Source of the DNA: Sulfurimonas sp.
Lineage (GTDB): Bacteria > Campylobacterota > Campylobacteria > Campylobacterales > Sulfurimonadaceae
DNA length: 64,000 bases
Assembly (NCBI RefSeq): GCF_041583195.1
Contig: NZ_JBFHGL010000001.1
Coordinates: forward strand, 1-64,000
Direction of reading: 5' to 3'
Each line of letters starts with the position of its first letter. The stretch's first letter is position 1. Of this stretch, positions 1 to 64,000 are shown in pieces. Below the pieces are notes generated by a model. The model was not told the DNA's origin, did not search any database, and saw only the letters and a program-made list of their open reading frames with translations. A program made the translations under genes and the position numbers.

Positions 1-45
<45 letters not shown>

Positions 46-444
46 TGTTATTACAGAAAGATCATATAATATGAATTACTGACCTTGCCCAAGATCAAAA
101 TCTTTGGCTTTGTATTATCTAATTACTATAAATAGTATTAGACGTAAAGTATCTATTAATTTCTAAATAAATAAAAGTTAATAGACGGTTGTTGTTATTA
201 TATTTATAAAGTAAACTCTATAAACTAATAACTATTTTTTAATAGTTCTCAGTTAGTCTACTTACTTAGTTTTCAATGATCTCAAACTTCTAAATGACCC
301 TTCAACTCAAAGCGTCTATCGAAACACTCTCTCAAATGTCTCTTCCGTTTGTGGAGCAGAATTATAGGAGGAATTTACTTAATATAAGCTTAGTGTTTTC
401 AAGAAATCTAGAAGTTTTTTTAATGTTATGTTTTTACGTACTTT
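46..444 (-). promoter_or_regulatory. rRNA operon promoter and leader
   Basis: This 400-base stretch between mnmA and 16S carries no gene. On the minus strand a perfect TATAAT lies at 361-366 with AT-rich sequence upstream but no good -35 hexamer, as is common in Campylobacterota. Transcription would start near 354, giving a leader of about 310 bases. At 260-283 the leader reads GATCATTGAAAACTAAG, which resembles a boxA-type antitermination site. A CCAAAGAT/ATCTTGG hairpin at about 88-108 could take part in 16S processing. The assignment rests on position and these motifs. I see no terminator between mnmA and the rRNA gene. Confidence 0.7.
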
Positions 445-1482
445 TTATGCTGTTTTATTAGCAGTCTTTGTAATCCAACCACCACCTAAAAGTTTGTTGT
501 TATCATAAAATACTGCTGCTTGACCTTCTGCAACACCGAGTACATCTTCTTTTAGTGTTACTTTTGCACAATTGCCTTCTATAATAACATGGCAAGCTAC
601 AGCTTTTGTTCTGTATCTTAGTTTTACATGTGTATCAAATTCTTTTTCATCATTAAACATGTTTAAGTTTTCTAATTCAACATAATTACATGCTAAATCT
701 TCTCTTTTACCAACAGTAATTTGATTTTTTTTAGCATCTATACTTAATACAAAATGTGGGTCGTGTGCTCCATTAACTGTAAAACCTTTTCTTTTTCCTA
801 TTGTGTAATGCATATAACCTTTATGCTCACCAATTACATTTCCATCTGTATCTAAGACTTCACCCGGCTTATCAACTTCAACATAATCTTTTAACAGGTC
901 AGTGTATGTAGTATCAACAAAACATATCTCAGATGATTCTTCTTGTGATGCAAAAGATTCTAATCCTTTTATAGATGCAGCAAAATCTTTTATATCTGAT
1001 TTTTTTCTCTCACCTAGTGGAAAAACCAGTCTTGGCAAAATATCTTTGTTAACATAAAATAAAAAATAACTTTGGTCTTTAGTATCATCTTCAGCTTCAT
1101 AAAAATACTTACCATCAGTCTTAATGTAATGTCCAGTTGCTAAATAATCAGCTCCAATTTTATCTGCAAACTTGATCATCTCACCAAATTTTAAATTTCT
1201 ATTACAAAGTGCGCATGGATTTGGTGTTTGACCTTTTTCATATGTATCTATAAAAGGTTGAAATACTTTTTCATTAAAAGTATATTGCAGATCTAATACA
1301 TGTAACTTAATTCCTACAAAATCTGCAGCTTTTTGAGCACGTGCAAGATGAACTTCATGATAACCAGGTTTTGAGTGAAGTTTCATGTATAAACCTTCAA
1401 CCTCATAACCATCTTCTTTTAATAACAATGCAGTAACGGTTGAGTCTACACCACCACTCATACCTACTAATACTTTTTTCAT
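445..1482 (-). CDS. mnmA: tRNA-uridine 2-sulfurtransferase MnmA
   Basis: MnmA makes 2-thiouridine at wobble position 34 of Lys, Glu and Gln tRNAs, using ATP and sulfur from a persulfide relay. The PP-loop SGGVDS sits at residues 9-14. The two expected cysteines are present: one in PNPCALCNR (about residue 93) and one in SSEICFV (about 187). A TTG twelve bases upstream could also start the gene. I chose the ATG because it begins the conserved MKKVLVGMSGG and lies 4 bases after the upstream stop. Length, about 345 residues, is normal. It is the last gene before the rRNA promoter. Confidence 0.95.
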   Translation of the reverse strand: MKKVLVGMSGGVDSTVTALLLKEDGYEVEGLYMKLHSKPGYHEVHLARAQKAADFVGIKLHVLDLQYTFNEKVFQPFIDTYEKGQTPNPCALCNRNLKFGEMIKFADKIGADYLATGHYIKTDGKYFYEAEDDTKDQSYFLFYVNKDILPRLVFPLGERKKSDIKDFAASIKGLESFASQEESSEICFVDTTYTDLLKDYVEVDKPGEVLDTDGNVIGEHKGYMHYTIGKRKGFTVNGAHDPHFVLSIDAKKNQITVGKREDLACNYVELENLNMFNDEKEFDTHVKLRYRTKAVACHVIIEGNCAKVTLKEDVLGVAEGQAAVFYDNNKLLGGGWITKTANKTA

Positions 1483-1486
1483 AATA

Positions 1487-2227
1487 TTATTCAAAAAACT
1501 TTTTTAGTGATTTAAAGTATGTAGTATCTTCAAGACCTTCATCTTCTAAGATACCAATTTGGTTATTTAAAGATTTTTCAATCTCATTAGCAACATATTC
1601 CAAATCATCTGTTAAACAGATCAAATCAACATCAGCTTGATCTATCATTCCTGATTTTAAGAGTTTAGTTTTTATAAAATCCATTAGCGGTGAAAAAAAC
1701 TCTTCTCCAACTACAAACAGTTTAACACCTGTAGTTTTCTTTGTCTGAATCAATGTAAGTGCTTCAAACAACTCATCTAATGTTCCATAACCACCTGGAA
1801 AAATAACATAAGCCATTGAATACTTAACCAACATAACTTTTCTAGAAAAGAAATAATCAAAATTCAAATCTATTGTTGTATATGGATTTGCAATCTGCTC
1901 AAACGGTAAGTCTATGTTTAATCCTACAGATTCAACACCACCTTGTTCATGTGCACCGCGATTAGCAGCTTCCATAATACCTGGACCACCACCACTCATA
2001 ATATTAAAACCTCTTTTAGCAAGCATATTTGTTAATTCTCTTGCTTTATGGTAATAAAAATCACTCTCCGGTGTTCTTGCACTTCCAAAAACCGTAACAG
2101 TAGGACCCATTTCCCCTAATTCATCATAACCTTTTACAAAATCCGCAATAATTCTAAATACACTCCATGTATCCGCAGATTTAATATCTCTTACATATTT
2201 TTTATTTACTTCTTCATTTCTTTTCAT
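1487..2227 (-). CDS. LOG-family (Rossmann-fold) nucleotide phosphoribohydrolase
   Basis: This is a LOG/TIGR00730-type protein, a family long misnamed lysine decarboxylase. Characterised members cleave nucleoside 5'-monophosphates to the free base and ribose 5-phosphate. Both family signatures are visible: SGGGPGIMEAANRGA at about residues 78-92 and PGGYGTLDE at 144-152. These contain the residues that bind phosphate and catalyse hydrolysis. The substrate cannot be told from the sequence. It sits between fliY and mnmA, 4 bases from each, so it is probably cotranscribed. Confidence 0.85.
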   Translation of the reverse strand: MKRNEEVNKKYVRDIKSADTWSVFRIIADFVKGYDELGEMGPTVTVFGSARTPESDFYYHKARELTNMLAKRGFNIMSGGGPGIMEAANRGAHEQGGVESVGLNIDLPFEQIANPYTTIDLNFDYFFSRKVMLVKYSMAYVIFPGGYGTLDELFEALTLIQTKKTTGVKLFVVGEEFFSPLMDFIKTKLLKSGMIDQADVDLICLTDDLEYVANEIEKSLNNQIGILEDEGLEDTTYFKSLKKFFE

Positions 2228-2231
2228 ATAC

Positions 2232-3098
2232 TTACGACTTTAACTGAGCTAACCTTTCTTTTTTAGTTCCTATTGTTGTTATTTGAATACCAAAGTTTCC
2301 ATCTACAATAACAACTTCACCTTGAGCAATTATATGATTATCTACCAAAATATCCAATGGATCATTTGCTAGTTGATTAAGTTCAACTACAGAACCTATA
2401 TCCATGTTAAGAACATCTTTTAATAACATCTTCTTTTTACCAATTCTAACACGAACAGGTAGTTTAACATCCATAATAAGAGATATATTGTTGATCTCAC
2501 CAGGAGTTAAATTTGCATCGTTTATTCCAATGTCTTGCAGAGAGCTTGACGGCATATGATTGTCTAGTAATGAATCTTCAGGACCTCCACCAAACAGTGT
2601 TTGTTCTAAATCTTCATCTATTATAAACATAAGCAGTGAATCAATTGATTCTATTTTAAAATCATACTTATGCATATTTGCATATTCTTCTAAACTTACT
2701 TCATTGTCATCACTAACATATTCTATGTCTTCAACTTCGAATTTTAAAACAGGTATTTCATTTTGAGAAGAGAGTGTTGTATTTATTGTTCCAAATACCG
2801 TGCTAAAAGTCTCTTTAGCACCGTCTAGATCATCTTCATTCACACTATCTCTATTTGCTAACTCTTCCCCCATCATAAGATCAGACAACGCTGCTGCTAG
2901 ATTTGGAGTAACAGCCACCATAGCCTTTGCATTTACAGCACCACTAACATTTAACTTAATAAGCACAATAGGTGGAATGATATTAGCCATCATATTTAAT
3001 TCTTGCTGCTCTTTTAAAGTTAAAGACGGAGCAACTCCAATCATACTTTCAACAGTTTTAACAATTTCATTTTCTAATAATTTTATAAAATCACTCAT
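2232..3098 (-). CDS. fliY: flagellar motor switch protein FliY
   Basis: FliY is a C-ring component that works with FliM and FliG to set rotation direction. The C-terminal 75 residues form a FliN-type SpoA domain (LPVRVRIGKKKMLLKDVL, then a GSVVELNQ segment). The N-terminal half looks like a CheC/FliM-middle fold, but I cannot find the E-x2-N phosphatase motif, so CheY-P hydrolysis is doubtful. A GTG nine bases upstream is possible. I chose the ATG because AGGTGA lies 5 bases before it. The gene follows the fliM stop by one base. Confidence 0.93.
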   Translation of the reverse strand: MSDFIKLLENEIVKTVESMIGVAPSLTLKEQQELNMMANIIPPIVLIKLNVSGAVNAKAMVAVTPNLAAALSDLMMGEELANRDSVNEDDLDGAKETFSTVFGTINTTLSSQNEIPVLKFEVEDIEYVSDDNEVSLEEYANMHKYDFKIESIDSLLMFIIDEDLEQTLFGGGPEDSLLDNHMPSSSLQDIGINDANLTPGEINNISLIMDVKLPVRVRIGKKKMLLKDVLNMDIGSVVELNQLANDPLDILVDNHIIAQGEVVIVDGNFGIQITTIGTKKERLAQLKS

Positions 3099-3099
3099 A

Positions 3100-4182
3100 T
3101 TATTCACCTATATCTACATCATTTATTATTTCAGCAACACCTGAAATTTTTTCATGACGTTTTTTCTCAAAGTTTTCTAATGCACGTTTAACTGCATCTT
3201 TTTCTGTATCTATAACTTCTGTTACCTGTATTGACTTTCTAAATCTTCTAAGACCTATCTCACCACGGAATCTGTCTTTACCATCAATTGATACTGTTAC
3301 TATATCATTTGCAGCTTCCGATAATCTTACAACATCACCAGTTTTTAGCTCCAAAATATCACGCATAGTGAGTTCAGCATTACCAAGATTTGCTTCAAGA
3401 GTTACCTTAGCACCACCAAGTAAAACTTGAAGCTCTGTATTTCTACTTTTCTTAGAACTCGTCTCGTTTAGCATCAAATCACGTGAAGCAAGACGAGGCA
3501 GAACAGGTTCAAGAGATATTACAGGGTAACATATGTTCATCATACCTGAACTATGTCCAATAATTATCTCCATAACAACCATTACAACGATCTCATTTTG
3601 AGCAACAATTTGAACAACATTAGGGCTTGATTCTTTTGATTCTATGTTTGGATAAACCTCCATAACAGGTCCCCAAGCCTCTTTTAAAGTACCCATCATA
3701 ACACGTAGTATTGATTCAAATAGTGATAGTTCAATATCTGAAAACTCACGTGATGCATCAAAAGGCTCACCTTTACCGCCAAGAAGACGGTCAAGCATTG
3801 GGAATGCTATTGTAGGGTTAATCTCTATAACACCACTACCTTCCAATGGTTTTACAGAGAACACGTTAAAACTTGTAGGATTTGGTAAAGACATCAAAAA
3901 CTCACCATATGTCATCTGATCAACTGAATGAAGTTGGATCTCAACGATTGAACGCATTATAGATGATATTTGAGAAGCCAATGAACGTGCCATCTTGTCA
4001 TGTATACCACGAAATGCACGAAGTTGCTCTTTTGAAACCCTATTTGGTCTTTTAAAATCATATAATGTAGCTTGTTTTTGCGGCTGAGATAGTTCTTCAG
4101 TCGAATCAGGAATATCTCCGCCTTCGTCCTCTAAAACATCTAAAAGGGAATCTATCTCATCTTGACTTAATATATCAGCCAT
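3100..4182 (-). CDS. fliM: flagellar motor switch protein FliM
   Basis: FliM is the C-ring protein that receives CheY-P. The N-terminus carries the CheY-binding peptide DEIDSLL at residues 8-14. A CheC-like middle domain follows, with a SpoA domain at roughly 245-325 (ELTMRDILELKTGDVVRL). Length, 360 residues, is standard. It overlaps the end of fliA by 8 bases, which suggests translational coupling within the flagellar operon. Confidence 0.96.
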   Translation of the reverse strand: MADILSQDEIDSLLDVLEDEGGDIPDSTEELSQPQKQATLYDFKRPNRVSKEQLRAFRGIHDKMARSLASQISSIMRSIVEIQLHSVDQMTYGEFLMSLPNPTSFNVFSVKPLEGSGVIEINPTIAFPMLDRLLGGKGEPFDASREFSDIELSLFESILRVMMGTLKEAWGPVMEVYPNIESKESSPNVVQIVAQNEIVVMVVMEIIIGHSSGMMNICYPVISLEPVLPRLASRDLMLNETSSKKSRNTELQVLLGGAKVTLEANLGNAELTMRDILELKTGDVVRLSEAANDIVTVSIDGKDRFRGEIGLRRFRKSIQVTEVIDTEKDAVKRALENFEKKRHEKISGVAEIINDVDIGE

Positions 4183-4867
4183 TTTCGCTTCCTACGCTTT
4201 GTTTAATTTTTTGTAATATAGACTTATGAATCTGTGATATTCTAGATTCTGTTATATCTAATACTTCACTAATCTCTTTTAAAGTTAGTTCCTCAAAATA
4301 GTATAGTTGAATGATCATCTGTTCACGTTCGCTATAAGTACCAATAACTTTTTTAACAACACTTACAAGTTCATCTCTTTCAACTTTTGCTAACGCAGCA
4401 CCTTCATCACCGACTTGAAGTTGATCATGTAGAGGCATAACTGTATATATGCTTGAAGCTATACGAGCCTCATGAACTTTATCCACACTCTCATCAAGCA
4501 TCTCTGCAAGCTGTTCATCGGTAGGTTCTTCATCGTTTTCAACCATATACTCTTCAACAGCATAGTCGATCTGTTTAACTAACTTTCTACTAGCACGGCT
4601 AAGTATATCTAAACTTCTTAGATAATCAAGCATAGCTCCATATACACGTTTTTTAGCATAACCCCAAAACGAATCATTTAATTTTTCATCATATCTGCGA
4701 GCTAGTTTAATCAATTCTTCGGTACCTATTGCAGAGAGGTCCATATAGTCTACAGAACTAGGAAGTCTCTCTTTTAGTCTAAAAGACATAGCTTTAACAG
4801 CAGGAAGATATTGTATAGCTAGTTCATCTTCTTTATGCTTGATATCGCTATGGTAACCGTTATGCAT
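4175..4867 (-). CDS. fliA: flagellar sigma factor FliA (sigma-28)
   Basis: FliA directs RNA polymerase to late flagellar promoters. Sigma region 2 is visible (ELIKLARRYDEKLNDSFWGY, then RVYGAMLDYLRSLD). Region 3 follows, and region 4 has a helix-turn-helix, LKEISEVLDITESRISQIH, near the C-terminus. About 230 residues is right for the family. A GTG nine bases upstream could also start it; I prefer the ATG. The start overlaps the upstream membrane-protein gene. Confidence 0.95.
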   Translation of the reverse strand: MHNGYHSDIKHKEDELAIQYLPAVKAMSFRLKERLPSSVDYMDLSAIGTEELIKLARRYDEKLNDSFWGYAKKRVYGAMLDYLRSLDILSRASRKLVKQIDYAVEEYMVENDEEPTDEQLAEMLDESVDKVHEARIASSIYTVMPLHDQLQVGDEGAALAKVERDELVSVVKKVIGTYSEREQMIIQLYYFEELTLKEISEVLDITESRISQIHKSILQKIKQSVGSENG

Positions 4868-5192
4868 TTTGGGCACCCATCTCTTTATTTACTTTTATTG
4901 CTTCGTCTGTTATTTTCATAGCTGAATCAATAAGCTTCTCACGTCTATCAATCTCTTCAACAAAAATATCTAAATGTCTCTCATGTATATCTTTTGGAAA
5001 CATATACGTTTTTAAAGCAATTGTTTTGAAATAAAAAGCGATAATTACATGTGAAAAAAGGTAAAAGAATGTAGTTATGAAAAAAGTATAAAGTAATAGA
5101 CCTTCAGCGTCAAAAGACTTTAGTACACCGAAGATTATACCTATAAAAAAACCTTGAACTGTAAAAAAATACACAAAATTTTCGCCTAACAT
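4860..5192 (-). CDS. small membrane protein of the flagellar operon
   Basis: This is a 110-residue protein with two probable membrane helices (about residues 8-30 and 35-58) and a charged, helical C-terminal tail. I know no named domain. A small membrane protein occupies the same slot between flhG and fliA in Campylobacter, as I remember it, so a role linked to flagellar number, placement or FliA control is reasonable. That is inference from position only. It overlaps fliA by a few bases. Confidence 0.75.
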   Translation of the reverse strand: MLGENFVYFFTVQGFFIGIIFGVLKSFDAEGLLLYTFFITTFFYLFSHVIIAFYFKTIALKTYMFPKDIHERHLDIFVEEIDRREKLIDSAMKITDEAIKVNKEMGAQNA

Positions 5193-5211
5193 ATATACCT
5201 CATTATTATTT

Positions 5212-6087
5212 CTAAAAATGTTGCATTAAGCGTTTAAACAATCCACTTAAGCCACTCTCATCAGCAGAAACTAGCACGTTTCGTTCCAATTTCCTTATAA
5301 TTTTATTAGCTATTTGTTCTAAGTCTTTATATACAGAAGAGTTTTCAGCACTCACACAAAAAAGCTCTCTTCTCTTGATCGAAGATGAAACTTTTACGTC
5401 TTCATTTAACTTTCCGTAAAACTCCAAGTTAAGATTAGGTGAAATATTTGAATGGGCAACTTGTCTGATTTTTCCAAATATCGCCATTGCTTCTTTTTCA
5501 CTCTTAACCTGATTTAGAATCATCCCTATGTCATTTCTCAAGCTTGAAATTGTTTTAACAGTGGCATATGCATCCGTAATTGCAGCAGGATCAGGTACAG
5601 TTACAACGATTACATCGTCTGCAGCATTTAAAAACATTTGAATATGTTCACCAATTCCTGCACCTGTATCTATGATCATCACATCAAGCTTATCTAAAAT
5701 CTCAGCCTCTTGCATAAATCTTTCAAACAACTCTTTATCTGCATATTTTAAAATCTCATCACCGCTCTCACCAGGAATTAAAATAAGATTTCTAGTTACA
5801 GGTATAAGAATATCTTGGACAGTTGCTTCACCTTTTAGTACATGTAAAATATTTTTTTTAATTTTTACATTATACATTACGTCTAAATTTGCCAACCCTA
5901 TATCTGCATCAAAAATACCGACATTTAATCCACTTTTTGAAAGCATATATGCAAGATTAGAGCTTATAGTACTTTTTCCTACACCGCCTTTACCACTTGT
6001 AATAGCTACAAAACGGGTATTACGAGATCTTTTTTTAGATGATGATGCTACTAATTCTTCTAGTTTCTCAGCCTGATGTCCCATCAT
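5212..6087 (-). CDS. flhG: flagellar number regulator FlhG (MinD-like ATPase)
   Basis: FlhG is a MinD/ParA-type ATPase that, with FlhF, sets the number and polar placement of flagella. A deviant Walker A, SGKGGVGKST, is at residues 31-40. The IFDADIGLANLDV segment (switch I) and MIIDTGAGIG (Walker B) follow. The first 25 residues are polar and basic, like the FlhF-activating N-terminus of other FlhG proteins. Its ATG overlaps the flhF stop (ATGA), with AGGAG upstream inside flhF. Confidence 0.95.
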   Translation of the reverse strand: MMGHQAEKLEELVASSSKKRSRNTRFVAITSGKGGVGKSTISSNLAYMLSKSGLNVGIFDADIGLANLDVMYNVKIKKNILHVLKGEATVQDILIPVTRNLILIPGESGDEILKYADKELFERFMQEAEILDKLDVMIIDTGAGIGEHIQMFLNAADDVIVVTVPDPAAITDAYATVKTISSLRNDIGMILNQVKSEKEAMAIFGKIRQVAHSNISPNLNLEFYGKLNEDVKVSSSIKRRELFCVSAENSSVYKDLEQIANKIIRKLERNVLVSADESGLSGLFKRLMQHF

Positions 6088-7367
6088 GCTTTGCTCCTGT
6101 TGAATCCGTTAAGCATACATTCTACTAAAAACTCACTTGTTGCACATACAAGATCTTCAGGTACCTCTTGTCCTACTGAGAAATAACTGATCGGCTTTTT
6201 AGTCTCATAAGCAAGTGAAAAGATATTTCCATAGCCTTTAGTTTCATCTAGTTTTGTAAACATCAATGTATCTACACCTAAAGATGAAAAATTCTCATAA
6301 GTAACCAGCATATCTTCATATTTAATAGAACTAGGCATAGTTAAAACTACATCAACACTGTAATCTGTGCTATTTGCAGCTAAACACTCATAAATCTTCT
6401 CTATTTTGTTTTTATCATACGGACTAGATCCCATTGTATCGATCAAAATATAGTCGCAGTATTTAAGCGATTCAAGTGCAGCCGAAAATTCAGGAGGATC
6501 AACAACCGTCTCAATCCCAAGTTTCATCATTCTCGCATATTGCATCAGTTGTTCAACTGCACCAATACGGTAAGTATCTAAAACAACTAAACCAACCTTG
6601 TATTTTTTCTGCATCAAAAATGAATATCTTGCAGCAAGCTTTGCTATAGATGTTGTTTTCCCAACACCTGTAGGACCAACAAGCATAATAACTTTCTTGC
6701 TTCCCATACTTGGATTTGTCTCCATCCTTATAGGAATCACTTTTCTAAGCAGTGTTTGAAAATATCTCTTTACCGTAGTTGAGTTTTCACGCATCTGAAG
6801 AGGCATATGCTCTAATGTCATTCTCATAATAGCATCTAGATGTTTTCTATCCATTCCGCTTTGAACAGATAGCTTATAGATCTCTGCAAACTCTGGTGGA
6901 ATCTGACTCTCAAGCTCAGGTGCTTTTTCATCCCAAAACATATCTTGGATTAGCTTAACTTTATCACCGAGTTTATTAATCTGGTTTTTGATCTCTTTTA
7001 GCTCTTTTGGTTCAGCTAAATTTAGATTTTGAACTGTCTGCGTTTTTTTATCGGTGTAATCAAACTGAGGTCTTGTAACATCTGAAATTTGAGAAATCTG
7101 TTCAGCTGATTTTGAAATATTAAGCAATATATCTTCACTCTCCTGTCTAAGAGGAGTTTGTTGTTGAAGAGGTTTTTTCGGCTTTTGATAACTTGATGGT
7201 ATATCATTTTCATCTATACCGATTACTATCTCATAAAGAGGCTCTTTTCCAAGTGCTTTTTTTTGAATTTCACGAGTCTCAATAAGCATACCCTCATCGC
7301 CAACTTCCATTTTGGCTTTTTTAAGTGCATCTGAGGGGCTATTACCGCTAAAAGTTAAAATCTTCAT
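6084..7367 (-). CDS. flhF: flagellar biosynthesis GTPase FlhF
   Basis: FlhF is the SRP-type GTPase that recruits flagellar assembly to the pole. In Campylobacter it is also needed for sigma-54 flagellar transcription. The order is a basic N-terminal region, a glutamine-rich low-complexity linker (about 60-110), an N domain, then the G domain with G1 GPTGVGKTTS at 231-240 and LDTYRIGAVEQL after it. The G3 motif reads DTMGSS instead of the usual DTAGR. G4 is TKLDE. The gene overlaps folK and flhG by 4 bases each. Confidence 0.95.
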   Translation of the reverse strand: MKILTFSGNSPSDALKKAKMEVGDEGMLIETREIQKKALGKEPLYEIVIGIDENDIPSSYQKPKKPLQQQTPLRQESEDILLNISKSAEQISQISDVTRPQFDYTDKKTQTVQNLNLAEPKELKEIKNQINKLGDKVKLIQDMFWDEKAPELESQIPPEFAEIYKLSVQSGMDRKHLDAIMRMTLEHMPLQMRENSTTVKRYFQTLLRKVIPIRMETNPSMGSKKVIMLVGPTGVGKTTSIAKLAARYSFLMQKKYKVGLVVLDTYRIGAVEQLMQYARMMKLGIETVVDPPEFSAALESLKYCDYILIDTMGSSPYDKNKIEKIYECLAANSTDYSVDVVLTMPSSIKYEDMLVTYENFSSLGVDTLMFTKLDETKGYGNIFSLAYETKKPISYFSVGQEVPEDLVCATSEFLVECMLNGFNRSKA

Positions 7368-7852
7368 CTATACAAATCCATTAAAGGTATCAACACGCTG
7401 TCTCTTTTATTCCACCCTGGATGAGGGAGAGTTAATTTTTCTTTATTCATACAAATATTATCATAGAAAATGATATCCAAATCTAAACTCCTAGGTGCGT
7501 TGGCAAAAGTTCTTACTCTTCGAAACTTTTTTTCAACTTTTTGAAGATAGTTTAAAATCTGCATTGGCAGCATATTTGTTTTTAACACAATTAAAGCATT
7601 AAAAAAATCATCCTGTTCTAAAAATCCAAACGGTGGATTTTTCAGTATTGATGATGTTTGTAAAACTTCAACCATATTACTTTTTTTAAAAAAACAAAAG
7701 AGATGTTCAAATCTGCGTTTAACATCTCCTGTATTCCCGCCGATTCCAACTATGACTTGATGTCTATAAGTTGATTTTTGGGAAGTTTTATATCCGTAAC
7801 GTAAACCTTTATATATACTAAGTTCATCATTTAATTTACGCTTTAGATACAC
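7364..7852 (-). CDS. folK: 6-hydroxymethyl-7,8-dihydropterin pyrophosphokinase FolK
   Basis: FolK transfers pyrophosphate from ATP to hydroxymethyl-dihydropterin in folate synthesis. The diagnostic segment RTFANAPRSLDLDIIFYD is present; its DLD aspartates bind magnesium. The N-terminal IGGNTGD region matches the usual GSN start of the domain. I chose the GTG because AAGG lies 7 bases upstream, overlapping the aroQ stop; a TTG six bases further up has poor spacing. About 25 N-terminal residues precede the conserved domain, which is slightly long. Confidence 0.92.
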   Translation of the reverse strand: MYLKRKLNDELSIYKGLRYGYKTSQKSTYRHQVIVGIGGNTGDVKRRFEHLFCFFKKSNMVEVLQTSSILKNPPFGFLEQDDFFNALIVLKTNMLPMQILNYLQKVEKKFRRVRTFANAPRSLDLDIIFYDNICMNKEKLTLPHPGWNKRDSVLIPLMDLYR

Positions 7853-7861
7853 TAACAAACC

Positions 7862-8344
7862 TTATTGAGCTTGTTGTTGCGCTTGCTGTTGAGCAGCTTG
7901 TGCAGCAGCAATTTCTTGCATAATTTGAGTCATACCAACCATAGCTAAATGGTAACCAAACGGACCAAAACCAACAATTGACGATGCACATACAGGTGCT
8001 ACCATATTTGTTTTTCTAAACTCTTCACGACGGTGAATGTTAGAGATATGAACTTCAATAGTCGGAATAGCTACTGCACTGATCGCATCACGAATAGCAA
8101 TTGATGTGTGAGTATATGCCGCAGGGTTAATGATAATCCCTTGAGCTTCACCGTAACATTCTTGAATTTTATCAACAATCTCACCCTCTAAATTTGACTG
8201 AAAAAACTCTATTTCTATATTGTTCTGTCCCGCGAACTCTTTCATTTGAGCATGGATTTGTTCTAATTTCATCGGTCCGTAAATTTGTTGTTCTCTTACA
8301 CCTAACATGTTTAAGTTTGGACCTTGAATAACTACTACTTTCAT
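7862..8344 (-). CDS. aroQ: 3-dehydroquinate dehydratase, type II
   Basis: AroQ removes water from 3-dehydroquinate in the shikimate pathway. Family motifs are clear: GPNLNMLG at the N-terminus, [15 protein letters not shown] (catalytic loop) and [14 protein letters not shown]. The last 15 residues are almost all Q and A, a tail not needed for the fold. It is the first gene of the minus-strand flagellar run. A TAAAAT box at about 8376-8381 is its likely promoter. Confidence 0.95.
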
Positions 8345-8423
8345 TTTTTACCTTGTATTTAGACTTTAAAGAGATATTTTATCTTATAGAATATTAAAGT
8401 TGATTGATTTTTAACAAATGATG

Positions 8424-8429
8424 TATAAT
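8424..8429 (+). promoter_or_regulatory. sigma-70 -10 box for the aminofutalosine deaminase gene
   Basis: TATAAT lies 30 bases before the start codon at 8460, in the divergent region shared with aroQ. No good -35 hexamer is seen, which is usual in this phylum. Confidence 0.6.
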
Positions 8430-8459
8430 TACGCAACTAAACCACTCCAAAGAAATTAA

Positions 8460-9674
8460 ATGCGAATTATTACACCCCATTATATATTACTAGAAGACAG
8501 AGTTGTTACTAACCTCTCCGTAGCTTACGATAAAACTATTAAAAAAATAGCACCATACGAAGAACTCTTAGATGAATTTCCAGATGCAAAAGTTACATCA
8601 CTAAGAGAAAACTCATTACTTATGCCAGGACTTATAAATGCACATGTTCATATAGAATTTAGCGGCAATAAAACAGAACTTTCTTACGGTGATTTTATAT
8701 CTTGGCTTTACAGCGTAATAGAAAACCGTGAGGATTTGATTAACGGATGTTCAAAAGAGTGTATGAATAAAGCTATTGATCAAATGTTAAGGTCCGGAAT
8801 TACAACTTTTGGTGCAATTTCATCACATGCGATGGATCTTGAAGCGTGTGAAAATGCTAAACAAAATGTTGTATTTTTTAATGAACTTATAGGAAGTCAA
8901 GCTGCAGCAGCTGATGCTTTATACGGTGATTTTATAGCACGACTAGACTCATCAAAAGCTGTAAAACGTGAAGGTTTTTATCCTGCAGTCGCTATCCATT
9001 CTCCATATTCTGTTCATCCTATTCTAGTAAAAAAAGCACTTGAACTTGTTAAAAATGAAAACCTTCAACTAACAGCTCACTTTATGGAGTCTCAAGCTGA
9101 AAGAGATTGGTTAGATAAAAGTTCCGGTGATTTTAAAGACTTTTTTGAACAGCTTCTAAAACAAAGTAATGCTATTTGTGATTCTGATGAGTTTTTATCG
9201 TATTTTGACGATCATAAGGCACTTTTTACTCATGCAACTAAAACTAATGAGAAAGAGCTTGATAGTATTTCCAAAAATAACCAAACGATTATCCACTGCC
9301 CCATTTCAAACAGACTTCTTGGAAACGGCGCACTAGATATTAAGACATTAAATGAAAAAAATATCCGCTGGATCTTAGCTACAGACGGACTTAGTTCAAA
9401 CTATAAGCTTGACCTGTTTGAAGAGATGAAAGTAGCTCTATTTATGCATACTGACCAACCACTTTTAACTTTAGCAAATCAACTTTTAAAAAGTGTTACT
9501 ATAGATGCTGCAGATGCACTTGGTTTAAATACGGGAGAGATCAAAGAGGGTAAAAATGCAGATATGATCGTTCTTGATTTGGATGTTGAACCAAATGAGG
9601 AACTGCCTATTCATATCATACTTCACCGTTACAATATTTCAAAAGTAATTATTAATGGAGAGGATGCTCTTTAA
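8460..9674 (+). CDS. mqnX: aminofutalosine deaminase-like amidohydrolase
   Basis: This is a metal-dependent amidohydrolase of the ATZ/TRZ group. In Campylobacterota close relatives deaminate 6-amino-6-deoxyfutalosine in the futalosine route to menaquinone. Metal ligands are visible: HVH at residues 62-64, a histidine in LTAHFMES, and the aspartate in ATDGLSSN. An IHSPYSVHP segment lines the active site. Length, 404 residues, fits. The other mqn genes are not in the window, so the substrate is inferred from family and phylum. Its stop overlaps that of the convergent gene. Confidence 0.82.
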   Translation: MRIITPHYILLEDRVVTNLSVAYDKTIKKIAPYEELLDEFPDAKVTSLRENSLLMPGLINAHVHIEFSGNKTELSYGDFISWLYSVIENREDLINGCSKECMNKAIDQMLRSGITTFGAISSHAMDLEACENAKQNVVFFNELIGSQAAAADALYGDFIARLDSSKAVKREGFYPAVAIHSPYSVHPILVKKALELVKNENLQLTAHFMESQAERDWLDKSSGDFKDFFEQLLKQSNAICDSDEFLSYFDDHKALFTHATKTNEKELDSISKNNQTIIHCPISNRLLGNGALDIKTLNEKNIRWILATDGLSSNYKLDLFEEMKVALFMHTDQPLLTLANQLLKSVTIDAADALGLNTGEIKEGKNADMIVLDLDVEPNEELPIHIILHRYNISKVIINGEDAL

Positions 9675-9680
9675 GAGCAT
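9664..9680. terminator. palindrome spanning two convergent stop codons
   Basis: ATGCTCTT-T-AAGAGCAT forms a perfect 8-base-arm palindrome. Its centre holds the TAA stops of both convergent genes. It could act as a bidirectional terminator, but there is only a short T tract on either side. Confidence 0.45.
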
Positions 9681-10894
9681 TCATTTGCAGATAATATATA
9701 CCTGTTACGTCCATTCTCTTTTGCTTTATATAACATCTTATCTGCTTTGGTAATTATATATTCTTCATTGATTGAAGGATGAACTATACAAGATACTACA
9801 CCGACTGATATAGTAACATAATCATTTACCTGACTAGCTTTGTGTTCAACTTTGAGTCCTAAAACAGTATCACATATTTTTTGAGCCATTTTCGAGCTGT
9901 TATGAGGATCTGTTTCACTCATCAATACTCCAAACTCTTCACCGCCTAACCTAAACACATAATCACTAGGTCGTTTAAAAATCGAGTTTAAAGCAGAAGC
10001 TACTTTTTTCAAAGCATTATCACCCCCTACATGCCCGTAAGTATCGTTATATTGTTTAAAGTAATCAATATCTAGCATCATAAAAGTAAAATGTTTTTTA
10101 GAGCGCTTAGCACGTTTAAATTCTCTCTCATATACCATGTTAAAATAACGTCTGTTATGTAGTTTTGTAAGAGAATCTGTATATGAAGCATCTTCTAGTT
10201 TTTTATTAGCTTTTTTTAGTTTTTTATGGGCAACTTCAAGCTCAGTTTGATCATCTTGTATACTTTTAAATACTTGATATGAAATAACAAGTAGTCCAAA
10301 AATAACCATTAATAAAACAATTCCAAGTTGCTTTAAAGTTGCATCATAATTTTCTAAAAAATTCTTTCTTTCATATTTTGCAACATCTACTTCATAGTTT
10401 ATAAGTTTTTTTATACTTTTATAAATGTGCTGTATTTTTTCCTCTAAGAGTTGTATTGATACATTTTCAAATCCATGTCCGTCTTTCGCATATTTTAGTA
10501 ATTTTTCAAAATATATATTTGTATTTTTAATCTCCATAGAGACATACTCTACATATTGAATCTCTTCATCTCTTTTAAAATGACTCTCATAACTTTTCCA
10601 TATTTTTTGTATCTTTTCTAACGAACTTGTTATATCGGAATAGAATTCATCTGAATTTATCTCTGAAGCTTTTGCTTTAAAAACTGTGGCAGACAACTCA
10701 CCATTATAGATCTGTACAATCTCATTTAGTTCATAAATAGGTACTAGTGAACCAAAATAAAGTGAGTCCGTATTTTTTTTCATTGCATTAACATTAGCTG
10801 TACCTATAACGGAAATGGCTATTAATCCAAAAGTTATTAATACCAGTAAAAACAACAACTTGCTTCTAAGTTTTAATGCTTCAATAAATTTCAT
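9671..10894 (-). CDS. membrane-bound diguanylate cyclase (GGDEF)
   Basis: This enzyme makes c-di-GMP from two GTP. The N-terminus has a membrane helix at about residues 12-32, then a helical periplasmic region resembling a four-helix-bundle MCP sensor, and a second helix at about 188-210. A coiled linker leads to the GGDEF domain. The active site reads GGEEF at 317-321 and a product-inhibition I-site RPSD sits at 308-311, so it should be active and feedback-inhibited. The ligand is unknown. A possible sigma-54 promoter lies just upstream. Confidence 0.92.
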   Translation of the reverse strand: MKFIEALKLRSKLLFLLVLITFGLIAISVIGTANVNAMKKNTDSLYFGSLVPIYELNEIVQIYNGELSATVFKAKASEINSDEFYSDITSSLEKIQKIWKSYESHFKRDEEIQYVEYVSMEIKNTNIYFEKLLKYAKDGHGFENVSIQLLEEKIQHIYKSIKKLINYEVDVAKYERKNFLENYDATLKQLGIVLLMVIFGLLVISYQVFKSIQDDQTELEVAHKKLKKANKKLEDASYTDSLTKLHNRRYFNMVYEREFKRAKRSKKHFTFMMLDIDYFKQYNDTYGHVGGDNALKKVASALNSIFKRPSDYVFRLGGEEFGVLMSETDPHNSSKMAQKICDTVLGLKVEHKASQVNDYVTISVGVVSCIVHPSINEEYIITKADKMLYKAKENGRNRYILSANECS

Positions 10895-10905
10895 ACTTAT
10901 CTTTT

Positions 10906-10922
10906 AAGCAATTGATATACCA
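10906..10922 (-). promoter_or_regulatory. possible sigma-54 promoter of the GGDEF gene
   Basis: The minus strand reads TGGTATATCAATTGCTT. The GG and GC are exactly 10 bases apart and TTGCTT matches the -12 element, but the -24 CAC is TAT. Transcription would start about 2 bases before the ATG at 10894, leaving almost no leader, which counts against it. Confidence 0.3.
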
Positions 10923-10927
10923 CAAAA

Positions 10928-10936
10928 TGATAAAAT
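10928..10936 (+). promoter_or_regulatory. extended -10 promoter
   Basis: TGATAAAAT is an extended -10 box, 26 bases upstream of the plus-strand start at 10962. An AAGGAAAG Shine-Dalgarno sequence lies between box and start. Confidence 0.55.
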
Positions 10937-10961
10937 TTCGCAAAAAGAACAAGGAAAGAAA

Positions 10962-11399
10962 ATGCCAGTTGCACATGCTATAAATACAGATAGTTATTTA
11001 GATCCAATAGAGATCGAAGCACATTTAAAAAATGTTGAATATGCTATTCTTGCTACACCTGCACCGAGTCATTTTAAAGACACACCTATCCAATTTACTA
11101 TATTTTTAAATACACAAGATGTGTTTTCTCAAGATATCAAAGATGCAATTTTAGATAAGTTTTGCGATGAGAACAACATTACAAATCCATCTGAAGTTAT
11201 GAGTCAGCTTATGCCTGTTGGTTTTGGTAGAAGTGCCGCACAAGATACACCTATGCCGCTACTTCTGATAAAACCAGAAGATCAAAATTCAATCCCACAC
11301 ACTGTTATGCACGTAATAGATTTTTTAGGGGATTCTGACCAGTTTTTTGAAGCAAAAACTGAAGGTTTAACAGGTTGGTCTTACTCTTATGGGAGTTAA
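10962..11399 (+). CDS. conserved hypothetical protein
   Basis: I do not recognise this 145-residue soluble protein. It has no signal peptide, membrane segment or known catalytic motif. The middle and end alternate hydrophobic strands with turns (QFTIFLNTQDVF, PLLLIKP, HTVMHVIDFLG), so a small alpha/beta fold is likely. There is one cysteine. It has its own extended -10 promoter and a good Shine-Dalgarno, so it is very likely real. Its stop overlaps the stop of the convergent FmdE-like gene by 4 bases. Confidence 0.75.
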   Translation: MPVAHAINTDSYLDPIEIEAHLKNVEYAILATPAPSHFKDTPIQFTIFLNTQDVFSQDIKDAILDKFCDENNITNPSEVMSQLMPVGFGRSAAQDTPMPLLLIKPEDQNSIPHTVMHVIDFLGDSDQFFEAKTEGLTGWSYSYGS

Positions 11400-11992
11400 G
11401 ACTTTATTGTTATTACTTTATCTATATTTTCAAAAATCTTTTTAACTCTACCCTGCCAAAGTTTTTTAAACTCTTTGGCTTCTTCATCTGTCGCAAAATT
11501 TCTAAGCAGTTTTTGCATTAGTTCTGCTTGGGCTGGATCAGGCTTAATAACATCAGGGTTATAAGTAATTTCAACACTCTCATTAGTATCGTTTCTTTTA
11601 AACTTTACACTTGAATCAATAAGAGCATTAAAACTAACAAGTGAATGTCTAATATACTCACCTCCAATCCCTTTAAAGCCAAGTGTTTTCGTTGCACCTG
11701 TAATTTGACTCATTACATTTGAGATAATGCCTGCTACACCATCATTTTCATCAGAAGCATACTCTATCACGATCTCACCGCGGACAGGAGTTTCATCTTT
11801 ATATAACTCTTTTAAACCAACAAGTGTCATTATATAGGCACCAGCAACTGTAGGACATGAATGTCCTGCATTTTTTACAACGTCTAAATAACTAAACTCA
11901 ACTATACCATCATCTATACTTCCTAAAAACTCTGCTAGTTCATCTTTTAAAGTGATCGTTGGAAGCGTGTCAAAAAACTCCGGGTATTTCAT
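11396..11992 (-). CDS. FmdE-like protein
   Basis: This 198-residue protein carries AGHSCPTVAGAYIM at about residues 43-56, which resembles the HGHxCPG metal-binding start of FmdE (the extra subunit named from formylmethanofuran dehydrogenase operons). FGEKE-type C-terminal zinc fingers seen in longer FmdE proteins are absent. The last 40 residues are a charged helix. No methanogenesis-like genes are near, so the name says nothing about pathway. A redox or molybdenum-cofactor role is possible, but not shown. Confidence 0.6.
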   Translation of the reverse strand: MKYPEFFDTLPTITLKDELAEFLGSIDDGIVEFSYLDVVKNAGHSCPTVAGAYIMTLVGLKELYKDETPVRGEIVIEYASDENDGVAGIISNVMSQITGATKTLGFKGIGGEYIRHSLVSFNALIDSSVKFKRNDTNESVEITYNPDVIKPDPAQAELMQKLLRNFATDEEAKEFKKLWQGRVKKIFENIDKVITIKS

Positions 11993-12006
11993 AACTCTAT
12001 TTCCTC

Positions 12007-13281
12007 TTAATTTATACTTTCTATATCTTCTACTGTTTTTATAATATCTGCCGATAAGTTTTCATAGCCATCATCCGTGAGCAATATATCATCCTCTATA
12101 CGTATTCCGATTCCACGATATTTTTGCGGCACCTTTTTATCATCTATATCCAAGTAAAGTCCAGGTTCAATAGTTAAAACCATTCCCTTTGCCAGAACAA
12201 TCTCTTTTCCGTTTTCATCTTTATAAGGACACTGATCATGAACATCTATACCCATCCAGTGGCCTATTCCATGTGGATAATAAGGTTTATATTTTTCTTT
12301 TTTTATAAGTTTTTTAATATCGCCTTTTAATATACCTAGCTCTACAAGAGACTCAGTTAAACACTTTACGGCAATCTTTTGTAATTTAGTTCTTTTTACA
12401 CCAGGCTTTATTGCCTCTAGGACTTTTAACTGTGTGTCTAATACTAAGTTATATACCTCTTTTTGCTCCTCAGTAAACTTACCGCTTACAGGAATTGTCC
12501 TAGTTATATCACTAGCATAATGTTCATATTCACAACCTGCATCTATCAAAATTAAATCATTATTTTTAAATGGCTTATTATTCTCAATATAGTGCAGTGT
12601 ATTTGCATTGTTTCCACCTGCAATAATAGATGTATATGCATCGCTGTAAGCACCCTGACTTTTAAAACTATGTTCTATTTCAGCTAATAGTTCATACTCA
12701 AATCGATCCTGCTTTTTAAATTTCATCGCTCTTAAATGAGCATCTTTTGTAATATTTATCGCTTTTTTTATAAGTTTTATCTCTGAATCTGATTTAACTA
12801 AGCGCATTTTTTGAATAATAGGTGCTATATTTTTATAATTTGATATATTTCTTGAATGTTTTTTTAAGAGATCAGCTTTTGAAAATGTCAGATCAAAATC
12901 AAAATATAAACTTTTCTTGGCACTGATATACTCTTTATATTTTTCTTCAAACTTATCATCTGTATATACTTGATCAACTAAAAACCTTTTTTTGGCTTCT
13001 TTAGCACCAAGCCTTTTTCCGTTCCACAGCTCATCTACTTTATCTTTTTTATTTACAAATAAAATTGACTTGTAGTTTTTATTTTTTTTAATTAAAACGA
13101 GAGTTGCATTATCCTCTTTAAAACCGGTCATATAGTAAAAATTGCTGTTCTGTCTATAAGGATATTCGGTATCGTTTGAACGTGTTTTATAACTGTTAGA
13201 AAAAATCACAGCTATGCTGTTTTTAGACATTTTAGAGACTAATGTGTCGCGTCTTTCTTTGTATTCGTCTTCTTTGATCAT
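12007..13281 (-). CDS. pepP: Xaa-Pro aminopeptidase (M24 family)
   Basis: This is a dimetal peptidase that removes N-terminal residues next to proline. An AMP_N domain (residues about 5-130, with EYPYRQNSNFYYMTGF) precedes the M24 pita-bread domain. Metal ligands can be read in order: IDAGCEYEHYASDITR (two Asp), HGIGHWMG (His), IEPGLYL (Glu) and GIRIEDDILL (Glu). This order is typical of PepP and not of methionine aminopeptidase. Its ATG overlaps the upstream lipoprotein stop (ATGA). The protein is lysine-rich. Confidence 0.9.
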   Translation of the reverse strand: MIKEDEYKERRDTLVSKMSKNSIAVIFSNSYKTRSNDTEYPYRQNSNFYYMTGFKEDNATLVLIKKNKNYKSILFVNKKDKVDELWNGKRLGAKEAKKRFLVDQVYTDDKFEEKYKEYISAKKSLYFDFDLTFSKADLLKKHSRNISNYKNIAPIIQKMRLVKSDSEIKLIKKAINITKDAHLRAMKFKKQDRFEYELLAEIEHSFKSQGAYSDAYTSIIAGGNNANTLHYIENNKPFKNNDLILIDAGCEYEHYASDITRTIPVSGKFTEEQKEVYNLVLDTQLKVLEAIKPGVKRTKLQKIAVKCLTESLVELGILKGDIKKLIKKEKYKPYYPHGIGHWMGIDVHDQCPYKDENGKEIVLAKGMVLTIEPGLYLDIDDKKVPQKYRGIGIRIEDDILLTDDGYENLSADIIKTVEDIESIN

Positions 13282-13874
13282 CTACAAACCTTAACAAACC
13301 AATCTGAACTCTCACTAAGTATATTTGTTAAAGCTGCATTTAGAGCATTTACACCACCATCTGCATCAAGTGTTTTAGAGTCTACTTTTGATCTAAAAGT
13401 TTTTGTGGAGATCACTTGTGATGTTTTGAAATCTATAATTGAGAAATTTATTTGAACCAATGAGTATGATTCTTTTAGATCTTTAGAATAATACTGCATA
13501 AAGTCTTCCAAATTAACTTCTATAATCAAATCAGCCATACTTCTTGATTTTGATTCTTGTACGCTTTTAAACAGTTCAATATTTCTTAGCATCTTTATAA
13601 GTTCATTTGAAACCGCATAATTAGGATTGTTTAGCCAAGCCGATTCTGAATATTCATAAACTTTTGAATCTCCCCTTACGTAGCTCATATCTTTTGATAT
13701 TAAAGATGAGTTTGTAAATGCCAAGGCAACTTTAGCACTTTTAGAACTACAAGCAGACTCCTCAGTTTTAGCAAGATTTATATTAGGCGAGACTTTATAC
13801 TTAACAATTGTCGGAACCTTTGTTGAACAAGCCGTAAATAAAAACAATAAACTTAGCAGTAGATATTTTCCCAT
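13278..13874 (-). CDS. ABC-transport auxiliary lipoprotein of the Mla-type system
   Basis: This lipoprotein begins MGKYLLLSLLFLFTAC, with the lipidated cysteine at residue 16. I chose this ATG, which overlaps the mlaD stop, because it gives a clean signal peptide; a longer reading frame adds 22 non-signal residues. The mature part of about 185 residues resembles PqiC/ABC-type auxiliary lipoproteins found with MCE systems. It probably sits on the inner face of the outer membrane and receives or hands over lipid. It is the last Mla gene of the set. Confidence 0.8.
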   Translation of the reverse strand: MGKYLLLSLLFLFTACSTKVPTIVKYKVSPNINLAKTEESACSSKSAKVALAFTNSSLISKDMSYVRGDSKVYEYSESAWLNNPNYAVSNELIKMLRNIELFKSVQESKSRSMADLIIEVNLEDFMQYYSKDLKESYSLVQINFSIIDFKTSQVISTKTFRSKVDSKTLDADGGVNALNAALTNILSESSDWFVKVCR

Positions 13875-13875
13875 A

Positions 13876-14835
13876 TTATTCTCCTGGTCCTTTATTGATC
13901 TCTTGTGTTTTATAAAGTATATCTCCAGGACTTTTTTCATATTGTTCAGCCAATGAATCCATCCTGATGATCAACTGTTGCATCTCTAAAAGTGTATTGT
14001 TAATATTTGGAACCAACTCGCTTGTTATACCTTTAATATTAAAATCACCTCTTGCTACAGAAGCCTTAAAAACATCCATAGAACCTTTAATACCCATGTA
14101 ACTTTTCATAATAGTTTGAAAATTAGCAGCTAGTTTATTCTCCCACTCTACACTATTTTCAATAAAATTTTCTATTTTTGGCATCATAATATTTAATTTT
14201 GCACTTGTTAATTCAATGTTTTCTATAGAGTTTTGAAAATGTTTTATAGTTTTTTCATTAAACATCCTATCAAGCTTATCCATAAACTTGGCAGATCTGT
14301 TCAAAATTATCGTTACTTGCTTTTGATTTTCCTCATTTAATAGTGCCTGAGTGCCATCAAGAGTTTTTGAAAGGTTTTTTGAAACATCACCAAACGAGAG
14401 TTCAAACTTCTCAAAAAAGCTAGGGGTACTTTTTATTACAGGATATCTTTCCCCATCGCTTTTTTCTAAAAGCTCAGTCCCGTTCTCACCCATTGTCAAG
14501 TTAATATAACTTAAACCGGTAATACCTTGCGAAGTTAGTTTTGCCCTTGTAGTAGTTTTAATAGGTGTAGTTTTCAATATACTAACAGTTACTTGAACCT
14601 GCTCCGTATTTTTTGGATTAATGTTTATTTTTGAGACTTTTCCAACATCAATTCCTCTGAACTTTACAGGTGCTTCAATGTTTAAACCAAGTACAGATTC
14701 ATCAAAATATACATAATAATTTTTCATCGCCCTTTCTTGTGATGGTTGCAATAACCAATAAGAAAATACAACTATCATTGCCAGGCCTATAACGACAAGA
14801 ATTCCGATAAGCGTATAGTTTACTTTGTTATTCAT
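13876..14835 (-). CDS. mlaD: MCE-family lipid transport protein MlaD-like
   Basis: A single N-terminal membrane helix (about residues 7-30) anchors a periplasmic MCE domain at about 38-120 (KFRGIDVGKVSKININ, ITGLSYINLT). A long helical C-terminal region runs to residue 319. MCE proteins form hexameric rings that carry phospholipids between membranes. At 319 residues it is longer than E. coli MlaD (about 180), so the helical tail may form a needle or bridge toward the lipoprotein partner. It abuts mlaF directly. Confidence 0.88.
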   Translation of the reverse strand: MNNKVNYTLIGILVVIGLAMIVVFSYWLLQPSQERAMKNYYVYFDESVLGLNIEAPVKFRGIDVGKVSKININPKNTEQVQVTVSILKTTPIKTTTRAKLTSQGITGLSYINLTMGENGTELLEKSDGERYPVIKSTPSFFEKFELSFGDVSKNLSKTLDGTQALLNEENQKQVTIILNRSAKFMDKLDRMFNEKTIKHFQNSIENIELTSAKLNIMMPKIENFIENSVEWENKLAANFQTIMKSYMGIKGSMDVFKASVARGDFNIKGITSELVPNINNTLLEMQQLIIRMDSLAEQYEKSPGDILYKTQEINKGPGE

Positions 14836-15570
14836 TTATAAGTTTGCCTTGAAAAATGTACGAATAAATTCACTTTTTTCATCTTTGATATTATCGAGCG
14901 AACCTTCATAAACAATTTTTTTATTATCTATAACAGCTATTTTATCCAATGTATTATAAATTGATTTTAAATCGTGCGATACCATAACTACACTAAGCCC
15001 CAAAAGTTCTCTTAATTTTAAAATTAATGAATCAAATTCCCTTGCAGAAATCGGATCAAGTCCACTTGTAGGCTCATCTAAAAATAAAAGTTTAGGATCT
15101 AGTGCCAAGGCACGTGCAAGTGCTGCTTTTTTCTTCATACCGCCTGATATTTGTGAGGGATAAAGTAATGCGTCTGATTGTTTTAAGCCGACTATATTTA
15201 TTTTAAATGCAACTATCTCCTCGATCATTTTTTTACTTAGATCACTGTACTCTACAAGACCAAGCGCTATGTTTTCAGCTAAAGTCAGTGATGAGAACAG
15301 CGCTCCGGCTTGAAATAGAACTCCCCATTTTTGTCTTAATTCCTGCGCTTCATCTTGAGATATATAATTTAGATTGTGTCCTAACACCTCTATAGTTCCA
15401 GAGAAGTATTTTTGCAGCATAACCATCTCACGTAAAAGTGTAGTTTTTCCACATCCACTTGGGCCCAATAGACCGTAAATCTCACCCTCTTTTATCTCCA
15501 AGTTCAAGCCATCGTGAATAACAGTATCACCATATCTAGTTACTAAATTTTTTACACTTATAATACTCAT
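14836..15570 (-). CDS. mlaF: ABC transporter ATP-binding protein MlaF-like
   Basis: This is the ATPase that powers the MCE lipid transporter. Walker A GPSGCGKT is at residues 36-43. The signature SGGMKKKAALARAL and Walker B LLFLDEPTSGLDP follow, with the switch histidine in VMVSHD. The KKAALARA signature is typical of MlaF-type proteins and differs from the standard LSGGQ. It abuts mlaE and mlaD with no gap. Confidence 0.92.
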   Translation of the reverse strand: MSIISVKNLVTRYGDTVIHDGLNLEIKEGEIYGLLGPSGCGKTTLLREMVMLQKYFSGTIEVLGHNLNYISQDEAQELRQKWGVLFQAGALFSSLTLAENIALGLVEYSDLSKKMIEEIVAFKINIVGLKQSDALLYPSQISGGMKKKAALARALALDPKLLFLDEPTSGLDPISAREFDSLILKLRELLGLSVVMVSHDLKSIYNTLDKIAVIDNKKIVYEGSLDNIKDEKSEFIRTFFKANL

Positions 15571-16683
15571 CTAAATACCTAAATTAGTAAAGATTATTGA
15601 AAAGATTGCATCACACATTATTACGGCAAATATAGACTCTACTACACTCTTTGTAGTGTTAAAACCTATACTTTGCGTATCATCCTTTACGGCCATTCCT
15701 CTATATATTGCAATAGTGGCGATCAAGAATGCAAAAAATGGCCCCTTAACTATACCTACATAAAAATGTCTAACATCGATAGCTACCAAAAATCTGTCTA
15801 AAAACATATTTACCGTAATATCAAGATCAATATTGGCAACAATCATACCACCTATGATCGCCATAATATCAGATATAAATATAAGAATCGGCATCATTAT
15901 CATTAGTGCAATAATTCTAGGCAATACTAAAAACAGATATGGATCAAAACCCATAGTTCGCATAGCGTCCAACTCTTCAGTTATCTTCATTGCACCAATC
16001 TGTGCCGTATAAGCACTTCCGCTTCTCCCAGCTATTACAATGGCTGTAATTATAGGTGCTAATTCACGCATAATAGAAATACCGAGCATATCAACTATAA
16101 AGATATTTGCACCGTATGTTTTTAACTGATAAGCTCCTTGATAAGCTACTACAAGTCCTATTAAAAAGCTTGTAAGGGCAATAATTCCAAGAGCTTTTAC
16201 AGCACTTTCATTAATCTCAAAAGCTGTCTCTTTGTATCTTATACTATGCAAATTTTTAACTAGGTGAAGTTTTGTAGAAAACAGTTTTCCCAAAAATGCA
16301 AAGAAACTCATAAAACCAAGAAAGTTATTATAAGCACGCTTACCGATTGCTTCTAAAAAACTCTTTTTCTTTTTCTTTTTAGATGGAGTCGAAGAATATT
16401 TTTTTACTAGATTTATAGTGTCTAATATATCATCAGAATTACATAACAGTTCAAAAGATATATGTTGAGTTTCCAGACTTTTCATAAATTTTTCCAAGAA
16501 TATGGCAGCCGTTGTATCAAAAAAAGTTAGATCATTTAAATCTATAACGATATTGTTAAAAGAAGTATAGTTTATTGATTTGATTTTAGCCTCATAATTA
16601 GAGACTTTATAAAGGTTAAACTCACCCTTAAACTTAAGAGTGAGTCCGGAATGCTCAGTTAGTATTTCTAGCTTGTCATTCAT
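15571..16683 (-). CDS. mlaE: MlaE-type permease with fused STAS domain
   Basis: Residues 1-95 are STAS-like (IVIDLNDLTFFDTTAAIFLEKF), corresponding to a separate MlaB in E. coli. A lysine-rich linker (about 112-118) leads to the MlaE permease, residues about 150-370. The permease shows GRSGSAYTAQIGAMKITEELDA, the family's most conserved loop. The fusion explains why no mlaB gene is present. It lies 12 bases after cheW on the same strand, so it may share a transcript with the chemotaxis genes. Confidence 0.92.
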   Translation of the reverse strand: MNDKLEILTEHSGLTLKFKGEFNLYKVSNYEAKIKSINYTSFNNIVIDLNDLTFFDTTAAIFLEKFMKSLETQHISFELLCNSDDILDTINLVKKYSSTPSKKKKKKSFLEAIGKRAYNNFLGFMSFFAFLGKLFSTKLHLVKNLHSIRYKETAFEINESAVKALGIIALTSFLIGLVVAYQGAYQLKTYGANIFIVDMLGISIMRELAPIITAIVIAGRSGSAYTAQIGAMKITEELDAMRTMGFDPYLFLVLPRIIALMIMMPILIFISDIMAIIGGMIVANIDLDITVNMFLDRFLVAIDVRHFYVGIVKGPFFAFLIATIAIYRGMAVKDDTQSIGFNTTKSVVESIFAVIMCDAIFSIIFTNLGI

Positions 16684-16695
16684 AAAATTTTATTT

Positions 16696-17196
16696 TTAGA
16701 AATCTCTTTCTAAAAGTTTATCCGGCTTTAAAATAGTGATAATTCTATCTTCCTCTTTTCCTACACCGTCTATTAAAGAGTCTTCAGCATTAATTGTATC
16801 AGGTGCCGGTCCTATGTTTGCTTTTTTAATACGTAGTGCCATAGTTAGCCTATCTATAACAAAACCTGCTACTTCATCACCGTGTTTCATAACTATAAAA
16901 CGTGTCTCATCACTGTGTTTTTGTTCATTCAGTCCAAATTTAAGGCGTAAGTCTATTAAGGGTATTACAGCACCACGCATATTAAATACACCCTTTACGT
17001 AAGCCGGAACTTGAGGAACACGTGTCCATGTAAAAGGCTTAATGATCTCCTGAATCGATAAAATAGGCACTGCATACTCTTCATCGCCTATTATAAATCC
17101 TACTAGCTGAACTATGTCATCTAGTTGGCTTAAACTCTCATCTTCGTTTTGCTGCTGGCTTTGTTTATTTATTACATCTTTTAATTTTTCACTCAT
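16696..17196 (-). CDS. cheW: chemotaxis coupling protein CheW
   Basis: CheW links chemoreceptors to CheA. The single CheW domain starts near residue 27 (LVGFIIGDEEYAVPILSIQEI) and contains the GVFNMRGAVIPLIDLR segment that contacts receptor and kinase. A polar, glutamine-rich N-terminal 25 residues precede it. Its ATG overlaps the cheA stop, so the two are translationally coupled. Confidence 0.95.
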   Translation of the reverse strand: MSEKLKDVINKQSQQQNEDESLSQLDDIVQLVGFIIGDEEYAVPILSIQEIIKPFTWTRVPQVPAYVKGVFNMRGAVIPLIDLRLKFGLNEQKHSDETRFIVMKHGDEVAGFVIDRLTMALRIKKANIGPAPDTINAEDSLIDGVGKEEDRIITILKPDKLLERDF

Positions 17197-19619
17197 GATA
17201 AGAACTCCGATTTAAAGTTTACATTTCTTTGAACTACACTTGATAGGTAGTCAGCTGAGTATGGTTTAGTGATATATTCAACCATTCCACTCTCAACACC
17301 ACGCATACGATCAGATTTACCAGTACGAGATGTTACGGCTATAAGCGGTAGGTTTTTATATCTGTTATATTTTTTTATCTCAGTAGCTAGTGTATATCCG
17401 TCCATTCTCGGCATTTCAATGTCTATAAGCATTGCATCAAAAGTATGTTCACCCTGTTTTAAGATATTTAATGCTTCTTGACCATCACTAGCTTCAACAA
17501 GTGTAACACCTAATGGCTCCATCGCCTTTCTCATAATAGTTCTATCTGTTTTAGAATCATCTACGATCATAACAACATAGTCACTTGCCTGAGTTTTCTC
17601 CTTAGAACCACCATCTTCACCAGAAGATGAACTTTGACCTATTGTTGATTTAACACCTTTTGCCATCTCCATAAGTGCAACAACATCAACAATAAGTGTA
17701 ACACCACCATCACCACGGATTGTAGCACCGGCAATACCATCAATTCCTTTTAAGTATTCTCCAAGAGATTTAATAACTATCTCTTCCTGACCAACAAGTG
17801 TATCAACAATGAGACCGAGTTTTTGCGCACCAAGACCAAGTACAACTACATATGCATGTTCACCACCATCAATAATGCGTTCAACTTCAAAAATATCACC
17901 TATATGAACAAGCGATAAAACTTCATCACGAAGTCTCATAACACTTCTTCCCTCAACCGTATATATTTCATCTGTAGATATTCTAACTGTCTCCATAACC
18001 GAAGCTAATGGAATTGCATAAGCTTCTTCCTGAACACCAACAAGTAGTGCTTGGATAATAGCAAGAGTTAGAGGGATTTTTAACTTAATAGAAGTCCCTA
18101 CACCAACCTCTGAATCTATATCGATAATACCGTTTAGTTTTTCGATATTTGTCTTAACAACGTCCATACCAACACCACGTCCAGAAACATTCGTTACTTG
18201 CGCAGCAGTTGAGAAACCAGGTTTAAAGATAAGAGCAAATGCCTCTTTATCTGACATCTGATCTGCTTCTTTTTCAGTGATAATACCTTTTTCTAAAGAC
18301 TTGTTTTTCAGCATCTCTGCATCAAGACCTTTACCATCATCATCGATCTGGATAACTATTTGGTTACCTTCATTATATGCTTTTAGCTTGATTGTACCTT
18401 GTTCATCTTTTCCGGCAGCTACACGAACATCAGGATTCTCTACACCGTGATCACATGAGTTACGGATAATATGTACTAAAGGATCTCCGATCTCTTCAAC
18501 GATAGATTTGTCAAGTTCTGTCTCTTCACCCGAGATCTCTAGTTCTATTTTTTTACTTAATTCACGAGTTAAATCACGAATCATTCTTGGGAACTTGTTA
18601 AACACTTTACCCACAGGAAGCATACGTGTTTTCATAACCGCTATTTGAAGATCAGTAGTTACCAAAGAAACAATAGATACTACTTGGTTTAACTCTTCTA
18701 AGAACTCTTCACCTTCATAACGCTCTTCTACATCGTCATTTATCTTAATTAATCTGTTTTTCGCAAGTACAAGCTCACCGATTAGATTCATTAAGTGATC
18801 AAGTCTTTTTACATCAACACGAATTGTTTGCTCAACAGTTGGAGCTTTTTTCGCAGGAGCTGACTTAGAAGCACTAGCTCTTGGGTCTTCATCTGCTCCA
18901 CTACTTGCTTCTGGCTTAGATGGCGGTGGTGGTGGAGGCGGTGGCGGTGGCGGTGCAGTATCTTCTTTAGCTTCCTCTTTTTTCTCTTCAACTTCTTCAG
19001 GAGAAGGTGGTGCTGAAGGAACACTCTCTCCAGCTGCAATTTTAGCTTCCCTCTTAGCTTTGTCTTCAGCTTGACGCTCAGCCAAAAGCCTAGCAATTTC
19101 AGCTTCAACATCATCATCACTCATATTTTCATAATCTGGTTCATCTTCAGCAGGTGTTTCTTCCTCAGCAGGAACCTCTTCAACAGGAGTTTCTTGAGGT
19201 GCAGCTTCAACAACAGGAGTGTCAACATTTCCATCACCACCGTCGATCTTATCAAGTTTAGCAACACAGTCACTTACATCAACACCACCGTCACTGCTCG
19301 TATCACGGATAGTCTCTAAAAGACGTTTCATTAAGTCAATTGATTCTAAAATTACGTCCATAATATCAGGAGTGATAACTAGATCACCGTGTCTAGCTTT
19401 ATTTAGAATATTTTCCATATGGTGTGTTAAATGCGTTAAAACATCCATATTTAGGAATGAAGACGCCCCTTTAATAGTATGTGCTACACGGAAAATACCG
19501 TTTAAAAGTTCTAAATCCTCAGGATTTGATTCTAATTCAACTAAATCTTCATCTAACTTTTCAACTAACTCAAAAGACTCAACTAAAAAGTCCTGCAGTA
19601 TCTCTTGAAATTCATCCAT
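17193..19619 (-). CDS. cheA: chemotaxis histidine kinase CheA with fused CheY receiver (CheAY)
   Basis: CheA autophosphorylates and passes phosphate to response regulators. The HPt domain carries the phospho-histidine H47 in VAHTIKGAS. An acidic linker and a run of prolines (about residues 222-234) follow. Then come the P3 dimerisation helices (about 270-330), the ATPase domain (IRNSCDHGVENP, GRGVGMDVV), a CheW-like P5 domain, and a C-terminal receiver (about 680-800) with phospho-aspartate in MLIDIEMPRMDG. The kinase-receiver fusion is typical of Campylobacterota. There is no separate P2 fold that I can see. Confidence 0.96.
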   Translation of the reverse strand: MDEFQEILQDFLVESFELVEKLDEDLVELESNPEDLELLNGIFRVAHTIKGASSFLNMDVLTHLTHHMENILNKARHGDLVITPDIMDVILESIDLMKRLLETIRDTSSDGGVDVSDCVAKLDKIDGGDGNVDTPVVEAAPQETPVEEVPAEEETPAEDEPDYENMSDDDVEAEIARLLAERQAEDKAKREAKIAAGESVPSAPPSPEEVEEKKEEAKEDTAPPPPPPPPPPPSKPEASSGADEDPRASASKSAPAKKAPTVEQTIRVDVKRLDHLMNLIGELVLAKNRLIKINDDVEERYEGEEFLEELNQVVSIVSLVTTDLQIAVMKTRMLPVGKVFNKFPRMIRDLTRELSKKIELEISGEETELDKSIVEEIGDPLVHIIRNSCDHGVENPDVRVAAGKDEQGTIKLKAYNEGNQIVIQIDDDGKGLDAEMLKNKSLEKGIITEKEADQMSDKEAFALIFKPGFSTAAQVTNVSGRGVGMDVVKTNIEKLNGIIDIDSEVGVGTSIKLKIPLTLAIIQALLVGVQEEAYAIPLASVMETVRISTDEIYTVEGRSVMRLRDEVLSLVHIGDIFEVERIIDGGEHAYVVVLGLGAQKLGLIVDTLVGQEEIVIKSLGEYLKGIDGIAGATIRGDGGVTLIVDVVALMEMAKGVKSTIGQSSSSGEDGGSKEKTQASDYVVMIVDDSKTDRTIMRKAMEPLGVTLVEASDGQEALNILKQGEHTFDAMLIDIEMPRMDGYTLATEIKKYNRYKNLPLIAVTSRTGKSDRMRGVESGMVEYITKPYSADYLSSVVQRNVNFKSEFLS

Positions 19620-19630
19620 ATTTTACACTC

Positions 19631-20578
19631 CTATTTCATATGTGCACGAACTACACGTGACACTTCATCATAAAATGGTCCGCCTTGGAACTTAACTAAG
19701 TAAGCTTCACCACCGGCTTCAATACCTCTATTTTCACTAAAATGATCACTTATCGAAGAGTTAAAAACAATCGGTATGTTTTTAAACCTGCTATCTTCTT
19801 TTGCATTTGCAGCAAAATGGAAACCATCCATACGAGGCATCTCAACATCTGATATTATTATTTTTAAACTATCTTCTAACTTATCTTGGTAAACTTCAGC
19901 AAGCTCTTTTAGTTTTTCTAAACCTTCTTGACCATCCATTGCCTCAATAACACTAAAGCCCATTTTTTCTAATGCGTCTTTAACTATTTTTCTAGCAGTA
20001 GCACTATCATCCAAAACAAGTGCCACACCAGTAAATGTTTCACCGTCTAAATCACGCATGTTGGTGTCAATTTCAGGTTCGTATAGACCTAAATCCTGTA
20101 CAACGCTCTCTAAATCAAGTATTAAAAGAACACTATCGTCTTCTATTTTTGTAACACCAGTTATTTTGCTTTTGTCTAATTGACCGCTTCCGTTTGCAAA
20201 AGAAGCAGGTTCAATATCACCCCAACTGATTCTTCTTATACGTTTAGCATCATGAACGATAAACCCAATAAGGATATTATTAAACTCGGTAATAATTACA
20301 CGTGCGTTTTTTTCTGCTTCTTCAGGTTCAGTTATGCCCATCCATTTTGCCAAATTTACTACAGGTATAACTACATCACGAAGATCAAATATACCCTCAA
20401 TAAATTCAGGAGTACCAGGTAATTCTGTCAACTTCGGCATCTTGATGATTTCACGGACTTTTGAAACGTTTATTCCATAAATTCCCTCGTATATCTCTCC
20501 ATCTTGCTCTTTGAGTATACGAAAATCAACAAGCTCCATCTCATTAGAGCCGACTTTTAGTGAATTTTCATTCATCAT
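19631..20578 (-). CDS. cheV: chemotaxis protein CheV
   Basis: CheV is a CheW-like scaffold fused to a receiver. The CheW domain covers residues about 10-165 (GTPEFIEGIFDLRDVVIPVVNL). The receiver spans about 187-312, with acceptor aspartate in IIISDVEMPRMDG. It is immediately upstream of cheA and three bases after the LpxH-like gene. Confidence 0.95.
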   Translation of the reverse strand: MMNENSLKVGSNEMELVDFRILKEQDGEIYEGIYGINVSKVREIIKMPKLTELPGTPEFIEGIFDLRDVVIPVVNLAKWMGITEPEEAEKNARVIITEFNNILIGFIVHDAKRIRRISWGDIEPASFANGSGQLDKSKITGVTKIEDDSVLLILDLESVVQDLGLYEPEIDTNMRDLDGETFTGVALVLDDSATARKIVKDALEKMGFSVIEAMDGQEGLEKLKELAEVYQDKLEDSLKIIISDVEMPRMDGFHFAANAKEDSRFKNIPIVFNSSISDHFSENRGIEAGGEAYLVKFQGGPFYDEVSRVVRAHMK

Positions 20579-20581
20579 CTT

Positions 20582-21304
20582 TTATTCCCCTAAGTATTTA
20601 TTGCACTGCAATAACTCTTTGTTAGCAAATCTTACTATAAAATATCTTTGATTGCAAGCAAAAGCTCCCAAGTTTATATAATAAAAACCTCTTAGTTCTA
20701 AATGCCTGTTCTGATGGAAATGCCCCTCTATGAAGTACTCACAATCAAAACCATTTTCAAGTCTTTTTTTGATTATATTTTCAAAGTTTTTTATCTCTTT
20801 ACAGTCATCTTTCTTATCTAAATAGATATCCAGTTTCTTTAAAATTACATTATCAAATATCATATTTATAATATTTAGAATAAATAGAACTACTCTATTT
20901 CTTATAACCGACGTATATATTTTATATCCAAGAGGTGCATTAAAATCACCATGTGCCAAATATGCTTTTTTACCATCTACATTACACTCAACAGGCTGCT
21001 GGGATATTTTAAAAACTTTTACATCTTTAAAAATATTTTTTAGATTAAAATCGTGATTACCCTCAAGATAGACAACCTCTATGTTTTTGGAAATATCATT
21101 AATAAGATCCACTATCTCCTGATTTCTTTTAATTGTTCTTCCGATTCCACCAAACAGTAGATCAAAAATATCTCCCATTAAAATAAGTTGAGTAGGACGA
21201 AGTTTATTGTTTTGAATATCTTTAAAGAAGTTTAAAAGTTCCGGGCGTATATGTGAGTAGTGCGCATCCGAAACAAGGAATGCGCCGTCTTTTATATCAA
21301 TCAA
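20582..21304 (-). CDS. calcineurin-like phosphoesterase, LpxH-like
   Basis: Metallophosphoesterase motifs are complete: SDAHYSH, LMGDIFDLLFGG, LEGNHDF, AHGDFN and EGHFHQNR. The overall pattern resembles UDP-2,3-diacylglucosamine diphosphatase (lipid A synthesis). Many Campylobacterota are thought to use the unrelated LpxJ for that step, so I leave the symbol blank. The start is TTG, with AAGGA about 6 bases upstream near the argC stop. A basic, hydrophobic stretch at about 140-160 could touch the membrane. Confidence 0.8.
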   Translation of the reverse strand: MIDIKDGAFLVSDAHYSHIRPELLNFFKDIQNNKLRPTQLILMGDIFDLLFGGIGRTIKRNQEIVDLINDISKNIEVVYLEGNHDFNLKNIFKDVKVFKISQQPVECNVDGKKAYLAHGDFNAPLGYKIYTSVIRNRVVLFILNIINMIFDNVILKKLDIYLDKKDDCKEIKNFENIIKKRLENGFDCEYFIEGHFHQNRHLELRGFYYINLGAFACNQRYFIVRFANKELLQCNKYLGE

Positions 21305-21314
21305 AAATTATTCC

Positions 21315-22319
21315 TTATGGAACATAGGCAATTTTTGGTATACCCATATCTTCGGCAAGTCCCATCATAAGGTTAGCATTTACAACAGCCTGACTTGATG
21401 CACCGCGAAGAAGGTTGTCAATTGAGCTTAAAATTAAAAGAGTACTTCCTTTTCTTTGTACATAAATATTGCAAAAGTTTGTTCCGGCAGTATCTTTCAT
21501 AGTTACAGGTTTATCCGATACTCTTACAAAAGGACTGTTTTTGTAATACTCTTTTAAAACAGCCTCTGCATCAAAGTCACCTTCAACTTGTATATAAATA
21601 GAACTGAGCATTCCACGTGTAATAGGAACTAAATGTGGAACAAAATTTACCTCATCAAAATCTATATTTAACTTATCAGCAATTTCAGGTGCATGTCTGT
21701 GCATCAAAGGGTTGTAAGCAAAAAGGTTATCGTTTACGTTTACAAAATGTGTAGTCTCACTTAACTTTTTACCAGCTCCGCTAACACCAGTTTTTGCATC
21801 AACAATGATTGGAGTGTTTGATATACGCTTATCCATAAATGGCAGTAATCCTAAAATTGCAGAAGTTGGAAAACAGCCAGGGTTTGCTACAAGTTTTGCA
21901 GTTTTTAATTCCTCTCTGAATAATTCAGGAAGTCCATAAACAGAGTGTTCTAAATTTTCTTTATCAGAATGAGGGCAATAAAATTCTTCATAAGTATCAA
22001 GAGGAAGTCTATAATCAGCTGAGAGATCAACTACTTTTACTCCACTAGCTATTAAAGGTTTTACATAAGCCATAGCAGTTTTATGAGGTAGTGCTAAAAA
22101 TACAAGTTCACACTTTTTAGCTACCTCATCCATATCTGCTTTCTCTACAGCCATGTCGCATACACCACTTAAAGATGGGTGCAGCTTATCTAAAGTTGTA
22201 TTTCCTTCCGAATTTGCAACGTATGAAAGTTCAAATTGTGGATGGTTTAAAAGTATTTTAACAAGTTCAAGCCCGGTATAACCGCTAGCTCCTACAACTC
22301 CAACCTTAATGTGTTTCAA
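21315..22319 (-). CDS. argC: N-acetyl-gamma-glutamyl-phosphate reductase ArgC
   Basis: ArgC reduces N-acetylglutamyl phosphate to the semialdehyde in arginine synthesis, using NADPH. The N-terminal VVGASGYTGLEL binds the nucleotide, and the active-site cysteine is C149 in NPGCFPTSAILG. Length, 334 residues, is normal. The start is TTG, supported by AGGAGA upstream. It overlaps the end of greA by 14 bases. Confidence 0.96.
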   Translation of the reverse strand: MKHIKVGVVGASGYTGLELVKILLNHPQFELSYVANSEGNTTLDKLHPSLSGVCDMAVEKADMDEVAKKCELVFLALPHKTAMAYVKPLIASGVKVVDLSADYRLPLDTYEEFYCPHSDKENLEHSVYGLPELFREELKTAKLVANPGCFPTSAILGLLPFMDKRISNTPIIVDAKTGVSGAGKKLSETTHFVNVNDNLFAYNPLMHRHAPEIADKLNIDFDEVNFVPHLVPITRGMLSSIYIQVEGDFDAEAVLKEYYKNSPFVRVSDKPVTMKDTAGTNFCNIYVQRKGSTLLILSSIDNLLRGASSQAVVNANLMMGLAEDMGIPKIAYVP

Positions 22320-22803
22320 AAACTATCTCCTGATATTTTACTTCTATGATCTCTAACTCTTTTTCACCGCCTGGAAGACGTACTTTAAAATCATCTCCCT
22401 CTTCTTTTCCTAAAAGCTGTTTAGCTAAAGGTGAACCAAAAGATATAAGACCCATCTCAGGGTTAGATTCACTACCGCCTACAATAGTATAAGTCATCTC
22501 TTCACCGCTATTTAGATCTTCTAAAACAACAGTTGATCCAAAAGATACTTTTGAGTGTTCTAGCTCACTAGGATCTACTATTTGTGCATTCCCGATTATC
22601 TCTGCTAATTCTGCTAAACGATTGTCTATATTTTTTTGATCTTCTTTAGCTGCATGGTACTCTGCATTTTCTTTTAAGTCACCTTGCTCCACTGCTTCTT
22701 CTATCGCTTTAACAACAGCGGGACGTTTTACTTCTTTTAATTCTTTTACTTCTGCTTGTAACTTGTTATAGCCAAACAGTGTCATTGGTTCAACTCTTTG
22801 CAT
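22306..22803 (-). CDS. greA: transcription elongation factor GreA
   Basis: GreA rescues backtracked RNA polymerase by stimulating transcript cleavage. The N-terminal coiled coil (LQAEVKELKEVKRPAVV, then DLKENAEYHAAKEDQ) carries the acidic tip. The C-terminal FKBP-like domain ends in a GGEKELEIIEVKY segment. It is the first gene of the long argC/che/mla run, with a TATAAT box at 22837-22842 on the minus strand. Confidence 0.96.
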   Translation of the reverse strand: MQRVEPMTLFGYNKLQAEVKELKEVKRPAVVKAIEEAVEQGDLKENAEYHAAKEDQKNIDNRLAELAEIIGNAQIVDPSELEHSKVSFGSTVVLEDLNSGEEMTYTIVGGSESNPEMGLISFGSPLAKQLLGKEEGDDFKVRLPGGEKELEIIEVKYQEIVFETH

Positions 22804-22836
22804 CTCAATACTTTCTTAATAATTTTTAGTTTTATG

Positions 22837-22842
22837 ATTATA
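22837..22842 (-). promoter_or_regulatory. sigma-70 -10 box for greA and the downstream operon
   Basis: TATAAT on the minus strand directly abuts the TGA stop of the upstream 81-codon gene and lies 34 bases before the greA ATG. It may start the long greA to pepP transcript. Confidence 0.55.
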
Positions 22843-23088
22843 TCAAATTTTCTGCATAAGCGATAAGTCAAACTTTATCACTTCATTTTCACACTCTATA
22901 GTAACCGTGCATGCTTTTTTAGAGATCGCTTTTGCATCTGTAACTCCATCTAAAAGTAAAATCTGCTCTTTTGTTGTAGGATCATATACTTTTAGTGCAT
23001 CTTCATCTATAAAAAAGATACGTCCACCACCGCAACCATCACCGACTATACCTTCGCAATGCAGTTTATCTTCAAAACCAGCTATCAT
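22843..23088 (-). CDS. small conserved hypothetical protein
   Basis: This 81-residue soluble protein is not one I recognise. It has a glycine-rich N-terminal segment, GDGCGGGRIFF, then alternating strands (KVYDPTTKEQILLLDG, CTVTIECENEVIKFDL). It has four cysteines but no CxxC pair. It overlaps the upstream membrane-protein gene by 17 bases, which supports translation from the same message. Confidence 0.6.
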   Translation of the reverse strand: MIAGFEDKLHCEGIVGDGCGGGRIFFIDEDALKVYDPTTKEQILLLDGVTDAKAISKKACTVTIECENEVIKFDLSLMQKI

Positions 23089-23452
23089 CTAAACACTCTT
23101 CTTTTGCATCTTTTACAAACCCAATATATTCACTTGAGTTTTTGTCAAGTACTTTATATTCATCATATGTATAACCTTTGAACAAAGCTTCATCTACACA
23201 TTTACAAAGCTTTGTATCATTAGTATCTACACATGTAGATATAAGCTCTTTCTTTTGACTCTCTTCCCAACCGAAATAGCTTTTATAATATGGATATAAA
23301 ACCCAAATAGCAAATCCTACCGTTAAAACAATATTGACTATATACTCTTTTTTCTTAGTCTCTATATATTTTTTTACATCGTAAGATATAAGTATTAAAA
23401 AAACTATCTCTAATCCTATATTAAACCAGTCACTATCTAAAAAATCGAACAA
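23072..23452 (-). CDS. small membrane protein, unknown
   Basis: This 126-residue protein has a first hydrophobic segment at about residues 10-25 and a second at about 38-58, then a polar C-terminal domain with three cysteines in STCVDTNDTKLCKCVD. The cysteine-rich tail could be periplasmic and disulfide-bonded. The start is TTG with AGGA five bases upstream. I do not recognise the family. It lies 20 bases after the outer-membrane protein gene. Confidence 0.6.
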   Translation of the reverse strand: MFDFLDSDWFNIGLEIVFLILISYDVKKYIETKKKEYIVNIVLTVGFAIWVLYPYYKSYFGWEESQKKELISTCVDTNDTKLCKCVDEALFKGYTYDEYKVLDKNSSEYIGFVKDAKEECLDDSWF

Positions 23453-23472
23453 TTAAATCCTTTTAAATTATT

Positions 23473-24369
23473 TTAAAACTTCCAATTTATATTTGGTCGT
23501 ATGATCGCTTGATGACTATCTACACCATCATTTCTAAGTTCACCGTCATACTTATACTTCGAAGTATAAAGGTAACCGAGCTCTAGTGAAAAACTGATAC
23601 CATCAAAACTAATAGGTAGTATTTTACCGACTGTGAATTCAGCATCTGTCATCTCAAAATTATCTTTTCTAAATGAAAAAAGCGTAGTTATTGATGAGTT
23701 ATAAACAAGTGAATATACACCTTTGTCATAATCTATGCTCTTTCTTCTTGCACCCACATAAACCGTATCTACAAAATCACGATTGTCATGAAGTCTTGCA
23801 CCTACTCTAAAACTCCAGTCTAAATCTCTGTTTCTCTTTTCACGAGTACCTTTTAGTTTAAACTCAAAATTAAACCATTTATCGGTGTATGATTTATTAT
23901 CTTTTATCGTTTTGTCACCGACTGTAAACATATAACCCATGTATGCACGGTTTTTTCCTACACGTTCACCATCTTTTTTACTAAAGATCATCATCCTTCC
24001 CAAAAAGAAAGTTAATGAATAAGGCTCTTCAAAACCTGCTGTTAAAGCCTTAACAGGATTAAATTTATTGATATTTTCTTTTGTATATTTATCCTCATTT
24101 TCTTTTCTATAGTAAGTACCTAAAATATTCATAGGATGCACGGCAGCTTCTATTAAAAAAATATTCGGCTCAAACGTTTTATAAAAAAGTTTTGAATAAA
24201 TCTCGCTCTCTTTAAGTTTACTTCCATCTGTTATATTTTTATCTCTGTCTAGATCAATAAAAGCTGAAACATTTGAATAATACGCATCGAGTTCATAATC
24301 AAACTCTACCAACTCCTGAGCTTTTAATGAGATAAAAAGCAAAAAAAATAGAAGAAATATTTTTTTCAC
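23473..24369 (-). CDS. probable outer-membrane beta-barrel protein
   Basis: A signal peptide (KKIFLLFFLLFISLKA) leads a 280-residue mature protein rich in alternating strands with aromatic residues (WFNFEFKLKG, WSFRVGARL, ISFSLELGYLY). It ends in NWKF, with the terminal phenylalanine typical of BAM-folded porins. There is no recognisable ligand motif. The start is GTG, overlapping the TcdA-like stop, with AAGG upstream. Function is unknown. Confidence 0.65.
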   Translation of the reverse strand: MKKIFLLFFLLFISLKAQELVEFDYELDAYYSNVSAFIDLDRDKNITDGSKLKESEIYSKLFYKTFEPNIFLIEAAVHPMNILGTYYRKENEDKYTKENINKFNPVKALTAGFEEPYSLTFFLGRMMIFSKKDGERVGKNRAYMGYMFTVGDKTIKDNKSYTDKWFNFEFKLKGTREKRNRDLDWSFRVGARLHDNRDFVDTVYVGARRKSIDYDKGVYSLVYNSSITTLFSFRKDNFEMTDAEFTVGKILPISFDGISFSLELGYLYTSKYKYDGELRNDGVDSHQAIIRPNINWKF

Positions 24370-25004
24370 TTAATTAACCTTTTTAAAGCCTCACTACACA
24401 TATACAGCCCAAAGGTTGCAGTAACACCCATAAAACTTCCCTTCTCTTTTACACGTGCCTCTTCAGATGAAAATATCACTTTATACTTCTTTTTAAATCC
24501 GCGTTTTTTAAGCTCATATCTGATTTTTGAACCAAACTTATCCCCGTATGTTTTCCATATATCATCAACTTTTACAGCAGATGCATCTATACGCTTTGCG
24601 CTTCCAAAACTAGAGATGAGTTTTTTATAACATTTCTGTGCAAGGGCAAGTTTGGCTTTTGTATCATCAATTGCATCTAAAACAAGATCATATGGTTCAA
24701 AATCAAAATTCCAAACCCATTGTTCATCAATTCTGGCATTTATAATCTCAATATCAGGATAGTGTTTTTTTAAAGCTTCCACTTTTAATTCACCCTCATG
24801 CATCTCTGACCACATTTGACGGTTTTGATTACTCTGATCATAAGTATCAAAATCAACTATAGTTATATGCTTAACACCGCTTCTAACCAAGCAGTCAAGA
24901 CAAAAGCTTCCAACTCCGCCTACACCTAAAAGGATGATTTTTGCATCTTGCAGTTTTACAAAATCATCTTCAAGCAAAAGTTTTATTCGGTCGTATTTAG
25001 CCAA
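24366..25004 (-). CDS. TcdA/ThiF-like adenylating protein
   Basis: This is an E1-like ATP-binding protein. The nucleotide loop LLGVGGVGSFCLDCLVRSGV is at about residues 25-44, and SNQNRQMWS matches the family's Arg-rich adenylation site. TcdA cyclises threonylcarbamoyladenosine at position 37 of ANN-decoding tRNAs. At 212 residues it is shorter than E. coli TcdA (about 268), lacking some C-terminal sequence. The start is TTG. It overlaps surE by 22 bases. Confidence 0.82.
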   Translation of the reverse strand: MAKYDRIKLLLEDDFVKLQDAKIILLGVGGVGSFCLDCLVRSGVKHITIVDFDTYDQSNQNRQMWSEMHEGELKVEALKKHYPDIEIINARIDEQWVWNFDFEPYDLVLDAIDDTKAKLALAQKCYKKLISSFGSAKRIDASAVKVDDIWKTYGDKFGSKIRYELKKRGFKKKYKVIFSSEEARVKEKGSFMGVTATFGLYMCSEALKRLIK

Positions 25005-25780
25005 GTCTCTAACCCTTCCATACTTTTGTATGCACTAAGATCAAGCATAATCGGTGTTATAGATATATATCCCGCTTTTATAGCCTCATAATCGCTCATA
25101 CCTTTTTGTCCAGCTCTTGGCGAGAAACTAAGTGGATGCAGACCAAGCCAGTAAAACTCTTCACCGCGTGGGTTTCTGTGTGCATGCGCATCGTTTGCGT
25201 AGTGTCTGTAACCTGCATATGTAACTTTAACTTCCGCTTCTTTTTTATCGTAAGGGATATTTATATTTAAAAACTCCCTTTTTGGTAGTGGAAACGAGCC
25301 ATTTTTTATCTTAACAACTAAATCTTTTATAAAACTGCTTGCAAGGAAAAAATCACCGCCTGGATCTGAAAAATCCATAACCTGACTTATAGCTATTGAA
25401 GGAATGTCATGCAGCACTCCCTCCATTGCACCAGCTGCAGTTCCGCTATATGTAATATCTTCACCCATATTTGATCCACGGTTAATTCCGCTTATAAGAA
25501 GATCAGGTTTTCTATCTGCGAATATTGATGCTAAAGAGAGATATACACAATCGCCCGGAGTCCCATCATCTAGTTTAAAAAAATCATCGTCAATACCGAT
25601 AAAACGCAAAGGACGTGATAGTGTAATAGAGTGTGAACAAGCCGACTTTTCATTAGCAGGAGCTACTACGGTTACCCTAACGCCTTCTATCTCTTTTAGA
25701 GTTTTTACAAGTTCTAAAAGCCCTTTAGCTTCATACCCGTCATCGTTTGTTACCAGTATATTATAAATTTTCATTGACAT
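24983..25780 (-). CDS. surE: 5'/3'-nucleotidase SurE
   Basis: SurE dephosphorylates nucleoside monophosphates. The signature LVTNDDGYEAKGL holds the metal-binding aspartates, and GTAAGAMEG and the SACSHSITLSRPL segment are also present. Two in-frame ATGs three codons apart could start it. A TATAAT box at 25813-25818 on the minus strand is its probable promoter. Confidence 0.95.
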   Translation of the reverse strand: MSMKIYNILVTNDDGYEAKGLLELVKTLKEIEGVRVTVVAPANEKSACSHSITLSRPLRFIGIDDDFFKLDDGTPGDCVYLSLASIFADRKPDLLISGINRGSNMGEDITYSGTAAGAMEGVLHDIPSIAISQVMDFSDPGGDFFLASSFIKDLVVKIKNGSFPLPKREFLNINIPYDKKEAEVKVTYAGYRHYANDAHAHRNPRGEEFYWLGLHPLSFSPRAGQKGMSDYEAIKAGYISITPIMLDLSAYKSMEGLETWLNTTE

Positions 25781-25812
25781 ATTTAATTTCTTTTTTTTCT
25801 TTAATTGCCGAT

Positions 25813-25818
25813 ATTATA
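25813..25818 (-). promoter_or_regulatory. sigma-70 -10 box for surE
   Basis: TATAAT on the minus strand, 33 bases upstream of the surE ATG, in the region shared with the divergent sigma-54 gene. Confidence 0.55.
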
Positions 25819-25878
25819 TCCAATAAAATTAAGGCAAAAATTACGATTCCATCTAGAGTGTAAAAAACTCTTCAGTAA

Positions 25879-25893
25879 TGGCACAAATCTTGC
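25879..25893 (+). promoter_or_regulatory. sigma-54 promoter
   Basis: TGGCAC-N5-TTGC followed by TTT matches the sigma-54 (RpoN) consensus almost perfectly, with GG and GC exactly 10 bases apart. It sits 12 bases before the ATG at 25905, so predicted transcription begins at or next to the start codon. In Campylobacterota sigma-54 mostly serves flagellar genes. Confidence 0.7.
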
Positions 25894-25904
25894 TTTAAAA
25901 CAGC

Positions 25905-27032
25905 ATGAAAACATTATTAGTATTACTTCTTTTAACTATATTTATTCAAGCAGATACAGATGCTCTAAAAATAGAAAATGACTACAGCCGTTTAAGCGTT
26001 GAACTTGATAAGATATCTTCCAAACTTAAAGCTGAAGATAAAGTTCAACTATATTACCTTGTTATATCTACACATGAAAAAATAGCAACCTCACTCTCTC
26101 TTGACAAATCACAAAGTAAAACACTTGAATCTTTAGAGAAAAAGACCATAGATGTACTTAAGAATTTAAAAGGCATAGATTCAAAGCAGATAAAAACCAT
26201 TACAGATCTGTACAAATCAATCAATAAAAACGGTAGAAAACTTATAGAAGATCATAATAACAAAGAGTTTGAAATAAAATACAAAGATCAAAAAGAAAAA
26301 ATCGTATACAAAGACAAAGTGATCTATAAAGATAAGATCATCTACAAAGACAAAGTTGTAAAAGAGTCATCTTATTTACACATTATAATAGCTTCTATTA
26401 TAGCCTTTATTATTGGCAGTTTAATCTTTTACTTTGTTTTTTCTTCCAAAGCATCTAATATTGAAAATCAAAATATAAAAATTCAAAAAGAGCTTTATAT
26501 TTTTAAACAAGATAAAGAGGAACTTGAAACAGAAGTACAAGAGAAAAACCTAGAGATAAATAGTATTACAGAAAAAAATCAAATTCTAAACAATGAACTA
26601 AGTAAAGAAAATAAAACACTTATAGATAAAACTAAAGAGTTAAATACTCAGATAGAAAATTATACACAAGATATTGAGCAATATAAAATTCAGCTAGAAA
26701 ATTCTAACCAAGAGATAGAATATTTAAAAATAAATATAGCTGAGTTAGAAGATGAAAAAAGCAATATAACTAAAGAACAAACAATAAGTGCAGAGCCAGA
26801 AGAAATAGAAGAAGAAAACATTAAAACACAACGTGAAGATATGATTGAGATCCTTGATACAGTTTCACAAATAGCAAACCAAACAAATCTTTTAGCCTTA
26901 AATGCGGCTATTGAAGCTGCTCGTGCAGGTGAACATGGACGTGGTTTTGCAGTTGTTGCTGATGAAGTAAGAAAACTTGCCGAAAAAACACAGGAAACCT
27001 TAAATAACGGAAAACTAAAACTATCTAATTAA
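25905..27032 (+). CDS. membrane protein ending in a minimal chemoreceptor tip
   Basis: A signal sequence (residues 1-16) is followed by a helical periplasmic domain and a KDK[VI][IV]YKDK-type repeat at about 127-152. One membrane helix (157-180) and a long coiled coil (about 185-290) come next. Residues 315-362 are the conserved MCP signalling tip ([30 protein letters not shown]), which in receptors binds CheW and CheA. The protein stops 15 residues later, with almost none of the returning helix and no methylation helices. No continuation is found in other frames. It has no visible Shine-Dalgarno. Role unknown. Confidence 0.8.
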
Positions 27033-27084
27033 GTATTAAAACATCTTTTGGTAGAATTATGAAAAATTTCAGCAAAGATGTTTA

Positions 27085-28296
27085 ATGACTAATTTTCAAT
27101 CTCTTTTAAATTTAATTGTCGATAATCAAGATCTTATAGATTTTGACCACAAAGGGATTAAAGATCTTCATGTAATTAGCGGAAAACTCTTTCACGAAAT
27201 AGTTTCAAACGTTAAAAGTATTAAAGATAAGAGTATCGATAAAAAAAGTTTTATAAAAAAAGCTATTAGAGATGCCTTTGAACTTGAAGAACAAGATCTA
27301 ATCCTAATAAAAAAAGAACAGATTGTTATAAAAATTATTCAGACTATCTCAAGAGATGAGACTGAAAAAAGATTTAACGGATATTCTGAAGAAGAGATCG
27401 AAAAACTATATAACGAATACTTTGATGAAAAAACTTTAGATAGATTTTTAGAAGAGATATCTTATGGTATATTTAAATATCTGTTTGTTAGAAAACAAGT
27501 AACAAACGACTACTATGAAAAAAATGTATACTCTATTATACAAAATTACATAGCTAGAGAATTAACAGACTTTGAATCTGAAGATCATAACTTCAGAAAA
27601 GGTTTTGCAGGATATATCTTTCGTATAAATTTTATAACGGTTTTTACACATATTAGTGATCAGATCCTTGAAGCTATCTCTTATCGTGACGAATATCTTA
27701 TGAACTGGATCAAATACTATAACGGCCAGGTTATTATTAAACACAACAAACGCTATGCTGCTCCTGCTATCATAAATCCTGATGGGCAAAAATACAACCC
27801 TTCAGCTTTATTTGGAACGATCGCTGTATGGTTTAAAACAAAAGAAAAAATTGAAACGTTAGAAAAAAAATTAAACGATATAAGCAAAAATCTAGATAAA
27901 TTAAAGATAGACAACCTCTCTCCTGTTGAGTATAAAGATGAACTTGTACAGGAAAGAAGAGAAATAGAAGAGGATATCTATGAAGCCAATGAGAGAATAA
28001 AAGAGCTTTTAGATGAAAAAAGACTGAACAACGACGAAGAAAAAAAATATGATATAGATGATGAGATTCAAGAGCTTCGCCAATATATGAAAGAAGATAA
28101 AAAAGAAGTAGATGAAATCAATGCACAAATATCATCAATAGATACTATAAGTACAAAAAGACTTGAAGAAGATAAAAGCAGACTTGAAAAAGATATTCAA
28201 AGAGAAGAAAAAGCATTAAAACAAAACTATAAAGTTTACCAATCTATTCAATTAGCCCTTGTTAAGGCACTTACATCTAAAAGAAAACCTATATAA
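27085..28296 (+). CDS. orphan coiled-coil protein
   Basis: This 403-residue protein has no family I recognise. The first 240 residues are mixed helical with aromatic segments (FRKGFAGYIFRINFITVF, YLMNWIKYYNGQVIIK). From about 250 to 390 it is a continuous charged coiled coil (for example KLNDISKNLDKLKIDN). No signal peptide or membrane helix is visible, so it is probably cytoplasmic. It follows the chemoreceptor-tip gene by 52 bases on the same strand and may work with it. Confidence 0.7.
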   Translation: MTNFQSLLNLIVDNQDLIDFDHKGIKDLHVISGKLFHEIVSNVKSIKDKSIDKKSFIKKAIRDAFELEEQDLILIKKEQIVIKIIQTISRDETEKRFNGYSEEEIEKLYNEYFDEKTLDRFLEEISYGIFKYLFVRKQVTNDYYEKNVYSIIQNYIARELTDFESEDHNFRKGFAGYIFRINFITVFTHISDQILEAISYRDEYLMNWIKYYNGQVIIKHNKRYAAPAIINPDGQKYNPSALFGTIAVWFKTKEKIETLEKKLNDISKNLDKLKIDNLSPVEYKDELVQERREIEEDIYEANERIKELLDEKRLNNDEEKKYDIDDEIQELRQYMKEDKKEVDEINAQISSIDTISTKRLEEDKSRLEKDIQREEKALKQNYKVYQSIQLALVKALTSKRKPI

Positions 28297-28297
28297 C

Positions 28298-28327
28298 TTG
28301 ACTTTAATGTAATTTTTATAGTAAAAT
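28298..28327 (+). promoter_or_regulatory. sigma-70 promoter of rho
   Basis: TTGACT and TAAAAT are separated by 18 bases, an unusually complete -35/-10 pair for this genome. The predicted leader is about 73 bases, long enough for autoregulation, which is known for rho in other bacteria but not shown here. Confidence 0.6.
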
Positions 28328-28406
28328 TCTTCCATACAAAATGAATTTAACCTAAAAATTCATAACCCCTACAAAAATAATCCCAAAAAACTAAGGCAGA
28401 TATTTT

Positions 28407-29747
28407 ATGAGTGATAACACTTCACAACAACCTCGCAAAACAAATAATCGTAAAAATAATAATTCTAACCGTTCACATAAACCTGTAAATGGTGCCAGCG
28501 TAGATGAATTACGTGCAAAAACAATAGATGATCTAATTGCACTAGCTGAAGAATTAAATGTTGAACACCCACAAGAGCTTAAACGCCAAGATCTAATATT
28601 TGAGATACTAAAAGCTCAAACTGCTCAAGGTGGATATATCCTATTTAGCGGTATTTTAGAGATTATGCCTGACGGATACGGTTTTATCCGCTCAATCGAT
28701 AAGAGTTTTAACGATTCTGAAAACGACTCATATGTTTCTAACACACAGATCAAACGTTTTGCACTAAGAAATGGTGACGTTGTAACAGGTCAGGTTCGCC
28801 CTCCTAAAGATCAAGAGCGTTACAACGCTTTAATTAAAATAGAAGCAGTAAACAACTTACCGCCAGAAGAATCAAAGAAACGTCCGCTTTTTGACAACTT
28901 AACTCCATTATACGCGCTAGAGCAAATCAAATTAGAATATAAAGAAAAAGGTCTAACTGGACGTATGATGGACCTTTTTGCACCGATCGGTAAAGGTCAG
29001 CGTGGACTTATAGTTGCACCTCCAAGAAGCGGTAAAACTGAACTTTTAAAAGAGATAGCTCACGGTATAAGTGCTAATCATGCAGAGATTGATCTAATGG
29101 TACTGCTTGTAGATGAGCGTCCTGAAGAGGTTACGGATATGGAGCGTAGTGTTAAAGGTGAAGTTTACAGCTCAACGTTTGATATGCCTGCAAAGAACCA
29201 TATCAAAGTTGCAGAGATGGTAATCGAGCGTGCAAAACGTAGAGTTGAGCAAGGTCGCGACGTTGTGATCCTTTTAGATTCTATCACTCGTTTAGCTCGT
29301 GCATATAATACTGCAACTCCTTCAAGTGGTAAGGTTTTATCAGGTGGTGTTGATGCAAACGCACTTCACAAACCAAAACGTTTCTTCGGTGCTGCACGTA
29401 ACATAGAAAACGGCGGAAGTTTAACGATCATCGCAACTGCACTTGTAGATACAGGAAGTAGAATGGATGAAGTTATCTTTGAAGAGTTCAAAGGTACAGG
29501 TAACTCTGAGGTTGTTCTTGATAGAAAAATTGCTGATCGCCGTATCTATCCTGCAATTGATGTACTTAAATCTGGTACTCGTAAAGATGAACTTCTTATC
29601 GGTCCTGAAAAACTACAAAAAGTATTTATCCTTCGTTCTATGATGCAAAAACAAGATAATGAGATCGAAGCACTTAAATTTATCTATACAACTATGGGTA
29701 AAAAGACAACTAATGATGAATTCTTAGAGAGTATGAATACACAATAA
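28407..29747 (+). CDS. rho: transcription termination factor Rho
   Basis: Rho is a hexameric RNA helicase that ends transcription. A basic, asparagine-rich N-terminal extension (about residues 1-30) precedes the Rho_N and RNA-binding domains ([15 protein letters not shown]). The ATPase core follows, with Walker [10 protein letters not shown] near residue 206, DERPEEVTD and [13 protein letters not shown]. Its stop shares one base with the murI ATG (TAATG). Confidence 0.97.
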
Positions 29748-30493
29748 TGAAAATCGGGGTATTTGATTCAGGAATCGGTGGTTTAAGCGTAGTTAAGTCT
29801 ATGCTTGCACACAAACTGTTTGAAGAGATCATCTATTATGGAGACACTGCCCGTGTACCCTACGGTACTAAAGATAAAAACACAATTATCCGCTATGGAA
29901 TAGAAGCAGTAGAGTTTTTTAAAAATTTTGAACTAGACATGATCATAGTAGCCTGCAATACTGTAAGTGCCTATGCACTAGATGAGATGCGTGAGAGTGC
30001 TGATTGTCCTGTTATTGGGGTTGTTGAAGCAGGTATTTTAGCTTGTAAGAATTCTCTAGAAGATAAAAATTCAGATATTTTAATTCTGGGTACAAAAGCA
30101 ACTGTGAATTCAAAAGCTTATGAGATAGGACTTCAAGATTTAGGCTTTACGAATTTAAATGCAAAAGCAACAGGACTTTTTGTTCCCCTTGTTGAAGAAG
30201 ACATATTCTCAGGTGAAGTTATAGATGCTACGTTTAGACATTACTTCTCAGACATAAAGTCATCTCCTGATGCGCTGATCTTAGGTTGTACACATTTTCC
30301 ATTGCTAGAAGCCGAGCTTCAAAAATACTTCGGAGAAAAGACACAACTTATACATTCTGGTGAAGCTATCGTGGAGCATATGGAGAAAGAGTTTAGTTTT
30401 ACTAAAAAACATCCAAAAACTTCACTAAAATTCTTTGCATCAGAAAATCCTGAAGCATTAAAAAGAGTTGCTCATAATTGGTTAAATATTTAA
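29747..30493 (+). CDS. murI: glutamate racemase MurI
   Basis: MurI makes D-glutamate for peptidoglycan. FDSGIGGLSV starts the protein. The two catalytic cysteines are C70 in VACNTVSA and C181 in LGCTHFP. Length, 248 residues, is normal. It is coupled to rho by a TAATG overlap, a pairing also found in Helicobacter as I remember it. An imperfect hairpin after the stop lacks a U tract. Confidence 0.96.
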   Translation: MKIGVFDSGIGGLSVVKSMLAHKLFEEIIYYGDTARVPYGTKDKNTIIRYGIEAVEFFKNFELDMIIVACNTVSAYALDEMRESADCPVIGVVEAGILACKNSLEDKNSDILILGTKATVNSKAYEIGLQDLGFTNLNAKATGLFVPLVEEDIFSGEVIDATFRHYFSDIKSSPDALILGCTHFPLLEAELQKYFGEKTQLIHSGEAIVEHMEKEFSFTKKHPKTSLKFFASENPEALKRVAHNWLNI

Positions 30494-30520
30494 ACTCTTA
30501 GAAGAGTTTAACACTTTAAA

Positions 30521-30529
30521 TGATAAAAT
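30521..30529 (+). promoter_or_regulatory. extended -10 promoter of dnaX
   Basis: TGATAAAAT, 27 bases before the GTG start of dnaX. It places the transcription start near 30536, upstream of the GGAGG ribosome-binding site at 30547-30551. Confidence 0.55.
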
Positions 30530-30556
30530 CATTTTTATTAATTAATGGAGGTAAGC

Positions 30557-32356
30557 GTGGGCAATTCTGAAGTACTGGCTAGAAAATACAGACCAAAAAA
30601 TTTTGATGAACTTATCGGTCAGGAAAGTATTGCTCAAACCCTATCTCTAGCACTTGACTCACAAAGACTGAGTCATGCTTATCTATTCTCAGGACTTCGC
30701 GGAAGCGGAAAAACTTCAACGGCGCGTATCTTTGCAAAAGCACTTATTTGTGAACAAGGTGTAACTCATAATCCATGCGGTGTATGTTCAAACTGTGTAA
30801 ATGCACTTGAAAACCGTCATGTAGATATTGTAGAGATGGATGCTGCCAGTTCTAGAAAGATTGATGATATACGCGACTTAATCGAGCAGACAAAATATAA
30901 ACCATCAGTAGCAAGATATAAAATATTTATTATCGATGAAGTGCATATGCTCACAAAAGAAGCTTTTAATGCACTTTTAAAAACACTAGAAGAACCGCCA
31001 GATTATGTAAAATTTATACTTGCCACTACTGATCCTCTAAAGCTGCCGGCTACAATACTAAGCCGTACGCAACACTTTAGATTTAAAAGTATTGCTTTAG
31101 GAAAAGTTGTTGAACACCTAATACATATACTAAACCTAGAGAATATCTCTTACGAAAACGATGCGTTGGAGATCTTGGCAAGAAGTGGAAGCGGGAGTCT
31201 TCGTGACACTTTAACACTGCTTGATCAAGCGATCATCTATTCAAAATCACACGTAGATGTAAACACTGTAACTGATATGCTCGGTCTTGTTGATCCAAAA
31301 TTTATATCTGAGATTTTCAATGCAATATTTGCAAAAGATTATGCAAAAATAGTCGAGTTTACAAAGGTTTTGGAAGACTATGAGAGCGAAATGGTAGTGG
31401 ATGAGCTTATTGCTTATCTAAAAGAGCGTATGTACGCTAATGATGCACTCTTCTCAACTCTCGTAATCGATAGGTTTTTTAGAATTTTAAGTGACTCAAA
31501 ATCGCTTTTTTCAATTAATGCAGATGGTTCTTTTGTACTAAGCCTTATATTTTTTAAAATGGTTGAAGCGCTTCGCATAAAAGAGATAGATCAGATGATC
31601 GAATCACTTCAAGAACAAACTCCTCGTGCAGAGATTAAAACTCCGCAAGTACAACAAACTCAAAATATAGAGCAACAAGAAGTTCCTGCAGAGGAAGAAG
31701 AACCTAAACTTGAGCCTGTACAACAAACAGAACCTGAACAGGTTGTTGAACCTGAGCCTGAGGTTATAGAAGAGCCTGAGCAAATTGATCCAAATCTTGA
31801 GATATTTAACAAGTTAGTTGTAAACGTTAAAGACAGGAATGCAGAGCTTGGTGAATGTTTTGAAAAAAGTGTAGAATTCAAGTCATTTGAAAACGGTGTT
31901 TTAACTTGGGAGAGCTGTGCAAGCGAAGATTGTAAAAAATCACTCCGTCATGGTTTTCCGGCAATAAAACAGCTTGTTCGTGAACTATTTGGATTTGAAA
32001 CACAAATAAAACATACATTATGTTCTAAAACTCCTGAAGAGATAGAGGAACAAAATGCCCCACAGAGTGTTCAAGAAACTAAGCAAGAACCTATACAACA
32101 GCCTCCTGAGGAAAATAACTATATAAACCAGCAAATTCAAGAGATGCAACAAGAACAGCCAATAATAAATGGACCGCAAACTACATCAATGGTTGAAGAT
32201 GTAGAGATGGGTGGAAGTGCCTCTTGTGTTACAAACTGCGAAGCAAGCGACAGCACTCCTGAGTTAAATGCGGCTGATATTAAAGAGCATCCGACAGTTG
32301 CAAAAGCTATAGAGCTTTTTGAAGCAAATAAAATAACTATACAATCAAAGATTTAA
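30557..32356 (+). CDS. dnaX: DNA polymerase III subunit tau/gamma
   Basis: DnaX is the clamp-loader ATPase. Walker A GLRGSGKTS is near residues 46-54, followed by a zinc module with cysteines in NPCGVCSNC, then IIDEVHMLT (Walker B) and the SRT sensor region. The C-terminal third is rich in glutamine, proline and glutamate, then a conserved tail. I chose GTG at 30557 because GGAGG ends 5 bases before it; the ATG at 30545 overlaps that site. The end overlaps the convergent histidine-kinase gene by 20 bases. Confidence 0.95.
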   Translation: MGNSEVLARKYRPKNFDELIGQESIAQTLSLALDSQRLSHAYLFSGLRGSGKTSTARIFAKALICEQGVTHNPCGVCSNCVNALENRHVDIVEMDAASSRKIDDIRDLIEQTKYKPSVARYKIFIIDEVHMLTKEAFNALLKTLEEPPDYVKFILATTDPLKLPATILSRTQHFRFKSIALGKVVEHLIHILNLENISYENDALEILARSGSGSLRDTLTLLDQAIIYSKSHVDVNTVTDMLGLVDPKFISEIFNAIFAKDYAKIVEFTKVLEDYESEMVVDELIAYLKERMYANDALFSTLVIDRFFRILSDSKSLFSINADGSFVLSLIFFKMVEALRIKEIDQMIESLQEQTPRAEIKTPQVQQTQNIEQQEVPAEEEEPKLEPVQQTEPEQVVEPEPEVIEEPEQIDPNLEIFNKLVVNVKDRNAELGECFEKSVEFKSFENGVLTWESCASEDCKKSLRHGFPAIKQLVRELFGFETQIKHTLCSKTPEEIEEQNAPQSVQETKQEPIQQPPEENNYINQQIQEMQQEQPIINGPQTTSMVEDVEMGGSASCVTNCEASDSTPELNAADIKEHPTVAKAIELFEANKITIQSKI

Positions 32357-33728
32357 TACTAAAACTAAATGTAGAACCTTTACCAGGTTCAGACTCAATG
32401 TTTAAAGACGTATCGTGTGCTCTTAATATATAAGATACCATCGCTAAACCTATACCCATAGAGTTATCCCACGTGTTTTTATCGACTCTGTAAAACTTGC
32501 CTGTGATTTTATCTATATGATTAGGATCAATACCTATACCGCTGTCTACAACCGATATAACACCATTTTGTACTTTTAATTCAACTGCAGATTCTGAATA
32601 TTTTAAAGCATTGTCAATGAGGTTTGTAAGCACTAACTCGATCATTGTTTTATCTGCTTCAATTTCAAGGTCATCACTAACAAAAGAGATATCTCTGTCT
32701 TTATATTTTGAAGAAATATTTGCTACTACATCATCACACAGCTCTTTAATATTGAACTTTGTTTTTTTAGCCGGTATATCTCCGTTTTCAAGTTTAACTG
32801 AGAGTGCCAACCTGTCTAACATTTGAGATATTTTCTCTCCGTTTGAATTTATCTTACTTAAAAACTTTTCACGCACCTTTAAAGGTATTTCCGGATCTTC
32901 TTGAAGAGTTTGAGCATAACCGATTATAGAAGCTATAGGATTTTTAAACTCGTGCGATATTGATGAGAGTATGTCATTTCTTTGTTTGTTCATAAGTCTT
33001 AGTTTAGCCATATGCTTACGTTTTTGACGATCGCGTTTGTCTAGTTTTTTTACCAAGTTTTTAAGAAGCAGTGAAATCTCTAAAAACTCATGAAAATATT
33101 TTACTTTTAAATTTGCTTTGTAGTTTTTCTCAGATATCTCATCAAGATAAACCTTGATTTTTCCAATATCTTCAATAATCTTCTGACTCATAGTGTTAGA
33201 AGTATAAAAAGCTATAATCAAGATAAATATATATATAAGACCTATTTTTAAACTTAACTCATAAAAATGGCTTAATACCTGAGCCAGTCCCATAGATAAA
33301 CGTACAGTGTACTCTTTTGAGTTATATTTTATCTTTTTTGCTACATACAAAAAATCTACACCTATTGTTTTAGAATAGCGTACAGACTCACCGAACTCCA
33401 GCTTATTGGCCATCATAACTTCATATCGATTGGCATGGTTATCCATGGTGGTTTTATCTTCATTTGTTTCAGCTACAACCAAACCATTTTCATCTATGAT
33501 TGTCACACGGTAGTTAGTTTTGTCATGGATATTATTTGCAAAACTCTCTAAAGATTCAGCTTTAGATAATAAGTCGGTAGATATACGAATAACATTTTTC
33601 AAATTATCTGTGTTGTGTTCTACTATAATCGATTTCAGTCCAACATAAGAGACTACAGAAGTTAGTAATATTACTCCAACAAAAAGAGCTGTAAACTTTA
33701 TATTGAAAAGTTGATATATTTTTAACAA
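32337..33728 (-). CDS. sensor histidine kinase
   Basis: Two membrane helices (about residues 12-32 and 160-178) flank a periplasmic sensor of about 125 residues. A HAMP-like linker leads to HisKA with the phospho-histidine H259 in SSISHEFKNP. The ATPase domain carries NLIDNALKYS and GIGIDPNHID. Architecture is PhoR-like, but I cannot name the signal. The start is TTG, overlapping the regulator stop, so the pair is coupled. Confidence 0.92.
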   Translation of the reverse strand: MLKIYQLFNIKFTALFVGVILLTSVVSYVGLKSIIVEHNTDNLKNVIRISTDLLSKAESLESFANNIHDKTNYRVTIIDENGLVVAETNEDKTTMDNHANRYEVMMANKLEFGESVRYSKTIGVDFLYVAKKIKYNSKEYTVRLSMGLAQVLSHFYELSLKIGLIYIFILIIAFYTSNTMSQKIIEDIGKIKVYLDEISEKNYKANLKVKYFHEFLEISLLLKNLVKKLDKRDRQKRKHMAKLRLMNKQRNDILSSISHEFKNPIASIIGYAQTLQEDPEIPLKVREKFLSKINSNGEKISQMLDRLALSVKLENGDIPAKKTKFNIKELCDDVVANISSKYKDRDISFVSDDLEIEADKTMIELVLTNLIDNALKYSESAVELKVQNGVISVVDSGIGIDPNHIDKITGKFYRVDKNTWDNSMGIGLAMVSYILRAHDTSLNIESEPGKGSTFSFSIKSLIV

Positions 33729-34399
33729 AGTTTGTAACCTACACCACGAACAGTTTGTATATAATCTTTTGTTTTATTTGGATCGATCTTCTCTTTAAGT
33801 CTGTTTATTGCTACATTTACCGTACGATACTGATAATCACTGCCGTCATTCCAAACATTCTCTAAAAGATAGTCTCTGTCAAGTACTGAGTTTTTGTTTT
33901 TTATAAACTCGCTTAATAGGTCAAACTCTAGTTTTGTAATTTCTACATTCTCTCCATCAACTTTTAACGTCCTTGAAGCAGAATCTAAAAACAGATCTTT
34001 ATATGCAAGGTTATTACCCTGTTTTAGTTTATTTCCCGTTCTTTTAAGCATAGCTTTTACACGAAAAATCAACTCTTTCATGTTAAAAGGCTTGGTCAGA
34101 TAATCATCTCCGCCACGCTCAAAGCCCTCTTCTATATCTTTATCTGAGTTTTTCGCACTAAGATATATAACAGGTACCTGAATACCGTCTTCACGTAGTA
34201 AAGATACAAATTCACTACCCTCTGTTCCGGGAAGATTTCTATCCATGATCAACAGATCTACATCTTCTTCATCAAGTATTTGAGATACTGTCTTTGTGTT
34301 TAAAAAACCAATTGTCTCAAATCCCTCTTTCTCAAGGTTGTACTCTATAAGTTCTAATAAATCTTCTTCATCTTCAACTATTACAATCGTTGCGCTCAT
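33722..34399 (-). CDS. OmpR-family response regulator
   Basis: The receiver domain has acceptor D53 in LLIMDRNLPG and the conserved lysine in YLTKPFN. A winged-helix DNA-binding domain follows (TKLEFDLLSEF, RTVNVAINRLKEKID, VRGVGYKL). It is the first gene of the two-component pair. PhoB-like sequence features are clear, but phosphate control is not shown by the context. Confidence 0.94.
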   Translation of the reverse strand: MSATIVIVEDEEDLLELIEYNLEKEGFETIGFLNTKTVSQILDEEDVDLLIMDRNLPGTEGSEFVSLLREDGIQVPVIYLSAKNSDKDIEEGFERGGDDYLTKPFNMKELIFRVKAMLKRTGNKLKQGNNLAYKDLFLDSASRTLKVDGENVEITKLEFDLLSEFIKNKNSVLDRDYLLENVWNDGSDYQYRTVNVAINRLKEKIDPNKTKDYIQTVRGVGYKLC

Positions 34400-34496
34400 A
34401 TCTACCTCAATATAAATATAGTAAATATTGTATCAAATTATGATTACAAAATGGTTGCAAAAAATAGATTTAACAGCAAAATAATAAAAAATAATA

Positions 34497-34502
34497 TATA
34501 AT
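34497..34502 (+). promoter_or_regulatory. sigma-70 -10 box
   Basis: TATAAT in a very AT-rich stretch. It predicts a start near 34509, which supports ATG 34540 over the upstream GTG for the next gene. Confidence 0.45.
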
Positions 34503-34539
34503 AGTAGTGAAGGATAATAATGGAAGGAAGGTGTTTAAG

Positions 34540-35010
34540 ATGTTCGTATCAACTTATAGTACATATCTAAATGCCAATTCAGTAAATAAAAGTGCAAAAG
34601 AGAGGGAGTTAAATTCATCTTCTTCAAGTTCAAAACTTTTTGAAAACGCACTAAAAACTAGTACACTTTCATCAAATAAACCTTTAGTAAATATACCTGT
34701 AAACTATATATCTCACAACAAAATTATGAGTACTAAAGAGAGATTGAACGAGCAGTTAAAACAAAACTCTATTGAAGCAAATATTCAAAAATTTACAAAT
34801 ATAAACTCTAAAATACATGCACCTTCATCTTATGCTGATAATACTAAAATGTTTTCATTGATGTTAAAAGAACAACAAACTCTCAAAGGTAAAGACCCTA
34901 TAAATAAAGACTTACCAAAAGAGATTCAAGAATTAAAAGAATCTAACCTTAGAACTACGATGGTAAATACTTATCTTGAAAATGATAAGTACTACCGAAT
35001 TACTGCTTAG
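34540..35010 (+). CDS. serine/asparagine-rich hypothetical protein
   Basis: This 156-residue protein begins MFVSTYSTYLNANSV and is rich in Ser, Asn, Lys and Thr, with a run of serines near residue 22. It has no signal peptide or membrane helix and is probably largely disordered, with a helical C-terminal third. I chose the ATG because a GGAAGGAAGG tract lies 8 bases upstream. I do not recognise the family. Its stop abuts the stop of the next, convergent gene. Confidence 0.65.
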   Translation: MFVSTYSTYLNANSVNKSAKERELNSSSSSSKLFENALKTSTLSSNKPLVNIPVNYISHNKIMSTKERLNEQLKQNSIEANIQKFTNINSKIHAPSSYADNTKMFSLMLKEQQTLKGKDPINKDLPKEIQELKESNLRTTMVNTYLENDKYYRITA

Positions 35011-35802
35011 TTATTCTTCTATAAAAACTCTTGCTTTAACATAATTTTTTTCTTCACCACGCTCAGTAGGTTTGTTACTTATTAAAAAACTGATATCAGC
35101 CATCTGATTAGTCATTGTGTTGATTAGGCTAGACTTGTAATATGAAGAATATTTGTAGTAAAATGGAATTTTTCTAGTTTCCTTATAACCATTTTCTAAC
35201 ATTAACTGTGCAGATTTCCATTCATTACCATCAATAACAAGATATTTAGTTATATCTTTTCCTAGTGGCTTAATATAGATCTTTTCTGAATTTATAGATG
35301 CTGGTACTTCAATAAAGCCAACAATTTTCACTACAAAATCACTCCCTTTTTCTGGAGCATTTAAAAGTGCTTTCTTTACTGGATTCCAATTAACTCCACT
35401 AGCTCTTTGTGTACGAGATAGATAATCAGAATAAAAAGTCGGATCACCAGGAACGGCTACATCTATATATAATTTATTATAGTGTCTATTTGAGCTAACA
35501 ACTTCTGGCTTAGACTCAGTTACAGGCTTATCTTTGTAAACAACTTTTTCTACAACTCTCTCTACAGGTACTTCTTTTTCAACAACTTTTTCCTGTACTA
35601 TTACTTTTTCAACAATAACAGGCTTTTCAACTATCTTCTCTTTTATTATTACTTGCGGTTTAGGCTCTTCTTTTTTACAATCTCCAAAATCACAATCCAT
35701 ATCATCAAATGCTTTTTCAGCTGCCGCATTTGCGCGCTTATAATAATCTTCTGCGTAAGAACTACTTACTAATAAAAGTGAAACCAATAATATGCGATAC
35801 AT
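35011..35802 (-). CDS. secreted protein with Lys/Glu-Val repeat
   Basis: A signal peptide (residues 1-17) is followed by a small segment with two cysteines (C37, C42). Residues 50-94 form a repetitive stretch alternating charged and beta-branched residues (for example VEKVIVQEKVVEKEVPVE). The C-terminal 165 residues are an unrecognised periplasmic domain. The repeat could be an extended spacer. A TATAAT at 35831-35836 and AAAGGGG serve expression. I cannot assign a function. Confidence 0.7.
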   Translation of the reverse strand: MYRILLVSLLLVSSSYAEDYYKRANAAAEKAFDDMDCDFGDCKKEEPKPQVIIKEKIVEKPVIVEKVIVQEKVVEKEVPVERVVEKVVYKDKPVTESKPEVVSSNRHYNKLYIDVAVPGDPTFYSDYLSRTQRASGVNWNPVKKALLNAPEKGSDFVVKIVGFIEVPASINSEKIYIKPLGKDITKYLVIDGNEWKSAQLMLENGYKETRKIPFYYKYSSYYKSSLINTMTNQMADISFLISNKPTERGEEKNYVKARVFIEE

Positions 35803-35830
35803 ACTACCCCTTTTGTATTTTTGTGAAAAT

Positions 35831-35836
35831 ATTATA
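35831..35836 (-). promoter_or_regulatory. sigma-70 -10 box
   Basis: TATAAT on the minus strand, about 30 bases before the start of the repeat-bearing secreted protein, with an AAAGGGG ribosome-binding site between. Confidence 0.5.
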
Positions 35837-35856
35837 ATAATAATTGTTAAAAAATA

Positions 35857-36666
35857 CTAAAGTTCGATCCAAGCATCCGTTTTAATAATATTTCCATTAT
35901 CAAATACTTTTAGTTTGTATGCATTTGAGCACTTTCCATCTTCTATGTCCATAACAGCCATTTGAAGGATCTTCTTACATTTTTTAGGAACATCAAAATG
36001 CCCTTTCATACCTGTAAGAAACTGTTTAAGAGGTGTTTTTGCATCCATACCGATCACATTGTCACGACAACCAGTCAGACCTATGTCACTCAAGTACGCT
36101 GTACCTTCTGCTATTTGAAAATCATCACTACTTACATGGGTATGTGTACCGATGATCCCAGATACTTTTCCTTGAAGCAGCATCATCATTCCGCGCTTTT
36201 CACTGCTAGCCTCTGCATGAAAGTCAATAAATATATTTTTAACACCCTCTTTATGAAGCTCTTCAACTGTAGCTTGTGCAACACGAAAGCCGTTTTCACA
36301 CATAGGCATAGCGTAATGCCCCATAAGGTTTAGTACTGCAAGCTTTTCACCTTTTACATCGTAAACCTTACAACCAGTTCCTTCAACTTCAGGCGGATAG
36401 TTATGAGGACGCAGGATCTCATGCGTATCAAACAGAGCTACTACCTCTTTTTTATCCCAAGAGTGGTTACCGCCAGTCATTACATCTATACCGTAAGAAA
36501 TAAGCTCGTTTGCATTTTTAGAAGTTACACCAAAACCGTGAGAAGCGTTTTCATAGTTTGCTATTACAAAGTCAATAGAATGTTCCTCTTTTAACTTTGC
36601 CAAATGCTCTTTTAACATACTACGCCCTGGGCTTCCTACAATATCACCTATAAAAGCTATTCTCAT
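35857..36666 (-). CDS. ymdB: YmdB-family metallophosphoesterase
   Basis: This TIGR00282/YmdB protein begins IAFIGDIVGSPGR. It has NYENASHG, TGGNHSWD, FHAEASSEK and GTHTHV, the metal-binding series of the family. A characterised Bacillus member hydrolyses 2',3'-cyclic AMP and affects biofilm and motility choice. The role here is not established. Length, 269 residues, is normal. It abuts mfd. Confidence 0.88.
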   Translation of the reverse strand: MRIAFIGDIVGSPGRSMLKEHLAKLKEEHSIDFVIANYENASHGFGVTSKNANELISYGIDVMTGGNHSWDKKEVVALFDTHEILRPHNYPPEVEGTGCKVYDVKGEKLAVLNLMGHYAMPMCENGFRVAQATVEELHKEGVKNIFIDFHAEASSEKRGMMMLLQGKVSGIIGTHTHVSSDDFQIAEGTAYLSDIGLTGCRDNVIGMDAKTPLKQFLTGMKGHFDVPKKCKKILQMAVMDIEDGKCSNAYKLKVFDNGNIIKTDAWIEL

Positions 36667-39656
36667 TATATTACCTTTGGTTTTGCATTTCTAAGATAGT
36701 AAAGCACAGTTTTAATGATGTCATCATCATCTTTACTATCTGATTTTATACTCTCTTTAGAGTCGTTCTTGTAAGTAAAAGTTATGTTCTGTCCATAGTT
36801 AGAGATGTTCTTGATCTTCTTATCAAGTGCAAGTAGTTTCATCTCCATAAGTTCAAAAAACTGACGTGTAGGCTGGTCAAGATCACCAAATCTGTCTATA
36901 ACTTCCTCTTGGATCTCATAAACCTCAACACTCTCTTCACAAGCAGATAAACGTCTGTAAATATCTAAGCGTAATCTGTCTTCACTTATAATATCATCGC
37001 TTAAATATGCTGAGATTGTCAGCTTAATATCTACCTTGTCACGGCTTGATTCCTGAGTATTGCTAAGTTCTCTGATCGCATCTTCAAGCATTTTAAGATA
37101 TAGCGAATAACCAATGTTCTTAATATGTCCACTTTGTGCATCACCAACCAAGTTTCCGCCACCGCGGATCTCTAAGTCGTGGTGAGCAAGCACAGAACCG
37201 CTTCCTAAGAACGAATTAGATTCTAGTGCAAGAAGACGTTTTTTAGCCTCATCAGTCAGGTTTTCTTTATTCTCTACTACAAAGTAAGCAAAACCTTCAT
37301 AAGCACCACGCCCTACACGACCGCGAAGCTGGTGCAGATCAGCTATACCAAACCTGTCAGCACCGTCAACAATAATAGTATTAACACGAGGCATATGTAT
37401 CCCACTCTCGATAATACTGGTTGCGATCATCATATCGTACTCACCTGCTTCAAACTTCAATAGCTCTTTTTCAGTCTCAACTGCTGAGATTTTAGAGTGA
37501 AGCATAACTACACGAAGCTCAGGTAAAATCGCTTTAATTTCACCCATTTTAATTGGCATATGATCTATTGAGTTATGCACGTAAAAAACTTGCCCACCAC
37601 GACGAAGCTCACGGAGTATTACCTCTTTTATAAGCTTTTCATTATACTCTTTAACAAATGTTCTTACACCCTGTCTTGCACTTGGCGGTGTCAAAAGCTG
37701 ACTCATAGTTTTGATCGAGCTAAGTGCCTGATTTAGGGAGCGTGGAATCGGAGTAGCAGACATGCTAAGCATATGAACATTATGGTAAAGCTCTTTGATC
37801 TTCTCTTTTTGCTTAACTCCGAACTTGTGTTCCTCATCTACGATCACAACACCCAGCTTTTTAAAACTAAGTCCAAAAAGTGCGTGAGTGCCTACTACAC
37901 AATCCAGCTCACCAGAAGCAAGTGCCGCAGTTATATTTTTCTTATCTTTTGCAGATACGAATCTGTCTAGTTTGGCATAACGTATACCTAAGTCTTTAAA
38001 CCTCTCATCCAAACTTCTAAAGTGTTGAGCTGAGAGAAGCGTAGTTGGTACAATCAGAGCCGACTGGTAACCTGACTTGTATGCTGCGTAGATCGTATTC
38101 ATTGCAACTTCTGTTTTACCAAAACCTACATCACCGCTAAGCAGTCTGTCCATTATATGACCGCCGCTCATCTGGTTGATTATCTCATCTATTGCCTGAG
38201 TCTGATCATCTGTATAATCAAAGCCTGCCTTAGCCTGAAACTCTTGTAAATCTTTTTTGATTATATTGATTTTAGGAGCTTTTATAAGTGCACGCGCAGC
38301 AGCAGTATTTACAATAACTCCCGCTATCTCTAAAAGACGTTTTTTAACTTTCTCTTTTAGTTTTCCAAAGCTTCCTTTTCCAAGTCTGTCTAAAACAGGT
38401 ACAGAACCGCCTGAAGCAATGTAGCGATCAATATAGTCTAAATTCTCAACTGGCAGAAGAACCTTGTCATCACCAATATACTTAATAACTATAAAGTCTT
38501 TTACACCGCCTAAAATCTCAGCTTGCTCAATAGAGTCAAATATACCTACACCATAGTCCTCATGTACTACATAATCACCACGTTTTAGATCATCTAGCAG
38601 AATTGAGCTTTTTCTTCTGCGGCGTTTCTTTTCAGGTTTGTTTAGAGATATAACCATCTCATCAGGTGTTAAGATATTTAAAATATACGGAGCGTAAACC
38701 TCTGTCACATTTTTAAGCTCAAACAGTCCAACTTGTTTCATAACAGCTTCATTGGCTGCAATGATAGTTATCTTTTTATCTTTATGAACTTTTAAAAGAG
38801 AGTGAACGTCTGCAACTACTAACTCTTTGTAGTCATCAGAATCATTTAGAACTTCAAGATCAAACTTATCACGTGTAAGCTGTGGATTGTTTAGTGCATA
38901 TGCATCTACTAACACACTATCTAGATCACGAACAAGTTTTACGTTTTTGCCTTCTAAAAAATCATAAGCGTTATCTTCTAAATGCCATAAACCCAAAGAT
39001 GCTATATCTTTAACTAATGCTTCGTACTCACTGTTTTCTGTTTTTGAAACTAAAGAGTCGTATGAATTCTCATCTAGTGAGAAAAATGCACTTGTTATTT
39101 CTAAAGAATCAAGTTCCTCTTTTTGAGTACGTTGTGATTCTAGTTCAAAGTACTTGATCTGCTCTATCTCATCATCGAAGAGCGATATACGAACAGGTAG
39201 TTTTGATGAAGGTACATATATATCTATAATGTCGCCACGAAAAGAGATCTCACCCTCAACCTGAACCATATCTACAAAGTTATAACCCCAGTGAAGCATC
39301 TTTGATTTAAATTCACTCAGATCAATAGTAGATCCGAATTCTAAAACCGTAGAGTCTAATAACTCTGGCTTTGGCACATGAAAAAGCAGTGTTTTAAGCG
39401 GAGATATAATTAGCGGTTTTTTCTTTGCAGCGTAATACTCTCTAAGACGTGAAAAGAGTGCATGAAGCTCCTCTTTATATACACGTAGATCATCTCCAAA
39501 TGCGGGACGAAAGTCCGGAAAAAGTATTACGTCTTGATTAAAAAATTTGCACACGCTCTCTAAAGAGTGTGCCTCCTCAAAATCCTCACATATTAACAGT
39601 TCTAAATCAGGTTTTTTATTTTGACTTAGATATTCAAATAAAACAGACTGTGACAT
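36666..39656 (-). CDS. mfd: transcription-repair coupling factor Mfd
   Basis: Mfd removes stalled RNA polymerase and recruits nucleotide excision repair. An N-terminal UvrB-like region comes first. The RNA-polymerase interaction domain (LKRGDYVVHEDYGVGIFD) sits near residue 355. The translocase motor has Walker A SGDVGFGKTE near 508 and DEEHKFGV near 605, and a TRCF domain ends the protein. At 996 residues it is about 150 shorter than E. coli Mfd, mainly in the N-terminal half. It follows bactofilin directly. Confidence 0.95.
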   Translation of the reverse strand: MSQSVLFEYLSQNKKPDLELLICEDFEEAHSLESVCKFFNQDVILFPDFRPAFGDDLRVYKEELHALFSRLREYYAAKKKPLIISPLKTLLFHVPKPELLDSTVLEFGSTIDLSEFKSKMLHWGYNFVDMVQVEGEISFRGDIIDIYVPSSKLPVRISLFDDEIEQIKYFELESQRTQKEELDSLEITSAFFSLDENSYDSLVSKTENSEYEALVKDIASLGLWHLEDNAYDFLEGKNVKLVRDLDSVLVDAYALNNPQLTRDKFDLEVLNDSDDYKELVVADVHSLLKVHKDKKITIIAANEAVMKQVGLFELKNVTEVYAPYILNILTPDEMVISLNKPEKKRRRRKSSILLDDLKRGDYVVHEDYGVGIFDSIEQAEILGGVKDFIVIKYIGDDKVLLPVENLDYIDRYIASGGSVPVLDRLGKGSFGKLKEKVKKRLLEIAGVIVNTAAARALIKAPKINIIKKDLQEFQAKAGFDYTDDQTQAIDEIINQMSGGHIMDRLLSGDVGFGKTEVAMNTIYAAYKSGYQSALIVPTTLLSAQHFRSLDERFKDLGIRYAKLDRFVSAKDKKNITAALASGELDCVVGTHALFGLSFKKLGVVIVDEEHKFGVKQKEKIKELYHNVHMLSMSATPIPRSLNQALSSIKTMSQLLTPPSARQGVRTFVKEYNEKLIKEVILRELRRGGQVFYVHNSIDHMPIKMGEIKAILPELRVVMLHSKISAVETEKELLKFEAGEYDMMIATSIIESGIHMPRVNTIIVDGADRFGIADLHQLRGRVGRGAYEGFAYFVVENKENLTDEAKKRLLALESNSFLGSGSVLAHHDLEIRGGGNLVGDAQSGHIKNIGYSLYLKMLEDAIRELSNTQESSRDKVDIKLTISAYLSDDIISEDRLRLDIYRRLSACEESVEVYEIQEEVIDRFGDLDQPTRQFFELMEMKLLALDKKIKNISNYGQNITFTYKNDSKESIKSDSKDDDDIIKTVLYYLRNAKPKVI

Positions 39657-40094
39657 CTACGCCTGTTTTAGTTCTTTGTCGATCTCTTCTTTTGAAGGTT
39701 CATGATTCATTATTTTTTTTGGAGCAGGTTTAGTACCTTTAACGATTGAGTTACCCTCAAATATACCTTTAGCCTCAATAACAAGTTCAGATGCTTCTAC
39801 AGTACCTTTAACATGACCATTTGCTTTAATCTCAACGCGATCTGCATGAAGTGTACCTTCTACAAAACCTTGTACTACTAATCTTTGAGTAGTTACATCA
39901 CCGTTAATATGACCGTTTTTTCCGATATTTACCTCTTTAGTAGAGTTTATCTTACCTTCTAACTCACCGTCTACATATAGATTGCAACTTAGATTCATTT
40001 CTCCTTTAATCGAAGAGCCAGCCGTGATGATGGTAGTGTTTGTGTCGGTTGTGGTACTTTGATGTGTGCTGTCGCCGTTATTAAAGATTGCCAT
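39657..40094 (-). CDS. ccmA: bactofilin (CcmA-like)
   Basis: Bactofilins are beta-helical polymers that help set cell shape. Residues about 18-120 are the repeated beta-helix core (TIITAGSSIKGE, NIGKNGHINGDV, EIKANGHVKGTV), with short polar tails either side. The ATG is supported by AGGAG upstream at a long spacing of about 11 bases. The first 100 bases overlap the end of the Csd-like peptidase gene in another frame. In H. pylori CcmA works with Csd peptidases to make the helical cell shape. Confidence 0.93.
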   Translation of the reverse strand: MAIFNNGDSTHQSTTTDTNTTIITAGSSIKGEMNLSCNLYVDGELEGKINSTKEVNIGKNGHINGDVTTQRLVVQGFVEGTLHADRVEIKANGHVKGTVEASELVIEAKGIFEGNSIVKGTKPAPKKIMNHEPSKEEIDKELKQA

Positions 40095-40951
40095 GGTATT
40101 TTTTTCTCCTGTTCAAATATATCTTTATAGTTTGCTACTGTCCATTTTACAAAATGATATGGATTAACTGTTCTGTGTAAAAATCTTAGTTCATAATGAA
40201 GGTGAGGTCCGCTACTCATACCAGAGTTACCTGAATATGCGATCAGTGTACCTTTTTTTACAAACTTACCGTATTTTACTACTACTTTGTTTAAATGACC
40301 GTAATATGATTTAAATCCGTAGTTATGTTCTAATATTACCAGATTTCCAAAACCGCTTTTTTTATGATAGCCTGCATATTCAACAACACCGTCAGCCGTA
40401 GCATAAACAGGTGTTTGCATCTTCGCACGCATATCAAGCCCTTGATGGAACTCTTTTCTATTTAATGTAGGATGAATTCTATATCCGAATTTACTTGTTA
40501 CTCCAGTATAGTTTACAGGTGAACCGTTTGGAATAAATTGTAGTAAAGAAGCCATATGTTCTGAATTTAATTTTGTTTTACTTACTCTATCTTGCAAACT
40601 AGTTTCATCAACAGGTGATATACCTATTAGTGTCTCAATTTCTGAGAGTGAATCTGAGACCTCATTTAGCTCTTTTTTCTTTAAAAAAAGCGCGACTTGC
40701 GTCTCTTTCATACTTTTATCTAACTTGTCGTTTTTTGCTTTTAGTTCTGCATAAGCCAATTCAGTATTTTTTTTCTTTTCTTCTATCTGCTCAACAGAAT
40801 AATCAAGATATATTATTGTCCCGATAGCAAATAAACCAATGAATGTAAAAAAGCCTAAAACATACCACGCTAACTTTTTTACTATTTGGTGTAAATTAAA
40901 TTGTTTTACACCGTTATCATCGTTAATAGTAACTGTAAAATGGTTATCCAT
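39995..40951 (-). CDS. M23 peptidase, Csd-like cell-shape protein
   Basis: A cytoplasmic N-terminus and one membrane helix (about residues 31-50) lead to a periplasmic coiled coil (about 55-105). A LytM/M23 zinc peptidase domain follows (about 150-260) with HQGLD and PHLHYEL as metal and catalytic motifs, so it should be active. The family cleaves peptidoglycan cross-links. Order folC - peptidase - bactofilin - mfd mirrors the H. pylori csd locus, which has two such peptidases; only one is present here. I cannot tell which Csd it corresponds to. Confidence 0.9.
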   Translation of the reverse strand: MDNHFTVTINDDNGVKQFNLHQIVKKLAWYVLGFFTFIGLFAIGTIIYLDYSVEQIEEKKKNTELAYAELKAKNDKLDKSMKETQVALFLKKKELNEVSDSLSEIETLIGISPVDETSLQDRVSKTKLNSEHMASLLQFIPNGSPVNYTGVTSKFGYRIHPTLNRKEFHQGLDMRAKMQTPVYATADGVVEYAGYHKKSGFGNLVILEHNYGFKSYYGHLNKVVVKYGKFVKKGTLIAYSGNSGMSSGPHLHYELRFLHRTVNPYHFVKWTVANYKDIFEQEKKIPWQSLITATAHIKVPQPTQTLPSSRLALRLKEK

Positions 40952-40955
40952 ATCT

Positions 40956-42092
40956 TTAATACTCTTTTAAAAATTCTTCAACTACACTAAAAGATCCAAA
41001 AACCAAATAGTTTTTATCTGGCTGGACACCGCAAAATTTGGCATATTTTACCATTAAATCATTTAAAACCTGATGAAGCTTAGAGACATCCTCAACTCTC
41101 TGCCCCTCAATGCTTATGATCTCAACCTCTTTGATTATAGGTTTTAATATACTCAAAATCATTTTGTAGTCTTTATCTTTATAACTATTATACACTAAAG
41201 TATATTTATTATTTCCTAACTCTTTAACTATGGACGACGCAGCTAAAGGGTTATGTCCGACATCGACTATTATGTTCTCAGCAATTTTGCTAAGACGCCC
41301 AAAAAGCCTTGCATTATTAAAGTCACTCTCTTTATAGTTTATACCAAAATACTTTAGTGCTGATATTGCTAAAGAGAGATTATCCCTAAGATATGAAGCT
41401 AATGATAGTTTATCCGAAATACTGTCTATCTTTTTACAGTCATCTTCGTCTAAAACATCTTCAACTCTTTTTATATCTGCATGCTCTATTTTAGAAGCAA
41501 CCTCATAAACTTCTTTATGCTTCTGTTTAGCTATTATCGAACTTTTTTGAATAGAATTTAATTTTGTTTGCGCAATTGAGCTGATATTTGAGCCTAAAAA
41601 GGCCTGATGATCGAGATCTATCGGTGTTACAAGTGTTAGATCTTTTTTAAATACAGCAGTAGCATCATGCTCACCGCCAAGACCTGCTTCTAAGACTACA
41701 AAGTCACACTCTTCAAAAGCTTTCATAGCGAGAAGTGTAGTGTATTCAAAGTAACTTAATGCGTCTAAATCATCTTTGTCTAAAATATCGATAAGCTCTT
41801 TATGATAAGACTCTAATGCTTCATCACTTATATCATCTCCATTTATCCATATACGTTCATTAAACTTTAAAATATGCGGAGATGTGTAATGCCCAACTTT
41901 AAAACCATTTTTAAAAAGTGCAGATGCTAAAAACCTGCCAGTTGTACCTTTACCGTTTGTTCCAACAAGATGTATTATTTTAGGCTCTTTAAAGTGTTGC
42001 TTTATTCTATTGTATATTATAGGGAATCTATCGTAATCGATTTCATCATAATAAAGCGGTTTTGAGTCTAAAAAATTAATTAAAGTAAGCAT
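40956..42092 (-). CDS. folC: folylpolyglutamate/dihydrofolate synthase FolC
   Basis: FolC adds glutamate to folates. The ATP loop GTNGKGTTGRFLA and the YTSPHILKFNERI segment are diagnostic. A LEAGLGGEHDAT motif follows. I chose ATG 42092 (MLTLINFLDSKPLYYDEIDY) because it matches the short Campylobacterota N-terminus; a TTG nine codons upstream is possible. The start overlaps the HDOD gene by 17 bases. Confidence 0.93.
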   Translation of the reverse strand: MLTLINFLDSKPLYYDEIDYDRFPIIYNRIKQHFKEPKIIHLVGTNGKGTTGRFLASALFKNGFKVGHYTSPHILKFNERIWINGDDISDEALESYHKELIDILDKDDLDALSYFEYTTLLAMKAFEECDFVVLEAGLGGEHDATAVFKKDLTLVTPIDLDHQAFLGSNISSIAQTKLNSIQKSSIIAKQKHKEVYEVASKIEHADIKRVEDVLDEDDCKKIDSISDKLSLASYLRDNLSLAISALKYFGINYKESDFNNARLFGRLSKIAENIIVDVGHNPLAASSIVKELGNNKYTLVYNSYKDKDYKMILSILKPIIKEVEIISIEGQRVEDVSKLHQVLNDLMVKYAKFCGVQPDKNYLVFGSFSVVEEFLKEY

Positions 42093-42912
42093 CTCTAACT
42101 TTATATGCACTTCTCTCAAACATATTTCTGCTAAGACCTAGTTTTCCTACTTTTTTTGAAGCTAATGCTATTGAATGGTCTGTCAAAATCTCTTTTACAT
42201 TTATAACAGTTGTTATAATATGGATAATATGCCTGTGTCTTTTTATATATACATCTAACTCTTTAAACTCTTCTTTTGTGTAATCCAGAGCTTTTAAAAC
42301 CTCAATAAAATGATCATCAAGATTCCAATGTTTAAACAATTCAGCACTTATTCTATATGAACTCATACCAAGCATTTCTTTCTCAAACTCTATTAAATTT
42401 TCACACTCATTAAACTCTTTTCTAAACTCACCTACATAATCACTTTTAGTAACTTCATTTGCTACAAGCAACTTACCTGACTCCATTACAAGTGCCAGTT
42501 GTGAAAGATATTTAGCATCTTCCTTATTTACCTGAGAATACCATTGATAAAGCAAAGCACTTTGAAGATGGCACAGTTCGTTGAACTGCTGTGTATTAAA
42601 CCCGTATATACTAGTATCTGCTTTTAAAGTCTCATCTATAGAGTATTTAACAATAAACATATATACTCTGTATGTTCCAAGCAAAGTAACAGCCTGTCTG
42701 GCAGTTAAAATCTTTTTCCTAAAACCGTAAAAAGGAGTATTTATCATTTTTAACATATTAGCCATAAGCATTGCATCAGATTCAAGTACTCTAACCAAGC
42801 TTGATACACTCATCATTTCCAATCCGCTAGAGTACATACTTCTAACAACATTGGCTGCATTTGACAAAGGCGGTAATGTATCTATATTTTCTACTATATT
42901 CTCAAATGTCAT
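42076..42912 (-). CDS. HDOD-domain signalling protein
   Basis: The HDOD fold occupies most of the protein (LESDAMLMANMLKMINTPFYG, AVTLLGTYRVYMFIV). HDOD domains are catalytically degenerate relatives of HD phosphohydrolases and act as adaptors in signalling. The HD metal residues are missing, as expected. A paralogue lies at 57506. It sits one base after a diguanylate cyclase gene, which suggests joint work in c-di-GMP signalling. Confidence 0.85.
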   Translation of the reverse strand: MTFENIVENIDTLPPLSNAANVVRSMYSSGLEMMSVSSLVRVLESDAMLMANMLKMINTPFYGFRKKILTARQAVTLLGTYRVYMFIVKYSIDETLKADTSIYGFNTQQFNELCHLQSALLYQWYSQVNKEDAKYLSQLALVMESGKLLVANEVTKSDYVGEFRKEFNECENLIEFEKEMLGMSSYRISAELFKHWNLDDHFIEVLKALDYTKEEFKELDVYIKRHRHIIHIITTVINVKEILTDHSIALASKKVGKLGLSRNMFERSAYKVRDAYFN

Positions 42913-42913
42913 C

Positions 42914-44464
42914 TTATTTGCTCACTACCTGGTTACGTCCGTTATTTTTTGCTTTATACAAATTTTCATCTGCATTTTTTATTGTACTATCTAGAGATAT
43001 ATTGCTCTGTCTCTCACTTAGACCTGCACTTACGGTAACAGTTATGCGTTCATTTTTATACATAAACTTAGCTTTTTCAATATGTTTTCGAACTTTTTCT
43101 GCAAAAACCACAGCACCTTCTGAGTCAGTTTCACAAAGGATAGCCATAAATTCTTCCCCCCCGAATCTGCCTACTATATCGACAGTTCTTACTTCTTGTT
43201 TTAAAATTTTAGCAAAAGCAGAAAGAACTAGGTCACCTGCGCCATGACCATATTTATCATTTACTGATTTAAAATGATCAATATCAAGCATAACTATAGT
43301 GTAATTATGACCATGTCTATTAAATTCTGCCTCTTTTACACCTAAAAACTCATCTAATGCTCTTTTATTATATAGTTTAGTTAAAAAATCTTCTTTTGAT
43401 TCGGCTCTTGCTTCATCTAATTCTTTTTCAAGTTTTTCAATTCTTTTTGAGAGCTTTTTAACTTGGTCATTATGTTCATTAAGATCACTGCTTAAATCTT
43501 TAGTACTACTCTCTAAAGCAAGAGCTAAAGTATAAAGTTTTTTATGAGCTGTTTTAAAATTTTCTTTTGACTTTTCTCCCTCTTCATTATACTTTTCTAA
43601 CTCTTTTTTTATACCTTCAATCTCTACAGTAGACTTATCGCTTCTCTCAATCATCTCTATAAGTCTTACAGAGAGTTTATCAAGAACACCATCAAGAGAC
43701 TCTATCATCTCTTTAAGAGACTCTTTATCAAGTGCTATTCTTAACTTTATAACCTCTTTTATTTCATTCTCTATTGATGCTGATGACAACAGTTCCGGCT
43801 TTCTTCTAATCTTCTCAGACATATCTGCAATTTTATCGTTTACACTAGAGGCAATTGATGGTACTAATGAAGAGACTAATAAAGATGCTACTTTATGAAA
43901 TGTAGTTGTATCGGAGACAAAAGCGTCTTTTGATAAAGACGATAAATCCAAAGCTTCAATGGAAGCTTTTAAATCCTCTTTATTTTTAATGCCTATTTTT
44001 TGTAAAAAAGAATTATCGTAAGTAGTTATAAAATTTGTCCACAGTTGTCTGAACTGTTCAACTTGAGCTACACTAGGATTTGAATCAATAAGTGTAATAG
44101 ACTTTTTAGCTAATGAACTTGCCTCTTTGTTATGAAGTTCACTTACAACTTGAAGAAGTCTTTTTGTAAATAAAATTTGTGCTTCAAGACTCTCCGAACA
44201 AACCGACTGATTTGTTCTGTTAAGTTTTCCGATTAAAAAGCGGACAAACTCGCTCATAGTTTTAATACGGTACTGTTCTAACTCTTTTTGAAAATCTTTA
44301 TTTAGAGATGATTTATACTTTTCAACATGGGAGCAGTCTTCTACACTCATTTTAGCTAATGAGGCCTCTTTACAAAATGCCTCTGCATAGAAATCCGGAG
44401 TTAATAGTTTACCTTCGTTTTCTAATCTTTTTATAGCATTTTTAATTATAGTTTGAATTGTCAT
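42914..44464 (-). CDS. soluble diguanylate cyclase with helical N-terminus
   Basis: About 345 residues of helical, coiled-coil-rich sequence without membrane segments precede a GGDEF domain. The active site GGEEF is at 435-439, with I-site RTVD just before it, so enzyme and feedback site look intact. FLTKLYNKRALDEFL starts the domain. The N-terminal region is not a known sensor to me. It is 3 bases after lptE and cotranscribed with envelope genes. Confidence 0.9.
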   Translation of the reverse strand: MTIQTIIKNAIKRLENEGKLLTPDFYAEAFCKEASLAKMSVEDCSHVEKYKSSLNKDFQKELEQYRIKTMSEFVRFLIGKLNRTNQSVCSESLEAQILFTKRLLQVVSELHNKEASSLAKKSITLIDSNPSVAQVEQFRQLWTNFITTYDNSFLQKIGIKNKEDLKASIEALDLSSLSKDAFVSDTTTFHKVASLLVSSLVPSIASSVNDKIADMSEKIRRKPELLSSASIENEIKEVIKLRIALDKESLKEMIESLDGVLDKLSVRLIEMIERSDKSTVEIEGIKKELEKYNEEGEKSKENFKTAHKKLYTLALALESSTKDLSSDLNEHNDQVKKLSKRIEKLEKELDEARAESKEDFLTKLYNKRALDEFLGVKEAEFNRHGHNYTIVMLDIDHFKSVNDKYGHGAGDLVLSAFAKILKQEVRTVDIVGRFGGEEFMAILCETDSEGAVVFAEKVRKHIEKAKFMYKNERITVTVSAGLSERQSNISLDSTIKNADENLYKAKNNGRNQVVSK

Positions 44465-44467
44465 AAA

Positions 44468-44989
44468 CTACTCCCTTTTGTTTCTTGCACCCTCTGAAGA
44501 TATTTTTGCTATAAACGAGCTAATAGCCTTTGAAGCACTAAACTTAATAGCATCAAAACGTTGTTGATCAGTTAAAATAGCATTAGGAGTTACACTAAAG
44601 TCATATGTACCAGATGACGTATAACTTTTTGACTTTCCGTCTTGAAACTTCTTTATATTTAATTTAACCGTCATTCTATAGCCTATAACATAACCGTTTG
44701 AATCGTATTGTGTAGGTGAATAGCTAGGTGTACTCATAGATATACTAAGATGAGAATCCGATTGGTCTCTGCTTGTTAAAGATGACTGAAGAATCTTTAC
44801 TATAGCCGAGTCTACTGCATCTTTAATTAAAACTGTATTTTCAGGATCTTCAGATGAGATTCTAACGTCTGTACTTATCTTTTGACCAAGAAGGTCACGT
44901 GAAAACTTTGCACTAGGTCTATAACCACAGGCTGTTATAAGTGAAATTACGACAAGTGTTAAAACTACCTTTACAACAGCTGTTTTCAC
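44468..44989 (-). CDS. lptE: LPS-assembly lipoprotein LptE-like
   Basis: The lipobox LITAC places the lipid on C21. The mature 150-residue protein has the GYRPS start and strand pattern of LptE, the plug of the LptD LPS translocon. The match is one of fold and context; LptE diverges greatly. It starts at GTG, with AAAGG inside the leuS end, 3 bases after the leuS stop. leuS-lptE adjacency also occurs in Campylobacter as I remember it. Confidence 0.8.
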   Translation of the reverse strand: MKTAVVKVVLTLVVISLITACGYRPSAKFSRDLLGQKISTDVRISSEDPENTVLIKDAVDSAIVKILQSSLTSRDQSDSHLSISMSTPSYSPTQYDSNGYVIGYRMTVKLNIKKFQDGKSKSYTSSGTYDFSVTPNAILTDQQRFDAIKFSASKAISSFIAKISSEGARNKRE

Positions 44990-44991
44990 AT

Positions 44992-47445
44992 TTAGCCTTT
45001 TACAACCAAGTTAACAAGTTTTTTAGGAACTACTATCTCTTTAATGATCTCTTTGCCATCAATCCACTTAGCCCCAGCTTCTTTAGCCTGATCGATGATG
45101 CTATCTTTGTCTGCATCAATTGCCACTTCGATCTCAGTTCTTGCTTTACCATTAATTGAAACTGCCATTGTAATAGAATCTTCTACGAAAACTTCATCTA
45201 TTATTGATTGAGGAACAAAGTTTTTAAGATTAAAGTATTTCTCACTTATCTCACTAGCTACGTGTGGAATTACAGGTTCCATGATAGAGCTCAGTATCCA
45301 GTAACCTTCAGTCCAAACATCAGAGTTTGACTGTGCGTTTAATGCATTCATAGCTTCCATAACACCTGCAATCATTGTATTAAAAGTGTAGCGCTCATTA
45401 AATACATCGTTTGAACGTTGTAGTGCTTCATATACTTTTTTACGAGCAAATTTTTCCTCTTTACTAAGGCTTGAGTGATCGATCGTAGGGATTGAATCAG
45501 TTGCAACAATGTTTGAAGCTCTGTCGTAAAAACGTTTGATAAATTTGTATGAACCTTCAACTGCAGAATCATTCCACTCTAACTCTTGTGTCGGTGGAGC
45601 TGCAAAAAGTATGAAAAGCCTTGCCGTATCTGCACCGTACTTTTCAATTATTGCATCAGGATCAACCGTGTTACCTTTAGATTTTGACATCTTAGCACCG
45701 TCTTTTAATACCATACCTTGTGTAAGAAGTCTCTCAAATGGCTCATCAAAATCTAAATATCCTAAATCACGGAATACTTTTGTAAAGAAACGTGCATAAA
45801 GCAGGTGAAGTACTGCATGTTCAATCCCACCTACGTAGTGATCAACACCCATCCAGTATTTTAACTGCTCGTGCGAGAATGCCTCGTTTTCCCAGTTAGA
45901 TGCGTCTGCACAAAAACGTAAAAAGTACCAGCTAGATTCAACGAAAGTATCCATAGTATCAGTTTCACGAGTTGCATCACCGCCACATTCAGGACATGAA
46001 CAGTGTTTCCAAGTAGGATGTTTCTCTAGAGGGTTACCCTCACCTGTGATCTCTATATCTTCAGGAAGTGCAATTGGTAAGTTCTCTTTTTTCTCCATAA
46101 CTAAACCACATTTATCACAGTGAACAAAAGGGATCGGTGCACCCCAGTAGCGCTGACGAGACACACCCCAATCTTTTAGTTTGTAGTTAGTCGTCTTTTT
46201 ACCTATATTGTTATCTTCAAAATGTTTGATTATGTTGTACTGGCTCTTTTTGCTATCCATTCCATCAAACTCACAAGAGTTAAAAAGAATACCACGTTCA
46301 GTATATGCACTTGAAGTAAAGTCATGTTCACCATCTTTAGGGTTGATTACAGCATTGATCTCTAAATCATACTTTTTGGCAAAGTCAAAATCACGTTCAT
46401 CGTGTGCAGGAACTGCCATAACAGCACCGCTACCGTAATCCATAAGTACAAAGTTAGCTATCCAAACAGGAACTGTTTTATCTAAAAGCGGGTGCTTAAC
46501 TCTTATACCTAAGTCAATTCCTGCTTTTTCTTTTTGTCTGTCTATATTTGAAGCGTTTTTCATAGCTTCGATTTCAGAGATAACTTCATCACTTAAAAGC
46601 TTGTTTTCAATCATATAAGTTACTATTTTATGCTCAGGAGCAACTGCCGTGTAACTTACACCATAGATAGTATCAGGACGAGTCGTAAACACATCAAAAG
46701 ACTCAAAAGTGTTATTTAATTTAGCTTTACTTTCATCATCAAAAAACAGATCAAATTCTAAACCGTTTGACTTACCGATCCAGTTGTCCTGCATAGTCAG
46801 AACTTGTTTTGGCCAACCGTTTTCAAGTTTTTTAAGATCATCTAAAAGTTCATCTGCATACTGAGTGATCTTAAAATAGTATTGATTCATATCTTTTTTA
46901 ACGATAGGTGTATCACATCTCCAACAACAACCATCCACAACCTGCTCATTTGCTAAAACTGTCTGGTCATGAGGGCACCAGTTAAGAAGACCTTTTTCAC
47001 GGTAAAGCAGACCTTTGTTATACATATCAATGATGAAGCCTTGCTCAAACTTAGTATATAGTTCATCACTTGTTGCAAGTTCACGCTCACGTGAAAATGA
47101 AAAACCAAGTGAATAAAACTCGTTTTTCATATAATCTATATTGTCGTAAGTCCAACCCTTAGGATGTGAACCGTTTTTTATAGCTGCATTCTCAGCTGGC
47201 ATACCGAAGCTGTCAAAACCGATCGGGTGAAGAACGTTAAAATTTTGTTGACGGTAGTAACGTGCAAACGCGTCACTGATTGAGTAGTTTCTAACATGTC
47301 CCATGTGTAAGCGACCGCTTGGGAATGGGAACATACTTAATATATATTTTTTCTCTTTAGTAAAATCTTCGCTTGGTTCGAAACTTCTGTTTTCCTTCCA
47401 ATAATTTTGCCATTTTTTTTCTATCTGTTGTGAGTTGTATTCCAA
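44992..47445 (-). CDS. leuS: leucyl-tRNA synthetase LeuS
   Basis: This class I synthetase charges leucine. The HIGH-type motif [17 protein letters not shown] is near residue 46, and [13 protein letters not shown] marks the second catalytic site. An editing domain with TTRPDTIYG and a zinc-like CDKCGLV segment lie between. Length, 817 residues, is normal. The start is TTG. Confidence 0.97.
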
Positions 47446-47477
47446 TTTTGTTCTTTCTTTAAAAATTTTTTAGTGTA

Positions 47478-47816
47478 TTAATATTCGTCATTTGTTTTTG
47501 AACTCTCAATATATACAAGACCTACTGAGAACATGTTCGCAATTAATGCACCTATTGTTAATGCAATTGCCCATTCTAAATTACCAATAACTTGAAGATA
47601 TATAAAGGCTGGAATAAGGTGTAGATCCGCTACTAGTGAAGATGCCAAAAGTTCTGCTGAAAGTAAATTTCTTACACCAATTTTTAAAAATGTTGAAACA
47701 AGATTTAAACTTGCCGCTACAAAAAGTGCCACTGCACTGTGTTCATATAAAAAACCTGCGATCGATGTTAAACTCATTAATGAGAAAAACACATATATTA
47801 CTTTACCCCAATCCAT
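47478..47816 (-). CDS. small four-helix membrane protein, unknown
   Basis: This 112-residue protein is almost entirely hydrophobic, with four probable membrane helices (about 5-22, 28-45, 55-75, 85-105). There is no catalytic motif. I do not recognise the family. A long structured leader precedes it, and it lies between leuS and secF on the same strand. Confidence 0.7.
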   Translation of the reverse strand: MDWGKVIYVFFSLMSLTSIAGFLYEHSAVALFVAASLNLVSTFLKIGVRNLLSAELLASSLVADLHLIPAFIYLQVIGNLEWAIALTIGALIANMFSVGLVYIESSKTNDEY

Positions 47817-48032
47817 ATCTTTTCCTTTAATTTATTTCATAAATTCAAGGGAACCTTTTCCCCATTATTTAATCACTGTAACTGAAGTAATTCAGTTACC
47901 TACGTTATCACTTGGATTTCTTCGGCAGAAAGCCCGCGACACTTGTGTCGCTTTTATTGTTAAAATTTACTGAGTGATTATACTAAAAAATTGTTAAGGG
48001 GTGACTGAAAAGTTTGGATGATGTAGAAAACT
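47817..48032. other. structured intergenic element
   Basis: No gene fits here. Hairpins are GGGAA/TTCCC (49-62 of 47800s), GTAACTGAA/TTCAGTTAC at 47878-47899, and GCGACAC/GTGTCGC at 47936-47951. The last is followed on plus by TTTTATTGTT, as in an intrinsic terminator. An 8-base inverted repeat, TAATCACT at 47870-47877 with AGTGATTA at 47973-47980, encloses the last two. On minus, TATAAT at 47977-47982 would give the 112-residue protein gene a leader of about 150 bases. It could be a regulatory leader or a plus-strand small RNA. I recognise no known riboswitch or RNA class. Confidence 0.5.
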
Positions 48033-49004
48033 CTACATCACACCAGATTCAAACTGAGCACGCATGCGCTCTTTTTCTGCTTCTCTTTGAGCTTTTTTTG
48101 CTAGTTTAGCATGGTAATCTTTAACTGAAAAACCAAACCACATAAGGATTGGAGATGCAACAAAGATAGATGAGTAAGTACCTACAACTACACCTACAAG
48201 CAATGTAAATGCAAAGGCATGAATAATCTCACCACCAAAAATGAATAGTGTAAATACAACAAAGAACGTAGTTAACGAAGTTAAAGTTGTACGAGCAAGT
48301 GTACGAGTAACTGACTCATTAATACTCTCTGCTAGATCAGAGTTTCTGTTGTTTGTAACACCCTCACGGATACGGTCAAATACAATGATTGTATCGTTAA
48401 GCGAGTAACCAAGAATTGTTAAAAGCGCAGCTAATACATCAAGGTTTACATCAAGTCCTACAATTGCAATTGCGCCAAGGGCAATTGAAACGTCATGAAC
48501 AAGTGCAAAAATAGATGCTACAGCAAAACGCCATTCAAATCTAAATGCTACATAGATTAAAATACCGATGGTAGCTAAGATTAAAGACATAACACCTTTT
48601 TCTCTTAACTCGTTTCCAACTTTTGGACCGACTATATCTACACGGCGGATCTCATAATTCCCTGTACCTTTAAGAGCCTCACGAGTCACGTCACCTATAT
48701 CTACGGTTACACTTGCAGTAGTAGATTTCATACGAATCACTACCTCATCAGGTGCACCAAATTCTGTTATAGATGATCCGTTAAAAAGCTCATTAGACTT
48801 TAGTTTTTCACGCATATCATCTATAGGAGCAGTCTTGTCATACTTAACTTGTATAACAGTACCACCTGCAAAGTCAACACCGTAATTTAGACCTTTTGTA
48901 GCTAAAATAACATAAGAGCCAAGAACTAATACAATAGAAAGAATCATTGCAAGTTTTGACTTCCCCATAAAATTAAAGGTTTTCGTATATTTAAAAAATT
49001 CCAT
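48033..49004 (-). CDS. secF: protein translocase subunit SecF
   Basis: SecF pairs with SecD to use the proton gradient to pull proteins through SecYEG. GVDFAGGTVIQVKYD opens the periplasmic domain. Six membrane helices follow, with GYSLNDTIIVFDRIREG as the characteristic fourth-helix motif. It follows secD by 2 bases. Confidence 0.97.
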   Translation of the reverse strand: MEFFKYTKTFNFMGKSKLAMILSIVLVLGSYVILATKGLNYGVDFAGGTVIQVKYDKTAPIDDMREKLKSNELFNGSSITEFGAPDEVVIRMKSTTASVTVDIGDVTREALKGTGNYEIRRVDIVGPKVGNELREKGVMSLILATIGILIYVAFRFEWRFAVASIFALVHDVSIALGAIAIVGLDVNLDVLAALLTILGYSLNDTIIVFDRIREGVTNNRNSDLAESINESVTRTLARTTLTSLTTFFVVFTLFIFGGEIIHAFAFTLLVGVVVGTYSSIFVASPILMWFGFSVKDYHAKLAKKAQREAEKERMRAQFESGVM

Positions 49005-49006
49005 AA

Positions 49007-50572
49007 TTACCCTTTAATCCCAAACCATAAACGGTTGTTTTTACTTTTTTGAATTTTCTTCTCTAGTAACTCATAAATTCCATGAGTACCTAAAATTGCA
49101 GTAAGCATAGATGCTAAAATACCGATACTGATCGTAATTGCAAAACCTTTAATAGCACCAGTTCCGTACGCATAAAGTACAACTGCCGCAATTAGTGTAG
49201 TTATATTTGCATCTAAAATAGCACGCATAGCATTTTGGTATCCCTCTTCTATCGCTTTATGAATTGACTTTCCTTCATAGATAAGCTCACGTATACGCTC
49301 AGAGATAATAACGTTTGCATCAACTGCCATACCAACCGTCAGTACTATACCTGCCATACCAGGGAGTGTAAGAGTTGCACCAAAAAGACTCATAACTGCA
49401 AGTATTATAAAAAGGTTTGCAATTAGTGCAATATTTGCAATAAGACCTGCTAATTTATAGTAAGCAACCATAAAAATAATTACTAAAATAAACCCGCCGA
49501 TAAGTGCTATCATTGAAGCTTCAATAGAGTCAGCTCCTAAACTAGGACCTACACTTCTTTTCTCCATCATATATACAGGAGCTAAAAGTGCACCTGAGCG
49601 AAGAGCAATTGCTAAATCTTTTGCTTCCATAACAGTATAATCACCTGAGATCTGACCGCTTCCGCCACCTATACGCTCGTTAATATTTGGAGCAGAGTAA
49701 ACTTTTCCATCAAGTACGATAGCTAAACGCTTACCAACACTTCTACCTGTAAAGTCTCCAAAAATAGCAGCACCTTCGGCATTAAGTGTAAAGTTAATTA
49801 CAGGACGGTTGTTTTGATCAAAACCTACATTAGCATTTGTTAACATGCTTCCGTCTAAAACAGGAATCTCTTTTACAAGATATCTATTCATTTCATTTTT
49901 TGCATCAGGTAAGATTACATCACCAAACGAAGCAGCTTCTGCATCATTCATCACTGAAACACGTGCAGCTCTGTCTTCATCAACAGCCATAAGTTCAAGC
50001 TTTGCAGCACGGCTAATAAGTTCACGTGCACGCTGTTCCTCTGCCGCAGTTTTAATCCCTGCTAACTGAACAAGGATCTTCTCTTCACCCTGTTTTGCAA
50101 CTACAGGTTCAGTCAGACCAAACTGATCAAGTCTGTTTCTAATAGTTTCAATTGCTTGATCAATAGCCTGCTTTTTAGTTTTAACTATCTCTTCTGGCGT
50201 AAAACTCATAGAGATATTTTCAGCTGCATAAATTACATTTAAACCCTCTATTGAGCTTAGGTGTTCTTTTATATGCTTAGTATCATCCGTATCTAAAAGT
50301 AAAAAAGAGATAGCGCTCTCGTCAAACTTTAATTCATCTATTAAGATATCATTTTTGTCTGTAAAAAACTTAATACTGGCTGCAATTGATTTTAAACGTG
50401 AAGTAGTAGCTTCTTCTGTTTTTACACCCAGAAGCATATGAAGACCGCCTTGAAGATCAAGACCGAGATTTACCTTTTTTCCACCCTCTGTCTGAAGTAG
50501 GCTCGGTATGGAAAAAGCCACACCGAATACTATAGCAAGAGCGAAAATTACAATACGAAAATTAAGCTTCAT
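49007..50572 (-). CDS. secD: protein translocase subunit SecD
   Basis: SecD carries the LGLDLQGGLHMLLG motif after the first membrane helix, a large periplasmic region and five C-terminal helices including GMAVDANVIISERIRE. I chose ATG 50572 (MKLNFRIVIF) because the family begins with the first helix; ATG 50596 adds eight residues that overlap yajC. No clear Shine-Dalgarno separates the choices. Confidence 0.94.
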   Translation of the reverse strand: MKLNFRIVIFALAIVFGVAFSIPSLLQTEGGKKVNLGLDLQGGLHMLLGVKTEEATTSRLKSIAASIKFFTDKNDILIDELKFDESAISFLLLDTDDTKHIKEHLSSIEGLNVIYAAENISMSFTPEEIVKTKKQAIDQAIETIRNRLDQFGLTEPVVAKQGEEKILVQLAGIKTAAEEQRARELISRAAKLELMAVDEDRAARVSVMNDAEAASFGDVILPDAKNEMNRYLVKEIPVLDGSMLTNANVGFDQNNRPVINFTLNAEGAAIFGDFTGRSVGKRLAIVLDGKVYSAPNINERIGGGSGQISGDYTVMEAKDLAIALRSGALLAPVYMMEKRSVGPSLGADSIEASMIALIGGFILVIIFMVAYYKLAGLIANIALIANLFIILAVMSLFGATLTLPGMAGIVLTVGMAVDANVIISERIRELIYEGKSIHKAIEEGYQNAMRAILDANITTLIAAVVLYAYGTGAIKGFAITISIGILASMLTAILGTHGIYELLEKKIQKSKNNRLWFGIKG

Positions 50573-50828
50573 CCTCGTACTTTCTTGCGATTGCATCTTT
50601 TGCTATTTTAACAATAGTATCATCGTTCATTTTTACGCTGAAAAATTTCTCTTCAACTTTGTTAACAACAACAATAAATCCACCATTTGTTACAACTTTA
50701 TCACCTTTAGCAAGTGCTTCGATCATAGCTTGTTTCTCTCTAGCTTCTTTTTGCTGGGGGCGAATAATTACAAAATACATAATTGCAATTAAAAATATAA
50801 ATGGCAATAATTGACTTAATGCTTCCAT
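50562..50828 (-). CDS. yajC: preprotein translocase subunit YajC
   Basis: YajC is an accessory of SecDF. One membrane helix (about residues 7-23) is followed by FVIIRPQQKEAREKQAM and a small soluble domain (GDKVVTNGGF). Length, 88 residues, is normal. TATAAT at 50859-50864 on minus is the likely operon promoter. The AAGGAC ribosome-binding site sits in an AGGAC-T-GTCCT inverted repeat. Confidence 0.95.
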   Translation of the reverse strand: MEALSQLLPFIFLIAIMYFVIIRPQQKEAREKQAMIEALAKGDKVVTNGGFIVVVNKVEEKFFSVKMNDDTIVKIAKDAIARKYEDEA

Positions 50829-50897
50829 TAGGACTGTCCTTAAATAAAATTTTTAAGGATTATACAAAAAGAATATTAATACAAAAGTAAAATTATG

Positions 50898-50903
50898 TAT
50901 AAT
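50898..50903 (+). promoter_or_regulatory. sigma-70 -10 box directly before lnt
   Basis: TATAAT ends six bases before the ATG at 50910, so transcription would start at the start codon itself. This supports the ATG at 50910 and suggests a leaderless message. Confidence 0.5.
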
Positions 50904-50909
50904 TGCCAT

Positions 50910-52142
50910 ATGCAACATTTTTTTTACAATAACAAACTTTATTTACACATAATCAGAGGATTTATCAGTGCTATTTTATTTAGTGCTTTTATATATTTTG
51001 AGCATTATGGAATAACAGTAAAATTTATAAATACTTTCTTTGGGCTACTAGCAATAACATCTCTATTATACCTGCCAAAGAGATCTGTTTTGGCGGCTGG
51101 ATTTTTCATAGGTCTTTTTTGGTTTTACTGGATCGGTTACAGTTTTAAATACAATGGTGTAGGATACCTAGCCCCTTTTGTGACACTCGGCTTTGCAATT
51201 ATATACACACTTTTTTTTGGAGTATTGGCATTTACAGACAAGCCTTACATCCGAGCACTCTTACTTTTTGTACTTAGTTTTATAGAGCCTATGGACTGGA
51301 ACTGGATGCAGATTGAGTTATTATTTGTAGATAGTTATCTTGGTATATACAAATACCAACTTGCACTGATTTTGGCTTCACTTACTATCCCTTTTTACAT
51401 CAAAAACAAATACAAATTCTTACCTCTTTTTATACTTGTTTTGGCAACACCCTCTTTATCAATATACTCAAAAGAACAAAAAGATACCGACTTAAAAATA
51501 AAACTTGTAGCAACAGATATCAAACAAGATAAAAAATGGTTAAGAAGCTCACTGGATCCGACTTTGATATTTGCCTATAAAGAGATGAGAAAAGCAATTC
51601 AGCAAGGTTACGATGTTATAGTATTTCCAGAATCCTTTTTCCCGATCTACATGAATCAAAATCCAAGAATAATAGACCAGCTAAGACAAATATCTTACGA
51701 TATAACTATTGTCACAGGTTCACTATATTATGAAAAACCAAATAACTACAATGTAACCTACCTTTTTCAAAACGGTGAGTACAGTTTTGCAAAAAAACTC
51801 GTACTTGTTCCGTTTGGAGAATATGTTCCCCTTCCAAAATTTGCACAAGACTTTATAAACGATACTTTTTTTGCAGGTCAGGCTGATTTTAAAACAGCGG
51901 AGAAACCAAGTGATCTTATAATAAAAGGTGAAAAGTTTAGAAATGCAATCTGTTATGAAGCTACATGCAGCGAGATATATGAGGGTGAAGTAGATTATGT
52001 AATTGCGACAAGTAATAACGCATGGTTTGCACCTTCAATCGAGCCGACACTTCAAAAACTACTTATGCAATACTATGCACGCAAGAACGGTGTTACTATT
52101 TATCACTCTGCCAATTACAAAGGCAGTGGTATTATCAAGTAA
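50910..52142 (+). CDS. lnt: apolipoprotein N-acyltransferase Lnt
   Basis: Lnt adds the third fatty acid to lipoproteins. Several membrane helices precede a nitrilase-type domain with the catalytic Glu in FPESFFPIY, Lys in FAKKLVLVPFGEYVPL and Cys in NAICYEATC. At about 410 residues it is shorter than E. coli Lnt (about 512), as in other Campylobacterota. ATG 50895 overlaps the -10 box, so 50910 is preferred. Confidence 0.9.
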   Translation: MQHFFYNNKLYLHIIRGFISAILFSAFIYFEHYGITVKFINTFFGLLAITSLLYLPKRSVLAAGFFIGLFWFYWIGYSFKYNGVGYLAPFVTLGFAIIYTLFFGVLAFTDKPYIRALLLFVLSFIEPMDWNWMQIELLFVDSYLGIYKYQLALILASLTIPFYIKNKYKFLPLFILVLATPSLSIYSKEQKDTDLKIKLVATDIKQDKKWLRSSLDPTLIFAYKEMRKAIQQGYDVIVFPESFFPIYMNQNPRIIDQLRQISYDITIVTGSLYYEKPNNYNVTYLFQNGEYSFAKKLVLVPFGEYVPLPKFAQDFINDTFFAGQADFKTAEKPSDLIIKGEKFRNAICYEATCSEIYEGEVDYVIATSNNAWFAPSIEPTLQKLLMQYYARKNGVTIYHSANYKGSGIIK

Positions 52143-52157
52143 TTAGGAACTTTTAGA

Positions 52158-52163
52158 TATAAT
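52158..52163 (+). promoter_or_regulatory. sigma-70 -10 box for ppk1
   Basis: TATAAT 33 bases before the ppk1 start, in the 53-base gap after lnt. An AGGAT ribosome-binding site lies between. Confidence 0.5.
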
Positions 52164-52195
52164 CGCATTAATTAAATCCTAGGATAGTATGCTAA

Positions 52196-54295
52196 ATGTT
52201 AAATCTAAAAAACCCGCAACTTTATAACAACCGTGAACTTTCATGGTTACAATTTAATACAAGAGTATTAAAGCAAGCTCAAGATGAATCGCTTCCACTG
52301 TTAGAGAGGTTAAAATTCTTAGCCATCTACGGAACAAATCTTGATGAGTTTTATATGATTCGTATAGCAGGATTAAAAAAACTATTTCAAGCGGGGATCA
52401 TTGTATCGGGTGCCGATAGACTTACACCCCTTGAGCAATTACGTGAGATCAGAAAATACCTCCACCAAGAACAGCAAGTTGTTGAGCATTGCATGAACAA
52501 CATCTTAGAAGAGCTTAAAAAAGAGGGAATCTTTGTAAAAAGCTACAAAGATGTTACGCAAGCTCAAAAACATAAACTGGATAAATTTTTCAATGAAGAA
52601 ATTTACCCTGTTATTATCCCTATTGCAGTAGATTCAACACACCCGTTTCCACACTTGAACAACCTTAGTTTTGGAATAATAGTAAAACTAAACGATATGG
52701 AAGATGAAGCCATAGAGCGTTACGGAATAGTACGTGTTCCGCGTGTTTTAGACAGATTTATTGAGATTGAAAGTGGTCTGTTTGTGCTTATTGAGAGTGT
52801 TGTAGCTCAGCATATTGAAGATCTATTTCCAGGATATACTTTAGACAAGTTTGCATCATTCCGTGTAACAAGAAATGCAGATATCGAGATCGAAGAGGAA
52901 GAAGCGGATGATTTTATGGAGATTCTTGAAGAGGGTCTAAAACTTCGCCGTAAAGGTGCAATGGTAAGACTTGAAGCAGGTGCTAAAGCTGATGAGGAGA
53001 TCATAGACTTTTTTAACCGCCATACAAATGTATACAAAGACGATATATATAGATTTCATACATTTTTAAATCTATCATCACTGTGGCAGATAGTAGGGAG
53101 CAAAGATTTTGCACACCTTCTTGCACCGTCATTTAAACCTAAAATGCTTCCACCTTTTCAAAACGGTGAGAATATATTCAATATTTTAGATAAGCAAGAT
53201 GCACTTATGTATCATCCATATGCTAGTTTTGAGCCTGTTGTAAAACTGATTCAAGATGCTGCAAAAGATAAAGATGTTGTATCTATTAAAATGACTCTAT
53301 ACCGTTCAGGTCAGAATTCTCCAATCGTTAAAGCCCTAATGGAAGCAAGTGAGAGTGGAAAACAGGTAACTGTAATGGTTGAGCTAAAAGCTAGATTTGA
53401 TGAAGAGAATAACCTTATCTGGGCAAGAGCCTTAGAGACTGCTGGTGCACATGTTATTTACGGGATCAAAGGTTTTAAAGTTCATGCAAAAGCTGCACTT
53501 GTAACACGTAGAAAAGATGGAAAACTAAAACAATATGCACACATAGGGACTGGAAACTATAATCCTTCAACTGCAAAAATATATACAGACATGAGTTATA
53601 TGACAAGTAACGTTGATGTTACAAACGATCTAACTAAGTTTTTCCACTTTTTAACTGGCTTTAGTAAAAAAGGTAAACTTGACGAGCTGTATATGTCACC
53701 TGCTCAAATTAAACCTAAAATACTTTCACTAATTCAAAATGAAGCTAGAAAAGGTAAAAACGGTCAGATCATTGCAAAAGTGAATTCACTTGTTGACGAT
53801 GACGTTATCCGTGCACTTTACAAAGCTAGTCAAGCTGGTGTAAAAATAGATCTGATTGTACGCGGTATTTGTTGTTTAAAACCAGGTTTAGAAGGTGTAA
53901 GTGAAAATATTCGCGTAATATCTATACTTGGAAAATACCTAGAACACCCACGTGTGTTTTACTTTAAAAACGATCAGACAGGTATTTATATATCATCAGC
54001 TGACTGGATGCCAAGAAATCTTATGAGAAGAATTGAGTTGTTAACTGCTATTAAAGATGAAGATTCAAAAACTAAAATTTTACAGATTTTAAAACTTCAA
54101 ATAGCTGACAATACTTTAGCACACGAACTTCAAAGTGACGGTACATACAAAAAAGTAAAACGTCAAGAAGGTGATAGTGTTATTAACAACCATAGAATGC
54201 TAGAAGAGCATGTAAACAAAGTTATGAAAACTATGCAAAAAGATTCTGTAAGTAGTGCTGAACTACTGGCAAATAGATTATTTTTAGAGAGTTAA
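52196..54295 (+). CDS. ppk1: polyphosphate kinase 1
   Basis: Ppk1 makes inorganic polyphosphate from ATP. The N-terminal NRELSWLQFNTRVL and two PLD-like domains are evident. The autophosphorylated histidine lies in GFKVHAKAAL, and AHIGTGNYNPSTAKIYTDMS forms the second active-site motif. Length, 699 residues, is normal. gamma-CA follows after 2 bases. Confidence 0.96.
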   Translation: MLNLKNPQLYNNRELSWLQFNTRVLKQAQDESLPLLERLKFLAIYGTNLDEFYMIRIAGLKKLFQAGIIVSGADRLTPLEQLREIRKYLHQEQQVVEHCMNNILEELKKEGIFVKSYKDVTQAQKHKLDKFFNEEIYPVIIPIAVDSTHPFPHLNNLSFGIIVKLNDMEDEAIERYGIVRVPRVLDRFIEIESGLFVLIESVVAQHIEDLFPGYTLDKFASFRVTRNADIEIEEEEADDFMEILEEGLKLRRKGAMVRLEAGAKADEEIIDFFNRHTNVYKDDIYRFHTFLNLSSLWQIVGSKDFAHLLAPSFKPKMLPPFQNGENIFNILDKQDALMYHPYASFEPVVKLIQDAAKDKDVVSIKMTLYRSGQNSPIVKALMEASESGKQVTVMVELKARFDEENNLIWARALETAGAHVIYGIKGFKVHAKAALVTRRKDGKLKQYAHIGTGNYNPSTAKIYTDMSYMTSNVDVTNDLTKFFHFLTGFSKKGKLDELYMSPAQIKPKILSLIQNEARKGKNGQIIAKVNSLVDDDVIRALYKASQAGVKIDLIVRGICCLKPGLEGVSENIRVISILGKYLEHPRVFYFKNDQTGIYISSADWMPRNLMRRIELLTAIKDEDSKTKILQILKLQIADNTLAHELQSDGTYKKVKRQEGDSVINNHRMLEEHVNKVMKTMQKDSVSSAELLANRLFLES

Positions 54296-54297
54296 TT

Positions 54298-54831
54298 ATG
54301 ATACATAAATTTAAAAACTATACACCAAAATTAGGAAAAAATACATGGATAGCACCATCGGCTGACGTTATCGGCGATGTTGAGTGTGGGGAAGATTGTT
54401 CTATATGGTTTGGAACTGTAGTTCGCGGAGATGTTCACTACATTAAAATAGGTAATCGTGTAAGTGTACAAGATCTTTCTATGATCCACGTAACACACCA
54501 CAAAGGTGAAGCACGTGCAAATAATGGTGATGGCAATCCTACGATCATAGGCAATGACGTAACAATCGGACACCGCGTTATGCTTCACGGCTGTACAATA
54601 GAAGATGCTTGTCTAATCGGTATGAGTGCTACTATACTTGATGGTGCAGTGATCGGTAAAGAGAGTATTGTCGGAGCAAATTCACTTGTTACTAAAAACA
54701 AAAAATTCCCACCTCGTTCACTGATCATGGGAGCACCTGCAAAAGTTATCAGAGAGCTGACTGATGAAGAAGTTAAAGAGTTATATGCTTCAGCTTCTAG
54801 ATATGTAGAGTTTAAAAACGAGTATCAATAA
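54298..54831 (+). CDS. gamma-class carbonic anhydrase-like protein
   Basis: A left-handed beta-helix protein (YrdA/CaiE/PaaY-like) with hexapeptide repeats from about residue 15 to 130. The three zinc-ligand histidines of the class are visible: one in MIHVTHHKG and two in IGHRVMLHG. A C-terminal helix (EVKELYASASRYVEF) caps the trimer. Many members are inactive as carbonic anhydrases, so activity is not certain. It abuts ppk1. Confidence 0.85.
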   Translation: MIHKFKNYTPKLGKNTWIAPSADVIGDVECGEDCSIWFGTVVRGDVHYIKIGNRVSVQDLSMIHVTHHKGEARANNGDGNPTIIGNDVTIGHRVMLHGCTIEDACLIGMSATILDGAVIGKESIVGANSLVTKNKKFPPRSLIMGAPAKVIRELTDEEVKELYASASRYVEFKNEYQ

Positions 54832-54834
54832 TTT

Positions 54835-54869
54835 ATAAATGCAGACTATGTTCTATAGTCTGCATTTAT
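54835..54869. terminator. bidirectional terminator overlapping argJ 3' end
   Basis: A perfect 15-base stem, ATAAATGCAGACTAT / ATAGTCTGCATTTAT, with a 5-base loop, lies between the convergent gamma-CA and argJ genes. It includes the argJ stop and its last codons. Its A/T ends provide U-rich flanks both ways. Confidence 0.7.
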
Positions 54870-56021
54870 CTCAACGTATTTATAACCAAGATCACATCCG
54901 TAAGCTTTGAAGCTTCCGTTTGCAATTCCTAGCTCACAAGAGATAGTGAATATATCTTTTTTCATAACTTCAGCAGCTTTGGCTTCCATTTCTGCATCAA
55001 AATAAACTTCACCTTTGTCATATACACATACGTCATCAAAAGAGATTTTAAGAGTCATCTCATTTGATTCAACCCCACTTGCACCTATTGTAGATGCTAT
55101 ACGACCCCAGTTTGGGTCTTCACCGTACAGAGCAGTTTTAACAAGAAGTGAATCTGAAAGTGCCTTTGCAGCTTTTTCAGCTTCTTTATCATCCTTTGCA
55201 CCGCTTACGTCATATGTTACAAGTTTTGTAGCACCCTCTCCATCACGCACCATCTCACGTGCCAGGAATAGCATAATTTTTTCAAGTGCTTCAGAAAAAG
55301 CTTCTTTGTCGTAAGCTCCGCTTTTTTTGTTTGCCAAAACCATTACAGTATCGTTTGTAGACGTATCACCATCAACACTTGCCGCATTAAAAGTTGTTTT
55401 TGTAACTTCATCTAAAACTTTTTGCATCTCAACTGCATTTACATCTGCATCTGTAGTTATGAAACAAAGCATTGTAGCCATAGCAGGGTTTATCATACCT
55501 GCACCTTTAGCCATAGCTCCTATGTTAAAACTACTACCGTCTTCAAGTTCAACTTTGTATGCACACTCTTTTGAAAAACTGTCAGTCGTCATAATAGCTT
55601 TTGCAGCATTTGCAGGATTCTTTTGAGTAATGTCAAAAAGTTTAGTTCCATTAATGATCTTCTTTTTTGGAAGCCTTACGCCGATCACTCCAGTTGAACT
55701 CATTACAGGGTTCAGCATATCACCAAAACACTCCATAACTTCATTAATATCTTCAACACCAGCACTACCTGTCATAGCATTTGCATTTTTAGAGTTGATC
55801 AAAACAAAGTTTGTTTGAAACTCCCCTTTTGCTTTAAAATGTTTAATAGGTGCTGCTGCCATCTTGTTTGTAGTAAATACTGACGCTACATCACAAGCAG
55901 TGTCTGAATATATAAATGCCATGTCTGGTGCACCGTTTGCTTTTAACCCTGCACTTACGCCATCGGCAAAAAAACCATCGGCACTACATACACCGCTGTC
56001 TAAACTTGTTAATTTATACAA
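54846..56021 (-). CDS. argJ: glutamate N-acetyltransferase ArgJ
   Basis: ArgJ moves acetyl from N-acetylornithine to glutamate, recycling acetyl in arginine synthesis. Self-cleavage before T183 in PAMATMLCF creates the two chains and the nucleophile. GDTSTNDTV is also conserved. Length, 391 residues, is normal. The start is TTG, supported by AGGAG eight bases upstream, overlapping the channel gene by 8 bases. Confidence 0.95.
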
Positions 56022-57144
56022 TTCTAAGCTCCTTAGGCTTTTCTCTTCTTCTTATTAAATTTTTAGCTGTTCTAATATCTTCTTGTGTACCGATAACAAG
56101 CAATTTACACTCACTTGTAATAAGTACTTCACCTTTTGGTACCGGTATAAACTTTCCATCTTTTTTAGTTATACCTACTACCGATATATTTGTTATTTGT
56201 CTTAAGTGTGTCTCTTTTAACTTTTTAAGTACTGACCAAGAGTATTTTGGAATCTCAATTTCCTGCATATCGATAGGATTATCACTTTTATACAAGTACT
56301 CTTCTAGCAGATTTTCCATATCTGGACGTGCTGCCATTGCACTAACCCTCTGAGCCGTAAGTCTGGTAGGAGATACAACCGTATCTGCACCAAGTTTTTT
56401 GAGCTTATCAACATCACTTGTAAGTTCAGCTGCAGAAATAACATAATACGGGCGAGGCAGATGATGTTCTTTTTCAAAAAGTCTAACTGAAGCAATTAGA
56501 GCGATATTATCAGATATAGAGTCAGAAAGCGTTATCAAACCTTTTGCAGATGCAAGATGTGCTTTAAGCATAGTATCTTCTGCGTGTGGTTCAGCATTTA
56601 AATATGTTGGATAATTATGTTCTCTTGCCCATTCGTGGATCTCAGGTCTTGGATCTACTACAACAAAAGGTATATGATTTTTTCTAAGCTCTTTAGTAAC
56701 TTCTAGTGTGTAGTCATTATGATAACACACAACAAAATGTTTTTTAAGTCTTGCAATCTTATATAACATTCTACGCTCCTTTAAAATGGCAACAATATGT
56801 CCTCTGTTCAACTCTGCAATCAAGATACCTATAGCACTGGTAAATACAGCAAAACCTGCTATGATCAATGTGATTGTAAATATACGCCCTGCATCTGAAA
56901 CAGGAGCTATTTCACCGAATCCAACTGTAGTAAATGTAATACCTGTCTGGTAAATTGCGTCCATAAGTTTGAAGTCATCAATAACAACATAACCCATAGT
57001 ACCAATCATCATGGTCATTACGGTTAAAATAAGAGGTAAACGGAATGGTTTTAAGAGGGGGTAAACTTCCGGCAGAAGCTTAACATCTGGTTTGGGAGAT
57101 ATCTCCCAATGTAGAAACTTACGAATCCTTTGTGAAAGATTCAT
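56014..57144 (-). CDS. two-helix potassium channel with RCK domain
   Basis: Two membrane helices (about residues 36-55 and 86-110) flank the selectivity filter TVGFGE at 73-78. An RCK/TrkA-N domain (about 133-255) and an RCK-C domain follow. The usual GxGxxG dinucleotide loop reads [13 protein letters not shown], with the glycines absent, so NAD binding is doubtful. It probably forms a Kch/MthK-like channel. The gene lies 17 bases after rpmB. Confidence 0.88.
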
Positions 57145-57161
57145 ACTTTTTCCTTTAAAAC

Positions 57162-57350
57162 TTAAGAGTTTTTCTTAAGTGTACGTAATTCTCTAGCAGA
57201 GATTCTTACTTTTTTAGTAGTTCCATCTTCTTGTGTAATTCTTACAGTTCTTAAGTTAAGTAAGAAACGACGTTTAGTTCTGTTTTTCGCGTGAGAAACA
57301 TTGTTTCCGCTCATTGGGCCTTTGCCACTGATAGCGCATTTTCTAGCCAT
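57162..57350 (-). CDS. rpmB: 50S ribosomal protein L28
   Basis: Short basic protein of 62 residues beginning [20 protein letters not shown], typical of bacterial L28. No zinc cysteine set is complete. The extended -10 box at 57384-57392 is its likely promoter. Confidence 0.96.
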
Positions 57351-57383
57351 CTGAAATCCTTATTTGAATTTTAAAAGTTGCGA

Positions 57384-57392
57384 ATTATAGCA
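57384..57392 (-). promoter_or_regulatory. extended -10 promoter of rpmB
   Basis: The minus strand reads TGCTATAAT, a full extended -10 box, 34 bases before the L28 start codon. The divergent HDOD gene lies on the other side of a 155-base gap. Confidence 0.6.
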
Positions 57393-57505
57393 AACTAAAG
57401 CAAAACTGCAACTTAAACTTATTTTTATACTTTCAAATTATTAATTAATGATCATTTTATACAAATATAGCTAAAATCAAACAAAATTACAATTAAAGTA
57501 CTTAA

Positions 57506-58303
57506 ATGGTAACAAAAGAAGATATAGATCTATTTATAGAAAAGATCCCACCGACTCCTAAAATTTTACAAGAGACTATGAGAATAGTAAACAATGGAGA
57601 ACTTTCAAAAGCGGCAAAAGTAGCTGAAAGCGACTTGGCATTAAAGAGTTATCTTACTGATTTAGTAAATAAACCTCTATACGGTTTTAGAAATAAAGTA
57701 AGTGATATTGGACAGATATTTGGTATTTTGGGACTACCTGCTTCTCAACAAACACTTTATAACTATATGTTAACTTTACTATCACCAAAAGAATGGGAAC
57801 TATTTGATCTAAACGAAAAGAAGTTCAACGAATTGCAAGTAAACCTATCTATAAAGTGGAAAAAGATACTTGAACATTTGGGTATTAACGACAAAGAGAT
57901 AGAGAGTGCCATAACACTTTTACCGGCAAGTATAATCGTATCAGAAGCACTATTTGGAAAAGCAAAAAAAGATGTAGATATGTTAAGAAGTGTACACCAC
58001 CTTGATTACAATACTATTTTAAAAAGACTTTGCGGAATATCACTTTTTGATATTTGTGTACAAATTGCTGAGAAATGGGATATGCATGAAGATATCTCAG
58101 ATATTGTATATAGTGCATCAGGTATAAGCCCATCTACAGACAAAGAGATTGATACATTAGCGAAATGGATGCACCTTTTACTTTTTTATGAACTTTCGCA
58201 ACCGATGTTTGTTCAAGCATCTTTAAATGATTTTATAGACTTTCAAGTAGATTACGTTGGCGATATTTATGAAGAGTTTTTAAATGTTATGGAGATAGAA
58301 TGA
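57506..58303 (+). CDS. HDOD-domain signalling protein
   Basis: The HDOD fold covers most of the 265 residues (VAESDLALKSYLTDLVNKPLYGFRNKV). It shares the N-P-x-Y-G-F-R segment with the paralogue at 42076. The HD metal ligands are absent, so it is probably an adaptor. Its TGA overlaps the next ATG (ATGA), coupling it to the CheX-like protein. Confidence 0.85.
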   Translation: MVTKEDIDLFIEKIPPTPKILQETMRIVNNGELSKAAKVAESDLALKSYLTDLVNKPLYGFRNKVSDIGQIFGILGLPASQQTLYNYMLTLLSPKEWELFDLNEKKFNELQVNLSIKWKKILEHLGINDKEIESAITLLPASIIVSEALFGKAKKDVDMLRSVHHLDYNTILKRLCGISLFDICVQIAEKWDMHEDISDIVYSASGISPSTDKEIDTLAKWMHLLLFYELSQPMFVQASLNDFIDFQVDYVGDIYEEFLNVMEIE

Positions 58304-59694
58304 GAGCATTAGTTAAAAACGGAATAGGACTTTTTAGCCCTCAAGGTTTTTTAGACGGAAACAATACGGCTACGTTTTTAAGTCTGGAAGATATAGATTC
58401 GACTATAGATCTAAACGTAGATATGATTTTAGTCTCTTTAAAAAAAGTTATATTTTTTAATAAAAACGGTTTGGACGTATTTATAAAACTGTTTTCTAAA
58501 GTAAGACATAAAAAAAATATTACGGTTGGTTTTTGCGATGTTGATCACAAGAAGTATGTAGCGATCACAAAGTTTTACGAGAACAAAATAAACTTCTCAA
58601 TATTTAATAATTACAACAATGCCACACTATTTTCAAGCAGCTTTAAAAATCAAAGTGCAAATGTACTTTTATACAGTGATGACAAATCACAAAGAACTGC
58701 AATGGCAATAGAGTTACATGATTTTGGACATAATCCGGTTGTTTGTCAAACAAAGGAAGAATTTACCGAAAAGAGTGCTAATAAAAGTGCTTATGACAAT
58801 ATAATACAAGATACTTACCTTGGTCAAATGGGTGAAAACATCGCAACAAGGGTAACCGGAAATGCAATAATATATACCGTATCAGCATTTTTAGATACTG
58901 AAATTGGTAATACATTTAACATAGCTTATCATAACAACTCTCTAAATGTAGGTTTCAGACTCTTTATATTTGATGCTTATAAAGTCGTAAGTATGAATAT
59001 TCATGCTCTAAACTTTTTTACAAGACTTGCATCAAGTGCAGCTGAATACAATGCAACAATATGTTTTGTCGGGCTAGATGGTACAAAAATACAAGATACT
59101 TTCCAAGAGAACATGGAAGATGCAGGTATTATATTTTATGCACAAATGGATGACATTTTGGGTAATAAAGAGCTTCTAAAAGAGCTTGGTGCGAGTAGTG
59201 CCGCAAATGTAAAAAATAAAAGAGCAATTAATAAAGCATTAGTAGAAAAACTACCTGAATTTATAGATGCTACTGTTAAAACTATTGAGATGATGACAAA
59301 CTCAAAAGCTGCAAAAGAAGCTGCTGAAGTAAGTAATATTGATATAAAAGAAAAAGATGGAAAAATAGCATCTTCTATTGGCTTTTACGGAGACATAGAC
59401 GGTATGGTAATACTTGTATTTCCTAAAGAGATCGCTAAAAAAGCCTGCGAGCTTTTAATTGGTGAGAGTACGGATGATATAGAGATGATCTTAGATACTT
59501 TAGCTGAACTTGTAAATATCGTAGGCGGTAAAGTAAAATCACTTCTTGGGGATCACGGTGTAAACGTAAATATTACACTTCCTAGAACATACCATTCTAT
59601 AGACGGTCTTTTAGAAGTTGCGCAAGATAAAAAAGGTGTTCAGGTAGATCTAGTGTTTGATAACGACAAGTTCCTGTTTTTCTTAACTAGATAA
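58300..59694 (+). CDS. multidomain protein with C-terminal CheX phosphatase domain
   Basis: Residues about 310-464 form a CheX/CheC-type domain, with ELVN in LAELVNIVGGKVK (E near 404, N near 407) as the phosphatase motif. The first 310 residues look like STAS-like and degenerate receiver-like segments (MILVSLKKVIFFNKNGLDVF, VLLYSDDKSQRTA, RLFIFDAYKVVSMNI); these assignments are weak. CheX domains remove phosphate from CheY-P. It may reset the chemotaxis signal or an unknown receiver. It is coupled to the HDOD gene. Confidence 0.8.
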   Translation: MRALVKNGIGLFSPQGFLDGNNTATFLSLEDIDSTIDLNVDMILVSLKKVIFFNKNGLDVFIKLFSKVRHKKNITVGFCDVDHKKYVAITKFYENKINFSIFNNYNNATLFSSSFKNQSANVLLYSDDKSQRTAMAIELHDFGHNPVVCQTKEEFTEKSANKSAYDNIIQDTYLGQMGENIATRVTGNAIIYTVSAFLDTEIGNTFNIAYHNNSLNVGFRLFIFDAYKVVSMNIHALNFFTRLASSAAEYNATICFVGLDGTKIQDTFQENMEDAGIIFYAQMDDILGNKELLKELGASSAANVKNKRAINKALVEKLPEFIDATVKTIEMMTNSKAAKEAAEVSNIDIKEKDGKIASSIGFYGDIDGMVILVFPKEIAKKACELLIGESTDDIEMILDTLAELVNIVGGKVKSLLGDHGVNVNITLPRTYHSIDGLLEVAQDKKGVQVDLVFDNDKFLFFLTR

Positions 59695-59708
59695 AAGATC
59701 TTCTTAGA

Positions 59709-59714
59709 TAAAAT
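59709..59714 (+). promoter_or_regulatory. sigma-70 -10 box for rpe-trpF-dnaQ-like genes
   Basis: TAAAAT 30 bases before the rpe start, in the 49-base gap after the CheX gene. Confidence 0.5.
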
Positions 59715-59743
59715 TCCATTATTGAAAGTAAAGGTTTGTAATA

Positions 59744-60385
59744 ATGAAAGTAGCTCCTAGTATATTGAGTGCTGATTTTGGAAATCTTCAACGTGACGTT
59801 GAAGAGATTTGTAATGCAGGATGTGACTTAGTTCACGTTGATGTTATGGATGGTCACTTTGTGCCTAACCTAACTATTGGTCCAGTTGTAGTATCTAGCG
59901 TAGCTAAATGCGCTACAAAACCTTTAGACATACACTTAATGGTTGAAAACAACACATTTTTTGTGGAGCTTTTCGCACCACTAAAACCTGAATACATATC
60001 TTTTCATATAGAGGAGGAAAAACATCCTCATCGTCTAATTCAAAAAATAAGATCATTAGGTATAAAACCGGCTATTGTACTTAACCCTCATACACCGCCT
60101 GAGTCTATAGAATATTTATTAAAAGACTTAGATATGGTTTTACTTATGAGTGTAAATCCAGGTTTTGGTGGACAAAGTTTTATTGACTCAGTAATTCCAA
60201 AAGCTAAAAAGCTAAATGAGATGAGAAATAAACTTAATCCGGATTGTCTTATAGAAGTAGACGGCGGAGTAAGCGATCAGAATGTTCAGTCTTTAAAAGA
60301 TGTAGGTGTTGACATTGTAGTAGCAGGAAGCTATGTATTTAAACAAGAAGACAGAGAAAAAGCTATAAAGAGTCTTCAAATATAA
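59744..60385 (+). CDS. rpe: ribulose-phosphate 3-epimerase
   Basis: Rpe interconverts ribulose 5-phosphate and xylulose 5-phosphate. A TIM barrel with VDVMDGHFVPNLTIGP, the metal histidine in IHLMVE, and MSVNPGFGGQSFI as the phosphate site. VDGGV closes it. Length, 213 residues, is normal. Its stop overlaps trpF (TAATG). Confidence 0.97.
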   Translation: MKVAPSILSADFGNLQRDVEEICNAGCDLVHVDVMDGHFVPNLTIGPVVVSSVAKCATKPLDIHLMVENNTFFVELFAPLKPEYISFHIEEEKHPHRLIQKIRSLGIKPAIVLNPHTPPESIEYLLKDLDMVLLMSVNPGFGGQSFIDSVIPKAKKLNEMRNKLNPDCLIEVDGGVSDQNVQSLKDVGVDIVVAGSYVFKQEDREKAIKSLQI

Positions 60386-60969
60386 TGCGTACTAAAATAT
60401 GTGGAATTACTTCTTATGAAGATGCAATAGATGCAATAGAAGCTGGTGCAGATGCACTTGGCTTTGTCTTTTATGAGAAATCTCCACGCTATATATCTGT
60501 AGTTGATGCTAAAAAAATCATCTCTAAACTTCCACCTTTTGTAGAAAAAGTCGCTCTTTTTGTAAATGTTGATGCAAATACTATTAACTCTGTGTGTCAA
60601 GAAAGCGGTGCAACTCTTGCACAACTTCATTTTGATGTTCCTGATGATCTGTATAAAGATCTAAAAGTTCCACACATAAAAGTAGTTCGTGCTAAAAATA
60701 AAGAAGATATTTTAAAATTCTCAGATGAGTATAGACTGGTAGATGCTTACTGTGAAGCATATGGCGGAGCAGGTAAACGTATAAACATAGAATGGTTTGA
60801 TGGAGTTGACTGCTCAAAAATAATTCTTGCAGGCGGACTTGATCCAAAAAATGTAAATACTCTTAAAAGTTACGGTTTTTATGGTGTGGATGTAAGTAGC
60901 GGAGTTGAGAAAAGTCATGGTGTAAAAGACTCTGCAAAAGTAAAAGAATTTATCGATAATGCTAAATAA
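60385..60969 (+). CDS. trpF: phosphoribosylanthranilate isomerase TrpF
   Basis: TrpF catalyses an Amadori step of tryptophan synthesis. The catalytic cysteine is in KICGIT and the aspartate in YGVDVSSGVE. LGFVFYEKSPR is also diagnostic. It has no other trp genes nearby. It overlaps the exonuclease gene by 11 bases. Confidence 0.95.
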   Translation: MRTKICGITSYEDAIDAIEAGADALGFVFYEKSPRYISVVDAKKIISKLPPFVEKVALFVNVDANTINSVCQESGATLAQLHFDVPDDLYKDLKVPHIKVVRAKNKEDILKFSDEYRLVDAYCEAYGGAGKRINIEWFDGVDCSKIILAGGLDPKNVNTLKSYGFYGVDVSSGVEKSHGVKDSAKVKEFIDNAK

Positions 60970-61774
60970 AAACATTGTACTTAATGACAAAAGTATAAAT
61001 AAACTCTCAAACAAAGGTTTAGCAAAAGAACACCTGAAAGATCAGCTTGGAAATGATTTTGATTTTGTTTTAGAGTTGTGGCATGCTCAGGGTTTAGAGA
61101 TCAAAAAACATCATGGAAACTATTTTTTTGCTACAAAATTTTTAAAAATTAAAGATGCAGAGTTTTGCATAGTAGATATTGAAACTAACGGCTCAAAAAT
61201 TGAGAAACACCAGATTATAGAGATAGGTGCTGTTAAAGTTAAGAACGGAGAGGTTATAGACAGATATGAATCTTTGGTTCATACTGAATCGATAAACAAA
61301 CATATAACTGAGATAACAGGTATTAGTGCAGAAGATACAAAAGATGCGCCAGAGCTAAAACATGTACTATACAAATTCAAAGAGTTTTTAGGGGATGCTA
61401 TATTTGTAGCACATGATGTAAAATTTGACTATAACTTCATATCTTCAAGTATGCAAAAAATTGGTCTGGCTCCTCTGCTTAACCGTTCACTGTGTTCACT
61501 GCAGCTTGCACAAAGAACAGTAGTATCTTACAGATACTCTCTATCTTACTTAAATGAGTTTTTCAACCTATATCCAGATGCTACACACCATAGAGCTATG
61601 AGTGATGTTTTAACTACCTATGAGCTATTTAAACTGTGCATGAAAAATCTTGATAAAGATGTAAAAACAGTAGAAGATCTTATCAAGTTTTCCAAACATG
61701 CGAAGATGTTAAAAAGACCGAAACTTGATCCGCTTTATAAAGAAGAAGAAAGTACAGAAAATTCAGAAGATTAA
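60959..61774 (+). CDS. DnaQ-like 3'-5' exonuclease
   Basis: A DEDDh exonuclease fold starts near residue 70. Exo I is CIVDIETNGS, Exo II is FVAHDVKFDYNFI, and Exo III is HHRAMSDVLTT. The DEDD acids and the histidine are visible. A 70-residue N-terminal helical region precedes it. It could be polymerase III epsilon or a separate exonuclease. The C-terminal tail is acidic. Confidence 0.88.
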   Translation: MLNKNIVLNDKSINKLSNKGLAKEHLKDQLGNDFDFVLELWHAQGLEIKKHHGNYFFATKFLKIKDAEFCIVDIETNGSKIEKHQIIEIGAVKVKNGEVIDRYESLVHTESINKHITEITGISAEDTKDAPELKHVLYKFKEFLGDAIFVAHDVKFDYNFISSSMQKIGLAPLLNRSLCSLQLAQRTVVSYRYSLSYLNEFFNLYPDATHHRAMSDVLTTYELFKLCMKNLDKDVKTVEDLIKFSKHAKMLKRPKLDPLYKEEESTENSED

Positions 61775-61893
61775 TATTTAAAATAGTCTCAAAAGTTTAT
61801 AGAATAATGTAGATTCGAGACGTTATTTGAGGAAGCATACTGTAGTATGCGACGAATATAACAACGAAGAAGATGCGTTGTTATATGAACTTT
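61775..61893. other. hairpin-rich spacer between convergent genes
   Basis: GCATAC-TGTA-GTATGC at 61835-61850 sits inside a longer imperfect inverted repeat (about 61823-61861). A second stem, ATATAACAACG/CGTTGTTATAT, spans 61856-61886 with a 9-base loop. No long T tract follows either stem. They may be terminators for the exonuclease and accA transcripts or a small dispersed repeat. There is no gene here. Confidence 0.55.
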
Positions 61894-62829
61894 CTACTCT
61901 GAGAAAGCCCCCATACTAGTTAAGCGATTGTAACGCGCTTCCATACGCTCCTCTTCACTCATCTCACGAAGCTTCTTAAGCTCATTTAGGAAGTAATCAC
62001 CTATAGCTTTTGCAGCACCGTCACGATCACGATGTGCCCCAATTAACGGCTCAGCTATTACATCATCAATTAAGTCTAACTCTTTTAAGTCAGCAGACGT
62101 AATTTTCATAGCTTTAGTAGCGTCTTCAGCTTTTGCAGGATCATTCCAAAGAATTGCTGAACAACCCTCAGGTGAAATAACGCTAAATACAGAGTAACGC
62201 ATCATAGCAAACTTATCAGCTACACCGATAGCAAGTGCTCCACCTGAACCACCCTCACCGATAACTATAGAGATAGTCTCAGTTTTAAGTTCAGATAGTT
62301 CTAACAAGTTTCTTGCAATAGCCTCACTCTGATTACGCTCTTCAGCTCCAATTCCAGGATATGCACCCGGAGTGTCAACCAAGAACATTACAGGTATACC
62401 AAACTTCTCAGCTAGTTTTGCTGCACGAAGTGCTTTTCTGTAACCTTCAGGATGAGGCATACCGAAGTTTCTTCTAATTTTATTTTTAGTACCACGGCCT
62501 TTTTGCTCACCGATAACCATTACTTTTTCATCACCTATATATCCAAGGTAACATAAAATAGCTGGATCATCTCTAAAGTGACGGTCTCCGTGAATCTCAT
62601 ATTTATCGCGCATAAGAAGATTTATATAATCTAAGGCATATGGTCTATCTAAATGACGAGCAAGTTGAAGCTTTTGAAAGTCTGATAAATTTGTATATAT
62701 TTTATCAACTGCCTTATCAAGACTACTCTCAAGTTCTAATACTTTATTGTCGTCATGGCGAACACGTGCAGATATAATCTCTTCTTGAATAGATTTTATC
62801 TTTTGTTCAAAGTCTAAATACGTAGCCAA
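61894..62829 (-). CDS. accA: acetyl-CoA carboxylase carboxyltransferase alpha subunit
   Basis: AccA is half of the carboxyltransferase that makes malonyl-CoA. [25 protein letters not shown], shortened here, contains the GAYPG core, and [17 protein letters not shown] forms the CoA/biotin site. Length, 311 residues, is normal. The start is TTG, with AAGGA about 6 bases upstream. It follows fabF by 14 bases, placing two fatty-acid synthesis genes together. Confidence 0.96.
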
Positions 62830-62843
62830 ACTAAATCCTTAAA

Positions 62844-64000
62844 TTAGATTTTTTGAAAAATTAATACGCCGTTAGTTCCACCAAAACCAAAAGAGTTACT
62901 CATAACAGTTTTTAGTTCAGCTTTTCTAGCCTCGTTTGGTACGTAATCTAAATCACAGTTTTCATCAGGTGTTTCATAGTTGATTGTCGGAGGGATAATT
63001 CCATCACGCATAGCCATTAAACAAGTAACAGCTTCGATACCACCTGCAGCACCTAAACAGTGACCAATTTGACCTTTAATTGAACTCATTGGAGGTGTTG
63101 CTTCACCTAATAACTCTTTTACTGCTGCTGTTTCATTTTTATCGTTGATCGGTGTAGAAGTACCATGAGCATTTACATAATCAATTTTCGGCTCACCTGC
63201 CATTTTATATGCAGCTTTCATAGCACGAGCAGGACCGTCTAAACTTGGTGTAGTAATGTGGTTAGCATCTCCACTCTCACCAAAACCGATGATCTCACCA
63301 TATATTTTTGCACCACGCGCTACAGCACTTTCATACTCTTCAAGAACTAATGAAGCAGCACCTTCACCCATAACAAAACCATCACGATTTGCATCAAACG
63401 GACGTGAAGCACCTTTAGGGTTTTCATTGTTTGTAGAAAGTGCTTTCATAGCAGCGAAACCACCAACACCAACACCTGTAACTGCACACTCAGCTGAAAC
63501 AACTAGCATTCTGTCTGCACCGTTACACATAATTGTTTTTGCAGCTTCACTTACAGCGTGAGTACCAGCTGCACATGCTGTAACAGAAGAAAGATTTGGT
63601 CCTTGTGTACCGTGTTCAATTGAAACGAAACCACCAAGCATATTTACAAGTGCACCAGGGATAAAGAAAGGTGAAATTCTTCTTGGTCCACGAGTCTCTA
63701 AAATAACAGAGTTTTTCTCGATTGACGGTAAACCACCGATACCACTACCTGCACTAATACCAAAACGTGTCATATCAGTATCTTCTGAAAAATTAGCATC
63801 ATCCATAGCTTCTTTCGCAGCTTTTAAACCTAAATGAATAAATCTGTCAGCTTTTTTAACCTCTTTTGGAGGCATTACTTCTGATGGATCAAAGTTTTTT
63901 ACTTCTCCGGCAATCTTAACAGCATAATCTGTCGGATCAAATAATGTGATCGTATCTATTCCACATACACCATCACAAATAGCTTTAAATGCACTCTCTT
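62844..64000 (-). CDS. fabF: 3-oxoacyl-ACP synthase II FabF, partial
   Basis: FabF elongates fatty acids. The gene runs off the right edge, and its reading frame is open to base 64000 (encoding about 41 residues before an internal Met at 63875). The catalytic cysteine is in VTACAAGTHA, and histidines in NAHGTSTP and GQIGHCLGAAGG complete the triad. The N-terminal start lies outside the window. Confidence 0.96.
   Translation of the reverse strand, partial: ESAFKAICDGVCGIDTITLFDPTDYAVKIAGEVKNFDPSEVMPPKEVKKADRFIHLGLKAAKEAMDDANFSEDTDMTRFGISAGSGIGGLPSIEKNSVILETRGPRRISPFFIPGALVNMLGGFVSIEHGTQGPNLSSVTACAAGTHAVSEAAKTIMCNGADRMLVVSAECAVTGVGVGGFAAMKALSTNNENPKGASRPFDANRDGFVMGEGAASLVLEEYESAVARGAKIYGEIIGFGESGDANHITTPSLDGPARAMKAAYKMAGEPKIDYVNAHGTSTPINDKNETAAVKELLGEATPPMSSIKGQIGHCLGAAGGIEAVTCLMAMRDGIIPPTINYETPDENCDLDYVPNEARKAELKTVMSNSFGFGGTNGVLIFQKI

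Follow-up and report, generated by a model that had tools for sequence, protein, structure and literature searches.

Anatomy of the secF-DUF6394 spacer

We analysed a stretch of 64,000 nt from contig NZ_JBFHGL010000001.1 of a Sulfurimonas sp. (the window), and within it the 216-nt spacer that separates secF from the gene for a DUF6394 protein (47817-48032). The genes in this part of the window lie on the minus strand in the order secD, secF, DUF6394, leuS and lptE. The spacer adjoins secF (48033-49004) on one side and, downstream, the DUF6394 gene (47478-47816), which encodes a membrane protein of 112 aa (PF19931, E 5e-28). The -10 box of the DUF6394 promoter, TATAAT, is found on the minus strand at 47977-47982, and TTTTTnGTATAATC is kept 5' of the DUF6394 gene in congeners. 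From this sequence, the DUF6394 transcript is expected to start at about 47970.

The spacer contains a structured core of 84 nt on the minus strand (47870-47953), delimited with a covariance model (R1) and consisting of four helical regions, P1 to P4, and a tail. P1 (GCGACACAAGUGUCGC, 47936-47951) is a perfect 16-nt palindrome. It is followed by the P2 region (47917-47935), a GGGC-UUUCU-GCCGA-AGAAA motif that can form a 5-bp stem (P2) and a GG/CC pseudoknot, or an alternative 3-bp hairpin. P3 is a mini-hairpin with a GNNA-type loop (AAGUGAUAACG, 47903-47913), and P4 (GUAACUGAAUUACUUCAGUUAC, 47878-47899) had 9 bp in the repeat search. Between the core and the start codon there are two further minus-strand hairpins. 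Hairpin A (GGGAA-AAGG-UUCCC, 47849-47862) is the arrangement that would leave the Shine-Dalgarno sequence free. Hairpin B (UUCCCUUGAAUUUAU...AUAAAUUAAAGGAAA, 47821-47853; 15-nt arms, 87% complementary) pairs with the Shine-Dalgarno sequence of the DUF6394 gene, AAAGGA, which is located 6 nt from the ATG on the same strand (47823-47828) and is kept in leader copies. The 5' strand of hairpin B also takes part in hairpin A, making the two mutually exclusive (47821-47862).

An earlier, sequence-only reading of the window had described three hairpins in the spacer, and all three are present (47936-47951, 47878-47899 and 47821-47853). It did not include the pseudoknot-like motif at 47917-47935, the exclusive Shine-Dalgarno hairpins at 47821-47862, or the dispersed-repeat nature of the element. 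That reading also pointed to an 8-base inverted repeat (47870-47877 with 47973-47980) and noted that one of its arms would lie outside the transcript if the TATAAT were used. The repeat exists in the sequence, where it overlaps the promoter by chance: the 8-base complementarity is not fully kept in three other copies that are preceded by a promoter (L003, L009 and L014). The arm at 47973-47980 overlaps the conserved -10 box and so, as had been foreseen, is not expected in the RNA. Folding of the spacer was better than that of dinucleotide shuffles on both strands (z of -3.4 for plus and -2.2 for minus), and therefore folding energy alone cannot pick the strand. The thermodynamic fold of the DUF6394-leader copy by itself was not decisive.

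A family of structured elements placed before start codons

We aligned 18 cores (alignment A1) and modelled them as R1. The core of the DUF6394 leader scored 95.9 bits against R1 (E 7.6e-22); A1 includes this copy, and independent copies elsewhere scored up to 108 bits. The pairing in the alignment was well beyond that of controls. Standard pairs occupied 94.9% of cells compared to 77.6% in shuffled alignments, and the covariation score was 0.551 compared to 0.204 (shuffled) and at most 0.125 (slid). Two-sided changes were present in 20 of the 25 modelled core pairs; one P2 pair was entered one column off in these counts, which gives no advantage to the structure. The sequence-only reading had named compensatory changes in the stems as its own check, and this check was passed strongly.

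The changes were spread over the helices. All six modelled pairs of P1 had two-sided changes (92% of cells paired), as did both pairs of P3 (100%) and nine of the ten modelled pairs of P4 (93%). The P2 stem occurs as UUCCU/AGGAA, UUUCU/AGAAA, UUCCC/GGGAA, UCUCU/AGAGA and other variants. P3 has the consensus AAG[C/U]GNUA[G/A]CG with compensatory changes; the AGTGAT that had been proposed to pair elsewhere in an alternative fold is part of this conserved mini-hairpin. The pairing between GGGC and GCCGA was assessed in 161 widely collected cores. The pair formed by the second G of GGGC and the last C of GCCGA was standard in all 161, and A-U replaced it in 20, compared to 2.75 in shuffles (maximum 9). 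Because GGC/GCC crosses UUCCU/AGGAA, the two form either an H-type pseudoknot or two alternative pairings. The core also has conserved single-stranded positions. Departures from Watson-Crick pairing, read in the minus sense, comprised 97 G-U and 26 A-C (93 distinct copies, in alignments fitted to the model), an excess that is the pattern expected of selection on a minus-sense RNA.

The element is widespread in the genus and also occurs in other families of the order. A 22-base core motif was matched in 85 of the 135 Sulfurimonas genomes, its reversed-pattern control in none, and the loci that were found had the same architecture before many different genes. R1 had matches in 124 of the 135 genomes, and its strongest matches were within this genus. 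Across the order Campylobacterales, there were R1 matches in 136 of 399 genomes (26 of 87 genera), and in an even sample of the phylum in 36 of 249 genomes, all in a few families of Campylobacterales. Exact-pattern matches in named genomes were mostly in Sulfurimonas, and also in Sulfuricurvum and Sulfurospirillum. With permissive scoring, the highest copy numbers per genome were 58, 46 and 40; by the same scoring, the genome of the window has the DUF6394-leader copy and one weak copy. Two short-pattern matches outside the phylum were set aside as chance, one in Cohnella that reached only 24.6 bits with the model and one in a Clostridiales MAG that had no model match. There were no exact core matches in viral contigs, and a phage origin was rejected on this basis.

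The position of the element relative to genes was determined for 89 matches in named loci, taking 200 nt or less upstream of a start codon as the limit. Fifty were upstream of a gene in the sense direction only, 14 in the antisense direction only, 12 in both and 13 in neither; these counts rest on simple ORF calling, and orthologous copies among them are not independent. The genes behind the element, most of them named from N-terminal sequences, include nifU, ribH, nusB, hypA, dnaK, groEL, fabG, fabI, purS, secE, secG, hom, tpx, cysK, kdsB, clpX, prs, rpmF and others. These are unrelated housekeeping genes with no common function. P1 often begins 0-2 nt past the upstream stop codon. Other arrangements were tandem arrays and inverted pairs with a shared P1, and some copies lacked the Shine-Dalgarno module, were antisense, or were at convergent gene ends. 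Copies also occur in or next to genes for functional RNAs. One is inside RNase P RNA (L112:1501-1585), where ~130 nt are inserted into the loop that caps a variable helix of this class A rnpB. An inverted pair with a shared P1 is just before the 23S gene (L107:1501-1650) in four operons of one genome (G286; one was read and three were inferred from identical scores), and another is inside a 23S rRNA gene (L077:1419-1584), probably at a known intervening-sequence site.

No family in Rfam 15 accounts for the element. Scanning the whole window with Rfam 15 at the gathering score gave no match, as the sequence-only reading had anticipated in placing the spacer in no known class. Five loci with strong copies gave none except the host rnpB, and a permissive scan of the spacer gave chance-level matches only. 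6S RNA, SRP RNA and other known families were rejected accordingly. We found no earlier description of the element in the openly searchable full-text literature; for S. gotlandica, RepRanger gives only counts of predicted palindromes (PMC12306157).

Two exclusive hairpins at the Shine-Dalgarno sequence

In most leader copies, the core is followed by a module of ~45 nt that includes the Shine-Dalgarno sequence and the two exclusive hairpins. We analysed the segment 3' of P4 in 62 leader copies. It contains a strand, typically (U)UCCCUU and an AU-rich run, that has two possible partners, an upstream arm (hairpin A) and the Shine-Dalgarno sequence (hairpin B). Hairpin B was found in all 62 copies, and its upper stem had 7 and 4 compensatory changes in two length classes, compared to 0.6 in shuffles of each. 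Hairpin A had at least 6 bp in 50 of the 62 copies, compared to ~12 of 62 with a shuffled 5' flank, and its register in one length class had 7 compensatory changes compared to 2.3. Mean energies were close, at -7.8 kcal/mol for A and -6.6 kcal/mol for B, with A the more stable in 53 of 62 copies. When the leaders were folded in isolation, A was usually the preferred hairpin, with the Shine-Dalgarno sequence mostly unpaired (mean 0.78). A default ON state without any switching is therefore possible.

We looked for a conserved pairing between the core and this module and found none. Pairing of a P2 strand with the Shine-Dalgarno sequence was rejected as the link for a switch, because P2 varies (UUUCU, UCUCU) and the Shine-Dalgarno sequence is constant.

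The association was also examined in reverse, by collecting 30 loci with the module alone and inspecting the sequence upstream. A clear core was directly upstream in 22. Among the rest, four or five had a second structured core or a P4-like remnant, two were behind other repeats, and one was the opposite strand of a palindrome. The second structured repeat, CUUUAGUCGCCUCAGCGGCGCAAGCGAAG-[P4-like hairpin]-CGGACUAA, is an apparent three-way junction that precedes the same Shine-Dalgarno module in several leaders. It was seen at L258:1513-1597 (G000:C19:12269-12360), L287, L289, L274, L275, L153 and L069, and one degenerate copy is present in the window's own genome. Copies in Sulfurospirillum are without the module and often have a AGAGUUCU-GCA-AGAACUCU hairpin right after P4 instead; loci with this hairpin are L128, L133, L150, L151, L156, L167, L171 and L189.

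Insertion in some relatives only, and interpretation

We surveyed occupancy at 49 Sulfurimonas DUF6394 loci, of which 7 were filled by pattern and 42 were scored empty. One of the latter group (G008) was recognised by eye as an eighth filled site that the regular expression had missed, and two genomes (G052 and G001) have relics of the element at this site. A TATAAT lies within 70 nt of the ATG in 19 of the 42 sites scored empty, in most cases between -32 and -45, and the remaining sites are largely operonic and lack a promoter. At the four filled sites of the promoter type (the window's genome, L003, L009 and L014), the TATAAT is at -163 to -204, with an element of ~130 nt lying between it and the start codon. 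In a clade where the gene is operonic, secF and DUF6394 overlap as TAATG at empty sites (G019, G010, G021 and G049), and filled sites have the element exactly between stop and start (G012, G006 and G026). Mapping the filled state onto a gene tree of DUF6394 required 4 changes, at least 3 of them forced by well-supported branches (7 scored sites used), and a close sister pair differs, with G031 filled and G054 scored empty. Occupied and empty orthologous sites thus coexist, as with interspersed mobile repeats, and the pattern is what a formerly mobile element would leave.

The longest candidate target-site duplication was a 3-nt GTA/GTR repeat, at one site, and the loci that were read contained no recognisable linked mobiliser. 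The Y1 domain of RAYT proteins (PF01797) is present in 72 of the 135 Sulfurimonas genomes overall and absent from G000, G031, G004, G105 and G020, which carry up to 18 copies. Because the distribution of Y1 does not track the element, Y1/RAYT mobilisation was rejected.

The comparisons establish the family, its sense-strand structure, its siting ahead of start codons and, in some relatives only, its insertion between the ATG and a conserved promoter or at an overlapping stop/start; the account of translation control that follows is proposed. We think it probable that the spacer is one copy of a dispersed structured-RNA leader of Campylobacterales, encoded on the minus strand, in which the core is joined to a two-state Shine-Dalgarno module that sets translation initiation. 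The core would fold independently of context, and the module would decide the exposure of the Shine-Dalgarno sequence. With hairpin A formed (upstream arm with UUCCC), the sequence would be free and the gene translated; with hairpin B formed (UUCCC with Shine-Dalgarno), initiation would be blocked. Because A should form first during co-transcriptional folding, ON may be the default state, and B could form once the upstream arm of A is occupied or disrupted. The core might bias the choice between A and B, or might simply be an insulated spacer, allowing the element to be maintained where there is transcription. Copies may have spread by mobilisation. The sequence-only reading had offered a regulatory leader of the membrane protein. 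Its anatomy stands, with a minus-strand leader behind a conserved promoter, covarying helices and a module that sequesters the Shine-Dalgarno sequence, but the element recurs before unrelated genes and so is no leader specific to the DUF6394 protein. A more far-reaching proposal is a mobile riboregulator: an RNA cassette able to transpose into the space between cistrons, or between a promoter and its gene, that would supply both a Shine-Dalgarno sequence and a two-state translation switch of its own and place many unrelated genes of Campylobacterales under one common signal. We regard this as doubtful.

The dispersal and the diversity of downstream genes are accounted for equally well by the main rival, a purely selfish interspersed repeat of the REP, BOX or RPE kind. 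Its structure would serve its own transposition or its harmlessness in transcripts, and the Shine-Dalgarno module would serve survival between cistrons, without regulation. Tandem and inverted copies, insertions in rnpB and rRNA operons, the two relics, patchy occupancy of the DUF6394 site, unrelated downstream genes and a hairpin A that is usually favoured, i.e., constitutively ON, are all consistent with such a passenger. The passenger reading has more difficulty with the universal retention of hairpin B, which pairs the Shine-Dalgarno sequence in every platform copy with compensatory changes, and the sense-leader bias and the G-U bias towards RNA also argue against it; we consider it possible, if on the unlikely side. 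An orphan metabolite riboswitch, placed before many unrelated genes and responding to some signal in wide use, whether a nucleotide second messenger, an ion or a cofactor, is suggested by the conserved single-stranded positions, the pseudoknot-like motif, occasional tandem copies and the aptamer-plus-expression-platform layout, in which a covarying aptamer-like domain in the 5' leader is combined with an alternative platform (A/B) controlling the Shine-Dalgarno sequence. However, the downstream genes are not functionally coherent and form no regulon, there are antisense copies, and loss and gain occur between sister species. Given this incoherent gene set and the insertions in rnpB, 23S rRNA and an rRNA spacer, a classical metabolite riboswitch is less likely, and we judge it improbable.

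Hairpin B is short, AU-rich and positioned over the Shine-Dalgarno sequence, as in an RNA thermometer that would melt near growth temperature with the core as scaffold only. Such a device needs neither a conserved competing hairpin A nor a covarying core, and seems very unlikely. The sequence-only reading had also raised a terminator-like stem with a T tract, or a small RNA, on the plus strand. The plus-strand pattern of the P1 palindrome (47936-47951) followed by TTTTATTG is real. Its T tract, however, is the A-rich run before P1 read from the opposite strand, no plus-strand gene ends here, and the stem forms P1 of the element in the minus sense, rather than a plus-strand intrinsic terminator. 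The P1 arms vary freely, the genes on both sides and the conserved promoter are all read from the minus strand, the G-U excess belongs to the minus-sense reading, and most copies point the same way as the gene behind them (50 compared to 14), leaving a plus-strand terminator or small RNA scarcely credible.

The element shares features with several known systems. In translational riboswitches, a structured 5' domain is followed by anti-SD and anti-anti-SD alternatives. The Campylobacterales element appears similar in having a structured 5' domain and alternative Shine-Dalgarno hairpins, and differs in its lack of a known ligand or coherent regulon, its evident dispersal and its absence from Rfam 15. 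Like REP/BIME sequences with RAYT (Y1), it is a palindromic dispersed repeat found single, in tandem or inverted. REP hairpins are preceded by GTAG, and GUAG precedes P4. Unlike REP/BIME, the core is larger, multi-helix and with a pseudoknot, it prefers sense leaders, and many copies are in genomes without a Y1 match (e.g., G031, G004, G105 and G020). Rickettsia palindromic elements are repeats with palindromic sequence found inserted in functional genes and RNAs; the present element is also palindromic and inserts in a functional RNA, whereas the Rickettsia elements are not known to have a translation-initiation module and are of another clade and sequence. The BOX, RUP and SPRITE repeats of Streptococcus pneumoniae are described as short non-coding sequences, dispersed and extensively structured, that proliferated through intergenic regions and are sometimes transcribed in 5' regions, BOX being modular (PMC3049150). 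The Campylobacterales element is likewise a short, dispersed, structured, non-coding repeat, of other sequence and clade, and its bistable module sequestering the Shine-Dalgarno sequence of a downstream gene and its rnpB insertion are not described for BOX, RUP or SPRITE in the parts of that study considered here. Interspersed structured repeats and leaders that sequester the Shine-Dalgarno sequence are each known; as far as can be tested, their combination in one dispersed family is new.

A transcriptome study of C. jejuni reported essentially no metabolite riboswitch besides TPP (PMC3847290), and neighbouring genera have an abundant structured RNA family that is absent from Rfam. If the two-state module acts as its anatomy suggests, a selfish repeat would have become a portable translation switch at dozens of housekeeping genes per genome, and its gain and loss between sister species would be natural experiments. 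If the element is only a passenger, it would be a repeat that survives in operons, and even in RNase P RNA, through independent folding and its own ribosome-binding site.

Other repeats were seen at the same loci. Several hairpins of the element carry, in their apical loops, a recurrent mini-insert of ~20 nt, AGGTRCCCCTTGAGGGTAT: in the P4 loop at L048, L053, L055, L060 and L009, in the module at L062, L093 and L033, and in P3 at L036, as if it were a second, smaller hairpin repeat inserting into loops. At L139, L278 and L298, elements and genes are separated by further long palindromic repeats (e.g., GTTCCAATGCTCYGCGTTGGAAC ... CTCCCACGCAGAGC), and unrelated repeat families appear to use the same insertion zones.
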